A DNA stretch of 40,680 nucleotides from Thermoproteales archaeon (GTDB lineage Archaea > Thermoproteota > Thermoprotei > Thermofilales > B69-G16): positions 1 through 40,680 of the forward strand of contig JAGGZW010000079.1 of assembly GCA_021161825.1 (NCBI GenBank), read 5' to 3'. The notes beneath the pieces were generated by a model. It was given only the letters and a program-made list of their open reading frames with translations. It was not told where the DNA came from and did not search any database. Shown here piece by piece: positions 1 to 40,680 of this stretch. Every line of letters starts with the position of its first letter. The first letter of the stretch is position 1. Both the position numbers and the translations under genes were made by a program.

Positions 1-328
1 AGCAAAAATTGAATATTATGTTATCAAAAACTACCCATTCTATAGGTGTATTTTTCAAAAGTTCTCCTAGCAAGTTTACAATAATAAATTGACTTAGAGG
101 GTTAAAAAGCGGTATTACTCTTATCCTTTTGACAAACTGTTTGTCCAACTCTGCTAGTAGATTTTTGACGTGTAATGGAGACAAAGATCTCCCAGCAACA
201 AAATATAATCCGTAACTTTTTCTAAACCGATCTTGTAAAAATTTTAAACAAGCAAGAGATATAGGTAGCGTATATTTACCATAAAAAACTGTCAACTTAC
301 CCCTTAAATTTTCTATGGAATTTTTCAA
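1..328 (-). CDS. partial protein, RecA-fold-like with degenerate P-loop (cut by window edge)
   Basis: An open minus-strand frame runs from a TTG at 328 off the left edge, giving about 109 N-terminal residues; an in-frame TGA two codons upstream of the TTG limits the start. The order of elements resembles the RecA/RadB/KaiC fold: a first strand (LTVFYGKYTLPISLACLKFL) where a Walker A loop would sit, then LYFVAGRSLSP, then RIRVIPLFNP, then WVVFDN in the place of a Walker B strand. No GxxxxGK[ST] is visible, so if this is a RecA-fold paralogue it is unlikely to bind ATP in the usual way. It lies 27 bases downstream of the membrane protein gene on the same strand, so the two are probably co-transcribed. 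The family call is inference from pattern; that a protein is encoded is better supported. Confidence 0.5.
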   Translation of the reverse strand, partial: MKNSIENLRGKLTVFYGKYTLPISLACLKFLQDRFRKSYGLYFVAGRSLSPLHVKNLLAELDKQFVKRIRVIPLFNPLSQFIIVNLLGELLKNTPIEWVVFDNIIFNFC

Positions 329-355
329 GGGGGCTCACTCTGAGGTTTTTGTTAG

Positions 356-733
356 CTAGTATCCCGCTTTGATAGCATAGATCGACTGTAATAGTAGCAT
401 TGAGAGCAATAGAAGCAGGCTTCCGGATAGGAGGTTAATTGTGAGGAATCTGGTGTCGTAATAGTATCGCTTAATGTTATACACTAAATATAACCCAGCG
501 AAACCCATAGCATAGGCTAGCGCCACTATAAACATCTCAACAATGGTTTGCCTGTTTAATCCATAAGCAAAGGGGCCTTCTCTATAGAGAGGTGGGGGCT
601 CATTAACTATAACGTACAGCAAACCTCCCATGATCAAAATGGAGCCTATAATGATCAGCGACATTACAAGCTTTTGAGATTTTAAACGACTCATGTATTT
701 TTCTATTTTTTCAACGCTCGTCAATGATAACAC
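356..733 (-). CDS. small three-helix membrane protein, possibly OST3/OST6-like
   Basis: 125 residues from a GTG at 733. There is a basic cytosolic N-terminus, then hydrophobic segments at about residues 22-44, 62-86 and 95-120, with a short PPPLY-containing extracytoplasmic loop after the first. On the minus strand a box A-like ACTTATATTTTT lies at about 757-768, which would give a leaderless or near-leaderless mRNA starting close to 733. Small archaeal membrane proteins of this layout (one helix, a proline-rich loop, two more helices) are sometimes grouped with the membrane part of the OST3/OST6 oligosaccharyltransferase subunit. That link is suggestive because aglB is also in the window, but it is unproven. 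It heads a two-gene unit with the partial gene at 1-328. Confidence 0.55.
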   Translation of the reverse strand: MLSLTSVEKIEKYMSRLKSQKLVMSLIIIGSILIMGGLLYVIVNEPPPLYREGPFAYGLNRQTIVEMFIVALAYAMGFAGLYLVYNIKRYYYDTRFLTINLLSGSLLLLLSMLLLQSIYAIKAGY

Positions 734-844
734 CAGTCTACAATATTAGCGATAATAAAAATATAAGTATTTTTGCATTAATACTTAGTCCGCTGTCGGA
801 AGCAAACCTACTACAATAATACTTAAACTTACCGAGCGGTAATC

Positions 845-854
845 TTTTTATATT
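845..854 (+). promoter_or_regulatory. box A promoter of the por operon
   Basis: TTTTTATATT lies about 40 bases before the GTG start of porG, at the right distance to place transcription start around 873-880 and give a very short leader. It is the only such element between the divergent gene at 733 and porG. Confidence 0.5.
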
Positions 855-889
855 ATGCTATTCTTTAAACTCGTGAATCTTTCGCCAAG

Positions 890-1459
890 GTGAACGTCTT
901 GATCGAAGTCAGATGGCATGGTCGAGGTGGGCAGGGAGTTGTTACATCAAGTGAACTCTTGGCACGCGCAGTTTTAAGAGAAGGCAAATACGTTCAGCAT
1001 TTTCCTGAATTTGGTCCTGAGCGCAGAGGAGCTCCAGTAAGAGCTTATACGCGAATAAGCGACGATCCAATTGATATACATTATGGAGTTTATGAGCCGG
1101 ATATAGTAGTCGTGATTGATCCTACTCTTCTAGCAGATATCGAAATATTAACAACTGGATTAAAGGATGAAGGTTATCTCATAATGAATACAACAAAGCT
1201 TTCTGATAAAATTATAGAAATTGCTAAAAAGAAAAGATTAAAAGTGTTTACCGTTGACGCCCATAAAATAGCATTAGAAGTATTTAATCGTCCTCTCTAC
1301 AACACGCCCATGCTTGGAGCATTAGTTAAAGCAACGGGGCTGGCTTCTCTTGATTTAGTACTAGAAGCGTTAGGAGAACGATTTAAAGGTGAAATACTCG
1401 AAAAAAATAAAGTCGCAGTAACCCAGGCATATAAGGAGGTGGTTAAGCATGAAATATAA
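890..1459 (+). CDS. porG: pyruvate/2-oxoacid:ferredoxin oxidoreductase, gamma subunit
   Basis: 189 residues from a GTG at 890. An earlier GTG at 873 runs into a stop after six codons, so 890 is preferred. The N-terminal RWHGRGGQGVVTSSELLA (about 7-24) and FPEFGPERRGAPVRAYTRIS are diagnostic of the gamma domain of POR/VOR-type enzymes. The four-subunit enzyme oxidatively decarboxylates pyruvate (or a branched 2-oxoacid) with CoA to acyl-CoA and CO2, reducing ferredoxin in the cytoplasm. Gene order gamma-delta-alpha-beta is the common archaeal arrangement. It overlaps porD by 11 bases, implying coupled translation. Substrate preference (pyruvate versus 2-ketoisovalerate) cannot be told from this subunit. 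Confidence 0.93.
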   Translation: MNVLIEVRWHGRGGQGVVTSSELLARAVLREGKYVQHFPEFGPERRGAPVRAYTRISDDPIDIHYGVYEPDIVVVIDPTLLADIEILTTGLKDEGYLIMNTTKLSDKIIEIAKKKRLKVFTVDAHKIALEVFNRPLYNTPMLGALVKATGLASLDLVLEALGERFKGEILEKNKVAVTQAYKEVVKHEI

Positions 1460-1730
1460 GTCTTGGAAAGAATTTCCGATAGGAAATGTGATACCCGAAC
1501 CAGCAACAAGCCTTGAATATAAAACCGGAAAATGGCGTACTTTTAAACCAGTAATAGATCAAGAAAAATGCGTAAAATGCTTATTATGCTGGGTGTCTTG
1601 CCCTGAACCAGCTATTATTAGACACGACGATGATACTGTAGCAATAGATTATGATTTTTGTAAGGGTTGTGGAATATGTGCAAACGTTTGTCCAGTCAAA
1701 GCTATTAGCATGATTCCGGAGGAGGTGTAA
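1449..1730 (+). CDS. porD: pyruvate/2-oxoacid:ferredoxin oxidoreductase, delta subunit (2x[4Fe-4S])
   Basis: 93 residues, a dicluster ferredoxin-like subunit. The two CxxCxxCxxxC(P) motifs use Cys41, 44, 47 and 51, and Cys71, 74, 77 and 81, each followed by Pro, which is typical of a pair of [4Fe-4S] clusters. The N-terminal stretch with the WKEFPIGNVIPEPATSLEYK-type sequence is characteristic of PorD. The clusters carry electrons from the thiamine diphosphate/cluster centre of the beta subunit to external ferredoxin. ATG 1449 lies inside the end of porG and is preceded by AAGGAGGTGG (about 1433-1442), a strong ribosome binding site; porA starts 5 bases after the stop. Confidence 0.95.
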   Translation: MKYKSWKEFPIGNVIPEPATSLEYKTGKWRTFKPVIDQEKCVKCLLCWVSCPEPAIIRHDDDTVAIDYDFCKGCGICANVCPVKAISMIPEEV

Positions 1731-1734
1731 ATTT

Positions 1735-2913
1735 ATGGTTAAGAGAATTGGTATGAATGGAGATACGGCTGTTGCTTACGCGGTAAAACAAGCAGATGTT
1801 GATGTTATAGCAGCTTATCCTATAACACCACAAACAATTATCGTTGAAAAACTTAGTGAATATGTCAATAATGGAGAGTTAAATGCTGCATACGTTCCCG
1901 TGGAATCTGAGCACTCTGCATTATCGGCATGTGTTGGGGCTTCATTAGCAGGTGCTAGAGTATTCACAGCTACGGCTAGTCAAGGTCTTGCCTTAATGTA
2001 CGAGATATTATATATTGCTTCATCTCTACGAACTACAATAGTTATGGCTTTAGGAAATAGAGCATTATCCGCGCCCATAAACATTCATTGCAGTCACGAC
2101 GACGCATACGCTGCGCGCGACGCAGGATGGATACAACTTTTCGCAGAAAATGTTCAAGAGGCTTATGACCTAACATTGCAAGCATTTAGAATATCAGAAG
2201 ACAAAAACGTACTCCTACCGACGATAGTAAATCTAGACGGCTTCATATTAACTCACTCACTTGAAGGAGTTAACGTGTTCGAGGATGAAGATATTGCCAA
2301 GTTTTTGCCTCCAAAAGAACCCATACAACCTATTGAACCCGAAAATCCTATCACATACGGGCCTCTAGGCCTCTTTGACTCTTACATAGAATTTAAAAAA
2401 CAACAGGCGGAAGCAATGAAAGCCTCGTATCCTCACATATTACAGGCATTTAAAGAATTCGAAGAATTTAGCGGCCGAAGCTATAAGCCAATAAAAACAT
2501 TGGGGATGGAAGATGCTGAAATAGCCATAATGGTTCTTGGATCAACTGCGGGTACCGTTAGAGAAGTTGTTAGGAAAATGCGTGAAAAAGGTGAAAAAGT
2601 TGGGACTATAAGCTTAACTCTGTATCGACCTTTCCCAGAGGAAGAGCTTAAAAAAGTGCTCAAAGGGGTGAAAGTGCTAGCCGTCATGGATAGATCTTAC
2701 AGCTTTGGCAGCCCAGGAGCTCAATTGTTTATGGATGTTACAGCAACTTTGATAAACATGAAGGAAAAACCGTTAATATTCAATGTAATCTATGGACTTG
2801 GAGGCAGGGATTTAGTTCCTAACCACGTATTAAGCATAATTGAAAAAGCTAAAGAATACGCGGAATTGGGTGAAGTCTCTGAAAAAGAAATCTGGATTGG
2901 TGTGAGAGAATAA
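1735..2913 (+). CDS. porA: pyruvate/2-oxoacid:ferredoxin oxidoreductase, alpha subunit
   Basis: 392 residues, the usual length of archaeal PorA. The N-terminal pyrimidine-binding domain begins RIGMNGDTAVAYAVKQADVD and contains AAYPITPQT and the VESEHSALSACVGASLAGAR segment found across POR alpha subunits. A transketolase C-terminal-like domain follows from about residue 250 (IMVLGSTAGTVREVV ... LYRPFP). With PorB it forms the thiamine diphosphate site. AGGAGGTG at 1720-1727 overlaps the end of porD and precedes the ATG. porB follows with an 11-base gap. Confidence 0.95.
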   Translation: MVKRIGMNGDTAVAYAVKQADVDVIAAYPITPQTIIVEKLSEYVNNGELNAAYVPVESEHSALSACVGASLAGARVFTATASQGLALMYEILYIASSLRTTIVMALGNRALSAPINIHCSHDDAYAARDAGWIQLFAENVQEAYDLTLQAFRISEDKNVLLPTIVNLDGFILTHSLEGVNVFEDEDIAKFLPPKEPIQPIEPENPITYGPLGLFDSYIEFKKQQAEAMKASYPHILQAFKEFEEFSGRSYKPIKTLGMEDAEIAIMVLGSTAGTVREVVRKMREKGEKVGTISLTLYRPFPEEELKKVLKGVKVLAVMDRSYSFGSPGAQLFMDVTATLINMKEKPLIFNVIYGLGGRDLVPNHVLSIIEKAKEYAELGEVSEKEIWIGVRE

Positions 2914-2924
2914 AGGTGGTGGTT

Positions 2925-3860
2925 ATGTCCGGTTTAAATCTTATAAAAACTCTAAAAGAAATACCACGTGAAGAACTTCTAGCTCCTGGCCATAGGCTTT
3001 GTGCTGGCTGTGGTGCGCCTATAATAGCTAGATTTGTTCTGAAAGCTATTGAAGGTCCTAAAGTCGTGGTAAATGCGACTGGCTGTTTGGAAGTTGCTAC
3101 CACAATATTTCCGTATACGAGCTGGAAGGTGCCATGGGTTCATAGTGCATTTGAAAATGCCGCATCTACGGCAAGCGGTATTGAAGCTGCATTTAGAATT
3201 CTTGAAAAAAAGAAAGGTAAAAAATCACCGAAGGTAATAGTCTTTGGCGGAGATGGAGGAACATTCGACATAGGGCTTCAAGCGCTAAGCGGGGCATTGG
3301 AAAGAGGTCATGATTTGATTTATATATGCTACGATAACGAAGCATATATGAATACAGGTATCCAAAGATCAAGCGCAACACCTAAGGGTGCTTCAACAAC
3401 AACAAGCCCAGCCGGCAAGGTCATACCCGGAAAACTCGAAAGAAAAAAGGATTTAATAGGAATTGCTGTAGCTCATGGAATAAAATACGCTGCGACAGCG
3501 AATCCCGCATATCCTATAGATCTTTTCAATAAGATAAGAAAAGCTGCATCAGTAAAGGGACCAACCGTAATTCACTACTTTACCCCCTGTCCTACAGGAT
3601 GGAGAGCTGATCCAAGCCGGAGCATCGAGATTGCAAGACTAGCTGTGCAGACTAGGGTTTGGCCATTGTACGAGTGTGACAATGGAGTGTGGAAATTAAA
3701 TGTTAATGTTAAGAAGCCTAAGCCCGTTGAGGAGTATCTTCGACTACAAGGAAGGTTCAGACATTTGCTAAAACCGGAGAATAGATGGTTGCTTGAAGAA
3801 ATAAAACGAGATATTGAAGCAAACTGGGAAAGAATACTAAAGCTAACTGGTTTAAGTTAA
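2925..3860 (+). CDS. porB: pyruvate/2-oxoacid:ferredoxin oxidoreductase, beta subunit
   Basis: 311 residues from ATG 2925. GTG at 2916 is in frame, but AGGTGG (2914-2919) sits right for ribosome binding to the ATG, so the ATG is chosen. CAGCG near residues 26-30 begins the Cys set that binds the proximal [4Fe-4S] cluster, with further Cys at C48 (TGC) and in TPCPTGW. The thiamine diphosphate/Mg motif GDGG at about 105-108 continues to the Asn in YDNEAYMNTG. The SSATPKGA and TTTSPAGK segment is the usual CoA/substrate side of this subunit. It is the last gene of the por operon. Confidence 0.95.
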   Translation: MSGLNLIKTLKEIPREELLAPGHRLCAGCGAPIIARFVLKAIEGPKVVVNATGCLEVATTIFPYTSWKVPWVHSAFENAASTASGIEAAFRILEKKKGKKSPKVIVFGGDGGTFDIGLQALSGALERGHDLIYICYDNEAYMNTGIQRSSATPKGASTTTSPAGKVIPGKLERKKDLIGIAVAHGIKYAATANPAYPIDLFNKIRKAASVKGPTVIHYFTPCPTGWRADPSRSIEIARLAVQTRVWPLYECDNGVWKLNVNVKKPKPVEEYLRLQGRFRHLLKPENRWLLEEIKRDIEANWERILKLTGLS

Positions 3861-4029
3861 ATTTTAAAATCAAAATTATTTTTCTTTTAATGCTAATAGG
3901 GCAAAGCATGCTTCTCTCTATATATAGGGATTATTATAGTTTGCTCGTGAACTTAGCGGTATATTCTTCTAGTAGAAAATTTAAATAGAAGGGTCTTATT
4001 CCTTAATCGACACTACGGGTGTTATAAGC
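3861..4029 (+). promoter_or_regulatory. intergenic region with rpl44e operon promoter
   Basis: The 169-base gap holds a clear box A, AAATTTAAATA at about 3977-3987, which would start transcription near 4010. GGGTG at about 4017-4021 could serve as the ribosome binding site for the ATG at 4030. T-rich runs just after 3861 (ATTTTTCTTTT around 3880) are a plausible terminator for the por operon. Confidence 0.5.
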
Positions 4030-4314
4030 ATGAAAGTGCCTAAAGAGATAAGAACATACTGTCCAAGATGTAAGAAATATACAGCGCATACTGTCACATT
4101 ATATAAAGCTGGAAAAAGGCGAAGTTTATCAGAGGGTGAGCGAAGATATCGTGCTAAGCAAAAGGGATATGGTTCGAAGAGGAAACCAGAGCAAAAAAGA
4201 ACGGCTAAAGTAACTAAAAAACAAGTTTTGAAGTTAAAATGTAGAGAATGTGGTTATATACTTCACAAGAAAGGAATAAGATTAAAGAAAATAGAAATAG
4301 TAGAAAAGCTGTAA
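4030..4314 (+). CDS. rpl44e: 50S ribosomal protein L44e
   Basis: 94 residues, full length. A zinc-ribbon of the L44e/L36a family is visible: Cys11-x-x-Cys14 near the start and Cys71-x-x-Cys74 near the end, separated by a very basic linker. It starts MKVPKEIRTYCPRCKKYTAH, typical of archaeal L44e. The protein lies near the E-site of the large subunit. First gene of an operon rpl44e-rps27e-aif2A-nop10, the standard archaeal arrangement. Confidence 0.96.
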   Translation: MKVPKEIRTYCPRCKKYTAHTVTLYKAGKRRSLSEGERRYRAKQKGYGSKRKPEQKRTAKVTKKQVLKLKCRECGYILHKKGIRLKKIEIVEKL

Positions 4315-4323
4315 GGTGAGATT

Positions 4324-4521
4324 ATGAAAAAAAGAAAAATTCTAATTCCACAGCCAAAAAGCCGCTTTATTCTAGTCAAATGTCCAGATTGCGAAAATGA
4401 GCAAATAATTTTTGATCATGCTACGATCAAAGTAGAATGTAATGTTTGCGGCAAAGTGTTGGCGCAACCAAGCGGAGGAAAGGCCATAATTTATGCGAAG
4501 ATACTTAAAGTTCTAGGCTGA
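4324..4521 (+). CDS. rps27e: 30S ribosomal protein S27e
   Basis: 65 residues. A zinc finger is formed by Cys20-x-x-Cys23 and Cys39-x-x-Cys42, followed by the family-typical [17 protein letters not shown] at 4312-4318 overlaps the rpl44e stop and is the ribosome binding site. Small-subunit protein conserved in archaea and eukaryotes; co-transcribed with its neighbours. Confidence 0.95.
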
Positions 4522-4526
4522 AAATC

Positions 4527-5324
4527 ATGAGAAAACGCAAGAAATATCCAAGAAGAAATGAGTTAGTCATCGGAACTGTAAAAAAAATATTTGAGCACGG
4601 AGCCTTTATAACATTAGACGAGTACGGCGGTTTAGAGGCTTACTGTCCATTAAACGAAGTATCTCATTCATGGTTCCATAATATAAGAGAAGTACTAAAA
4701 GAAGGACAGAAAAGAGTGTTTAAAGTTATCAGAGTAAATCCATACAAAATGCACATAGATGTTTCACTTAAAAGAGTTAGCGAGAGCGAAAAAAGGGATA
4801 AGATATTAGAATGGAAGAGAGCCCAGCGAGCTGAAAAACTTCTTGAATTGGCTGCAAAGCGCCTTAACAGAACATTAGACGAAGCTTACGCAGAAGCAGG
4901 ATGGAAAATGGAGGACTATTTCGGCGAAATTTACGCGGGATTTGAGGAAGCGGTCCTCCATGGGAAGAAGGTTCTATCGGAAGCTGGCGTAAAAGATCCC
5001 TGGCTTTCCGTAATATATGAGCTGGCTAAAGCCCATATTGAAATTAGAAGAGTAAAAATTAGCGGAGAATTCATAGTAAAATGCTACGAGAGAGATGGCG
5101 TAGAAAGGATAAAAAGCGTTCTCACATCTTGGCAAGACTTACTAAGCAACTACAAAGACGTGGAAGTTCGCGTATACACTGAAGGGGCTCCACGCTATAG
5201 AATAAATCTAACGGCATTAGACTATAGAACCGCTGAACAATTATTGAAAGAAATTCTAAATCGTGTTCATAAAAAATCAGTAGAACAGAGATGCATAGTA
5301 AGCTTTAAACGTATAAAGGATTAA
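4527..5324 (+). CDS. eif2A: translation initiation factor aIF2, alpha subunit
   Basis: 265 residues, the usual length. An S1/OB domain occupies roughly residues 9-82 (ELVIGTVKKIFEHGAFITLD, then MHIDVSLKRVS), followed by the helical domain and a C-terminal alpha-beta domain from about 170. Together with the beta and gamma subunits it binds GTP and initiator Met-tRNA and delivers it to the 30S subunit. It sits 5 bases after rps27e and 3 bases before nop10, as in many archaea. Confidence 0.95.
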   Translation: MRKRKKYPRRNELVIGTVKKIFEHGAFITLDEYGGLEAYCPLNEVSHSWFHNIREVLKEGQKRVFKVIRVNPYKMHIDVSLKRVSESEKRDKILEWKRAQRAEKLLELAAKRLNRTLDEAYAEAGWKMEDYFGEIYAGFEEAVLHGKKVLSEAGVKDPWLSVIYELAKAHIEIRRVKISGEFIVKCYERDGVERIKSVLTSWQDLLSNYKDVEVRVYTEGAPRYRINLTALDYRTAEQLLKEILNRVHKKSVEQRCIVSFKRIKD

Positions 5325-5327
5325 ACC

Positions 5328-5522
5328 ATGGTCAGAAAAGGTATTCTCAGAATGTGTAAAAAATGCGGAAAATATACGTTAAAACAGGATAAATGTCCTT
5401 ATTGCGGGGGTCCAGTAAGAGTACCTCATCCGCCTAAATTTTCTCCTGAGGATAAATGGGGGGAATATAGAAGAAAAATAAAACTAGCTTCTCTCATCCA
5501 GAAAAAGACTCAGGATAAATAA
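5328..5522 (+). CDS. nop10: H/ACA ribonucleoprotein protein Nop10
   Basis: 64 residues. The N-terminal zinc ribbon (Cys10-x-x-Cys13 and Cys23-x-x-Cys26) is followed by VPHPPKFSPEDKWGEYRR, the signature of Nop10. It bridges Cbf5 and L7Ae in H/ACA guide RNPs that make pseudouridine in rRNA and tRNA. The gene follows aif2A in the usual archaeal order. Its 3' end overlaps the end of the convergent aglB gene by 29 bases. Confidence 0.95.
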   Translation: MVRKGILRMCKKCGKYTLKQDKCPYCGGPVRVPHPPKFSPEDKWGEYRRKIKLASLIQKKTQDK

Positions 5523-7749
5523 CCTTGTACACTAGAACCCATTGGTTTGGTTCTGAAGCATAGACAAGCTCAAAATGTTCTGGTGGAGGTATTCTCACCA
5601 TAGGAGCGCCCCCTTCTTCAGGTCCATAGCCCGGAAAAGGCATTGGCTTGCCAAATCCGAGAAAGTCTAAAGGCTCAAAGACGAACATTCTCCTTCTATC
5701 CGTCTTCCTGAATAAAAGTCTATATAGAGTCGCATTTCTAGCCTCTGGAGTATCGGCAGGAACGATTATAGGTACCTGTCCACTTCTCGTGCGGAGAACC
5801 GTTACTGTTTGGAAACGATTTGGATCCCATCCAATCCACCTAGCCATTTGGTAACTTTTAGCGAAATCGCCACCATACCCGGATAGAGCGACTGAGGTGT
5901 AAACGTACTGCCCTAGCATAGGCAGCGTCCTGCTATAAGGATTGGGGATTTGCAGCGGTGTGTTCTCGCCACCGAGGAAAGGCTCGAATACTACAACATA
6001 TGACACTTTTAGCCGCTTGAAGATTTTCAATGCCTCAGTTTCGTTAGATAGAAAAGCTCTGGCTATCAGCCTTATCTGAGTGCTGTTGATTGTACCATTA
6101 TCGCATGTAGTATTACGTCTAGTCATTACTGCAATCCAATAACCATAGTCCCACCACGTGGCTATAACAGAGTTTTCTGGAACGTTATTTCTAATCCACT
6201 CCAAGGCTGAAAGCCAATCAGCGTCGATTTGTGCAGTGCTCGAAGTTAAGATAAGAACTGGTTGGTTAGAATATCTAACCGTGGTTTCAGAAACAACAAC
6301 AGGCACTAGCAAAAGTATGATAATTATTATTGAAAAAGCCACAACTTCACGGCTCAATCCAGCCTCTTTTTTGAACTTAAGCCTTTTAGGGGGGCGCATT
6401 ATGTCGAGCAGTGTTTCAACTATAATTAAAAAACCCATACCTCCAGCTAAGATCACCGGTAATGACTGCACCAGCGATAATCTTGCCAGTGACGCCGCGG
6501 CATACGTAGATGTAAGCCATAATAATCCTAAAAGATAACCCTCTAAGCTCTTTCTTTTCAAAGAATAAAAGGCACCAAACAGCGAAAACACTAGTAACAT
6601 GCCAAAATCTTGATAAATTTGAGACCATGACGGAACTGCATGCTCAGCTACTGTCGTTATACCAACTTCTCTCAACCATGGAAATACCACGGCTAGCATT
6701 CTACCAGCTAGACGCGGTATAACGTTGTAAATAGATAGAATCGTTATGAGGACAGCTATAACTAGAAACGCGGCTAAATAAAGTTTTCTAGGATTCTTGA
6801 TAGCAGGTAAACGAGGTCTCATAAGAGTCAATAATGATAGGATGTTACCAGCCATGGGTAAAAGCGCATATGCCGACATGAAAGCCTTGTCAGGACCAAA
6901 TCTAGGAATTATCGCTATAAAAACTTGGAAAATTACGTTGCTTATGATGAAGCTTTCGGCAGCGTTTTTATCGTTTGGATGAAGAAGAAGCCATATAACG
7001 ATCAACAGGGAAAGTAATTCCCATATGTAAATGTAGCCTCCCCACGCCAAAGCTACAATGCCATAACTTAATCCCGCAATTATTGCCCATGACATTTTTT
7101 CTTCTCTATACGATTTTAGAAAGGCATAAAGACCAAATAGAATCGCAGGTATTGCTATGCCCTCATGCTTTGCTCCCAGGTTAGTCCTATAAATAAAGGG
7201 GAAGCTGATAGATATAAAAAACGCGCTGAAAATGCCTAAATTATCATCTTTAAGCTTTCTTCCTACAAGAAACATTGCGAACGTAGCAAATGAAGCAGCA
7301 ATAGCTGGTAAGAATGCATGTATCTCGTATAGACTAACAGGAAATCCGAACAAGTTATTAAGAATGTAGTAAATTATTGCCGAGAATATGGCGCTTCCCG
7401 GCTGGCTCGACCTTCTTAGATCGCGGCCATAAGGTGCCCAGAAGAGAGTATCTTTTGGTTTTGGCGAGGGTTCGAACCACCAGTTAAACCACCACGCGAT
7501 ACCTTTGAAAATATTGTCGTCGCTTTTCTCGATAATTCTCTCTGCGAGATAGTACTCGTAATAGGGGTCAAATTCATTCAAGTATACGCCCCAGCGCATA
7601 GGCGTTATTCTTATCAAGATAGCTATGGAAAAGCTGAACGTTAGAATCAACGCGATTAATATCCTGTTATCAGACATTACATCAAGGAACTTTACGAAGG
7701 CTTTTCTAGCTTTGCCGGCAAACTTTTTAAGTTTCCGCTTTATTTCCAT
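5494..7749 (-). CDS. aglB: archaeal oligosaccharyltransferase AglB (STT3 family)
   Basis: 751 residues from ATG 7749, chosen because GGTGGTGG lies directly upstream and the extra upstream codons in the open frame do not look coding. About a dozen transmembrane helices are followed by a C-terminal soluble domain. The first acidic motif FDPYYEYY lies near residues 58-66, and the family hallmark WWDYGYW near 531-537. STT3/AglB transfers a dolichol-linked glycan to Asn of N-x-S/T sequons outside the cytoplasmic membrane. A minus-strand box A (GCTTAAATATGT, 7785-7796) gives a leader of about 16 bases. Convergent with nop10, overlapping it by 29 bases. Confidence 0.93.
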   Translation of the reverse strand: MEIKRKLKKFAGKARKAFVKFLDVMSDNRILIALILTFSFSIAILIRITPMRWGVYLNEFDPYYEYYLAERIIEKSDDNIFKGIAWWFNWWFEPSPKPKDTLFWAPYGRDLRRSSQPGSAIFSAIIYYILNNLFGFPVSLYEIHAFLPAIAASFATFAMFLVGRKLKDDNLGIFSAFFISISFPFIYRTNLGAKHEGIAIPAILFGLYAFLKSYREEKMSWAIIAGLSYGIVALAWGGYIYIWELLSLLIVIWLLLHPNDKNAAESFIISNVIFQVFIAIIPRFGPDKAFMSAYALLPMAGNILSLLTLMRPRLPAIKNPRKLYLAAFLVIAVLITILSIYNVIPRLAGRMLAVVFPWLREVGITTVAEHAVPSWSQIYQDFGMLLVFSLFGAFYSLKRKSLEGYLLGLLWLTSTYAAASLARLSLVQSLPVILAGGMGFLIIVETLLDIMRPPKRLKFKKEAGLSREVVAFSIIIIILLLVPVVVSETTVRYSNQPVLILTSSTAQIDADWLSALEWIRNNVPENSVIATWWDYGYWIAVMTRRNTTCDNGTINSTQIRLIARAFLSNETEALKIFKRLKVSYVVVFEPFLGGENTPLQIPNPYSRTLPMLGQYVYTSVALSGYGGDFAKSYQMARWIGWDPNRFQTVTVLRTRSGQVPIIVPADTPEARNATLYRLLFRKTDRRRMFVFEPLDFLGFGKPMPFPGYGPEEGGAPMVRIPPPEHFELVYASEPNQWVLVYKVIYPESFSG

Positions 7750-7784
7750 GCCACCACCGTTTTCAAACACGAGTAAATATATAC

Positions 7785-7796
7785 ACATATTTAAGC
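7785..7796 (-). promoter_or_regulatory. box A promoter of aglB
   Basis: Read on the minus strand, GCTTAAATATGT is centred about 41 bases before the aglB ATG, giving a predicted start near 7765 and leaving room for the GGTGGTGG ribosome binding site. Confidence 0.5.
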
Positions 7797-7826
7797 ATTT
7801 AATGATTTCAAACTGCGAAACAGATT

Positions 7827-8201
7827 TCAATCATGATCTTCTCTTAGTAAATCACTAATGCTTTTAACCTTTCCTTTACGCTTTATCACGATTTTAGTTT
7901 CAACTCTGATAGGATAGCCTAGGTAGAAGAAAATTCCATAAATATCTTCTGCATTCAGTTTTTCTCGCATTTTACCAAGCTGAATCAAACGAGCTAGCTC
8001 TTTTACGATAACAGAAGCCACTTTAGGATATTGTGCCTTAGCTTTAAGCAACATTTCCATACCATCTGTTGTTAAATATGGTTTTATTATAGACCAAGGA
8101 TCTTTTTTCTCTGTTTTTACGGCTTTATTCTTTTTTAGCAGCTCTTTTTGCATTTCAAGCATTTTCTGTCTAATCAACATTTCAATCTCTTCGTCCTCCA
8201 T
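7827..8201 (-). CDS. divergent PDCD5-family DNA-binding protein
   Basis: 124 residues. The N-terminus (MEDEEIEMLIRQKMLEMQKE) is an acidic helix like that of PDCD5/TFAR19 proteins. The segment from about residue 40 (LTTDGMEMLLKAK...PKVASVIVKELARLIQLGKM) aligns by eye with the PDCD5 core LxPEARERLxxxRLVKPELAxxVExxLIxLAQxGxI. The C-terminal tail YPIRVETKIVIKRKGKVKSI is not typical of PDCD5. Archaeal members bind double-stranded DNA and are abundant. The gene diverges from the methyltransferase, apparently sharing one symmetric TATA element at 8230-8242; an ATG leaderless start at 8201 fits that. The family call is by pattern, not by search. Confidence 0.55.
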   Translation of the reverse strand: MEDEEIEMLIRQKMLEMQKELLKKNKAVKTEKKDPWSIIKPYLTTDGMEMLLKAKAQYPKVASVIVKELARLIQLGKMREKLNAEDIYGIFFYLGYPIRVETKIVIKRKGKVKSISDLLREDHD

Positions 8202-8229
8202 ACTATCACGGAGTAAAATAAGCGAAAAA

Positions 8230-8242
8230 CCTATTATAATTG
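8230..8242. promoter_or_regulatory. shared bidirectional TATA element
   Basis: ATTATAAT (about 8232-8239) within CCTATTATAATTG is self-complementary. Its centre is about 36 bases from the minus-strand ATG at 8201 and about 30 bases from the plus-strand ATG at 8266. Both distances fit leaderless archaeal transcription, so one element can serve both genes. Confidence 0.45.
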
Positions 8243-8265
8243 TTATGCCAATAACGAATGGTAAA

Positions 8266-9222
8266 ATGTTTACAGTCGTCGATCTATTCTGCGGAGCAGG
8301 AGGATTTTCCAGAGGATTTAAGGAAGAAAACTTTAAAATAATGCTTGGAGTTGAAAACTTTAAACCGGTAGCAGAAACTTTTCAAACCAATTTTCCTAGT
8401 GTAGAGATAATACTCGAAGATATTAAAAAGGTAAGATCTGAAGATATTGAAAAAATTATTAACGAACCAGATGTCGTTATAGGGAGTCCGCCATGTGAAC
8501 CATTTACACGCGCTAATCCCAAGCGAGAAAAGTCCTCGCTAGCTAGACTTTATGAAGATCCTATAGGACAATTGGTACTGCATTTTATCAGGATTGTAGG
8601 CGATTTAAAACCAAAAATATTTATAATGGAAAACGTGCCCGGCATTTTAGAGGGCGAATTAAAAAGGGCATTAATGCTTGAGTTTTCGAGAATAGGATAT
8701 AGAAAAATATATTTCAACTTTTTGAAAGCTGAAGACTACGGCACTCCATCTCACAGATTGAGAGTTTTCATTTCCAATATAAAAATAAAACCCAAAAAAT
8801 GTAATACAAGAAAAGTAGTAATAGAAGCAATCGGAGACCTGCCTGCTCCCGACTCAATTCATGACGTTCCCAACCATGAACCTGTTCCAATTTCTCCTAG
8901 AAAATTAAAAAGAATTGCAAAGCTCAAATGGGGTGAATCGCTGGTAAGATATAAAGGAGCGGAGGGACGTATATACACTAACCTAACCAGACTTCATCCG
9001 TATAAAATAGCGCCGACGGTTATGGGTTCGTCTCGTTTTATTCATCCGTTCGAAAATAGACTGCTCACGGTTCGCGAACATGCGCGACTTATGGGATTTC
9101 CCGATGACCATATTTTTATAGGAGGACGCGACCTACAATTTAACCAAGTAGGAGAAGCTGTTCCTGTTCCTTTAGCTAAAGCAATAGCACAGGAAGTCGC
9201 TAAAAAATTAAAAGGTGAATAA
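8266..9222 (+). CDS. DNA (cytosine-5) methyltransferase, orphan
   Basis: 318 residues from ATG 8266; ATG 8245 is also in frame, but 8266 fits the TATA spacing and gives MFTVVDLFCG at the usual distance from the end. Motifs in order: I (DLFCGAGGF, 6-14), IV with catalytic Cys77 in GSPPCEPFT, VI (ENVPG, 122-126), VIII (HRLR at 163-166, where QRxR is usual), a short target-recognition region at about 171-260, IX (RLLTVREHARLMGFP, 265-279) and X (GEAVPVPLAKAI, 296-307). It methylates C5 of cytosine in a short DNA site, using AdoMet. No restriction endonuclease adjoins it, so it looks like an orphan. GGTG near the end serves the next gene. Confidence 0.93.
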   Translation: MFTVVDLFCGAGGFSRGFKEENFKIMLGVENFKPVAETFQTNFPSVEIILEDIKKVRSEDIEKIINEPDVVIGSPPCEPFTRANPKREKSSLARLYEDPIGQLVLHFIRIVGDLKPKIFIMENVPGILEGELKRALMLEFSRIGYRKIYFNFLKAEDYGTPSHRLRVFISNIKIKPKKCNTRKVVIEAIGDLPAPDSIHDVPNHEPVPISPRKLKRIAKLKWGESLVRYKGAEGRIYTNLTRLHPYKIAPTVMGSSRFIHPFENRLLTVREHARLMGFPDDHIFIGGRDLQFNQVGEAVPVPLAKAIAQEVAKKLKGE

Positions 9223-9223
9223 A

Positions 9224-9694
9224 ATGGAGGAACAGATCATAAACAATACAATTATAGTCTTGCACAATATCTTTTCATCGCAAAAAATAATTGAAACAGC
9301 AAAAATAGTCTATGGATTAGGTTTTAAAAATTTTGTAATCACAAAGGCGCAAGGATCGGCAGCACAAATGGGAGTACCTGAAGCTCAAAAATTAGCAATG
9401 CAAAAAAGTGCGAACCTAATCTACTTGCAAGATTTAGATGATGCCATAGAGATCCTAAAGCCATCCAAAATATTTCTTTTCGTTCCTGAAGGCTACGCAA
9501 AAATAGAATATGACCCACAAAGAATAAGAAATGCATTAAATGCCGATAGAGTAATGCTGGTATTCGGAGGGGCTGAACCAGGACTCACAAGAAGGGAACT
9601 GGAAAAGGGAGAAACAATTTATATAAAGGGATTAAAAGACCAAACAACGACAGGAACAATAGCCATCGCTCTCTACCTCTTGCTCTTCAAATAA
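9224..9694 (+). CDS. SPOUT-like (alpha/beta knot) protein, putative RNA methyltransferase
   Basis: 156 residues from ATG 9224; the GTG at 9215 is in frame, but GGTG at 9214-9217 is better read as the ribosome binding site for the ATG. It follows the methyltransferase stop by one base. The C-terminal half has the layout of SPOUT knots: a strand ending MLVFGGAEPGLTRRELE (like the G-x-E-x-x-G-L motif), then a strand IYIKGLK, then TTTGTIAIALYLLL (like the SLNVAxAxxI motif). The N-terminal part has FVITKAQGSAAQMGVPEAQK, conserved in archaeal proteins of unclear function. I infer AdoMet-dependent RNA 2'-O- or N-methylation, target unknown. Confidence 0.5.
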   Translation: MEEQIINNTIIVLHNIFSSQKIIETAKIVYGLGFKNFVITKAQGSAAQMGVPEAQKLAMQKSANLIYLQDLDDAIEILKPSKIFLFVPEGYAKIEYDPQRIRNALNADRVMLVFGGAEPGLTRRELEKGETIYIKGLKDQTTTGTIAIALYLLLFK

Positions 9695-9730
9695 AATTAA
9701 TAAACAAATACGTAAGGTATAATCATTAGA

Positions 9731-9804
9731 GCGCCGGTGGTCTAGTCTGGTAGGATGGTGGCCCCCCAAGCCGCTGAACCCGGGTTCGAATCCCGGCCGG
9801 CGCA
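9731..9804 (+). tRNA. tRNA-Gly (anticodon CCC), with C33
   Basis: A full cloverleaf folds: acceptor GCGCCGG/CCGGCGC, D stem GTCT/GGAT with G18G19 in the loop, anticodon stem GTGGC/GCCGC, variable loop TGAAC, T stem CCGGG/CCCGG with loop TTCGAAT, discriminator A at 9804. The anticodon loop reads CCCCCAA, so anticodon 9765-9767 is CCC (reads GGG glycine codons), and position 33 (9764) is C, where almost all tRNAs have U. CCA is not encoded and no intron is present. A T-rich stretch follows (CTTTTATTTCTTATTT), a likely terminator. Confidence 0.93.
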
Positions 9805-9950
9805 CTTTTATTTCTTATTTACCTATGTTTTTAAACCAAAAACGGCAATTGTGATGCTATAGGATGACCGAAATTATCAGCTAAACAAGGTAATAACTTC
9901 AGCAAAACCACGTAGAAATGTTAATAAGTTATCATAGAAATACTTAACAC
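9805..9950 (+). promoter_or_regulatory. spacer between tRNA and SRP RNA with likely SRP RNA promoter
   Basis: No coding frame is convincing here. TTAATAAGTT at about 9921-9930 is centred some 26 bases before the 5' end of the SRP RNA and is a plausible box A. T-rich sequence at the left end probably terminates the tRNA transcript. Confidence 0.4.
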
Positions 9951-10296
9951 GCCCGCAGGGGAAGGCCTCGAGGCCCTAGCCCTGGCCTCCGCATAGCCGT
10001 ATAGGCTATGCGCCGCAAACCGGGCTTACGGCGGGAGGCGTTAACCCACGGCCAGTCAATCCTCTTCAAACTCGGACTATGGCAAACTCGGTATGAAGCT
10101 CAGTCCCGCAGGGTCGCCGCGGGTGATAGGTCTCTCGTAGGAGAGGCCGAATCACCGAACTGTCCGAAGCGGGTTAGGCCCGGGAGGGAGCGGCCCTAAG
10201 GACGGGCGGCGACGTTTGCGGGAGCGCTGGGCTGACTGGAGTTGCCATAGTTTCCGAGTTTGAACGATTGGCGACCCGTGGGGAAGCCCTGCGGGC
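9951..10296 (+). ncRNA. ffs: signal recognition particle RNA (7S RNA)
   Basis: Identified by structure. The ends pair perfectly: GCCCGCAGGG (9951-9960) with CCCTGCGGGC (10287-10296), helix 1 of archaeal SRP RNA. Near the 5' end are two hairpins (GGCC-TCGA-GGCC and GCATAGCC/GGCTATGC) matching the Alu-domain helices 3 and 4. A long helix 5 forms from CAAACTCGG/CCGAGTTTG and ACTATGGCAAACTC/GAGTTGCCATAGT. Helix 6 is GGTCTCTC-GTAG-GAGAGGCC with a GNAR tetraloop, the SRP19 site, flanked by GGTGAT/ATCACC. Helix 8 (10162-10201) carries the SRP54 loop as AGG-CCC-GGGA-GGG-AGCGG. About 346 nt, a little longer than usual. It is much more GC-rich than its surroundings, as expected for structured RNA of a thermophile. 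Confidence 0.92.
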
Positions 10297-10565
10297 ACTT
10301 TGATCTTTTGAGAATTTTTAAAGTTTTCATTTCTCCAATTGACTTAATACTTAAAATCAGTGCTGACAGCGATGTCAAAGGAACATGTTGATTCTATAAA
10401 CTATGAATATTATTTGGATTTTGGCTATGAACTTCTGAATCATGATAAAGGATTATCATAGGAGTGATTGAAAAATAAAGCCCTAGAACTTTAAATCATA
10501 ACGTTAGATTGTTGTGGTAATATTTATATTGATGATTTTTTAATGGTTGAGAGAGTGTACGAAGT
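10297..10565 (+). promoter_or_regulatory. SRP RNA terminator region and rpl24 promoter
   Basis: T-rich sequence after 10297 (CTTTTGAGAATTTTTA) likely ends the SRP RNA. TAATATTTATATT at about 10517-10529 is a strong box A for the ribosomal operon, giving a start near 10550. A 29-codon open frame lies between and is listed separately. Confidence 0.5.
10372..10461 (+). CDS. possible 29-residue ORF upstream of rpl24
   Basis: ATG 10372 to TAG 10461 encodes 29 residues, rich in Tyr and acidic residues (contains INYEYYLDFGYELLN). TTAATACTTAAAATC at about 10343-10357 upstream resembles a box A. No ribosome binding site is obvious. I do not recognise it; it may be chance or a fragment of something larger. 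Confidence 0.2.
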   Translation: MSKEHVDSINYEYYLDFGYELLNHDKGLS

Positions 10566-10943
10566 ATGTATAGTCATATGACTTCGCAACCTAGGAAGGT
10601 TAGGAAGAGAATGCTTAATGCCCCGTATCATCTCAGACAAAAGTATCTCACCGCTCCACTATCACCAACTTTAATTAGGGAGTATGGGGTGAAGCGCTTA
10701 CCTGTTAGGAAGGGCGACTCAGTTTTGATAATGCGCGGAGAATTTGCTGGCCATGAAGGCCGCGTAGTCAGGGTCAGTGTTAAGAAGGCAAGAATTTATG
10801 TTGAGGGAGTAACGAGGAGAAAGGCTGATGGAACTGAAATCCCTGTGCCTCTTCACGCATCTAAGGTTATGATTACTAAGTTAGATCTTTCCGACGAGAA
10901 AAGAAAGGAAATTATAAAACGTAAAGGGGGTAAGGTTAAATGA
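10566..10943 (+). CDS. rpl24: 50S ribosomal protein L24
   Basis: 125 residues from ATG 10566; an in-frame ATG at 10578 is equally possible, since neither has a clear ribosome binding site and the leader is short. A KOW motif lies in [20 protein letters not shown] (about 48-67), and [21 protein letters not shown] is typical of archaeal L24 (eukaryotic L26). It binds 23S rRNA early in assembly. It opens the L24-S4e-L5-S14-S8-L32e-L19e-L18 block. In most archaea L14 would be directly upstream, but here L14 is 15 kb away at 25391. Confidence 0.96.
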
Positions 10944-11695
10944 AGGAGACTAGAGGTAGTCTAAGGCATTTAACGCGAGCTAAAGCACCTTGGTATTGGC
11001 CAATACTACGTAAAGAATCTAGGTGGACTATAAAACCAAGCCCTGGCCCACATCCACTTCGTCGTTGTATACCTTTGGGTATACTCGTTAGGGATATTCT
11101 TGGATATGCTTCATCTATGAGAGAGACGCGAAGAGTTTTAAGCGAAGGGAAAATCGAAATTGATGGTAAAACAGTTAGAGATTATAAATATCCTATAGGA
11201 TTAATGGACGTAATCCATGTAAAACCCACAAATGAATACTTTAGAATACTTCCTCATCCTCAAAAGTTTTTATGGTTGCATCCTATAAAGGAATCAGAAG
11301 CTTCATTCAAGCTTTGTAGAATAGAAAATAAAATAATGATCCGAGGAGGTAATATACAGCTGAACCTTCACGATGGTAGAAATTGCATAGTTAAAATTAA
11401 CGATCCCTTTGATCCCGTAGAAGATATCTACAGTACCCTTGACACTGTAAAGATTTCGATTCCTCAACAAGAAATAATTGAGCATGTAAAACTTGAAAAG
11501 GGTGTGCTGGTTTACATAATTGACGGCTCGCATGTAGGCACTGTGGGAAAGTTGGAGGAGATAAAGCAAGTTTTTAAGAGGAGAAGGTCAGCGGTAACGG
11601 TTACCGACAAGGAGGGCAACAAGAAAGCCACAATTCTGGACTTTCTCTTCGTCATAGGTAAAGAGGAACCTTTAATAAGCCTGCCAGAATGGTGA
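10940..11695 (+). CDS. rps4e: 30S ribosomal protein S4e
   Basis: 251 residues. An S4-type RNA-binding domain near residues 45-90 ([12 protein letters not shown] ... [14 protein letters not shown]) is followed by the S4e central domain and a C-terminal KOW-like segment ([14 protein letters not shown]). It overlaps rpl24 by 4 bases (ATGA), so translation is coupled. Archaeal/eukaryotic small-subunit protein in its usual place between L24 and L5. Confidence 0.96.
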
Positions 11696-11699
11696 AACA

Positions 11700-12269
11700 A
11701 TGTCCGAAAATAAAATATATTTAGAAATCGATCACCCCATGAGACGGGTGATCTTAGGAAAGGTAGTAGTTAACATGGCTGTTGGCGAATCTGGAGAGCG
11801 TCTAGCAAATGCAGCGAAGGTTTTAGAGCAGCTGACGGGTCAGAAGCCTAGCTTTAGAAAAGCGAAGAGAACGATAAAAGAATTTGGAGTGAGGAAAGGT
11901 GAAAACATCGCTTGTATGGTAACGCTAAGAGGGGCTAGGGCATATGAATTTCTGAAAAAAGCGCTGGAAGCCGTAGATTATGAGATAAATGAATCAAGCA
12001 TAGACGAGTTCGGTAATTTCGCTTTCGGAGTTAAGGAGCATATATATCTTCCTGGAGTGAAATACGATCCTAATATAGGAATCTTCGGATTTGATGTTAT
12101 TGTTACTCTCGAGCGTCCTGGCTATAGAGTTCAAAGAAGGAGAAGAGGAAGAGCTAGAATACCTAGACGACATAGAGTAAATAAAGAAGAAGCCGTAGAG
12201 TTTATAACAAAGGTGTTAGGCGCTAAGTTAGTAAAAAAGAGAGTGGTGAGGAGTAGATGGGGAAGATAA
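11700..12269 (+). CDS. rpl5: 50S ribosomal protein L5
   Basis: 189 residues. [29 protein letters not shown] and [18 protein letters not shown]-type motifs identify L5, which binds 5S rRNA and contacts the P-site tRNA. GGTGAAAC precedes the ATG. The last 13 bases overlap the start of rps14, as is common in this operon. Confidence 0.96.
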
Positions 12270-12421
12270 GACCTCCTAAGGAAAGGAAATATGGAAAAGG
12301 CGCTCGAAGATGTGTAAGATGTGGAACTCATGAAGCCTTAGTGAGAATGTACGGCCTAAACCTGTGTAGGCGATGCTTCAGGGAAGTAGCCGAAATCATG
12401 GGCTTTAAAAAATACATGTAG
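12257..12421 (+). CDS. rps14: 30S ribosomal protein S14 (zinc type)
   Basis: 54 residues, short but full length for the archaeal zinc-binding S14. It starts [17 protein letters not shown] and carries a CVRC...CRRC zinc ribbon. GTGAGGAG at 12246-12253 is the ribosome binding site. It overlaps the end of rpl5 by 13 bases and is followed 12 bases later by rps8. Neighbour order is standard. Confidence 0.95.
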
Positions 12422-12433
12422 GGGTGATATTTA

Positions 12434-12826
12434 GTGGTAGTTATAGATAATCTTGCTAACGCTTTATCTACTATAATGAATAATGAAATGAGAGGTAAAA
12501 AGGAGTGCGTGGTCTATCCAGCCTCAAAATTCATAGCACAAGTACTGCGGGTAATGCAGAAATATGGTTACATAGGGGAATTCGAGTATATTGATGATGG
12601 TAGAGCGGGTAAGTTTCGTATTCAACTTTTGGGGCGTATAAACAAATGCGGCGTTATAAAGCCGCGTTTTTCTACTAAAAAGGATGAGTTTAGCGAATGG
12701 GAGAAAAAATTCCTGCCTTCTAGAGATATAGGAATACTCATAGTCTCTACATCTAAAGGAGTTATAAGTCATATAGAAGCGAAGGAAATGGGTATTGGAG
12801 GGGTGCTCGTAGCCTATGTCTATTAG
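12434..12826 (+). CDS. rps8: 30S ribosomal protein S8
   Basis: 130 residues from a GTG. It begins [17 protein letters not shown] and ends with the S8 signature [19 protein letters not shown]. It binds helix 21 of 16S rRNA. In almost all archaea L6 follows directly; here the last 11 bases of rps8 overlap the start of rpl32e instead, so L6 is cleanly missing from this place. Confidence 0.96.
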
Positions 12827-13211
12827 CGAAGAATCCAAAAAGGAAATAGCTAGGTTGTTAAAAATTAGAACGTTAATGAAAATGAAAAAACCAAGATTCA
12901 TTCAAATGAATTCTTGGTATTTAGCCAGACTTGGAGATAAATGGAAAAGACCTAAAGGTCTCGACAATAAAATTAAAAGAGAGAAAAAGGGTTTTCCTGC
13001 TAGAGTAAAGATTGGCTATCGTAAGCCGAAGCTAGTGAGAGGATTTCATCCCTGCGGAATGGTCGAAGCCCTAGTACACAATGCAAAAGAGTTGGTGGAT
13101 TTAAATCCAGACATTCATGCTATTAGAATATCGTCTCGCGTGGGTAAGCTTAAAAAATCCGAAATAGTTAAAAAGGCTAAAGAACTAGGCTTCAAAGTTT
13201 TAAACGAGTAG
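12816..13211 (+). CDS. rpl32e: 50S ribosomal protein L32e
   Basis: 131 residues. [25 protein letters not shown] and the [18 protein letters not shown] segment are diagnostic of L32e. ATG 12816 lies inside rps8, and GGAGGGGTG just upstream is the ribosome binding site, so it is translationally coupled to S8. It normally follows L6. Confidence 0.96.
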
Positions 13212-13224
13212 TGGTGGTAAAACT

Positions 13225-13674
13225 ATGACAATAAAGACTATAAAAAGAATGGCGGCTGATATTCTCAAAGTAGGGGAGAGTAGGATTTGGATCGATCCGG
13301 AAAGGGAAAATACGCTTTACGATGTGGTGTCTAGGGAGCAGGTGAAAAAGTTAATACACGACGGTGTTATTAAAAAGCTACCACCGTCTACCCCCTCCCG
13401 TGGTAGGATAAGAATACGAAAAATGCAAAAAAGGAAGGGTAGGAGAAGGGGTCACGGTAAAAGAAAAGGGCCTAGATTTGACGAAAAAGAGTTATGGATA
13501 AATAAAATAAGGGCGCAAAGGAAGTTTCTTAAAAAATTAAGAGAAAGAAAGCTGGTAGATAGGAAAACGTACAGACGCTTATACAGGCTTGCCAAAGGAG
13601 GATTTTTCAGAAACATTGCGCACTTAAAGCTCTATATAACTGAGCATAAACTTGTTAAAAAGAGGCGATTGTGA
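13225..13674 (+). CDS. rpl19e: 50S ribosomal protein L19e
   Basis: 149 residues. IKTIKRMAADILKVGESRIW and the long basic helical region RIRIRKMQKRKGRRRGHGKRKG identify L19e. The C-terminal KLVDRKTYRRLYRLAKGG is also conserved. GTGGTGGT at 13211-13218 is the ribosome binding site. It ends at a TGA (13672-13674) one base before the ATG of rpl18. Confidence 0.96.
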   Translation: MTIKTIKRMAADILKVGESRIWIDPERENTLYDVVSREQVKKLIHDGVIKKLPPSTPSRGRIRIRKMQKRKGRRRGHGKRKGPRFDEKELWINKIRAQRKFLKKLRERKLVDRKTYRRLYRLAKGGFFRNIAHLKLYITEHKLVKKRRL

Positions 13675-13675
13675 T

Positions 13676-14275
13676 ATGCCTAAGATGGGCGCCAGGTATA
13701 AGATTCCTTTCAAAAGAAGAAGAAAATGCTTGACAAATTACAAAAAGAGAAGGGCACTTATTCTCTCGGGAAAGCCGAGATTGGTTGTCAGAAAATCGAA
13801 TAAAAACATTTTTGTGCAAGTTATTACGGCAGAGCCGCAGGGAGATGTTACGCTAGTATCAGCACATTCAAAACAATTAGTAAAAAATTTCGAATGGAAA
13901 GCATATACTCGAAATATTCCAACTGCTTACTTGCTAGGGCTTATTGCAGGATTCCAAGCAATGAAAAAGAACATAGGCGAAGCTATACTAGACATAGGCT
14001 TACACCGATCAACTAAAGGAAATATAATATACGCGGCGGTCAAGGGAGCTTTAGATGCGGGGTTAAAGATCCCCGTGAGGGAGGATATGCTTCCAGGGGA
14101 TGATAGAATCTCGGGGGAACACATAGCTAAATATGCTCAAATGTTGAAGGAAATCGATCCTGAAAAATATGATAGGCAGTTTTCCTCATACTTGAAGAGG
14201 GGCTTGCCACCTGAGGAACTACCAAATCACTTTGCTGAAATAAAAGAGAAGATCATCAAATTTTTCTCGGCTTAA
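13676..14275 (+). CDS. rpl18: 50S ribosomal protein L18
   Basis: 199 residues from ATG 13676, where MPKMGARYKIPFKRRR matches the usual start; a longer in-frame opening at 13652 lies inside rpl19e. Contains RRALILSGKPRLVVRKSNKNIFVQV, the 5S rRNA-binding region of L18. Its end overlaps the end of the convergent rpl30 by 4 bases, because S5-L30, which should follow on the same strand, lie inverted here. Confidence 0.95.
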   Translation: MPKMGARYKIPFKRRRKCLTNYKKRRALILSGKPRLVVRKSNKNIFVQVITAEPQGDVTLVSAHSKQLVKNFEWKAYTRNIPTAYLLGLIAGFQAMKKNIGEAILDIGLHRSTKGNIIYAAVKGALDAGLKIPVREDMLPGDDRISGEHIAKYAQMLKEIDPEKYDRQFSSYLKRGLPPEELPNHFAEIKEKIIKFFSA

Positions 14276-14739
14276 ATCATTTTTAAAACAAGGTCATTTA
14301 TCGCTTCTCCTCTATATCCCGTCTCCCCGCCTTCTCTAAAATGTTTCTTTATTGTTCCTTTAAATCCGCCTTTTGGCGGCCTAAGCCTAAAAACTGGTTT
14401 TAAACCTGGTATTTCATCTATTTTCTTTTTACCAGTTATCAAATCACGTGCAAGATCTTCAAAACTTTCATATCCTATATTCTTTAAGTAGTCGAGAGTT
14501 ATTCTCTTACCACCTGTAACATAGCCTCTTTTTTCAATAAGCTTTGCAAGAGTCGCTTCGTCAATTTCCCCCCATGTAACTACATTATTTAAAACTTGTA
14601 GCATACCTTTATACGAGTGGCTGTCCTTGATTAAAACTGCATGAAATTTTTTGTGTAATCTTAATAATTCTAAAGTTTTTTCTTCATCTGGCTTTCTTCC
14701 TGATTGTCCCTTCAATCTAATAACTATTAGCAGAGACAT
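14272..14739 (-). CDS. rpl30: 50S ribosomal protein L30
   Basis: 155 residues from ATG 14739, preceded by GGAG (about 8 bases upstream) and starting MSLLIVIRLKGQSGRKPDEE, typical of archaeal L30. The archaeal C-terminal extension (FRLRPPKGGFKGTIKKHFREGG) is present. The frame is open further upstream inside rps5, but that part is out of frame with S5 and not L30-like. It follows rps5 with a 2-base gap, in the normal S5-L30 order but on the opposite strand to the rest of the cluster. Confidence 0.94.
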   Translation of the reverse strand: MSLLIVIRLKGQSGRKPDEEKTLELLRLHKKFHAVLIKDSHSYKGMLQVLNNVVTWGEIDEATLAKLIEKRGYVTGGKRITLDYLKNIGYESFEDLARDLITGKKKIDEIPGLKPVFRLRPPKGGFKGTIKKHFREGGETGYRGEAINDLVLKMI

Positions 14740-14741
14740 GT

Positions 14742-15356
14742 CTACCACTCCGACGGAGTTTTTATAGCATATGTAGCCTTCAAGGCATTGTAAACAGCTT
14801 TCGCCATATTGTGAGCTGTACGAGTCTCTCCTCGACTTCTGGTCCATAAATCCTTTATCCCAGCTAAGCGTAAAACCACTTTTGCAACGTCACCGGCGAC
14901 TAAGCCTACACCTTTCGGCGCAGGCAGCAAAAGTATTTCAACACTTCCGCTTTTTCCTCTTACGTTAAATGGAATGCTATGGGGTTCGCCGCATAAACAC
15001 TCCCAACTTCCACACCCTCTTTTAACGGGTATTATATTCATTTTGGCATTAACTATAGCTTTTTCAATCGCTGCTCGTATCTGCTTGGCTTTTCCCAACC
15101 CCACTCCTACATAGCCATTTTCGTTACCAACGGCGACTGTTACCTGGAACCTGCTCATCTCTCCAGCATCAGTCTGTCTTTGTACTAAATTAACGTTTAT
15201 TACCTCGTGTTTTAAATCCGGTAGTAGCGCGTCAACAATCTCGACTTCCTTGATCGGAATATTCATTTCGAATATCTGGTCTATGGATACTATTTTACCC
15301 TCCTTTACTAGAGCTCCCAGCCGTGTGCGGGGCTTCCAGTAGTCCATCATGGACAT
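14742..15356 (-). CDS. rps5: 30S ribosomal protein S5
   Basis: 204 residues from ATG 15356, chosen because GGTG lies 7 bases upstream; 7 more codons are open. The S5 N-terminal double-stranded RNA-binding-like domain is seen in FQVTVAVGNENGYVGVGLGK, and the C-terminal domain in LLPAPKGVGLVAGDVAKVVL, both diagnostic. It contains CGSWECLCGEP, a Cys-rich insert common in archaeal S5. It is transcribed toward rpl18, i.e. inverted relative to the canonical L18-S5-L30-L15 order, and diverges from rpl15 across a palindromic TATA element. Confidence 0.95.
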   Translation of the reverse strand: MSMMDYWKPRTRLGALVKEGKIVSIDQIFEMNIPIKEVEIVDALLPDLKHEVINVNLVQRQTDAGEMSRFQVTVAVGNENGYVGVGLGKAKQIRAAIEKAIVNAKMNIIPVKRGCGSWECLCGEPHSIPFNVRGKSGSVEILLLPAPKGVGLVAGDVAKVVLRLAGIKDLWTRSRGETRTAHNMAKAVYNALKATYAIKTPSEW

Positions 15357-15427
15357 TTTTTCACCTTTCAATCCCAAAGTAATACTTTACTTTTAAGTTT
15401 TTTGTATAGCGACTTTACTTTTAGAAC

Positions 15428-15447
15428 ACTAAAATATATATTTTAGT
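15428..15447. promoter_or_regulatory. perfect 20-bp palindrome holding a bidirectional TATA box
   Basis: ACTAAAATATATATTTTAGT is its own reverse complement over all 20 bases. It lies between the divergent genes rps5 (ATG 15356) and rpl15 (TTG 15503), with leaders that leave room for a ribosome binding site on each side. The core ATATAT flanked by AAAA/TTTT reads as a box A in both directions. Confidence 0.6.
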
Positions 15448-15502
15448 TTGTTAAAGGCAATAAGAGGCTATTCGACAATGCTAAAACAATCTGGTGAAAA
15501 AC

Positions 15503-15952
15503 TTGGTTGTAAGAAGGGAGAAAAAAAGAAAGTATCTAAGAGGATGGAGAAGCCACAGCTGGGGTAGAACAGGGCAGCATAGGAGAAGCGGTAGGAAGGG
15601 TGGTCGTGGACACGTAGGTTATCACAAGCATAAATGGTCGTGGACTCTAAAATATGAACCTAAAATGTATGGAAAGCATGGCTTTACAAGACCTCCTGAA
15701 ATAGTGGTAAAGCATAAATGCATTAACCTAGATAGGTTAAATGAGATGATCTCCGAGTTGGTTGACAAGGGTTTCTTTGAAAAAATCGACAATAAGATAT
15801 TAGTAAATCTCCCCGAGCTAGGCTATACCAAGCTATTGGGTAGGGGTAAAATAACTAGGCCACTGTTAATAAAAACTTTATACGCCTCAAAAATTGCTAT
15901 AGAAAAGGTAGAACAAGCTGGAGGTCGTGTTGAACTGTTAAGAGGTGAATAA
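15503..15952 (+). CDS. rpl15: 50S ribosomal protein L15
   Basis: 149 residues from TTG 15503, giving the usual MVVRREKK start; GGTGA at 15493-15497 is the ribosome binding site, and the GTG at 15494 that extends the frame lies within it. SHSWGRTGQHRRSGRKGGRG and the HKHKW segment are typical of archaeal L15 (eukaryotic L27a). It precedes secY, with an 8-base overlap, in the normal archaeal order. Confidence 0.95.
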   Translation: MVVRREKKRKYLRGWRSHSWGRTGQHRRSGRKGGRGHVGYHKHKWSWTLKYEPKMYGKHGFTRPPEIVVKHKCINLDRLNEMISELVDKGFFEKIDNKILVNLPELGYTKLLGRGKITRPLLIKTLYASKIAIEKVEQAGGRVELLRGE

Positions 15953-17396
15953 AGCTGTGGGAGCTTACGAAACGCTTCAACCAATTTTTAGAATTTTACC
16001 GGAAGTGAAGAAGCCAGCTCGTAAGCTCAGCCTAAGGGAAAGATTGTTTTGGACTGGAATAATATTAGTAATATACTTCGCGATGTCCCAGGTTCCGCTC
16101 TATGGCATTCCTTGGGCCCAGACTCAGTATCAGCAGTTATTTTTCCTGCAGGTCATTATGGCGTCGCGGAGGGGTACCCTGCTAGAACTTGGCATTGGGC
16201 CAATCGTAACTGCTGGGCTTATTTGGCAGCTACTTGTTGGAAGTAAGATAGTGGATATAGATCTCACAACGCCTGAGGGAAGAAAGCTTTTCTCGGGAGT
16301 AGAAAAGCTTTTTGCCATAATTTTCGCGGCTATAGAAGCTTTGGCTTACATAGTTGGAGGAGCTTACGGAGTATTATCTTTTGATAAATCGGCAGCTGTA
16401 TTTGCACAATTATTTGTGGCCAGCGTGATCATTCTTTTAATGGACGAGCTGCTTCAAAAAGGATGGGGTATAGGTAGCGGAATAAGTTTATTCATAGCAG
16501 CTGGAGTTGCTCAGCAAATATTTTGGGAGCTTTTCTCTCCTATAGGACCCATGGAGGACGGGCTCTATTATGGAGTTATGACGTCCTTAATCTTCTCGAT
16601 ATACGTGGGCGCGACTACAGGAAACTGGACGTTGCTACCTAACGTGTTAGCTAGGCAAACTGGTTTTCCAGATGTGGTGGGCTTCTTGACGATGATATTC
16701 TTTATACTGCTTCTAGCTTACATGGAAAGCATGAGAATAGAAATTCCCATAACAGTATCAAGATATGGCGGTATGAGGTCTAAAATACCGCTGAAATTCC
16801 TTTACGTGTCAAACCTGCCGGTAATCCTAGTATCGGCATTGTACGCTGATATTCACATATTTGCTCAAGCCTTATGGCCTCGTTTCAATCCGGAGAATAC
16901 GAATCCTTGGTTTAACATAATCGCTAAATATAATAGAACCGAGACGGGGCTGATTCCCCTACAAGGCTCGCTAGTTTACTACATAAGCCCGCCCCGCTCT
17001 TTATGGGCTATATTTAGAGATCCGGTTCACGTGGCGGTATACGCGTTTTTATTCATAGGTTTTTCAGTGCTATTTGCCATTGCATGGGTTGAAACTTCAG
17101 GTATGGATCCTTGGTCTCAAGCTCAGCAACTTGTGGAAGCGGGTTTACAAATACCGGGATTTAGGAAGTCGACGAGAATACTCTCTTCGCTCTTTTCAAG
17201 ATATATATGGCCTTTAACTATACTAAGCGGCTTGTTAATCGGTGTAATTGCCGTTGTAAGCGACTTACTAGGAGTGCTCGGGTCGGGTATAGGAATCTTA
17301 TTGATGGTTGGCATTCTTGTCCAGTATCAGCAACTATTAGCTAGGGAACAAGCTTTGGAAATGTATCCATTGCTAGCTAAAGTGCTGGGTGAATAA
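15945..17396 (+). CDS. secY: protein translocase subunit SecY
   Basis: 483 residues from a GTG inside the end of rpl15. About ten transmembrane helices are predictable. SQVPLYGIPW begins the plug region, LIWQLLVGSKIVDIDLTTPEGRKLF contains the cytoplasmic loop, and WGIGSGISLFIAAGVAQQIFW is a SecY signature. ESMRIEIPITVSRYGGMRSKIPLKFLY is the cytosolic loop that meets the ribosome. It forms the Sec translocon with SecE and Sec-beta. It ends the block; adk, which often follows, is not here. Confidence 0.96.
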   Translation: MNKAVGAYETLQPIFRILPEVKKPARKLSLRERLFWTGIILVIYFAMSQVPLYGIPWAQTQYQQLFFLQVIMASRRGTLLELGIGPIVTAGLIWQLLVGSKIVDIDLTTPEGRKLFSGVEKLFAIIFAAIEALAYIVGGAYGVLSFDKSAAVFAQLFVASVIILLMDELLQKGWGIGSGISLFIAAGVAQQIFWELFSPIGPMEDGLYYGVMTSLIFSIYVGATTGNWTLLPNVLARQTGFPDVVGFLTMIFFILLLAYMESMRIEIPITVSRYGGMRSKIPLKFLYVSNLPVILVSALYADIHIFAQALWPRFNPENTNPWFNIIAKYNRTETGLIPLQGSLVYYISPPRSLWAIFRDPVHVAVYAFLFIGFSVLFAIAWVETSGMDPWSQAQQLVEAGLQIPGFRKSTRILSSLFSRYIWPLTILSGLLIGVIAVVSDLLGVLGSGIGILLMVGILVQYQQLLAREQALEMYPLLAKVLGE

Positions 17397-17456
17397 GCAA
17401 AATTATTTATTTTCCTTGGCTAATATACTATACTGCAGGTCTTTGCTGGTGGTTTC

Positions 17457-17669
17457 ATGCCGCGCAATCCTACAAGTAGAATCCTTGATAGGAAGAAAAA
17501 AGTCTATGAGTTCATAAAAAGTAAAAGGGAAACCACAACCACAGCTATAGTTAACGAGCTGGGGTTGTCTCATTCTCAAGTATTTTATATTCTTAGATTG
17601 TTATTAAAGGAGGGATTTATTGAAGAAATTAAAAGAGGTAAGATAGCTTTTTGGAGAGTTAGAAAATAA
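17457..17669 (+). CDS. small winged-helix DNA-binding-like protein
   Basis: 70 residues. After a basic start (MPRNPTSRILDRKKKVYEFI), the remainder folds by eye as a winged helix-turn-helix: TTTAIVNELGLSHSQVFYILRLLLKEGFIEEI is the helix-turn-helix, and RGKIAFWRVRK the wing. GGTGGT 6 bases before the ATG is a good ribosome binding site. It sits where adk is common, 12 bases before a tiny basic ORF. It could be a transcription factor or a small ribosome-associated protein; S25e also carries a winged helix. Function unknown. Confidence 0.6.
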   Translation: MPRNPTSRILDRKKKVYEFIKSKRETTTTAIVNELGLSHSQVFYILRLLLKEGFIEEIKRGKIAFWRVRK

Positions 17670-17680
17670 GGGTGAAAAAT

Positions 17681-17764
17681 ATGGGTGGTAGGCAAAGAAC
17701 GTCTATTTTCTTTGTAGAAAAAGAAAAGAAAAAAGAGGAGAAGTCGAAAAAGAAAACTAAGTAG
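17681..17764 (+). CDS. 27-residue basic peptide, resembles the N-terminal tail of S25e
   Basis: ATG 17681 to TAG 17764, preceded by GGGTG 6 bases upstream, the same strong spacing as its neighbours. The sequence starts MGGRQRTSIFFVEKEKKKEE and is Lys/Glu-rich. Archaeal S25e proteins start with a similar MGG and a Lys-rich tail, then a winged helix, which is absent here although a separate winged helix is encoded just upstream. It may be a bona fide small protein, a truncated S25e, or a split arrangement. It is too short for family assignment. Confidence 0.4.
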   Translation: MGGRQRTSIFFVEKEKKKEEKSKKKTK

Positions 17765-17775
17765 AAGTATATTTA

Positions 17776-18630
17776 ATGTATCCTAAAAAACCAAAACCTA
17801 AACGTGTAGTGGCAATTCCATCTAACCTTTTTCTAAAAAATCACTTAAGGGAAAAAACGTTAAGAATAGGCTTATTAGCTCGAGCTTTTGCCGTATTTAG
17901 GGTAGAAGAAGTTATAATCTATAAAATTTCCGGCGTGAATGACGAAGCAAACATTAACATTATTAAAAAGATACTAGAATATCTTGAATGCCCACAATAC
18001 ATTAGATCAAGGCTTTTCAAAAAGGATCCTGTGCTGAAATATGCTGGTATACTTCCTCCATTAAGAACTCCGCATCATCCATTGAAAAATGAAAAAACGA
18101 CGTATAGAGAAGGAGTTGTTATACGTCGAAGAAGAAACTATGTTTTAGTCGATGTTGGCCTCGAATCTCCTGTCAAAGTTTTCGCCAAAAAACCAATTCG
18201 CGATGGCGAGAGAGTATCTATAGTTATATCTTATGATTCTCAAGGTAATGTTAAAAAAGCTGAGATAGTGGAGCGGGATAATATAGGAATATATTGGGGT
18301 TATACCGTTGAAATTTCAAAAAGCCTAACAAGAGCAATCAAAGAATCAGGAGCAGATTTGGTAGTTGCAACTTCAAGAAAAGGAGATCTAATACAAGATA
18401 TTTCTCAAAGGCTTTTTGAAAAAATGCATGACGCGAGGAAGCTGATTTTGCTTTTTGGTTCACAAAAAGAGGGGCTTTTTGAGATAGCAAAAAGGGAAGG
18501 GAGGAAACTACCCGATATTTCTGATTTAATCATAAACTTTGTACCATATCAAGGAACTAAAACCGTTAGAACGGAAGAAGCGATTTTTGCTACCTTATCC
18601 ATAGTCAATTACCTTAATACCCTAATGTAA
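17776..18630 (+). CDS. SPOUT-family RNA methyltransferase (DUF171-like), upstream of rpl3
   Basis: 284 residues. KRVVAIPSNLFLKNHLREKTLRIGLLARAFAVFRVEEVII and KILEYLECPQYIRSRLFK are typical of the putative RNA methyltransferase family often encoded directly before rpl3 in archaea. An inserted OB-like segment lies at about 110-160 (YREGVVIRRRRNYVLVDVG). The C-terminal LILLFGSQKEGLFEIAKREG matches the SPOUT G-x-x-x-G-L motif, and TVRTEEAIFATLSIVNYL the last knot helix. Likely modifies rRNA; exact target unknown. Its position supports a ribosome role. Confidence 0.8.
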   Translation: MYPKKPKPKRVVAIPSNLFLKNHLREKTLRIGLLARAFAVFRVEEVIIYKISGVNDEANINIIKKILEYLECPQYIRSRLFKKDPVLKYAGILPPLRTPHHPLKNEKTTYREGVVIRRRRNYVLVDVGLESPVKVFAKKPIRDGERVSIVISYDSQGNVKKAEIVERDNIGIYWGYTVEISKSLTRAIKESGADLVVATSRKGDLIQDISQRLFEKMHDARKLILLFGSQKEGLFEIAKREGRKLPDISDLIINFVPYQGTKTVRTEEAIFATLSIVNYLNTLM

Positions 18631-18656
18631 AGAATAAATAAGGGATTGGAGAAAGG

Positions 18657-18669
18657 AAATACTTAAAAA
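18657..18669 (+). promoter_or_regulatory. box A promoter of the rpl3 segment
   Basis: AAATACTTAAAAA in the 88-base gap before rpl3 is placed to start transcription near 18690, giving the L3-L4-L23-L2-S19 segment its own promoter. AAGGGG near 18707-18712 could bind the ribosome for the ATG at 18719. Confidence 0.4.
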
Positions 18670-18718
18670 CCCGAGAGTAAAAACGTCTATGGACTGTAAT
18701 TAAGTAAGGGGTTTAGCA

Positions 18719-19777
18719 ATGGGTAAAGGTCACAGGCCGCGAAGAGGATCAATGGGAGTATATCCCAGGAAAAGAGCGAGAAGTATAGTTGGAAGAGTCA
18801 GGAATTGGACTAGAATAGACGAGGTGAAACCTTTAGGGTTTGCAGGATATAAGGTTGGAGCATTGCACGTAATAAGGCTAGAAACTAATTCCAATAGCCC
18901 ATTCTACGGGCAGGAAGTAATGAAAGCTGCTACTGTTATTGAAGCACCACCTTTAAGAGTTCTCGGAATAAGACTTTACACGAAAACACCATACGGCCTA
19001 AAATCATTAACCGAGTTTTGGAATAGACAAATTTTCGAAGCAGCTGTAAAGGAAGATTACATGAGCAAATATGTAAATGATTTAAAGAAAGTCCTTACTA
19101 TACCCAAACCCGATAGAATATTGGCTAGAGAGGAAATCTCAAAGAAAATTGGAGAACTTAAAACTTTTGTAAGCGAAGTAAGATTAATTGTCGCGACGCA
19201 ACCAAGAAAGGCTGGCATTCACAAGAAAAAACCTGAAATATTTGAAATACCTGTGGGGGGAGAAGTGGAACAAGCATTAGAATATGCTATTTCAAAACTT
19301 GGAGAGGAGATAAGAGTTACTGAAATATTTAAAGAAGGTCAATTTATCGACGTGATCGCGGTAACCAAGGGTAAAGGTTACCAAGGCGTTATAAAGCGTT
19401 TCAATGTGAAAATAATGCCGAGATGGCATAAACACAGAAAGGGTCATAGAAGAATAGGAAGCGTGGGACCGGCAAAACCAGCGGTAATGTTCACTACTCC
19501 AAGAGCAGGACAGGTTGGCTTTCACCAAAGAACAGAATATAACAAGTTGATATTGAAGGTAGGGAATGTTTCCGATAAAGACTTTACTGTTAATCCGGCT
19601 GGTGGATGGCCACATTATGGATTAGTGAAAAGCGATTATATAGTGATTGAAGGTAGTGTTCCAGGAGCGCCTAAAAGATTGATAAAGATCAGGTATCCGA
19701 TACGGCCTAAGAAAACCGAAGAAATAAAAGTAAATATAGTATACGCAAGTATAGCTCAGGGAGGTAGAACTCAATGA
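18719..19777 (+). CDS. rpl3: 50S ribosomal protein L3
   Basis: 352 residues, the usual archaeal/eukaryotic size. [19 protein letters not shown] at the start, [17 protein letters not shown] in the middle and [23 protein letters not shown] are diagnostic. L3 binds near the peptidyl transferase centre. Overlaps rpl4 by 4 bases (ATGA). First gene of the L3-L4-L23-L2-S19 segment. Confidence 0.96.
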
Positions 19778-20565
19778 GTACGCAAATACAAGTTGAAAAC
19801 ATGGTAGTAAAAGTGTTAAATTTAGAAGGTGAAGCTGTTAAAGAGATTGAACTGCCGAAAGTATTTAAAACGCCAGTCAGGCCAGACTTAATACGCAGAG
19901 CTTTTCTAGCAATAAAAACTGCCAGAATACAGCCTCAAGGAAGGGAACCCATGGCAGGCAAGAGAACAACTGCGAGAAGTCTCGGAGTCGGCTTAGGTAT
20001 TGCAAGAGTGCCGAGAATTAAAGGTTCGCGTAGGGCAGCTTTGGCTCCGATGACTGTAGGAGGTAGGAGGGCTCATCCGCCTACAACTGAAAAGAAAATA
20101 AGGGAACACATAAATAGGAAAGAGAAAAGCCTGGCTTTGAAATCTGCTATAGCTGCTACAGCCTACAAGTTTTTTGTGAAAAAACGAGGACATGTAGTTG
20201 AGGAAATCGAACCTTTTCCATTGGTAGTGACTGACGATTTGGAGAAGCTCGAAAAAACAGCAGAGGTAAGAGATTTATTAATAAAGTTAGGCGTGTGGGC
20301 AGACGTTATTAGGGCTAAAGAGGGAATTAGAGTTCGCGCTGGTAAAGGTAAGATGAGAGGGCGGCGATATAAAAAACCGAAAAGCGTGCTTATAGTTGTA
20401 GGGAATAAGGGGAGCGTGTTGAAGGCGGCAAAGAACTTGCCTGGAGTTGACGTGGCATTAGTGGATAAGCTAAATGTAGAGCTTTTAGCTCCGGGAGGAG
20501 AGCCTGGCAGATTGACTGTTTGGACGGAAGCTGCTATAGAGTATCTTAGGCGGAGATGGGGGTGA
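19774..20565 (+). CDS. rpl4: 50S ribosomal protein L4 (L1e family)
   Basis: 263 residues. [51 protein letters not shown]-type tunnel loop and [14 protein letters not shown] are typical of archaeal L4. The extended loop lines the exit tunnel. Position between L3 and L23 is canonical. GGAGGT precedes the ATG inside rpl3. Confidence 0.96.
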
Positions 20566-20571
20566 GTTAGG

Positions 20572-20832
20572 GTGGATCCTTTCAAGGTTGTGTTGAGACT
20601 AGTCTCGACAGAAAAAGCGCATCAGCTAAGATTAAAGGATAATACGTTAACTTTCATAGTTGACAGGAGAGCATCAAAGAGAGACGTGAAAGAGGCTGTT
20701 GAAAAGCTTTATCACGTTAAGGTTATAAAGATAAACACTCTTATAACACCCCGAGGCGAGAAAAAAGCCTATGTTAAATTAGCACCTGAATATGATGCGA
20801 ATGATATTGCCGCTAAGATCGGTGTTCCATAG
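20572..20832 (+). CDS. rpl23: 50S ribosomal protein L23
   Basis: 86 residues from a [23 protein letters not shown] and the [20 protein letters not shown] segment are the L23 signature. It lies at the tunnel exit and contacts SRP and the translocon. GGGGGTGAG upstream overlaps the L4 stop region. Twelve bases separate it from rpl2. Confidence 0.96.
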
Positions 20833-20844
20833 GAGGTGTAATTT

Positions 20845-21579
20845 TTGGGTAAAAGATTACTTGTTCAAAGAAGAGGACGTGGAGGGTCCGTATTTAGAAG
20901 TCCTGGATGGAAAAAAATTGGAGGAGTCGCATATAGAAAGTATGATCCTAAAACGTACAGTACCCAGGTTATTAGAGGTAAAGTAGTGGAATTGCTCCAT
21001 GACCCGGGTAGAGGCGCGCCAGTTGCTAGAATAAGATTCGAAGATGGTGTTGAAATGTTGACTATAGCGCCCGAGGGTATGGCTATAGGACAAGAAGTAT
21101 TTTATGGTGAAAACGCGCCGCCAAATCTTGGAAATATCCTTCCATTAAAAAGGATACCTGAAGGTTCTCACATATGTAATGTAGAGCTAAGACCTGGAGA
21201 TGGTGGTAAATTCGCCAGGTCCAGCGGAACATATGCTATAGTACTTGCGCACGTAGGAGATAGAACGCTCGTACAATTACCGTCTAAAAAGGTTAAAAAT
21301 ATAGATTCAAATGCACGAGCCACTATTGGAATCGTAGCGGCGGGAGGACGTATAGAAAAGCCATTGCTAAAGGCTGGTAAAGCTTATCACATGTCCAGAT
21401 CAAAAGCGTACAAGTATCCAACGGTAAGAGGAAAAGCTATGTCGCCTTATGCTCACCCGGCTGGCGGCGGCTCTCATCCGAAGGGTCTGCGTCCGGCTCC
21501 GAGAAATGCGCCTCCAGGTAGGAAAGTGGGACACATTGCTCCAAAATCTACTGGAAGAAGAAAAGGAAGGAAAAGATGA
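20845..21579 (+). CDS. rpl2: 50S ribosomal protein L2
   Basis: 244 residues from a TTG at 20845, with AGGAGGTG at 20831-20838. GKRLLVQRRGRGGSVFRSPGW begins the protein, and the C-terminal SPYAHPAGGGSHPKGLRPAPRNAPPGRKVG carries the conserved His (in AHPAGGG) near the peptidyl transferase centre. Position is canonical between L23 and S19. Confidence 0.96.
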   Translation: MGKRLLVQRRGRGGSVFRSPGWKKIGGVAYRKYDPKTYSTQVIRGKVVELLHDPGRGAPVARIRFEDGVEMLTIAPEGMAIGQEVFYGENAPPNLGNILPLKRIPEGSHICNVELRPGDGGKFARSSGTYAIVLAHVGDRTLVQLPSKKVKNIDSNARATIGIVAAGGRIEKPLLKAGKAYHMSRSKAYKYPTVRGKAMSPYAHPAGGGSHPKGLRPAPRNAPPGRKVGHIAPKSTGRRKGRKR

Positions 21580-21626
21580 TGAGTATTCGCGTAACTAATA
21601 AATACTAGGTGTTGTAATCTAGGGGT

Positions 21627-22043
21627 GTGAGTGGCGTGTCGAGGGAATTCACGTATAGGGGATACACGTTAAAAGAGCTACTTGAAATGCCAATGGACAA
21701 GTTCATAGAGTTACTTCCATCCAGACAGAGAAGAAGCCTCTTAAGAGGTTTAACTCCGGCTCAAATGAAATTACTAGTAAAAATAAGGAAAGCCAGAAAG
21801 ATTGTTGAAAGCGGTAAAAGACAGCCGATGATAAAGACGCATGCTAGAGATATGATAATATTACCAGAAATGGTCGGATCGACGATCCACGTATATAATG
21901 GTAAGCAATTTGTTCCTGTAGAGATAAAACCTGAAATGATAGGCCATTACCTCGGTGAATTTTCGATTACAACTGCCAGAGTTCAACACGGCGCTCCCGG
22001 CTTAAAAGCTACCAGATCGAGCATGTTTGTTGCATTGAAATAA
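21627..22043 (+). CDS. rps19: 30S ribosomal protein S19
   Basis: 138 residues from GTG 21627; GTG 21636 is an alternative. [18 protein letters not shown] and [20 protein letters not shown] identify S19. In the canonical order L22 follows directly; here 1.3 kb with an unknown ORF and a convergent UbiA gene lie between. Confidence 0.95.
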
Positions 22044-22113
22044 TCAGCGTCGTGCAATGCACACGCACGCATTATTTATTTTCTAGTTTCTAACGTTATA
22101 ACCTTGGGGGCTT

Positions 22114-22365
22114 TTGAGGAATAAGAAGATAGCATCAATTAAAATTGATAAATTGAAAATTGATGTTTATGATTATGAGGTATTAGATCACATTCTAGCT
22201 TATGTGTTCAAGTTTGGCAAACTAGACTTAAAAAATGTGTATCAAAATAATTTTTCATCGGATAATATTACAATAGAAGACGATAAAGATTCAGCAATAC
22301 CTTCATTTTTAGAAAATAATCCGTGGCTTGAGCTTCTAGCAAAAAGAAGCAATAAAGTATGCTAG
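22114..22365 (+). CDS. hypothetical 83-residue acidic protein
   Basis: TTG 22114 to TAG, 83 residues. There is a short strand-like start (RNKKIASIKIDKLKIDVYDYE), a hydrophobic helix LDHILAYVFKFGKLDL, an acidic middle and a helix PWLELLAKRS. No family is recognised. ATTATTTATTTT at about 22070-22081 could be its box A. It overlaps the end of the convergent UbiA gene by 4 bases and is inserted between S19 and L22, which are adjacent in most archaea. Codon use resembles its neighbours. Confidence 0.5.
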   Translation: MRNKKIASIKIDKLKIDVYDYEVLDHILAYVFKFGKLDLKNVYQNNFSSDNITIEDDKDSAIPSFLENNPWLELLAKRSNKVC

Positions 22366-23231
22366 GGCGTGGTGCTCAACAAAAAGCTTGTAATTCCCAA
22401 TAACATGCCCATGAGTGTGCTTTTTCTTATTTTTTCGGCATTACTTACAATCGGGCTTTTGATTATGCTATACGATGCGTATAGGAATATAGCATCTGTG
22501 GGTAAAAGCGCCAGTAGGTAGGCTAGTAAGTTGTCGACGAAACGGATAGCGCAAACGCTTAAAACAACAGCTAAAGTAAAGAAACAAGCGGCAAAAAAAG
22601 CGGCTTTCCTGCATCCGATTGTTATCGCGAGCGTTTGAACGTTAACCCTACGGTCTCCCTCTATATCGCGTATCCCCTTTACGATCTCTCTTCCTAGTGC
22701 TGCAAAAAACGCGATAAACGTAAAAAGCATAACATTAAATGTAGGCATTTCAAAGTTTTTGCCTGTTATAAGCGCGCCGTAAAAGAATGGTAGAGCGGTG
22801 GAATAAGCTACGAGAATATTTCCTATGAATCCTCTCTTTTTTAAATAGGCGTTATACATCATGCCGATGAAAACTGTGAATAATATTAATAGGAAAATTG
22901 GTATGCTAATTAAAATGTTTAATAAGACGCCCGATATAATGGTTAATGAGCCGAAATAAAAAGCATTTCTTAAAGATATTTCTCCAGTGACTAATGGGCG
23001 GTCGGGCGCGTTGACTTTATCTTCTTCAATATTGAAGTAATCGTTAAAGGTAAAAGTTCCAATTTCAACTAAAATTCCAGAAATAATCCCAATCATTAAT
23101 CGAAGCATCAACTCTTTTTCTACTAGAACTTCAAGTCTCTTGGCGACGAATGCTCCCGTAAAAATTGCCAAGGCAACCATTATGCCGTGATCGATTCTAG
23201 CCAATTTTAGGTAAGGCTTTATGGACACCAT
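22362..23231 (-). CDS. UbiA prenyltransferase, likely digeranylgeranylglyceryl phosphate synthase
   Basis: 289 residues with seven to nine transmembrane helices. The two aspartate-rich motifs of UbiA enzymes are present: NDYFNIEED (63-71, followed by KVNAPDRPL) and RDIEGDRR in the KGIRDIEGD segment around residue 187. Archaeal members attach the second geranylgeranyl chain to GGGP, making the DGGGP core of ether lipids. The PDRPLVTGEI motif agrees with this subgroup. The TATA box (23251-23259) would give a leaderless or very short mRNA. A 9-bp inverted repeat lies just upstream of it. Confidence 0.85.
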   Translation of the reverse strand: MVSIKPYLKLARIDHGIMVALAIFTGAFVAKRLEVLVEKELMLRLMIGIISGILVEIGTFTFNDYFNIEEDKVNAPDRPLVTGEISLRNAFYFGSLTIISGVLLNILISIPIFLLILFTVFIGMMYNAYLKKRGFIGNILVAYSTALPFFYGALITGKNFEMPTFNVMLFTFIAFFAALGREIVKGIRDIEGDRRVNVQTLAITIGCRKAAFFAACFFTLAVVLSVCAIRFVDNLLAYLLALLPTDAIFLYASYSIIKSPIVSNAEKIRKSTLMGMLLGITSFLLSTTP

Positions 23232-23260
23232 AGGAATATTGTTGTGTCGATCATTATATA

Positions 23261-23282
23261 AACAGTTACTCCGGTAACTGTT
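23261..23282. promoter_or_regulatory. inverted repeat between ubiA and rpl22 promoters
   Basis: AACAGTTAC-TCCG-GTAACTGTT has 9-bp perfect arms and a 4-base spacer. On the minus side it abuts the ubiA TATA (TCATTATATAA, 23251-23261). On the plus side a box A for rpl22 (ACTTATAAATAAG, 23297-23309) follows about 15 bases later. Its placement suits an operator acting on one or both promoters. Confidence 0.5.
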
Positions 23283-23360
23283 GAAATACCAGCTAAAAAC
23301 TTATAAATAAGATCATTGCTTAGCTTTGAGGAGTATAAATAGAGGGTCATAGGTGCTCGG

Positions 23361-23822
23361 ATGCCTTCCTGGAAATATTCCGCAATGTTAGATCCTGAAA
23401 CAACGGCTATAGCCGCAGGTAGAGATTTGAGAATTTCGTATAAAGCGGCAGTTGAGATACTTAAAGAAATTAAAGGTCTTCACGTAGATAAGGCAGAGCA
23501 ATTGCTAGAAGACGTTATAGAGAAGCGAAGACCAATTCCATATAAACGATTTTATGGAAAGGTAGGGCATAGAAAGGGTAGCGGTTTTGGAGCTGGTCGA
23601 TATCCGGTAAAAGCTGCCAGGCATATTCTTAAGGTGCTTAGGGAAGCTAAGGCAAACGCTGAATATAAGGGATTAGATGTATCTAAGCTTTGGGTTGTGC
23701 ACGCCGCGGCTCATAAAGGTACGAAGATAAGAAAATACAAGCCTAGAGCATTTGGCAGAGCGGCTCCATATTTCCAGCAGTTTGTTCATGTTGAGATCGG
23801 AGTAGAAGAAAGATTGGGTTGA
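23361..23822 (+). CDS. rpl22: 50S ribosomal protein L22
   Basis: 153 residues. DLRISYKAAVEILKEIKGL and WVVHAAAHKGTKIRKYKPRAFGRA are diagnostic of archaeal L22 (eukaryotic L17). It reaches into the exit tunnel. It begins the second S10-like segment with its own promoter (box A at 23297-23309), because S19 is no longer adjacent. rps3 follows after 4 bases. Confidence 0.95.
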   Translation: MPSWKYSAMLDPETTAIAAGRDLRISYKAAVEILKEIKGLHVDKAEQLLEDVIEKRRPIPYKRFYGKVGHRKGSGFGAGRYPVKAARHILKVLREAKANAEYKGLDVSKLWVVHAAAHKGTKIRKYKPRAFGRAAPYFQQFVHVEIGVEERLG

Positions 23823-23826
23823 TAGC

Positions 23827-24447
23827 ATGTCGGTTAAAAAAACGTTCATAAATCAAGGCTTACGCCTGATGGAAATTAACGAGTATCTCTCGAGAAGATT
23901 AAGTAGGGCTGGATACATAGACGTCCAGATCTTCCGCACTCCCGTGGGAACTCGCGTAGTTATTTTCGCTGAAAGACCTCCAATGGTAATAGGTAAAAGA
24001 GGTATAACAATTAAAGAGATAGCTCAAATTTTAGAGAGAGAGTTTGAACTAGAAAATCCGCAGATAGACGTGGTTCAGATACAGAACCCCGAGTTAAATG
24101 CGAAAATAATGGCTTATAGAATTGCCAGGGCTTTGGCCAGAGGCGTGAAATTTAGAAGAGCTGCATTTATAGCTTTAAGAAGAATTATGGAGGCTGGAGC
24201 TCAGGGAGCTGAAATAGTTATAAGCGGTAAGTTAACATCGGAACGTGCAAGATTTGAAAAGTTTAGAGCTGGAGTTATTATTAAATCTGGAAGACCGCGC
24301 GAAGAATTTGTTGATGAGGCCGTGCTTCATGTGTTGTTAAAGCCTGGCGTTTACGGTGTTAAAGTTAGAATAATGCCTCCTGTAAGACCTCCTGATAAGA
24401 TCGAGATACGGATGCCTGCTGAGCAACAGCCGCAGCAGGTGGGATAG
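23827..24447 (+). CDS. rps3: 30S ribosomal protein S3
   Basis: 206 residues. The KH type II domain spans about residues 20-95, with the GxxG loop in MVIGKRGITIKEI. The C-terminal domain contains GVKFRRAAFIALRRIMEAGAQG and GRPREE. Starts MSVKKTFINQGLRLMEINEY. It lines the mRNA entry channel. Its end is one base from the rpl29 ATG. Confidence 0.96.
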   Translation: MSVKKTFINQGLRLMEINEYLSRRLSRAGYIDVQIFRTPVGTRVVIFAERPPMVIGKRGITIKEIAQILEREFELENPQIDVVQIQNPELNAKIMAYRIARALARGVKFRRAAFIALRRIMEAGAQGAEIVISGKLTSERARFEKFRAGVIIKSGRPREEFVDEAVLHVLLKPGVYGVKVRIMPPVRPPDKIEIRMPAEQQPQQVG

Positions 24448-24448
24448 T

Positions 24449-24667
24449 ATGGCTATATTGAAGGTTAAGGAAATCCGGAATATGAGTCCAGAGGAGCGGA
24501 GGAAAAAGCTTGAAGAGTTGAGGGCTGAACTTATAGTTTTGCGTACCCAAGCCCGCGTAGCAGGCGGTACTGTGGCAAACCCTTCGCGTATAAAGGAGAT
24601 AAGAAGAACTATTGCTAGGATATTAACTATAGAAAAGGAAGAACAAATGAAACAAAAGCAGAAATAA
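24449..24667 (+). CDS. rpl29: 50S ribosomal protein L29
   Basis: 72 residues of two helices. LKVKEIRNMSPEERRKKLEELRAEL and the NPSRIKEIRRTIARILTI segment are the L29 (eukaryotic L35) signature. GGTGGG precedes the ATG. Its stop overlaps the rnp1 start by one base. aIF1 (SUI1), which commonly sits between L29 and Rnp1, is absent here. Confidence 0.95.
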   Translation: MAILKVKEIRNMSPEERRKKLEELRAELIVLRTQARVAGGTVANPSRIKEIRRTIARILTIEKEEQMKQKQK

Positions 24668-24948
24668 TGAAAATAACTCCTAAAAATTTACCAAGACATG
24701 AGCTAATAGGTTTAAAAGTAAAAATAGTTAAAAGTCCTAATTCTTCAGAGCTTGGAATTGAAGGAGTTATTATCTACGAAACAATGAACACTTTGCACGT
24801 AGAGACTAAGCGAGGCAGAAAAATCATAATAAAAAAGGATAGGCTCTTTCAGATTTGGCTACCGGATGGTCTAAAAGTTACAGTGGAAGGTAACGTTATA
24901 CTGGGAAGGCCGGAAGATAGATTAAAGAAAAAGCTAAAAAGCTGGTGA
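24667..24948 (+). CDS. rnp1: ribonuclease P protein component 1 (Rpp29/Pop4)
   Basis: 93 residues. LPRHELIGLKVKIVKSPNSS followed by GIEGVIIYETMNTLHVETKRG is the Sm-like barrel of archaeal Rpp29, and the KIIIKKDRLFQIWLPDG segment is conserved. It binds RNase P RNA with Rpp21 and helps process tRNA 5' ends. The gene is in its usual place between L29 and S17. It ends about 90 bases before rps17, which has its own upstream TATA-like sequence (GATTTAAATAC, 24989-24999). Confidence 0.93.
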   Translation: MKITPKNLPRHELIGLKVKIVKSPNSSELGIEGVIIYETMNTLHVETKRGRKIIIKKDRLFQIWLPDGLKVTVEGNVILGRPEDRLKKKLKSW

Positions 24949-25039
24949 TTAAAATTAAAACAATAAGATTGTTTGTCGTAACTAGTTAAGATTTAAATAC
25001 TTCTTTGTAAAAACTGACAAAGGTAAATGGTGTGGTGAA

Positions 25040-25375
25040 ATGGCTGCGAAAACCAGGAATATAGGAATTCCATGGATAAAGCCTCCAGAGAATACCTGCG
25101 ATGATCCTAAATGTCCATGGCATGGCAGACTGCCAGTTAGGGGTATACTTATTGAGGGTAGAATTGAAAAAATCAAGATGAAAAACACGGCCGTTATCAC
25201 GAGAGATTATCTACACTTTGTTCCAAAATATAAAAGATATGAAAGACGGAGAAGTAAAATACATGCTCACTTGCCTCCATGCATCGAGGTAAAACCTGGA
25301 GACAAAGTGATCATTGGTGAGACAAGGCCTCTCGCTAAATCTGTCGCGTTCGTCGTTCTTTCTAAAGTCGAATGA
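25040..25375 (+). CDS. rps17: 30S ribosomal protein S17
   Basis: 111 residues. IGIPWIKPPENTCDDPKCPWHG is the archaeal S17 N-terminal extension, followed by an OB fold with GILIEGRIEKIKMKNTAVI and KPGDKVIIGETRPLAKSVAF. GGTGTGGTG precedes the ATG. It binds 16S rRNA at an early stage. Confidence 0.96.
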   Translation: MAAKTRNIGIPWIKPPENTCDDPKCPWHGRLPVRGILIEGRIEKIKMKNTAVITRDYLHFVPKYKRYERRRSKIHAHLPPCIEVKPGDKVIIGETRPLAKSVAFVVLSKVE

Positions 25376-25390
25376 TCGGGGTGAACTATT

Positions 25391-25816
25391 ATGGCGAAAA
25401 GAGGATTTAAGGTTGTAGGTGTTTCGTATAGGTTACACATAACTCCCGGGGTTTTCAATGAAAGCTTGGTGAAAGTAGCCGATAACTCTGGCGCTCAATT
25501 AGCGCGCGTTATAGGCGTACTACATAGAAAAACTGTTTGGAGACGCGTACCAGGGGCGGGAGTAGGAGATGTAGTAGTGGTTTCTATACGTGCAGGCAAG
25601 CCGGAATTGAGAAAGCAAGTAATGCACGCTATAGTAATTAGGCAGAGAAGACCATATAAGAGACGTGATGGTACGTGGATTTCCTTTGAAGATAATGCTG
25701 TGGTATTGATAACTCCCGAAGGCGAGCCGAAAGGAAGCGAGATTAGAGGGCCTTTGGCTAAAGAAGCGGCCGAGAGATGGCCGAAGCTTGCGGGCATGGC
25801 TTCGATAATAGTGTAG
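25391..25816 (+). CDS. rpl14: 50S ribosomal protein L14
   Basis: 141 residues. [17 protein letters not shown] and the [21 protein letters not shown] segment are the L14 signature, and the C-terminal [27 protein letters not shown] is typical. It forms an intersubunit bridge. It ends the ribosomal segment; L24, usually next, is 15 kb upstream. The T-rich CTTTTATTTAGCTT after the stop probably terminates the transcript. Confidence 0.96.
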
Positions 25817-25935
25817 AAGCTCGCGGCTTTTATTTAGCTTAAACCTGCAATCTTAACGAATTTTTGTTCATTTTGGATAGATTATAGCTGTCTAAAATAT
25901 AATGATATCCGTGTAAGCAAGTTAGGGTATTGAGA

Positions 25936-26604
25936 ATGATGCTTGAAAACTTAGTCAGGTTGATTTTAAGAAAAGTTTCGGCTGAAAAAGAGATTTCGAT
26001 AAGAGAACTTGCAGATAGCTTGGGGATAAGCGAGGGGGAGGTAATGGAAGCAGCTATCGTTTATGGTTTTAATGTGCAAGAAAATAAGATTAAAGTATCT
26101 GATTACGAGGTTTTAATTTTCAATTTGTTAAAAAAGGGATTTAGCATAGAAGAAATCCTCTTTTATCTAGGATGGAAAGAGCTTGAAAGCATATGCGCAG
26201 CTTTACTCTCTTTAAACGGCTTCAAAATTTTAAAAAATTTAAGGTTTAAAAGCGGTGGAAGACGATATGAAATTGACGTCGTAGGGATTAAAGGAGATAA
26301 AATCTTGTTAATTGATTGCAAGAAATGGCGAAGATATCCAATATCAGGTGTTTTAAAGGCAGTTGAAAAACAGCTAGAACGAGCCATTGCATTTTCCAAA
26401 GTTTTAGAGAAGACTCAAGTAGCAAAATTTGTCAATTTTTACAATGAGGTGCTTTTGATACCGATGGTAGTTACGTTAACTGTCGATTTTAAAGGTTCTT
26501 GCCCGATAGTACCTGTTTCAATGCTAAAAGACTTTCTAGATCATTTTGAAGATTTTCTAGATAATATGGAGGTAGTAAAAGTTCGCATTTCAAAGCTAGC
26601 TTAG
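25936..26604 (+). CDS. Mrr-like PD-(D/E)xK nuclease with N-terminal helix-turn-helix
   Basis: 222 residues from ATG 25936 (TTG 25930 and ATG 25939 are alternatives). The N-terminal region carries a helix-turn-helix (ISIRELADSLGISEGEVMEAAI). From about residue 85 a restriction endonuclease-like core appears: GWKELESICAALLSLNGFKI with a Glu, then EIDVVGIKGDKILLIDCKKW, giving the D-x(n)-D-C-K form of the E-x-K catalytic motif. Such proteins cut DNA in repair or in restriction of modified DNA. A box A-like TAAAATATAATG lies at 25895-25906. The TOPRIM gene follows 12 bases later. Substrate unknown; a housekeeping repair role and a defence role are both open. Confidence 0.7.
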   Translation: MMLENLVRLILRKVSAEKEISIRELADSLGISEGEVMEAAIVYGFNVQENKIKVSDYEVLIFNLLKKGFSIEEILFYLGWKELESICAALLSLNGFKILKNLRFKSGGRRYEIDVVGIKGDKILLIDCKKWRRYPISGVLKAVEKQLERAIAFSKVLEKTQVAKFVNFYNEVLLIPMVVTLTVDFKGSCPIVPVSMLKDFLDHFEDFLDNMEVVKVRISKLA

Positions 26605-26616
26605 GGTGACGATAAA

Positions 26617-27003
26617 TTGTGGAAAACTGGTATTCACGAAAGAGATGCCCCTGAGTTATATAGGTTAATAGAAAGATTTAATGTTGAAATCGACACAATC
26701 ATAGTCGAGGGAATTCGAGACGAAGACGCTTTAAGAAGAATAGGCTACGAAGGATGTATTCTCCGTCTCTCTAGAACGCGTGGTGTTCTAGGTCTTTCTC
26801 TGGTAATTCGAAAAGAACATCAGCATGAGAAAATACTTATTCTAACAGATTTTGACAGAAGAGGTGAGGAGCTGTACAGGAAGATTAAAAGTGAGCTAGA
26901 ATCAGTGAACGTTAAAATAGATGAAAAATTAAGAATAGAATTAAAGAAAATACTTGAAAAATATTCGCTTAAAACTATAGAATCTATTAAAAGTCTGCTT
27001 TAA
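26617..27003 (+). CDS. small TOPRIM-domain protein
   Basis: 128 residues from a TTG, with GGGTGA at 26604-26609. The TOPRIM core is clear: TIIVEGIRDEDALRRIGYEG (with the catalytic Glu in VEG), then LILTDFDRRGEEL, the DxD motif. No other domain is present. Similar small archaeal proteins resemble the catalytic part of RNase M5 or of primases. The close operon with the Mrr-like nuclease suggests a shared nucleic-acid role. The 3' end overlaps the convergent thioredoxin-fold gene by 4 bases. Confidence 0.75.
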   Translation: MWKTGIHERDAPELYRLIERFNVEIDTIIVEGIRDEDALRRIGYEGCILRLSRTRGVLGLSLVIRKEHQHEKILILTDFDRRGEELYRKIKSELESVNVKIDEKLRIELKKILEKYSLKTIESIKSLL

Positions 27004-27242
27004 ACAATCTTTAATGATGACTTAAAATATTTTTCTATATTCTTAATTCCAACAATGACAGCGTTTGGTGTGGTTATCATAGGAGTTTGCATAGTTCCAA
27101 ACTCGACTAGCATCCAGCCTCTTATACCGTTTCTAGTGACATCGATCTTCTTATATGGAATCCCGGTTTTATGAAGCAGTTTTTCAGCTTTTATACATTC
27201 TTCGTTGTTGTCGGTAAATAAGTAAATTTTTGGCGCGGCCAT
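27000..27242 (-). CDS. glutaredoxin-like thioredoxin-fold protein with one active-site Cys
   Basis: 80 residues from ATG 27242 (GGTGATG lies right upstream, so the longer ATG at 27254 is less likely). The start APKIYLFTDNNEECIKAEKLL aligns with glutaredoxins where CxxC would be, but reads NNEEC, keeping only the second-position Cys. The rest (GIPYKKIDVTRNGIRGWMLV, then QTPMITTPNAVIVG) fits the fold, including the cis-Pro in QTPMI. Could act in disulfide or persulfide chemistry or be a binding protein. Convergent with the TOPRIM gene. Confidence 0.7.
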   Translation of the reverse strand: MAAPKIYLFTDNNEECIKAEKLLHKTGIPYKKIDVTRNGIRGWMLVEFGTMQTPMITTPNAVIVGIKNIEKYFKSSLKIV

Positions 27243-27254
27243 ATCATCACCCAT

Positions 27255-27448
27255 ATCAATTTCCGCTACAACAGATTATTGGTTATGTTTCAGTCTAAGT
27301 ATGTAATATGCATGTCAATACTTTAATATGGCACGTAAAGAGATGGTTGAAACTAAATTCACGGCTAAAAATACTATGGGATGACGCTGTTATAACGAAA
27401 AAGCAAAATAACTAAGTATTGGAGATCATTAATAACTGGTGTGGTGTT
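27255..27448. other. intergenic region, no gene seen
   Basis: An AT-rich 190-base gap between divergent genes. ACTTTAATATGG at about 27321-27332 is the best box A candidate but lies too far upstream for a leaderless start. I see no RNA gene or strong repeat. Confidence 0.3.
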
Positions 27449-28540
27449 ATGATAATCTTCGCGACAGGAATAAGCGGCAGCCGACGCCTGGACTATCTAA
27501 AAGGAGTTGAAAGACTATCCGAAAACATGGTAGTTAAAGATATTGGCATGCTCATGTTCGAGAAGTCTAAACAACTAGGCATTAACATACCCGAAGGTAA
27601 GATACTAGACTTAGATCCTTTCGCTTTGAACTATCTTAGAGCTGCTATTTTCGAGGAATTGCTGAAAGAGAGGAATATTTATACTGGCGACAACCTTGAT
27701 TTAACGCTCAGCACGCATACCTGTTTTAGATGGAAAAAGCATCTGATACCGGGTTTCAACTTCTATTATCTGAACGAGCTGAATCCGGATTTGTACGTTA
27801 CGATTATAGACAATGTTCACAAGGTGAAGGGGAGGCTTGAGCAAGTTCAGCACTGGAAAGGTAGGCTTAGCATAAAAGACATACTCATATGGCGTGATGA
27901 GGAAATTTTCGTAACTGAAATGCTCGCCCAGTATCAGAACAAGCCATACTATATTATAGCCAGAGACGAGGGACCGGAACTATTGTACAATCTCATTTAT
28001 AGAGTTGAAAAAAGGAAAATGAGAAACGAGAAACCGGCACTTAAAGTTTATCTAAGCTATCCCATAACGCATGTCCAAGAAGAGTTTCTTAAGGAAAAAG
28101 ATGAAATAAAACAACGCTTGAAAAAGGCTGGAATAATAGTGTTCGATCCCATAAGCATAAAAGAGGTTGAACTTCTAGGCTTCGCAGAAGAGGCGAAAAT
28201 GGAGGGAAAAGAAACAATTATAGTAACCGTAGACGATTTCGAGTTCGAGATATCTGTCAAGGAATTGGAAGAAGCTAGAGAGGATATAGTAAACCAAGTT
28301 GTTGCGAGAGATTATAAGTTAATAGAGCAATCCGATGCGATAGTAGTTTATTATCCCGTTACCACGTTATCGCCCGGCGTGCTCAGCGAAATAAACTACG
28401 GCTTTACTCACAACAAGGATGTTTACACGATCTTCCCGCACGAGAGCATAAGCCCGTTCTTCCAATACTATACAACGGACATCTTCAAAGACGTGGATCA
28501 GCTGATAGAGTATCTCGTTGCTCAGGACTATGGAGTTTAA
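27449..28540 (+). CDS. two-domain protein: adenylate-kinase-like NTPase plus nucleoside 2-deoxyribosyltransferase-like domain
   Basis: 363 residues from ATG 27449, preceded by GGTGTGGTG. The N-terminal half starts IIFATGISGSRRLDYLKGVE, a P-loop-like start where the usual Lys is replaced by Arg (GISGSRR), and has STHTCFRWKKHLIPGFNF and LNPDLYVTIIDN in the places of the adenylate kinase nucleoside and lid segments. The C-terminal half from about residue 207 (LKVYLSYPITHVQEEFLKEK) resembles nucleoside 2-deoxyribosyltransferase-like Rossmann domains, ending with LIEQSDAIVVYYP and LSPGVLSEINYGF. Likely acts on nucleotides; pathway unknown. Convergent with the Cys-rich gene, overlapping by 4 bases. 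Confidence 0.6.
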   Translation: MIIFATGISGSRRLDYLKGVERLSENMVVKDIGMLMFEKSKQLGINIPEGKILDLDPFALNYLRAAIFEELLKERNIYTGDNLDLTLSTHTCFRWKKHLIPGFNFYYLNELNPDLYVTIIDNVHKVKGRLEQVQHWKGRLSIKDILIWRDEEIFVTEMLAQYQNKPYYIIARDEGPELLYNLIYRVEKRKMRNEKPALKVYLSYPITHVQEEFLKEKDEIKQRLKKAGIIVFDPISIKEVELLGFAEEAKMEGKETIIVTVDDFEFEISVKELEEAREDIVNQVVARDYKLIEQSDAIVVYYPVTTLSPGVLSEINYGFTHNKDVYTIFPHESISPFFQYYTTDIFKDVDQLIEYLVAQDYGV

Positions 28541-28899
28541 AAGAATGGAATTCTAGCGATTAGCCTAATCTTGTCTTCTGGAGTTTCGAATGGACCTCTT
28601 AAGAGGCAGTAAACTACCGGATTGTTGTCGTGAAAACCATAGAATCCTCTGTGAAGCGGGCATTTCAGGCAAGTCTTGAAATCTATTGTTTTACCCTTTA
28701 GCGAGCAAGGCACGAGCAAGCTTACTTTTAATTTTCTAGAATTTCCCCAAAATCCGCATTTTACTTTGACTTCGGGCCATAAGCCTTCTATACCCTGGAA
28801 AAACGGGCATCTGCTACACTCTTTAAAGCTTGCCACGCCCTTTTTAGGGCATGAATCTACTATCGTGTTTATCGATATTCTCATAACTTTTTCTTTCAT
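28537..28899 (-). CDS. Cys-rich protein with two internal repeats, probable metal binding
   Basis: 120 residues containing two copies of one unit: C-P-K-K-G-x5-F-K-E-C-x-x-C-P-F-F-x-G then V-K-C-G (about 17-49), and C-S-L-K-G-x4-F-K-T-C-x-x-C-P-L-H-x-G then V-Y-C-L (about 65-99). Each has four Cys placed as for a zinc or iron-sulfur site. I do not recognise the family. A minus-strand box A (GCTTAAAGTC, 28929-28938) predicts a leaderless start at 28899. The gene diverges from the helix-turn-helix regulator across a region with TGTCA repeats, so the two may be co-regulated. Confidence 0.6.
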   Translation of the reverse strand: MKEKVMRISINTIVDSCPKKGVASFKECSRCPFFQGIEGLWPEVKVKCGFWGNSRKLKVSLLVPCSLKGKTIDFKTCLKCPLHRGFYGFHDNNPVVYCLLRGPFETPEDKIRLIARIPFF

Positions 28900-28920
28900 G
28901 GTTTCAGCTTCGTGTTAACA

Positions 28921-28969
28921 TGTCAGCTGACTTTAAGCTCTTTGTCAGTAAGATGACAGTTTTAAATAG
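28921..28969. promoter_or_regulatory. TGTCA/TGACA operator-like repeats and divergent promoters
   Basis: TGTCAGCTGAC (28921-28931) contains the perfect palindrome GTCAGCTGAC, and TGTCA-GTAAGA-TGACA (28943-28958) is a second inverted repeat with the same half-site. The box A TTTTAAATAG (28960-28969) for the regulator at 28992 starts immediately after, giving a leaderless mRNA. The first palindrome touches the minus-strand box A of the Cys-rich gene. This is a typical layout for an autoregulated divergent pair. Confidence 0.6.
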
Positions 28970-28991
28970 CGACAGCGTGTATAATTAAGGC

Positions 28992-29891
28992 ATGAGCGGT
29001 GGATTCGAGAACAAGGAGGAATTGCTGCGTAGAATATTCAGATCCGAAGGTAGGAGAAACCTGCTAAGAACAATAGCTCGAGAAAAAATAATCACGACCA
29101 GCGAGCTAGTTAGAAGAACCGGTTTAAAACGTCAAACTGTAGTAGATTATCTTAAAGAATTTGAGGATTTAAAAATTGTAAGAATAAGGAAAAACCAGAA
29201 GCCATGGATAGTTATTGCCAGCAAAGAACTACGTCTTCTTCCATTTGAGGCGAAGCCCGAGGAGAAAGTAATTAAATACAAGTTTTCATGGAAAGATTTT
29301 CCTAATCTCCTTTTTAGAGAGAAAAAGCTTGAACTTGTTTTTGTATGGGGTTCCGGTAGGATAGAGAAAGCCGAGGCTTACGATGCGATAGGTATTCCAG
29401 AAGTCGTTGCAAAGATACTGTCCAAAGCTTTCTCCAAGGGCGTGCCGAGGCAAAACGTCAAGATAATATCAAATACCGACGTTGAAGTAGCCACAAACAA
29501 GAAGCTACTCGGCTCAAACCTGTTCGTTATAGGATCGGGAATAGTGAACTTGCTAACTGCGAAAATAATGGAGGAAATACGTCCACCTATACGATTCGAG
29601 CCTCCGATGGGACGCGAAATCTACTCGGCGATAACAGAAAAATTCTACTCAGCTGGTGAAGATCCCGACAAGTATGCCGGAATACTAGCTCTACTACCTA
29701 ACCCATGGAATTTAAGCAACGTGATAATACTTGCCGGGGGAATATTCAGGCAGGGGACGATGGCCGCGCTAAAAGCCCTAATGAGACACTTGGATGAACC
29801 TGTCTTCCTCCAGCCTCATCCTATCGCGGGAATACCAATAAGAATTGTGAGAGCTGACGAAGATGGAAATTTCACGGGTTTCTTCGAATAA
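28992..29891 (+). CDS. helix-turn-helix regulator with C-terminal domain of unknown function
   Basis: 299 residues. The N-terminal winged helix spans about residues 8-75 (LLRTIAREKIITTSELVRRT, then GLKRQTVVDYLKEFEDLKIV). The C-terminal part contains NLFVIGSGIVNLLTAKIMEE and LPNPWNLSNVIILAGGIFRQ, glycine-rich Rossmann-like strands that could bind a small ligand. I cannot name the family. Leaderless, with box A and TGTCA repeats directly upstream, so likely an autoregulator sensing a ligand. It overlaps the next gene (tatD-like) by 29 bases. Confidence 0.6.
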   Translation: MSGGFENKEELLRRIFRSEGRRNLLRTIAREKIITTSELVRRTGLKRQTVVDYLKEFEDLKIVRIRKNQKPWIVIASKELRLLPFEAKPEEKVIKYKFSWKDFPNLLFREKKLELVFVWGSGRIEKAEAYDAIGIPEVVAKILSKAFSKGVPRQNVKIISNTDVEVATNKKLLGSNLFVIGSGIVNLLTAKIMEEIRPPIRFEPPMGREIYSAITEKFYSAGEDPDKYAGILALLPNPWNLSNVIILAGGIFRQGTMAALKALMRHLDEPVFLQPHPIAGIPIRIVRADEDGNFTGFFE

Positions 29892-30606
29892 TAAAGAATT
29901 TTTTGTAGATGCTCACTGTCATCTTTATGAATTTTCAACGGTGGAAATTGAAAAATTTGGCGAATTTAAAATTTTAGCAGTGTCCGATGATTTAAGCTCG
30001 TCAATTAAAACGATAAACCTCTCGCGTATATATTTGAATGTAATTCCATGTATAGGAATACATCCTTGGGAAATAAACGAGGAAAGCGTTAAGCAGTTAG
30101 AGCGTCTTAAGCAGTTCCTTCCAAAGATAAAATGTCTAGGAGAAATAGGATTAGACAAACGGTTCGTTCCCAAAACGTACAAGCTTCAACTAAAAATCTT
30201 CCAAGAATTCCTAGAAAATGCTAGAAACTACAACTTGATAGTGAATCTTCATGCTGCTGGAGCGTGGAGAGAAGTCTATAACCTCGTCAAGAAATATGAC
30301 GTTAGCAGAGCTATCTTTCACTGGTACAGCGGTCCATTAGACCTACTGAGGGAAATCGTGGACAGCGGCTACTGCATAACGATAAACCCTACGGTGGTCA
30401 TAAACAAAAAGCATATGCAAGCTCTAAAACAAGCAAGTATAGAAAACATACTAACTGAGAGCGATGGACCATATAAATATCGGGGATTCGATCTGAGACC
30501 GGAGCTTATTAAAAACACGATAAAAGTGATAGCTCAGGTGAAAAATATCAACGTAGAACAAGTTAAAAAACAAATATTATACAACTTTAATAAACTGTTC
30601 AAATAG
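29863..30606 (+). CDS. tatD: TatD-family metal-dependent hydrolase
   Basis: 247 residues. The metal-binding motifs of TatD deoxyribonucleases appear in order: DAHCHL near the start, GIHPWEI, GEIGLD, NLHAAG, FHWYSG and ESDGPY. The family acts as 3'-5' exonuclease or related phosphoesterase on nucleic acids. The first ATG (29863) lies inside the regulator gene; the residues before FFVDAHCHL are not conserved, so a later start cannot be excluded, although no later ATG precedes the motif. Confidence 0.88.
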   Translation: MEISRVSSNNKEFFVDAHCHLYEFSTVEIEKFGEFKILAVSDDLSSSIKTINLSRIYLNVIPCIGIHPWEINEESVKQLERLKQFLPKIKCLGEIGLDKRFVPKTYKLQLKIFQEFLENARNYNLIVNLHAAGAWREVYNLVKKYDVSRAIFHWYSGPLDLLREIVDSGYCITINPTVVINKKHMQALKQASIENILTESDGPYKYRGFDLRPELIKNTIKVIAQVKNINVEQVKKQILYNFNKLFK

Positions 30607-30771
30607 CGACCATATTAAACCGTGAAGACCCAAAAACTCAAACAGTCGAATGAATTAGTAAGATCGCTTATAGAATTCGAGCAAAATCTCATGATATAAG
30701 GAAATAAAAGTTGTAAATTCGCCATCAAGCATAGTGTCTATTATCTAATGCTAACAGTTTTTATAGACTGA
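30607..30771. other. gap between convergent genes, no gene seen
   Basis: 165 bases between the ends of tatD and surE. AT-rich, with CAGTTTTTATAG (30749-30760) a possible terminator for one side. No RNA gene or repeat is visible. Confidence 0.3.
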
Positions 30772-31554
30772 CTAGCGTAAACGTTCATTAACTCTGTTTA
30801 CGAAACTTATAACGTTCCGGTGGTCAATAATGTAGAAATTAAGCGATATCGGCGTTAGAGCGACTTTTTTCTCGACAAGAACCACGTAAACGTCTGTGCC
30901 TTTCTCCGGCTTTACGGGCTCGCCGTATAGCCAATAGTACACGCCTCCCCTAGGGTCAATTCTCTTCTCTACAATGTTAACAAATCTTACTCTAGCAGGC
31001 CGCGCAACTTTAACCTCGTAAGACGGGGAGTCGGGAAAATTAACGTTTAAAATATCGATGCCCGAGGGGAAACCGTTTTCAAGAATCTCGTATACGATTT
31101 CCTTTATGCATTTCTTGATGGATTCATAGAACTTCCTATCTGAAAATAGAGCTTCGCCCTTAACAACTGCGACTGAGAAGGCTACGGCGGGGATGCCTTC
31201 TAAAGCAGCTTGAGCAGCAGCGCCGACAGTGCCAGATGACAATATCACTTGGATACTAGTGTTATCGCCTATGTTCACGCCGGAAACTACCAGGTCCACG
31301 GGGCCGGTTATAGTTTTCAAAGCCATGTAGATTATATCGCTCGGCGTGCCGTTGATTAGGAAGGCGCGGGTATCCTCGAATTTCACTTCGTTAATCCTAA
31401 GAGGCTTATGTAGAGTAATGCCTAGCCCGCTAGCAGATTTAGGCGTTTCGGGCACGATAACGTAGGCCTCGCCCAGATCTCTAACCGCGTTATAAAGCAG
31501 TTCGAGACCGGGGCTGTATAGCCCGTCGTCGTTCGTAATTAAAATACGCTTCAC
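30772..31554 (-). CDS. surE: 5'/3'-nucleotidase SurE
   Basis: 260 residues from a GTG at 31554, with GAGGTGATG just upstream. ILITNDDGLYSPGLELL holds the Asp9-Asp10 metal ligands, PETPKSASGLGITLHKPL the conserved Ser, and DLVVSGVNIGDNTS the Asn site. SurE removes phosphate from nucleoside monophosphates and short polyphosphates in the cytoplasm. AAATATTTAAATG at 31592-31604 (minus strand CATTTAAATATTT) is a good box A. Confidence 0.93.
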   Translation of the reverse strand: MKRILITNDDGLYSPGLELLYNAVRDLGEAYVIVPETPKSASGLGITLHKPLRINEVKFEDTRAFLINGTPSDIIYMALKTITGPVDLVVSGVNIGDNTSIQVILSSGTVGAAAQAALEGIPAVAFSVAVVKGEALFSDRKFYESIKKCIKEIVYEILENGFPSGIDILNVNFPDSPSYEVKVARPARVRFVNIVEKRIDPRGGVYYWLYGEPVKPEKGTDVYVVLVEKKVALTPISLNFYIIDHRNVISFVNRVNERLR

Positions 31555-31853
31555 GTCATCACCTCAACAAGTTAAACGTCTACGCATTTACAAATATTTA
31601 AATGCTATGTAAGCTAAAGATTTAAACTCGCGCCTTAATACAGCTATGTCTAAAAATACCATGTTTAATTAAACTTGAGAGATAACTGATGGATACATGT
31701 TAAGCGGGGCTTCGGTTAAGGATCCATAAATTAGCTATAAACTGAGCAAGGAATGTTTGCCGTTGGAATAAATGTTTAAGGTTTACAAAACAGATATTAA
31801 AATCGAAAAATCTAGCATAGTTATATATACGGGGTGTCCCACTATTTTCTTGA
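31555..31853. promoter_or_regulatory. divergent promoter region of surE and the V4R gene
   Basis: The left part carries the surE box A (31592-31604, minus strand). The right part carries TTATATATA at 31821-31829, centred about 28 bases before the V4R ATG at 31854, so that mRNA is leaderless. The middle (about 31620-31810) holds no gene I can support. Confidence 0.5.
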
Positions 31854-32672
31854 ATGAAAACGGTAAAATCTTTAGATATAGGACACACGGTCAAGCTAGC
31901 CGATGGACAGCCAGTCGGAATTTTTATAACATACAAGCCGGAAGCATTGCAAATGTTAGGAGTTTTAAAAGAAACTCTTGAGCACATCGCGGAATCCGAA
32001 CTACCAGTAGTTCATTTACTAACTTCTCTTCCCAGTCCTGGGCAGATATTGTGCGGCTACGTGATAGTCGATGCAGCCGGCAAGGAAGATAAAATAAAAC
32101 AGTTAATAAGAAAAATCAAAAAACTGGAATACGTCGAAGATGTAGAAGTCTACTATCCATCAAAGAGCGGTATGTTGACAGCAACTCCATTCGACGTTCT
32201 CAAAGTATCCGGTATGAGAGGCATGGTCTGGGTAAAGCCGATGTTTAAAGCGTTTATCAGAACTTTCCAAGAGATGGTTGGAACGGGAGGCTCCGCCATA
32301 ATATACAACATGGGTTATATAATTGGTAAGGAAGCCTTTCATGAACACATGAAAATAGCCGGTAGCGATAAAAGAGAAGCTCTAGAAGTAAGCAGAAATT
32401 TCTTTAAAGCATCCGGGCTGGGAAGCGTAGAGTTCAGGCATATAGATGTGAAAAAGGGAAAGGCAATAGTAAGAGTCTACAACAGCTTCGAATGCGAGCT
32501 ATTTCCAAACATAGGAAGACCCGCTAGCCAGTTTATAAGAGGAATAGTGGCTGGCTGGATATCAGCTTTACTGGAAAAAGAAGTTGAAACTAGAGAAACA
32601 AAATGCCTCGCAAAGGGAGATCCCTTTTGTGAATACGTGATCAGGGCAGTCGATAATTCAGCCTCTTTCTAG
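31854..32672 (+). CDS. V4R (4-vinyl reductase) domain protein with N-terminal ACT-like region
   Basis: 272 residues, leaderless ATG. The N-terminal about 100 residues (VGIFITYKPEALQMLGVLKE ... YVEDVEVYYPSKSG) look like an ACT-type regulatory domain. The C-terminal V4R domain is seen in SAIIYNMGYIIGKEAFHEHM, then SFECELFPNIGRPASQFIRG and WISALLEKEVETRETKCLAK, with the Cys pair of KCLAKGDPFCEY. V4R domains bind small molecules and occur in regulators and in bacteriochlorophyll enzymes. A sensory or adaptor role is likely; ligand unknown. Confidence 0.75.
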   Translation: MKTVKSLDIGHTVKLADGQPVGIFITYKPEALQMLGVLKETLEHIAESELPVVHLLTSLPSPGQILCGYVIVDAAGKEDKIKQLIRKIKKLEYVEDVEVYYPSKSGMLTATPFDVLKVSGMRGMVWVKPMFKAFIRTFQEMVGTGGSAIIYNMGYIIGKEAFHEHMKIAGSDKREALEVSRNFFKASGLGSVEFRHIDVKKGKAIVRVYNSFECELFPNIGRPASQFIRGIVAGWISALLEKEVETRETKCLAKGDPFCEYVIRAVDNSASF

Positions 32673-32832
32673 ACGATAAGCCCTGATAAAATTCATGCCA
32701 ACAGTATTTTGACGAAGCCTAAAATCTCTTTTCCAACTAGAAGCCGCACTCTTCCAACCTATCCGAGAAATGCAGCTATTAACGCAGCTTCGAAACAATC
32801 TCTTCTAGTAATACTCGCTCATGTCCAGTCCC

Positions 32833-32844
32833 TAAATATTTAAG
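32833..32844 (+). promoter_or_regulatory. box A promoter of the GNAT-racemase pair
   Basis: TAAATATTTAAG lies about 52 bases before the ATG at 32891, leaving a leader with GGGTGG (32878-32883) as ribosome binding site. The rest of the 32673-32890 gap shows no gene. Confidence 0.45.
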
Positions 32845-32890
32845 GCATAAAATAAAACATAAGCTTATCAAATACGCGGGTGGAATGCCC

Positions 32891-33781
32891 ATGAAAAAAA
32901 CGGTAGAAGTTACCATAAAGCCGATCGACGACCCGGAAAAATACTGGGAGGTAGTAGATGTTTCCATCGATGCCTGGGGCATGAAAGACTATAGAGACGC
33001 TGTTCCCGCGCATATGATGAAAGCCATAGCCGACAATGGAGGCTTAGTGCTTGCCGCGTTTGAAGGCAATAAAATAGTCGGCTTTGTCCTCGGCATACTG
33101 GCTATGGATAATCAAGGAAAACTACACCATTACTCCCACCAGCTCGCCGTCAGGAGAAAATATAGAGGCACTGGAGTGGCAATCGCGTTAAAACTAGCCC
33201 AGAGAAGACACGTTTTAAACCAGGGATTAGACCTGGTTACTTGGACTTTCGATCCACAACAAGGCAGAAATGCAAAGTTTAACTTCGCCAAGCTTGGGGT
33301 AATATGCAGAAAATTCTACAGGAACTACTATGGAATATTACAAGACGAGATAAATAGAGGTCTAGTAACCGACCGCTTTAAAGTAAAATGGTGGATTAAA
33401 AGTAAGAGAGTTGAAAAACGCATAAACGGCAGATTCCCACCGCCAAAAATGGAAGATGTCGAAGACCTAGCTGAGCCAGTAGTAGAAACTGAGAAAATAG
33501 TCCAAAACGTGAGAAAAATAAAAAAGGTAAACTTAGACGCTAAGAACGATGTTTTGCTAGTTGAAGTTCCGGGTAACGTAGACAAGGTTAGAGAATATAG
33601 CCTCGAACTGGCGAACAATTGGAGGATAGGGCTTAGACCAGTTTTTGAAAAATACTTTTCTGAAGGCTATATAGCTACAGAATTTATCTCCCACGTAGAA
33701 AACGGGGAAAGGAGAAACTTCTACATGCTATGGAAGGCACCTCTCGAAAAAATACTTGAAGGTGAAGCCCCGTGGAGATAA
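32891..33781 (+). CDS. GNAT-family N-acetyltransferase (COG3375-like)
   Basis: 296 residues from ATG 32891 (ATG 32885 is too close to the GGTGG). The GNAT core is at about residues 45-120: LAAFEGNKIVGFVLGILAM, then HQLAVRRKYRGTGVAIALKL with the R/Q-x-x-G-x-G/A acyl-CoA loop in RKYRGTGVA. An additional C-terminal region is longer than in ordinary GNATs, as in the archaeal/bacterial family encoded beside N-acylamino acid racemases. It overlaps that gene here. Probably acylates an amino acid or peptide which the neighbour then handles. Confidence 0.75.
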   Translation: MKKTVEVTIKPIDDPEKYWEVVDVSIDAWGMKDYRDAVPAHMMKAIADNGGLVLAAFEGNKIVGFVLGILAMDNQGKLHHYSHQLAVRRKYRGTGVAIALKLAQRRHVLNQGLDLVTWTFDPQQGRNAKFNFAKLGVICRKFYRNYYGILQDEINRGLVTDRFKVKWWIKSKRVEKRINGRFPPPKMEDVEDLAEPVVETEKIVQNVRKIKKVNLDAKNDVLLVEVPGNVDKVREYSLELANNWRIGLRPVFEKYFSEGYIATEFISHVENGERRNFYMLWKAPLEKILEGEAPWR

Positions 33782-34878
33782 GAAAGATAGAAGTCTACGA
33801 GCTGGAAATGAAGCTTAAAGAGTATTTCGAGACAAGCTTCGGCAGCGTACAAACTAGGCCAGTAATACTGGTCAAGGTAGAAGAGAAAAACGGCGAGGAG
33901 GGATGGGGGGAAGTCGTCGCCGGAGAGGGGCCATGGTACAACTACGAATCCTATGAAACCTCTCTAATCATACTAGACAAATACCTCATACCAATCATGC
34001 TACAGGCTAGCGAAGTATCGGCGAGAAACGCATGGAACCTAATGAAGAAAGTAAGAGGCTACAACGCTGCAAAGGCGGGGCTTGAAACTGCAATATGGGA
34101 TTTAGAGTCTAAGCTCCATGGCAAGCCCCTCTACAAGTACATTGGCGGAGCTAAGAAGCGGATACCGTCAGGGGTTAGCATAGGAATAAAAGAAAGCGTG
34201 GACAGGCTACTATCTATAATATCTAGAAGGCTAGAGGAAGGCTATATACGCATAAAAATCAAAATCAAACCCGGCTGGGACCTAGAAATACTGGAAACCA
34301 TTAGAAGCCAGTTTCCAGACATACCACTGCAAGTAGACGCGAACGCCGCCTACACTCTCAAAGACATAAATACTCTCAGACAGCTAGACAATTACAACCT
34401 GCTAATGGTCGAGCAGCCACTACACTATGAAGACCTAGCCGACCACGCCGTATTAGCTAGAAAACTATCGACGCCGATATGCCTAGACGAGAGCATTGTG
34501 AGCATCTACGACGCCAAGGCTGCGTATAAGCTAGGCTCGGCGGAGATAATCAACATAAAACCTGGAAGAGTTGGAGGATATACTCCAAGCATAGAAATAC
34601 ACGACTTCGCTAAGGCAACCGGCATAGGCTTATGGGTTGGAGGCATGCTGGAAACCGGGGTCGGTAGAGGGCATCAGGTAGCCTTGGCGACGCTGGAAAA
34701 CTTCACATATCCAAACGATATATCGGCAAGCAGCCGATACTGGGAAAAAGACATCGTAGAGCCGGAGTGGGAGATGAAAAACGGGTATATCGAAGCACCT
34801 GAAAAACCGGGGATAGGCGTCGAAGTACTCCAAGACCATATAGAAAAAATCTCAAAAAGAAAAAGGGAATACCGTTAA
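33772..34878 (+). CDS. enolase-superfamily N-acylamino acid racemase / o-succinylbenzoate synthase
   Basis: 368 residues from a GTG overlapping the upstream GNAT gene by 10 bases. The enolase-superfamily catalytic set is complete: Lys in the IKIKIK stretch (162-166), metal ligands Asp189 (VDANAA), Glu214 (MVEQPL) and Asp239 (CLDES), and Lys263 (NIKPGRVGG). GVGRGHQVALATLENF near the end is typical of this group. No other menaquinone genes are near, and the GNAT partner favours N-acylamino acid racemase over MenC. The codons drift toward A and C endings through this gene, the left shoulder of the asymmetry described for EF-2. Confidence 0.85.
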   Translation: MEIRKIEVYELEMKLKEYFETSFGSVQTRPVILVKVEEKNGEEGWGEVVAGEGPWYNYESYETSLIILDKYLIPIMLQASEVSARNAWNLMKKVRGYNAAKAGLETAIWDLESKLHGKPLYKYIGGAKKRIPSGVSIGIKESVDRLLSIISRRLEEGYIRIKIKIKPGWDLEILETIRSQFPDIPLQVDANAAYTLKDINTLRQLDNYNLLMVEQPLHYEDLADHAVLARKLSTPICLDESIVSIYDAKAAYKLGSAEIINIKPGRVGGYTPSIEIHDFAKATGIGLWVGGMLETGVGRGHQVALATLENFTYPNDISASSRYWEKDIVEPEWEMKNGYIEAPEKPGIGVEVLQDHIEKISKRKREYR

Positions 34879-35146
34879 TACCTTCTCCAATAAACTTTTT
34901 TAGACCGCTTGGAGCCGGCAATACAATCTTTTCTTTCAACCTTTTCCTCTATACTCTTCCACGCACTTTTTGCTGCAGAAAACCTGCCATGCCGCCAGTA
35001 GCTTCGTCCTTGCCAACAGTTGCTGCACAGTCGTTCTATCATCCAAGTATAAAATCCGGAAACGAATATTCAACAGTATCCAGTCCAGAAAAATTTATTA
35101 CCCCTCCTTCATTCTTCAAATAAGCCTACTAGTTGAGGTGTATAAA
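34879..35146 (+). promoter_or_regulatory. intergenic region with EF-2 promoter
   Basis: 268 bases without a supported gene. AAAAATTTATTA at 35089-35100 is a good box A, about 50 bases before the EF-2 start. GAGGTG (35135-35140) is the ribosome binding site for the TTG at 35147. The region is C-rich and G-poor on the plus strand, in line with the local strand bias. Confidence 0.5.
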
Positions 35147-37351
35147 TTGGTAAAATACAAACAGACAGCGGACATCCTAAAAATAATGAGAAACATTGAA
35201 CAAGTAAGAAACATAGGCACCCTAGCACACGTAGACCACGGAAAAACAACCACATCAGACAGCCTGCTAATGGGAGCCGGATTATTAAGCCCCAAAACAG
35301 CAGGCAAAGCCCTAGCCCTAGACTACGTAGAAATAGAACAGCTCAGGCAGATGACGGTAAAAGCCGCAAACATAAGCCTCTACCACGAATGGAAAGGAAA
35401 ACCATACGTAATCAACCTAGTAGACACTCCAGGCCACGTAGACTTCACAGGACACGTAACCAGAAGCCTCAGAATGATGGACGGCGGAATAGTAGTAGTA
35501 GACGCCGTCGAGGGAGTAATGACCCAGACAGAGACTGTATTAAGGCAGGCATTAGGCGAGAGAGTGAGACCCCTACTCTACATAAACAAGGTAGACAGGC
35601 TAATCAAAGAACTAAAGCTAAGCCCCCAAGAAATACAGGAAAGATTCGTAGAAATAGTAAAAGACTTCAACGCGCTAATAGAACTATACGGCGAGCCCGG
35701 ATTCAAAGAAAAATGGAAAGTAGACTTCAAGCGCGGACAAGTAGCATTCGGAAGCGCACTACACAAATGGGGACTAACAATACCAATAGCAGTAAAGAAA
35801 GGATTAAAATTCGACTATATAGTCGACGCCTACCAGAAAGGATACTACGAAGAACTGGCAAAAGAATTCCCGCTCTACGTCGCCCTGCTGGACATGGTTG
35901 TAGAACACGTGCCAAACCCGCGGCAAGCACAAAAATACAGAGTACCCAAACTCTGGAAAGGAGACCTAGACGGTCCAATAGGCAAAGCAATGACAGAATG
36001 CGACCCTGAAGGACCAGCAGTAGTAGCAATAAGCAAGATAATCTTCGACCCACACGCGGGATTCGTAACAACAGGAAGAGTATTCAGCGGAACAGTAAAA
36101 TCCGGACAAGAAGTATGGCTAGTAAACGCGAAAACCCAACAAAGAATACTGCAAGTAGGGCTCTACATGGGACCATACAGGGAAATAGCAGAAGAAATAA
36201 CAGCAGGAAACATAGTCGCACTACTAGGACTAGACAAGGCACGAGCAGGAGAAACAGCAGTAGACGTAAAATACAAAGACCAAATGGCACCATTCGAAAG
36301 AATGGCATACGTAAGCGAGCCGGTCGTAACAATAGCAATAGAACCCAAAAAAAGCAGCGACCTACCAAAACTGGTTGACGCCCTCAGAAAACTAGCAATA
36401 GAAGACCCAACACTAAAAGTAACAATAAACCAGGAAACAGGAGAATACCTGATAAGCGGAATGGGAACACTACACCTAGAAATAACACTCTGGGAACTAA
36501 ACCAGCGAACCGGACTAGAAGTAATAACAAGCCCACCAATAGTAAGATACAGAGAAACAATCAAAAAACCAAGCCAAACATTCGAAGGCAAAAGCCCCAA
36601 CAAACACAACAAACTATACATCAGCGTAGAACCACTAAACCAAGAAACACTACAACTACTACAAAAAGGAGAAATCTACGACGGACAAGACTGGCGGCAA
36701 AGAGCAAAAATACTAAGAGAAAAAGCAGGATGGGACACAGACCAAGCAAGAGGAATATGGGCAATAGACGACAACCTAAACATACTCGTAGACCTAACAA
36801 AAGGAGTACAACACCTAAGAGAAATCAAAGACACAATAATCCAAGCATTCATATGGGCATTCGAAGAAGGACCACTAGCACGAGAACCAGTAAGAGGAGT
36901 CAAAGCAATACTACACGACGCCATCGTTCACGACGATCCAGCTCATCGTGGCCCGGCGCAGATTATGCCTGCGACGCGGCATGCTATTTATGCTGCGTTT
37001 TTGAGTGCTGATCCGATACTGTTGGAGCCGATTTTGAAGATTGATGTGAAGGTTCCGCAGGAGCAGCTTAGCGGCGTGTTGAGCGTGATCACGAAGCGTA
37101 GGGGTAAGATTTTGAACATGGAGCAGCATGGTCTTTTGATGAGGGTTAAGGGTGAGATTCCGGTGAGTGAGACTTTTGGTTTGGCGGATGATATGCGGAG
37201 TACGACTCAAGGCAGAGCTTTCTGGAGTACTGAGTTTTCTCGTTGGGCTCCGGTTCCGTCGAGTATGCTTTTGGATTTGGTGATGAAAATTAGGGAGCGT
37301 AAAGGGCTTCCAAAGAGGATTCCTAGGCCCGAAGACTTCCTCGGTCCTTAA
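35147..37351 (+). CDS. fusA: translation elongation factor EF-2
   Basis: 734 residues from TTG 35147; the frame is open further upstream, but the protein then starts [20 protein letters not shown] as in other archaea, and GAGGTG lies 6 bases before. GTPase motifs: AHVDHGKTT (27-35), DTPGHVDF and NKVD. The diphthamide loop [17 protein letters not shown] carries His600 (codon 36944-36946). It translocates tRNA and mRNA with GTP hydrolysis. Codon usage is abnormal: about 36182-36237, of 19 codons 15 end in A, 3 in C, 1 in G and none in T; about 37022-37078, of 19 codons 12 end in G, 5 in T, 2 in C and none in A. The change falls at about 36912-36960, over the diphthamide loop. The protein sequence itself is normal throughout. 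Confidence 0.96.
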
Positions 37352-37463
37352 GTATTTTGATGGCTATTATTATTGATATTTTATTCTCTGTCTTTGCTAA
37401 GTATAGTCTAATTTTTCTCTAAAGTAGTTTCTTAGGCTTGTTTCTAGTGACTCAAATGTTTTC
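37352..37463. other. short AT-rich gap after EF-2, no gene seen
   Basis: T-rich plus strand (GTATTTTGATGGCTATTATT and onward), suitable as terminator for EF-2. The plus strand is poor in A-rich codon-like runs and rich in T and G, continuing the polarity of the EF-2 3' part. Confidence 0.3.
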
Positions 37464-38164
37464 TCATGTTATATTTGGATTTTTAGAAACATGCCATGAT
37501 AATACCGTTATTAGGAAAGTTATAAGGCTTGTAATGATTACCAAAGGATTTGCCGCAATAAATGAAAGTAAAGTCATAAGTGTCATGGGCCTGAGTAGTA
37601 GTGCAGATATGGTGTAAATGCCTGTTATAGTCTCTAGCAGGTGGTTACTGTTAGTATGTGTGAGCGGGTGGACTTTCCTTTGGGGGAGTGTTAGAGTATT
37701 TTTTTGGGCTATGGTTTTTACTAGTTTTTTGATGGATTTTAGTGCTTTTTCTACGTCGTCTTTGTTGCACCAGTTTTCGTAGAAGCATACGTGCATTTCC
37801 ACTGCTCTCGCCCACGCGTCGCCCGCCCGTTCTCCAAGTTCGCTTTCTATTTTCCTCTTGTATTCCCAGAGTTGGCCGTGGCTCGTTAATCGCATGCCGT
37901 TTTTCCAGTATGCGTAAGCCTTGACTGCTAGTGCGGTTGCTCCCCAAACTTTTCTGCTGCCTGTCTTACGTTGTCTTTTTCTAGCTCTTTTCCGGCTTCG
38001 GCTAGTAGTTCTTCTGAGGCTTTCATGTACTCTTTAGCCTTGTTTTTGGGGTCTAGGTTTTGAGTTAGTAGTTCAAGTAAGTATTCTTTTTTGCTTAGGT
38101 TGTGTTTTTTAGCTTCTTTTTTGAGGCGTTTGGCGATGACGCCGCTGATTAAAATGGTCTCCAT
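37464..38164 (-). pseudogene. PaREP1-family protein, frameshifted
   Basis: The first frame starts at ATG 38164 and covers 78 residues (ISGVIAKRLKKEAKKHNLSK, then ASEELLAEAGKELEKDNVRQAAEKF); it then leaves the family sequence at 37946-37948, where one T (an A on the plus strand) appears to be missing. Adding one base in that run restores WGATALAVKAYAYWKNG and joins the second frame, MRLTSHGQLWEYKRKIESEL and the later VEMHVCFYENWCN, all of which fit PaREP1 proteins. A hydrophobic tail of about 75 residues then follows, which PaREP1 proteins usually lack. Box A (TTTAAATACC on the minus strand, 38196-38205) is intact. PaREP1 function is unknown. A sequencing error could also explain the shift. 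Confidence 0.75.
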
Positions 38165-38195
38165 GTTCTTCCCTAAGATATTTTGCTTGGAGGTA

Positions 38196-38205
38196 TTTAA
38201 ATCTC
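38196..38205 (-). promoter_or_regulatory. box A promoter of the PaREP1 gene
   Basis: Minus-strand TTTAAATACC centred about 36 bases before ATG 38164, consistent with a short leader. Confidence 0.4.
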
Positions 38206-38527
38206 CTAAGGTATTTTATGGCTTCTTTCGTATATTTTGTTATTTGGATGGTTTTCTATTTTGTGTTTTTATATTGTGGATGGTCTCGTGGGGGAAGTTA
38301 GGGTATCTTTATTGTGATGGTCGTTGTATTTCTCGAGGGATTTTAACGAGATGGATATAGTAGGGTTGGGAGTGTTTGCTTATTTTTGAGAGATTATCTG
38401 GGGGTGGGGAATTTACTGTTGATTCTAGTTTTGAATAGGTATTCCGTCTTTTACTATATTTCTTCGGTTTGCGTTTGGGATTTGTGGGCTGTTTTCTCTT
38501 TTGAGGTTTTGTCTTATGTTTATCCTA
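38206..38527. other. gene-poor, G/T-rich region
   Basis: About 320 bases with no coding frame I can support on either strand. The plus strand is strongly T- and G-rich with few C, which produces spurious open frames on the plus strand. No repeats or RNA genes are recognised. Confidence 0.4.
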
Positions 38528-38770
38528 TTATTTCATATTTTTCTTCGTTTTTAGCGTGATTACGTTGTATGGTTTGTAGTCGTCTGTGACGTCTATGGCT
38601 ATTTCTGTTATTCCTGATTTGAGGGCTTCTAGCCAGAGGTTTTCTGCTTGTTCTTTTGTGGGTCCGTGTTTTCTATTAGGTATTTTCTAGTTTTTTAGTG
38701 GTAGTGCGTTGGTGTGGTGGTGTTTTAGGGCTTCTTTGAGGATTTTTTCTATTTATTTTTCATCGTTTGG
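38528..38770 (-). pseudogene. decayed minus-strand gene, function unknown
   Basis: A minus-strand frame ending at TAA 38528 reads HGPTKEQAENLWLEALKSGI, then TEIAIDVTDDYKPYNVITLK, clearly protein-like. Going upstream it meets an in-frame TAG at about 38687-38689. Beyond the TAG the same frame continues as ILKEALKHHHTNALPLKN. An ATG near 38760-38762 is out of frame with it, so at least one nonsense change and one frameshift separate the pieces. All parts use A/C-ending codons like the neighbours. I do not recognise the family. Confidence 0.5.
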
Positions 38771-38797
38771 GGTGTTCGTTGGGGTTTATAAGGGGGT

Positions 38798-39178
38798 TTA
38801 TTCGGGGTTTAGCTCTTTTAGTATCTTTTTTATTTCTTCTTCTGTTGGTTCTTTTTGTAGTATTCTTTTTAGTTCTTCTTCTTGTTCTATTTCTCTTTTT
38901 ACGGCTTCTATAATTTCCCAGTCTTCTTCGGTCATGTATTCTACTACGATTGTCTTTTTTGTTATGTGTCCTTGTTCGTCTACGTCGGCTATGATTCCTG
39001 TGTCTATTATTTTCTCTTTTGCCGCCCGTTTGTAGATCTCTATTGCTTGTTCCCGCGTGTAGCCTTGTTCTTGAAGGTAGCCTAGAAACTCTTCTCTGGT
39101 TATTGTTTTCCTATTGTAGTGTCGGAAGATTTGTTCTATTAGTTTTCTTAGGTTTCGCGGTGTTCTGAGTGTTTTCAT
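38798..39178 (-). CDS. hypothetical 126-residue charged, mostly helical protein
   Basis: From ATG 39178. The first half is helical and basic (LRTPRNLRKLIEQIFRHYNR, then ITREEFLGYLQEQGYTREQA), possibly a small helix-turn-helix; a middle beta part reads DTGIIADVDEQGHITKKTIV; the end is a Glu/Lys-rich helix with two EEEIKK-type repeats. No family is recognised. Nearly all codons end in A (in 38821-38880, all but one of 19), the mirror image of the EF-2 5' region. A minus-strand box A (CTTATATGCC, about 39200-39209) predicts a leaderless start. Clearly coding by its composition. Confidence 0.55.
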   Translation of the reverse strand: MKTLRTPRNLRKLIEQIFRHYNRKTITREEFLGYLQEQGYTREQAIEIYKRAAKEKIIDTGIIADVDEQGHITKKTIVVEYMTEEDWEIIEAVKREIEQEEELKRILQKEPTEEEIKKILKELNPE

Positions 39179-39387
39179 GGCGTTTTATTTGTCCGTTATG
39201 GCATATAAGGGAAGCGTTTTAAGAGATTATTTAAGGATCGTGGACTTTTGTTGTCTTTGCTCTTCGCCTATAATTTGTGTAAGGATCTTTTTCAGCGTAT
39301 ACTAAGATTCCCGGAAGTAAGACTCTCATTTATTCAACTTAGTGATTTTACGAATTTACATTAAAGCCCTAAACCAAAAGAGTTTAC
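39179..39387. other. intergenic region, transition back to balanced composition
   Basis: About 210 bases without a supported gene, holding the promoter of the gene at 39178 on its left. To its right the sequence loses the G/T excess and the next gene has ordinary codon use. Confidence 0.3.
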
Positions 39388-40532
39388 TTAACAATCCTGA
39401 TATTGTCTAAATTTGCCTAGTTTCTTTATTGTTTTTATGACTTTGTCGTGGCCGAAACGCTTAGCCAATACAAAATAAATACAGGCTAATGGAGGAGATG
39501 CCCATGGACCGTGAGCATACACATATCTTAGTACTTTATCTAGTTTATTAAAATCTACAAATTCTATTTTTGCAGCTTCCCATCTATCTTTAGCTTTAAT
39601 AACTCTTAGTATATCTTGAACTTCCTTGGCAGTATAATCTATTTCTATATAACCTTGAAGAGCATAAGAATATTGTCTAGCTGATAACCCAAAATCGAGA
39701 AGGACTATATTTTCATTTTTAACTTCTACGCCTAACTCTTCAAAGGCTCCTCTTCTAACACAGCTGTATATATCGGGTTTATTTCCATCTGACATGTCTA
39801 ATACTCTATGAAGGCTTTCTGCATAGGAGAAATCATAGTGTCCTTTACATGAGTCAACCTCCATACTACGTTTTGTAAATATTATTTTTTCATCGCTAGT
39901 TATTGCCAATATATTAACGCTAAGAGAGTTGGCCAGATATGGTATGGGTTTTTTCCAATTAACATTCTGAAGATATCTTTCACGAAGAGTTTTTCCATAA
40001 GGATTAGGAGTTTTTAAAGGATCCGGCCTTATATCTGAAACATCCATATCTAAATATCTATATGTAGCTAAAAAGGTATAGTAATCTGATGGACTACATC
40101 TAACGCAAGATTCTCGTAATCTTCTGTTCTCCTAATAAAGAATCTTTTTATGCAGAAACGCGGTCCATTCCATGAACTTTTCTCGCCTCTTTCTCTTTTC
40201 AGTTTTTCCTCTTCCTGAATCCTAGCTTTTAACTCAAGAATGTCCATTGGTAAATCAATAGGTGTTGGTTCATAAATCATATTAATACTTTGAGGAGTAT
40301 ATGTAGATATACCATCTCCATCAAGCACAACCCAACTGGTCTTAATTCCACCGAAATTTAAAAAATGAGGTTGAGGTATTAAAGGTTCTTCTTTGCAAAT
40401 CTTTCTTTTAACTTTCTTTAATTTTTTTATAATTTTCTTTCTGTTATCATATATAATTTTGAGAAATAAACCTATACTTCCACTAATAAACCACTCGCCT
40501 ACTCTTTCTAAATCGTTCACATTCTCAAACAT
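39388..40532 (-). pseudogene. NUDIX-domain protein, apparently split by a frameshift near 40090
   Basis: Two minus-strand frames are present. 40532-40068 gives 154 residues: a membrane-like or amphipathic start (GSIGLFLKIIYDNRKKIIKK), a middle with TSWVVLDGDGIST, and an end RRTEDYENLALDVV. 40047-39388 gives 219 residues with a NUDIX core: SVNILAITSDEKIIFTKRS, GHYDFSYAES, then RRGAFEELGVEV, matching R-E-x-x-E-E-L-G in part. The second frame stays open upstream of its ATG and reads PSDYYTFLATYRYLD, so adding one base near 40088-40094 joins both into one protein of about 380 residues. It may hydrolyse a nucleotide or act as a sensor. If no frameshift exists, they are two adjacent genes. Codon use is ordinary, unlike the region to the left. 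Confidence 0.6.
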
Positions 40533-40680
40533 CTCTCTTCGCTAAATGAAATATTATATGCCAAATGAAAAAGCATTTCTTTAAACATAACTAAAAATCA
40601 AAGTATAATTTTAAAAATGTTACTTATTTCTTCTCTTCGATTTTAATAAACATTTTTAAATGCGTCATAATGTATCCTAC
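40533..40680. promoter_or_regulatory. promoter region at the right edge
   Basis: AT-rich. GCATATAATATTTC on the minus strand (about 40545-40558) is a likely box A for the gene starting at 40532. No gene is supported before the edge. Confidence 0.35.

Follow-up and report, generated by a model that had tools for sequence, protein, structure and literature searches.

A candidate direct-repeat operator between divergent genes for a winged-helix regulator and an eight-cysteine protein in an archaeal genome

In the 40,680-nucleotide stretch of DNA analysed here (the window, contig C79 of a 1.67 Mb archaeal genome assembly, G000), two divergent open reading frames (ORFs) are separated by a gap of 92 bp that spans exactly 28900-28991. 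One ORF encodes a helix-turn-helix (HTH) regulator and the other a Cys-rich protein. In the initial annotation, the gap was read as two inverted repeats built on TGTCA, placed next to the promoter boxes of both genes and forming what looked like a small, self-contained circuit, perhaps responsive to metal or redox state. The question raised by this locus is whether the gap is an operator, which sequence element would form it, and which protein would bind it.

The proposed divergent pair is real, as the two ORFs directly flank the gap (Table 1). In two congeners, G001 and G002, the regulator and Cys-rich genes are next to each other and divergently oriented, as they are in the window. The regulator ORF overlaps the ORF of a TatD-family nuclease at 29863-29891 in the window, and the overlap is also present in G001 and in the Thermofilaceae record JALURF010000064.1; the two genes therefore probably share a transcript. 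About 28 bp separate the regulator's TATA-like box from its ATG, so the regulator transcript would be nearly leaderless. An Rfam scan of 28500-29100 contains no match. Among seven proteins scored with PADLOC, the TatD nuclease scores as QatD (E 2.9e-33) and the remaining matches are weak. Elsewhere in the window, the protein encoded at 25930-26604 has a domain resembling NERD/Mrr nucleases and matches Csx1 weakly.

Table 1. Genes and sequence elements at the regulator/Cys gap (window coordinates)
Feature	Position	Strand	Remarks
Cys-rich protein gene	28540..28899	-	120 aa; two modules C-x10/11-C-x2-C-x16/17-C
TGTCAGCTGACT, window-only palindrome	28921..28932		between Cys-gene TATA box and its start codon
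TATA-like box of Cys-rich gene, AGCTTAAAG on minus strand	28931..28939	-	assigned by eye
TGTCAG, direct-repeat unit 1	28943..28948	+	kept in window and two congeners
TGACAG, direct-repeat unit 2	28954..28959	+	TGTCAG in both congeners; sits at expected regulator BRE
TATA-like box of regulator, TTTTAAATA	28960..28968	+	assigned by eye
CGACAG, degenerate match to third TGTCAG unit of congeners	28970..28975	+	spacing differs
Regulator gene	28992..29888	+	299 aa; N-terminal winged helix and S_layer_C-like C-terminal domain
TatD-family nuclease gene	29863..30603	+	Pfam TatD_DNase E 1.5e-52

Within the window gap, TGTCA is present at 28921 and 28943 and TGACA at 28954. The last two form TGTCA-N6-TGACA at 28943-28958, and a 10-bp perfect palindrome, GTCAGCTGAC, is present at 28922-28931. 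The palindrome at 28921 also provides an extra TGTCAG, 22 bp (two 11-bp steps) from the next copy. In 5000 dinucleotide shuffles of the gap, the three TGTCA/TGACA copies compare with a shuffle mean of 0.245 (P 0.0002), for a pentamer chosen after the fact. In the same shuffles, some pentamer reaches three copies with P 0.50, equally many 5-bp inverted repeats arise with P 0.25, and equally many near-direct repeats with P 0.42. Given these values and the post hoc choice of pentamer, the window repeats, taken alone, are not beyond chance.

The orthologous gaps of the congeners have a different symmetry. In G001 (85 bp) and G002 (94 bp), TGTCA is present three times in a single orientation, with steps of 11 and 13 bp, and TGACA is absent. 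Their block between the TATA boxes has the direct-repeat form TGTCAG-N5-TGTCAG-N7-TGTCAG. Its window counterpart is TGTCAG-N5-TGACAG, and the alignment places congener units 1 and 2 at 28943 and 28954. The window pair looks inverted because of a single T-to-A difference in unit 2, which creates TGTCA-N6-TGACA. The palindrome TGTCAGCTGACT is absent from the gaps of G001 and G002; four of its 12 aligned columns are alignment gaps in each of them, and the majority of the remaining columns differ. The TTAA core of the Cys-gene TATA-like box is conserved in both congeners, and the TATA-like stretch of the regulator falls, by eye, between units 2 and 3. The annotated TGTCA repeats beside both promoter boxes are present in the window, and their inverted symmetry is found in neither congener. 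In the more distant G023 and G005, neither TGTCA nor TGACA is found upstream of the regulator or the Cys-rich gene. In the comparison of orthologous regions suggested with the annotation, the inverted repeats do not survive even among congeners.

Conservation of the gap does not by itself identify an operator. A 22-base block spanning unit 1 and the TATA core of the Cys-rich gene agrees at 18 of 22 positions in G001 and 17 of 22 in G002, above all 300 shuffles in each case. Between G000 and G002, another gap in the neighbourhood, used as a control, is better conserved (24/28 vs 21/28). A third reaches 19/28 against a shuffle maximum of 21 and is not beyond the shuffles, with about half of it compared, on the window side. 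Since a neighbouring gap is more conserved, the conservation of the regulator/Cys gap is that of a promoter region. For repeat content, the commonest hexamer within a single gap has P 0.033 in G002, 0.11 in G001, and 0.07 in G000, whose commonest hexamer is not the one found in the congeners. Each congener gap contains three copies of the heptamer ATGTCAG, with P 0.008 in G002 and 0.0275 in G001.

Motif searches covered the assemblies of G000, G001, and G002, which are 96, 83, and 80% complete and together comprise about 5 Mb; the control was each pattern read backwards. Exact TGTCAG-N4-18-TGTCAG has 1, 2, and 2 matches in the three assemblies, and all five are in the regulator/Cys gap. The backward pattern has 1, 2, and 0 matches (total 3). 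The exact 17-bp TGTCAG-N5-TGTCAG has a single copy in each of G001 and G002, located in this gap. This genome-wide confinement is stronger evidence than repeat counts within single gaps, and the array is carried by these three assemblies only. The search for TGTCA-N4-6-TGACA that had been suggested with the annotation returns 6, 2, and 0 places, compared with 2, 3, and 1 for the backward pattern, and so shows no enrichment in G001 or G002. Neither congener has such a site in its orthologous gap, and three of the five G000 sites outside the regulator/Cys gap fall within ORFs. The inverted repeats were rejected as the operator on the congener gaps and this search. The conserved element, as judged from the aligned gaps, repeats in direct orientation at steps of 11 bp and is not an inverted repeat.

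When one mismatch is allowed, TGTCAG-N5-TGTCAG is present at 14 sites in five genomes, with 7 sites against 1 backward in G000 and 3 against 1 in G002. Six of the G000 sites are beyond the regulator/Cys gap, three inside ORFs and three outside. A few more TGTCAG-type sites may thus exist beyond the gap. These one-mismatch sites did not establish a wider regulon. One G000 site, at C68:486-502 (L032), precedes a 98-aa ORF by about 50 bp and may be a further site of the same regulator.

The regulator has an N-terminal winged helix. Pfam HTH models match the N-terminus of the window protein below their cut-offs (MarR_2, 23.5 bits vs 27), and the G023 orthologue passes HTH_24 (41.7, cut-off 21.9) and MarR_2 (36.9, cut-off 27). 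In the structure model, built from a two-sequence alignment, mean pLDDT is 44.6 and the HTH alone is confident (about 81-88 at residues 21-80). Residues 159-266 match S_layer_C (PF05124) at 19.3 bits, below the Pfam gathering cut-off of 23.9. The window's regulator is 75% identical to that of G001 and 73% identical to that of G002. Two His residues are invariant among the five orthologues. The window protein contains no cysteine, and none is invariant among the five, so direct thiol sensing by the window's regulator is ruled out; this weakens the metal- or redox-responsive circuit of the annotation as far as direct thiol chemistry is concerned. Conserved Cys ligands of the ArsR/SmtB type are likewise absent, and NF033788 scores 16.6 bits against 55. 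Sequence searches of solved structures return weak matches to the eS25 ribosomal protein, glutamine synthetases, and HTH proteins, with a best E of 0.091 in one search and 0.0028 in another.

The closest known architecture is that of archaeal proteins of about 320 aa with an HTH and an S_layer_C domain (for example L060 in G098 and L066 in G182), in which a winged helix is likewise followed by an S-layer-like domain. When the profile of five regulator orthologues is compared with that of 11 chosen family proteins (from 34 loci looked at), the two match over 259 columns with probability 99.7 and E 2.2e-26. The stretches N-L...G...N and N-P-[FW]...G-T-x-A-A are shared. The two-domain architecture can thus be aligned to this family at the level of profiles. 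Unlike these proteins, the window regulator is under the Pfam S_layer_C cut-off, shares 24% identity with them, and has full-length orthologues in 5 of 61 genomes only, plus a fragment in G003. By sequence, the regulator is a divergent relative of the widespread family and not a member of Pfam S_layer_C. Of three family loci scanned, L060 (HTH_5, 44.3 bits; S_layer_C, 43.8 bits) and L066 pass the Pfam cut-offs for both domains and L058 contains no Pfam match. At E 1e-4, the regulator profile matches 99 of 398 phylum genomes. The matches are mixed: some are to the S-layer domain and fall mostly in ORFs of about 320 aa, and others are to the HTH only, many of them in short ORFs.

The duplicated Cys motifs of the neighbouring protein hold up: the four-Cys motif is present twice, and all eight Cys (17, 28, 31, 48, 65, 77, 80, 98) and two His are invariant in five sequences. 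Because all eight Cys are invariant, metal binding is plausible. No family model matches it above cut-off. A fold search with its structure model (pLDDT 58.9, two-sequence alignment) contains no match at E 0.001 or better; among solved structures, a sequence search returns one weak match, to ribosomal protein L32 (E 0.18), and a profile search returns none. At E 0.01 the profile matches 15 of 398 genomes, a draw that did not contain G001. Four matches are clear (G000, G002, G005, and G023) and 11 are weak (E 0.0023 to 0.0097), several of the weak ones in clearly unrelated proteins or across stops. Single-module Cys4 proteins of the Thermoproteota, about 95 aa long (e.g., L044), contain a C-P...C-x2-C-P...C module that resembles each half of the window protein. 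They differ in having one module instead of two and in being widespread (58 of 151 phylum genomes), and the profile link is weak (best E 0.0023). G000 itself contains such a protein, L114 on C78 (1902-2210, protein at 1911-2138); two scanned relatives of L114 have no Pfam or NCBIfam match above cut-off.

Regulator matches at E 0.001 are present in 15 of 61 genomes. Five of these (G000, G001, G002, G005, and G023, from three genera) contain full-length orthologues with E below 1e-90, and the other ten contain partial matches. The Cys-rich protein is present in exactly the same five genomes. With kinship ignored and the G003 fragment left out, the hypergeometric probability of this association is 1.7e-7 by genome and 2.7e-4 by genus (3/3 among 29). 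The fragment, L100 (C164 1-142), is a C-terminal part of a regulator at a contig edge in G003 (77% complete), and the Cys-rich protein was not found in that assembly. Since 3.6 kb separate the two genes in G023, and in G005 they lie on separate contigs, their association is not due to linkage alone.

In G023, the regulator orthologue is located between lplA and two divergent radical-SAM genes (C121, L036, 903-4531), which from their context look like lipS2 and lipS1. In G005, the Cys-rich orthologue is flanked on both sides by moeA-type genes, of which one contains a PBP domain (C75, L040, 885-4539). These neighbours, each a single case, hint at cofactor assembly. At E 1e-20, a relative of the first G023 radical-SAM gene is present in eight of the 61 genomes (G000, G001, G002, G003, G006, G023, G024, and G038). 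It was not found at this threshold in the regulator-bearing G005; G006, G024, and G038 carry it and have no full-length regulator orthologue. In G000, G001, and G002, an lplA-like ORF (named by eye) adjoins the radical-SAM gene without the regulator. The link to lipoate fails this wider genome test and was kept as a lead only.

Local autoregulation is usual for divergently transcribed regulators. We consider it an even chance that the gap acts as a local operator, at which the regulator would repress its own gene together with the TatD gene that overlaps it and would share in the control of the Cys-rich gene. The candidate operator would consist of tandem TGTCAG half-sites, one helical turn (11 bp) apart, between the divergent TATA boxes, and the winged helix of the regulator would bind this array. 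Because unit 2 lies at the expected transcription factor B site next to the TATA box of the regulator, binding would be expected to repress the regulator's own promoter and, with it, the TatD gene. Unit 1, just upstream of the Cys-gene TATA box, could let the regulator co-control the Cys-rich gene, where binding could either hinder or help. A small ligand on the S-layer-like domain would presumably release or alter DNA binding. What is seen directly is how the genes are arranged, that the array exists, that two congeners conserve it, that it is confined to the locus, and that the two proteins co-occur. The small local circuit of the annotation is supported by the adjacent divergent genes in the window, G001, and G002, their presence in the same five of 61 genomes, and exact TGTCAG pairs confined to the gap.

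A partial parallel is YtrASa of Sulfolobus acidocaldarius, a GntR-family regulator that is reported to repress two loci including its own (PMC6746942). As in the candidate array, direct repeats of each half-site are reported there next to the core site (PMC6746942). Unlike in the window, the core site described has inverted-repeat symmetry and covers the transcription start, so that BRE and TATA lie upstream of it (PMC6746942). YtrASa also belongs to a different HTH family from the window regulator.

Three other explanations were weighed against the local direct-repeat operator. The gap might contain no operator, its repeats being promoter sequence and chance occurrences preserved because the genomes share a recent ancestor. 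The window repeat counts, which are not significant after motif choice, the more conserved gap nearby, and the P of 0.11 for the commonest G001-gap hexamer are all consistent with this explanation; the confinement of exact TGTCAG pairs to one gap in three assemblies and the P values of ATGTCAG, with its three copies per congener gap, argue against it, and we consider it unlikely. We regard it as marginally less likely still that the TGTCAG units are bound by another regulator, perhaps one with a more global role, while the encoded HTH protein acts elsewhere. This would account for the G023 and G005 orthologues without the motif upstream, for the excess of one-mismatch sites over the backward pattern in G000 and G002, and for the site ahead of the 98-aa ORF at C68:486. 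The sites of a global regulator would not be expected to be confined as the exact pairs are, which are present nowhere else in the three assemblies, and the usual autoregulation of divergent regulators also argues for the encoded protein.

The least likely of the three is the reading closest to the annotation, in which the regulator, as a dimer, recognizes TGTCA-N6-TGACA and TGTCAGCTGACT as inverted repeats at both promoters. Repeats of this symmetry are the usual preference of winged-helix dimers, a point that counts against a direct-repeat operator. Both symmetric elements are present in the window, and TGTCA-N4-6-TGACA is more frequent than its backward control in G000. Against this, both congener gaps lack TGACA and the palindrome copy, the pattern is not enriched in G001 or G002, and most of the other G000 sites are inside ORFs.

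The circuit itself is ordinary. Among the papers listed by searches of an open-licence library, judged by their titles and abstract openings, none describes an HTH-S_layer_C regulator or the Cys-rich protein. More speculatively, and at rather long odds, the locus would offer the first view of a circuit run by a large archaeal class of one-component regulators that is apparently undescribed. In such a circuit, an S-layer-type fold would act as a cytoplasmic ligand sensor, a tandem direct repeat would be the operator, and a lineage-specific eight-Cys protein would be tied to sulfur- or metal-cofactor assembly; this last tie is drawn because the G023 regulator is near lplA and radical-SAM genes and the G005 Cys-rich gene is between moeA genes. 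The regulator class could matter, as proteins that combine an HTH with an S-layer-like domain are found repeatedly across the phylum. A compact locus with a defined candidate operator would be a tractable place to learn what the S-layer-like domain senses.

Follow-up and report, generated by a model that had tools for sequence, protein, structure and literature searches.

Here we describe a point inside the gene for elongation factor 2 (fusA, aEF-2) of a heat-loving Thermoproteales archaeon at which the base composition of the strand inverts, G or T occupying 13% of third codon positions before about position 36937 and 86% after it (0.128 to 0.855). Steps of the same polarity recur at tRNA and SRP RNA genes and in valS of a congener, and this extension to stable RNA genes and other housekeeping genes was not foreseen by the original prediction made for this DNA. 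Taken together, these sequences suggest that such sites are where a process of strand-specific mutation begins, perhaps through local synthesis of DNA. The window (40,680 nt) is contig 79 (C79) of a 1.67-Mb metagenome-assembled genome of 132 contigs (G000); the genomes compared with it are metagenome assemblies except for a few complete ones. Coordinates are collected in Table 1.

Results

The switch within fusA

The change-point in third-position keto content was placed at 36937 with a log-likelihood gain of 139 (its 2-lnL range covers 5 codons, from 5 codons before the AHRGPAQ Ala up to that Ala), and the switch is completed in roughly 18-20 bases, in keeping with the predicted span of less than about 50 bases at the diphthamide loop. 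Third positions have a keto skew of -0.86 across 36190-36925 and of +0.72 across 36943-37348. The base counts that had drawn attention to the gene were reproduced: identically for codons 37022-37078 (12 G, 5 T, 2 C, 0 A), and as 15 A and 3 C for codons 36182-36237, where the single G first reported lies outside the frame cut used here. Because codon positions 1 and 2 change far less than position 3, the protein is conserved and is, as predicted, a normal EF-2 (the TIGR00490 cut-off is 738 bits). Two-fold pyrimidine codons end in C in 100% of cases immediately left of the switch and in 27% to its right, which shows a strong strand bias of transitions. Among left-hand four-fold sites A (0.86) far outnumbers C (0.11), so transversions or selection contribute as well. 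The surrounding DNA is coding, with about 44% GC, and the fusA stop lies about 410 bp from the switch.

The further claim that only silent sites had changed did not survive, as the non-coding DNA at 38170-38790 is also skewed (+0.49); the DNA of the whole region carries the bias, which reaches beyond codons and beyond the gene. Likewise, the inversion is abrupt at its center, but on the left the amino (A/C) excess climbs gradually from background, with a fitted exponential decay length of ~1.8 kb plus a small offset. Keto skew per 500 bp is about -0.1 near 34 kb, -0.33 at 36.5 kb and +0.2 to +0.48 over 37-39 kb. A scan of skew, a check of the kind that the original prediction had proposed, places the fusA step (0.57 over 1-kb arms) as the largest in 759 kb sampled from G000, a sample of about half of the genome that was partly picked through earlier hits. 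The runner-up (0.44) lies on contig C74, where positions about 6400-6700 hold the second strongest amino-to-keto step of the genome, with no Rfam match or gene identified there. Other contigs, sampled earlier (373 kb), gave a standard deviation of 0.074 for 300-bp skew, all windows staying within |0.33|.

Table 1. Features of the window related to the strand switch
Feature	Positions	Strand	Description
tRNA-Gly	9731..9805	+	Weak same-polarity step (left -0.14, right +0.02)
Archaeal SRP RNA	9954..10293	+	RF01857, 132.9 bits; weak same-polarity step (left -0.12, right +0.08)
Left arm	30000..36921		A/C excess on + strand that grows as the switch is approached: -0.1 to -0.33 (per 500 bp); third positions close to the switch, -0.86
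fusA (aEF-2)	35147..37351	+	TTG start; TIGR00490, 911.6 bits; Pfam EF-2 domains; carries the switch
Amino-to-keto switch center	36922..36943		Change-point; at and just before the diphthamide-loop codons CAC GAC GAT CCA GCT CAT CGT GG
Right arm	36944..39258		G/T excess on + strand, +0.2 to +0.5, coding and non-coding; abrupt end near 39258
PaREP1-family frame, C-terminal part	37467..37895	-	In right arm; PF05942, E=2.6e-10, model positions 56-115 only

Several local features were considered for the switch site and set aside. No RNA family was found in 36700-37200, which speaks against a hidden RNA gene, and a C/D-box match on the minus strand at 36884-36929 was sub-threshold (E=0.31). A tRNA-like diphthamide loop was rejected on alignment scores at background level, and a DNA hairpin on a fold z of -1.4 and the lack of any notable inverted repeat, the only one in 36700-37200 being 9 nt long. 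The site is protein-coding and coincides with no stable RNA gene, although its polarity is that of the stable-RNA-gene sources described below.

Further observations concern the arms and the wider genome. Right-arm keto skew falls abruptly to zero near 39258 (from 0.45 to 0.02 over 1-kb arms), which suggests a younger junction or rearrangement there. The PaREP1-family frame (37467-38165, minus strand) appears broken in its N-terminal part, and its region has a 71% identical stretch on contig C62. A CRISPR array with repeat CTTTCAATTCCTTTTGGGATTTTAC stands at the end of contig C113, and the DNA preceding it is strongly A/C-rich.

fusA in relatives

Comparison with the fusA of relatives, also proposed originally, found strong switches in two other genera of the order (G021 and G023), a weak one in G026, and no comparable switch in most of about 30 relatives examined. 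Change-points in the loop, located independently in four genera, have offsets of -2, 0, 0 and +4 codons relative to the AHRGPAQ Ala, the last being the weak case with a wide range (-22 to +8). The closest named EF-2, that of 'Thermoprotei archaeon B9_G17' (82% identity), is encoded by a fusA without a switch. The three strong cases share a nucleotide motif, CCAGCTCATCGTGG, which by eye has no obvious counterpart at valS or other sources. G021 and G023 each have a further switch on the 5' side, at codons that differ between the two; in G021 the composition reverses gradually between its switches, a pattern expected of two superposed sources. Pairwise identities of the 5' and 3' protein halves of EF-2 from G000, G021 and G023 are concordant, and the 3' halves do not cluster. 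Upstream of fusA in G023, two tandem similar frames (12280-14269) reach the contig end and are extremely A/C-rich on the fusA coding strand. The EF-2 gene was not detected in two congeneric bins about 80% complete (G001 and G002), whose skewed contigs are perhaps mis-binned.

Steps at valS and at stable RNA genes

An in-frame pattern search over 61 genomes returned the fusA site as the sole match in G000 and in G021. In the congener G001 it found valS (TIGR00422), with the same antisymmetric profile and decay over about 2 kb, while a step fell on tRNA-Met in the congener G002 and on tRNA-Tyr in G054; RNA genes were therefore tested for steps. Across 55 distinct tRNA genes, with flanks compared at a distance of 100-600 bp, the step averaged +0.069, against 0.000 (sd 0.012) for random positions, of which 0 of 2000 attained that value, and ordinary intergenic gaps had no comparable step in the same test. 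Follow-up sets consisted mostly of loci outside those that gave the idea. The amino-to-keto polarity was found at all 30 tRNA loci of G054 (mean step +0.31; one locus lay on a contig examined before), at 22 of 29 in G000 (mean +0.075; 14/18 on contigs new to the analysis) and at 26 of 30 in six other genomes (mean +0.11). SRP RNA genes followed suit, with 23 of 27 within the class (+0.17) and, beyond it, 21 of 28 (+0.064, p=0.014). The tRNA units of E. coli, by comparison, have no step (6/16, mean -0.016).

For G054, scanned over only about 30 kb of contiguous sequence plus the flanks of RNA genes, the sign of the tRNA step holds for genes on either strand and in non-coding DNA, so the step is not due to coding bias. 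It is stronger on the upstream side (0.20) than downstream (0.115, p=0.03). Counted over 1.1 Mb of partly selected sequence, both-sided steps run amino-to-keto in 10 cases (the window's own counted twice) and keto-to-amino in 3, the former class holding all but one of the strongest. Within G000 the RNA-gene effect is small relative to fusA, and a common cause of both is accordingly something that we infer. The sampled contigs of that genome bearing EF-1alpha-like GTPase genes (C26 and C114) show no comparable step. In G006, the strongest skew lies at the ends of contigs or close to them, as though the assembly tended to break beside such sources.

Discussion

We favor the reading, with a probability of roughly 45%, that the point near 36937 has long acted as a local source of mutation specific to one strand, arising from repeated outward DNA synthesis and single-strand deamination. 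A point source is supported by the abrupt step, the left-hand decay over ~2 kb, the effect on silent and non-coding sites alike, the recurrence at the same codon across genera and the polarity at RNA genes. That polarity is independent of orientation, the strand running 5'-to-3' away from the point gaining G and T, and the excess of amino-to-keto steps has the polarity of replication starts, where the leading strand is keto-rich. The mechanism itself (DNA synthesis, single-strandedness and deamination) we infer from sequence. DNA synthesis would be launched repeatedly in both directions from about 36937, its start primed by an R-loop, recombination or a break rather than at a canonical Orc1/Cdc6 origin. 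The strand 5'-to-3' away from the site would be left single-stranded, either as the template of lagging-strand synthesis or as a nascent strand that has been displaced. In the heat, this exposed strand could then undergo C-to-T and A-to-G deamination, making outward strands G/T-rich, and short synthesis tracts would give the short decay. Outward synthesis is preferred on strand geometry, since strand-displacing or bidirectional synthesis exposes exactly the outward strand; simple 5' resection at a break would, by the same geometry, expose the opposite one. Against outward synthesis stand the stronger upstream side at G054 tRNA genes, which symmetric initiation does not predict, and the A-over-C excess at left four-fold sites, and the choice of the EF-2 diphthamide loop has no explanation in it. 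More broadly, it is possible, if rather doubtful, that in Thermoprotei many stable RNA genes and fixed housekeeping points (in some lineages the EF-2 diphthamide loop) launch Orc1/Cdc6-independent outward synthesis and leave a deamination signature readable in sequence.

Genes for tRNA and SRP RNA are strongly transcribed, and divergent transcription is an alternative that we think unlikely while giving it some weight: very strong initiation at stable RNA genes, and at a cryptic strong promoter in fusA, would expose the non-template strand outward to transcription-associated deamination. Such transcription would suit the stronger upstream side of the G054 tRNA genes and the mild keto richness of G054 coding strands (+0.07 to +0.08). 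However, the outward keto step is absent from the 57 divergent and 116 co-directional gene gaps of G000, sense transcription of fusA crosses both arms while the left arm is biased the opposite way, and an antisense promoter acting over kilobases would be required in the diphthamide loop of several genera. More improbable is an integration hot spot, in which mobile elements would repeatedly enter and leave stable RNA genes, fusA and loci like them, their replication or repair skewing the flanks, with the assembled copy happening to be free of the element. Casposons are reported to insert at the 3'-distal end of aEF-2 in Thaumarchaeota and, in Euryarchaeota, at tRNA genes (PMC4046053), and assemblies tend to break near strong sources (the contig ends of G006, fusA in G021); yet the switch, at its distance from the fusA 3' end, is off the position targeted by casposons or integrases (a tRNA gene or the aEF-2 3' end), its surroundings yielded neither attachment repeats nor genes of an element, and the affected genomes do not share fusA 3' halves. 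An element-borne fusA 3' end was itself rejected on the concordant 5' and 3' identities.

The original prediction had named among its candidate causes a replication start point and a boundary between opposing mutational processes such as deamination of single-stranded DNA. A start point flanked by opposing single-strand mutation fits the polarity, the abrupt center and the decay. The skew at fusA does switch from amino to keto, as at a canonical origin, but an ordinary origin is doubtful because the contig (40.7 kb) carries no orc1/cdc6 gene, the skew has faded within about 2 kb and its sign is shared by tens of RNA genes in each genome. In G004 and G054, weak same-sign steps do occur at distances of 2 to 7 kb from cdc6 genes; the Cdc6 genes of G000 (PF09079) lie only on contigs C113, C95 and C64, and we regard a canonical Orc1/Cdc6-dependent origin inside or beside fusA as very unlikely. 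A third candidate in the original prediction was recombination between two EF-2 alleles. The recurrence at the same codon in other genera and the agreement of the 5' and 3' identities speak against both an assembly joint and a recombined allele. A mosaic of two alleles with opposite codon habits, or codon-usage selection, might be read from switches placed at conserved codons and from short alternating patches (~100-300 bp) of A/C- and G/T-ending codons seen in two genes named by eye, rfcS (G058) and one for an oxidoreductase (G014); the graded decay into non-coding flanks, the ungrouped 3' halves and RNA-gene flanks for which codons cannot account make it highly improbable. A chimeric joint or binning artifact, conceivable in so fragmented a metagenome assembly, would have to leave one intact EF-2 frame across the joint and arise at the same codon in separate genomes, strongly in two and weakly in a third, and is hardly credible.

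Comparison with known systems

If these points mark starts of DNA synthesis or breakage, base composition alone could map origin-independent initiation or fragility in uncultured archaea, bearing directly on archaeal replication without fixed origins. One close parallel is the strand switch at replication origins (leading-strand keto excess), which like fusA runs amino-to-keto at one point, on both strands and in coding and non-coding DNA; by contrast, the fusA site lies inside an essential gene, decays over ~2 kb rather than the length of a replichore, and has a sign that recurs at tRNA and SRP RNA genes. In mitochondria, C-to-T and A-to-G deamination of single-stranded DNA is the known chemistry behind such strand asymmetry (PMC3269015), and the strand-displacement gradients described there are likewise graded with distance and strongest at third positions; here, the setting is a cellular archaeal chromosome, the asymmetry is roughly symmetric about many local points, and the mechanism is a proposed one. 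Origin-independent starts, such as archaeal recombination-dependent replication and R-loop-primed cSDR in E. coli, would likewise add starts at places other than oriC, among them, plausibly, RNA genes under transcription; the portions of that work bearing on them do not describe a tRNA-gene skew signature (PMC11005403), and the wild-type E. coli tRNA loci are stepless here. Casposon sites fall in the same two locus classes as the skew sources, aEF-2 and tRNA genes, but at the aEF-2 3' end rather than the diphthamide loop, and skew is not described in the passages on these targets (PMC4046053). Finally, a recent survey concludes that strand-specific mutations are few in archaeal chromosomes (PMC12999951); in contrast, some archaea studied here are very strongly strand-biased at discrete points, tRNA and SRP RNA genes among them.
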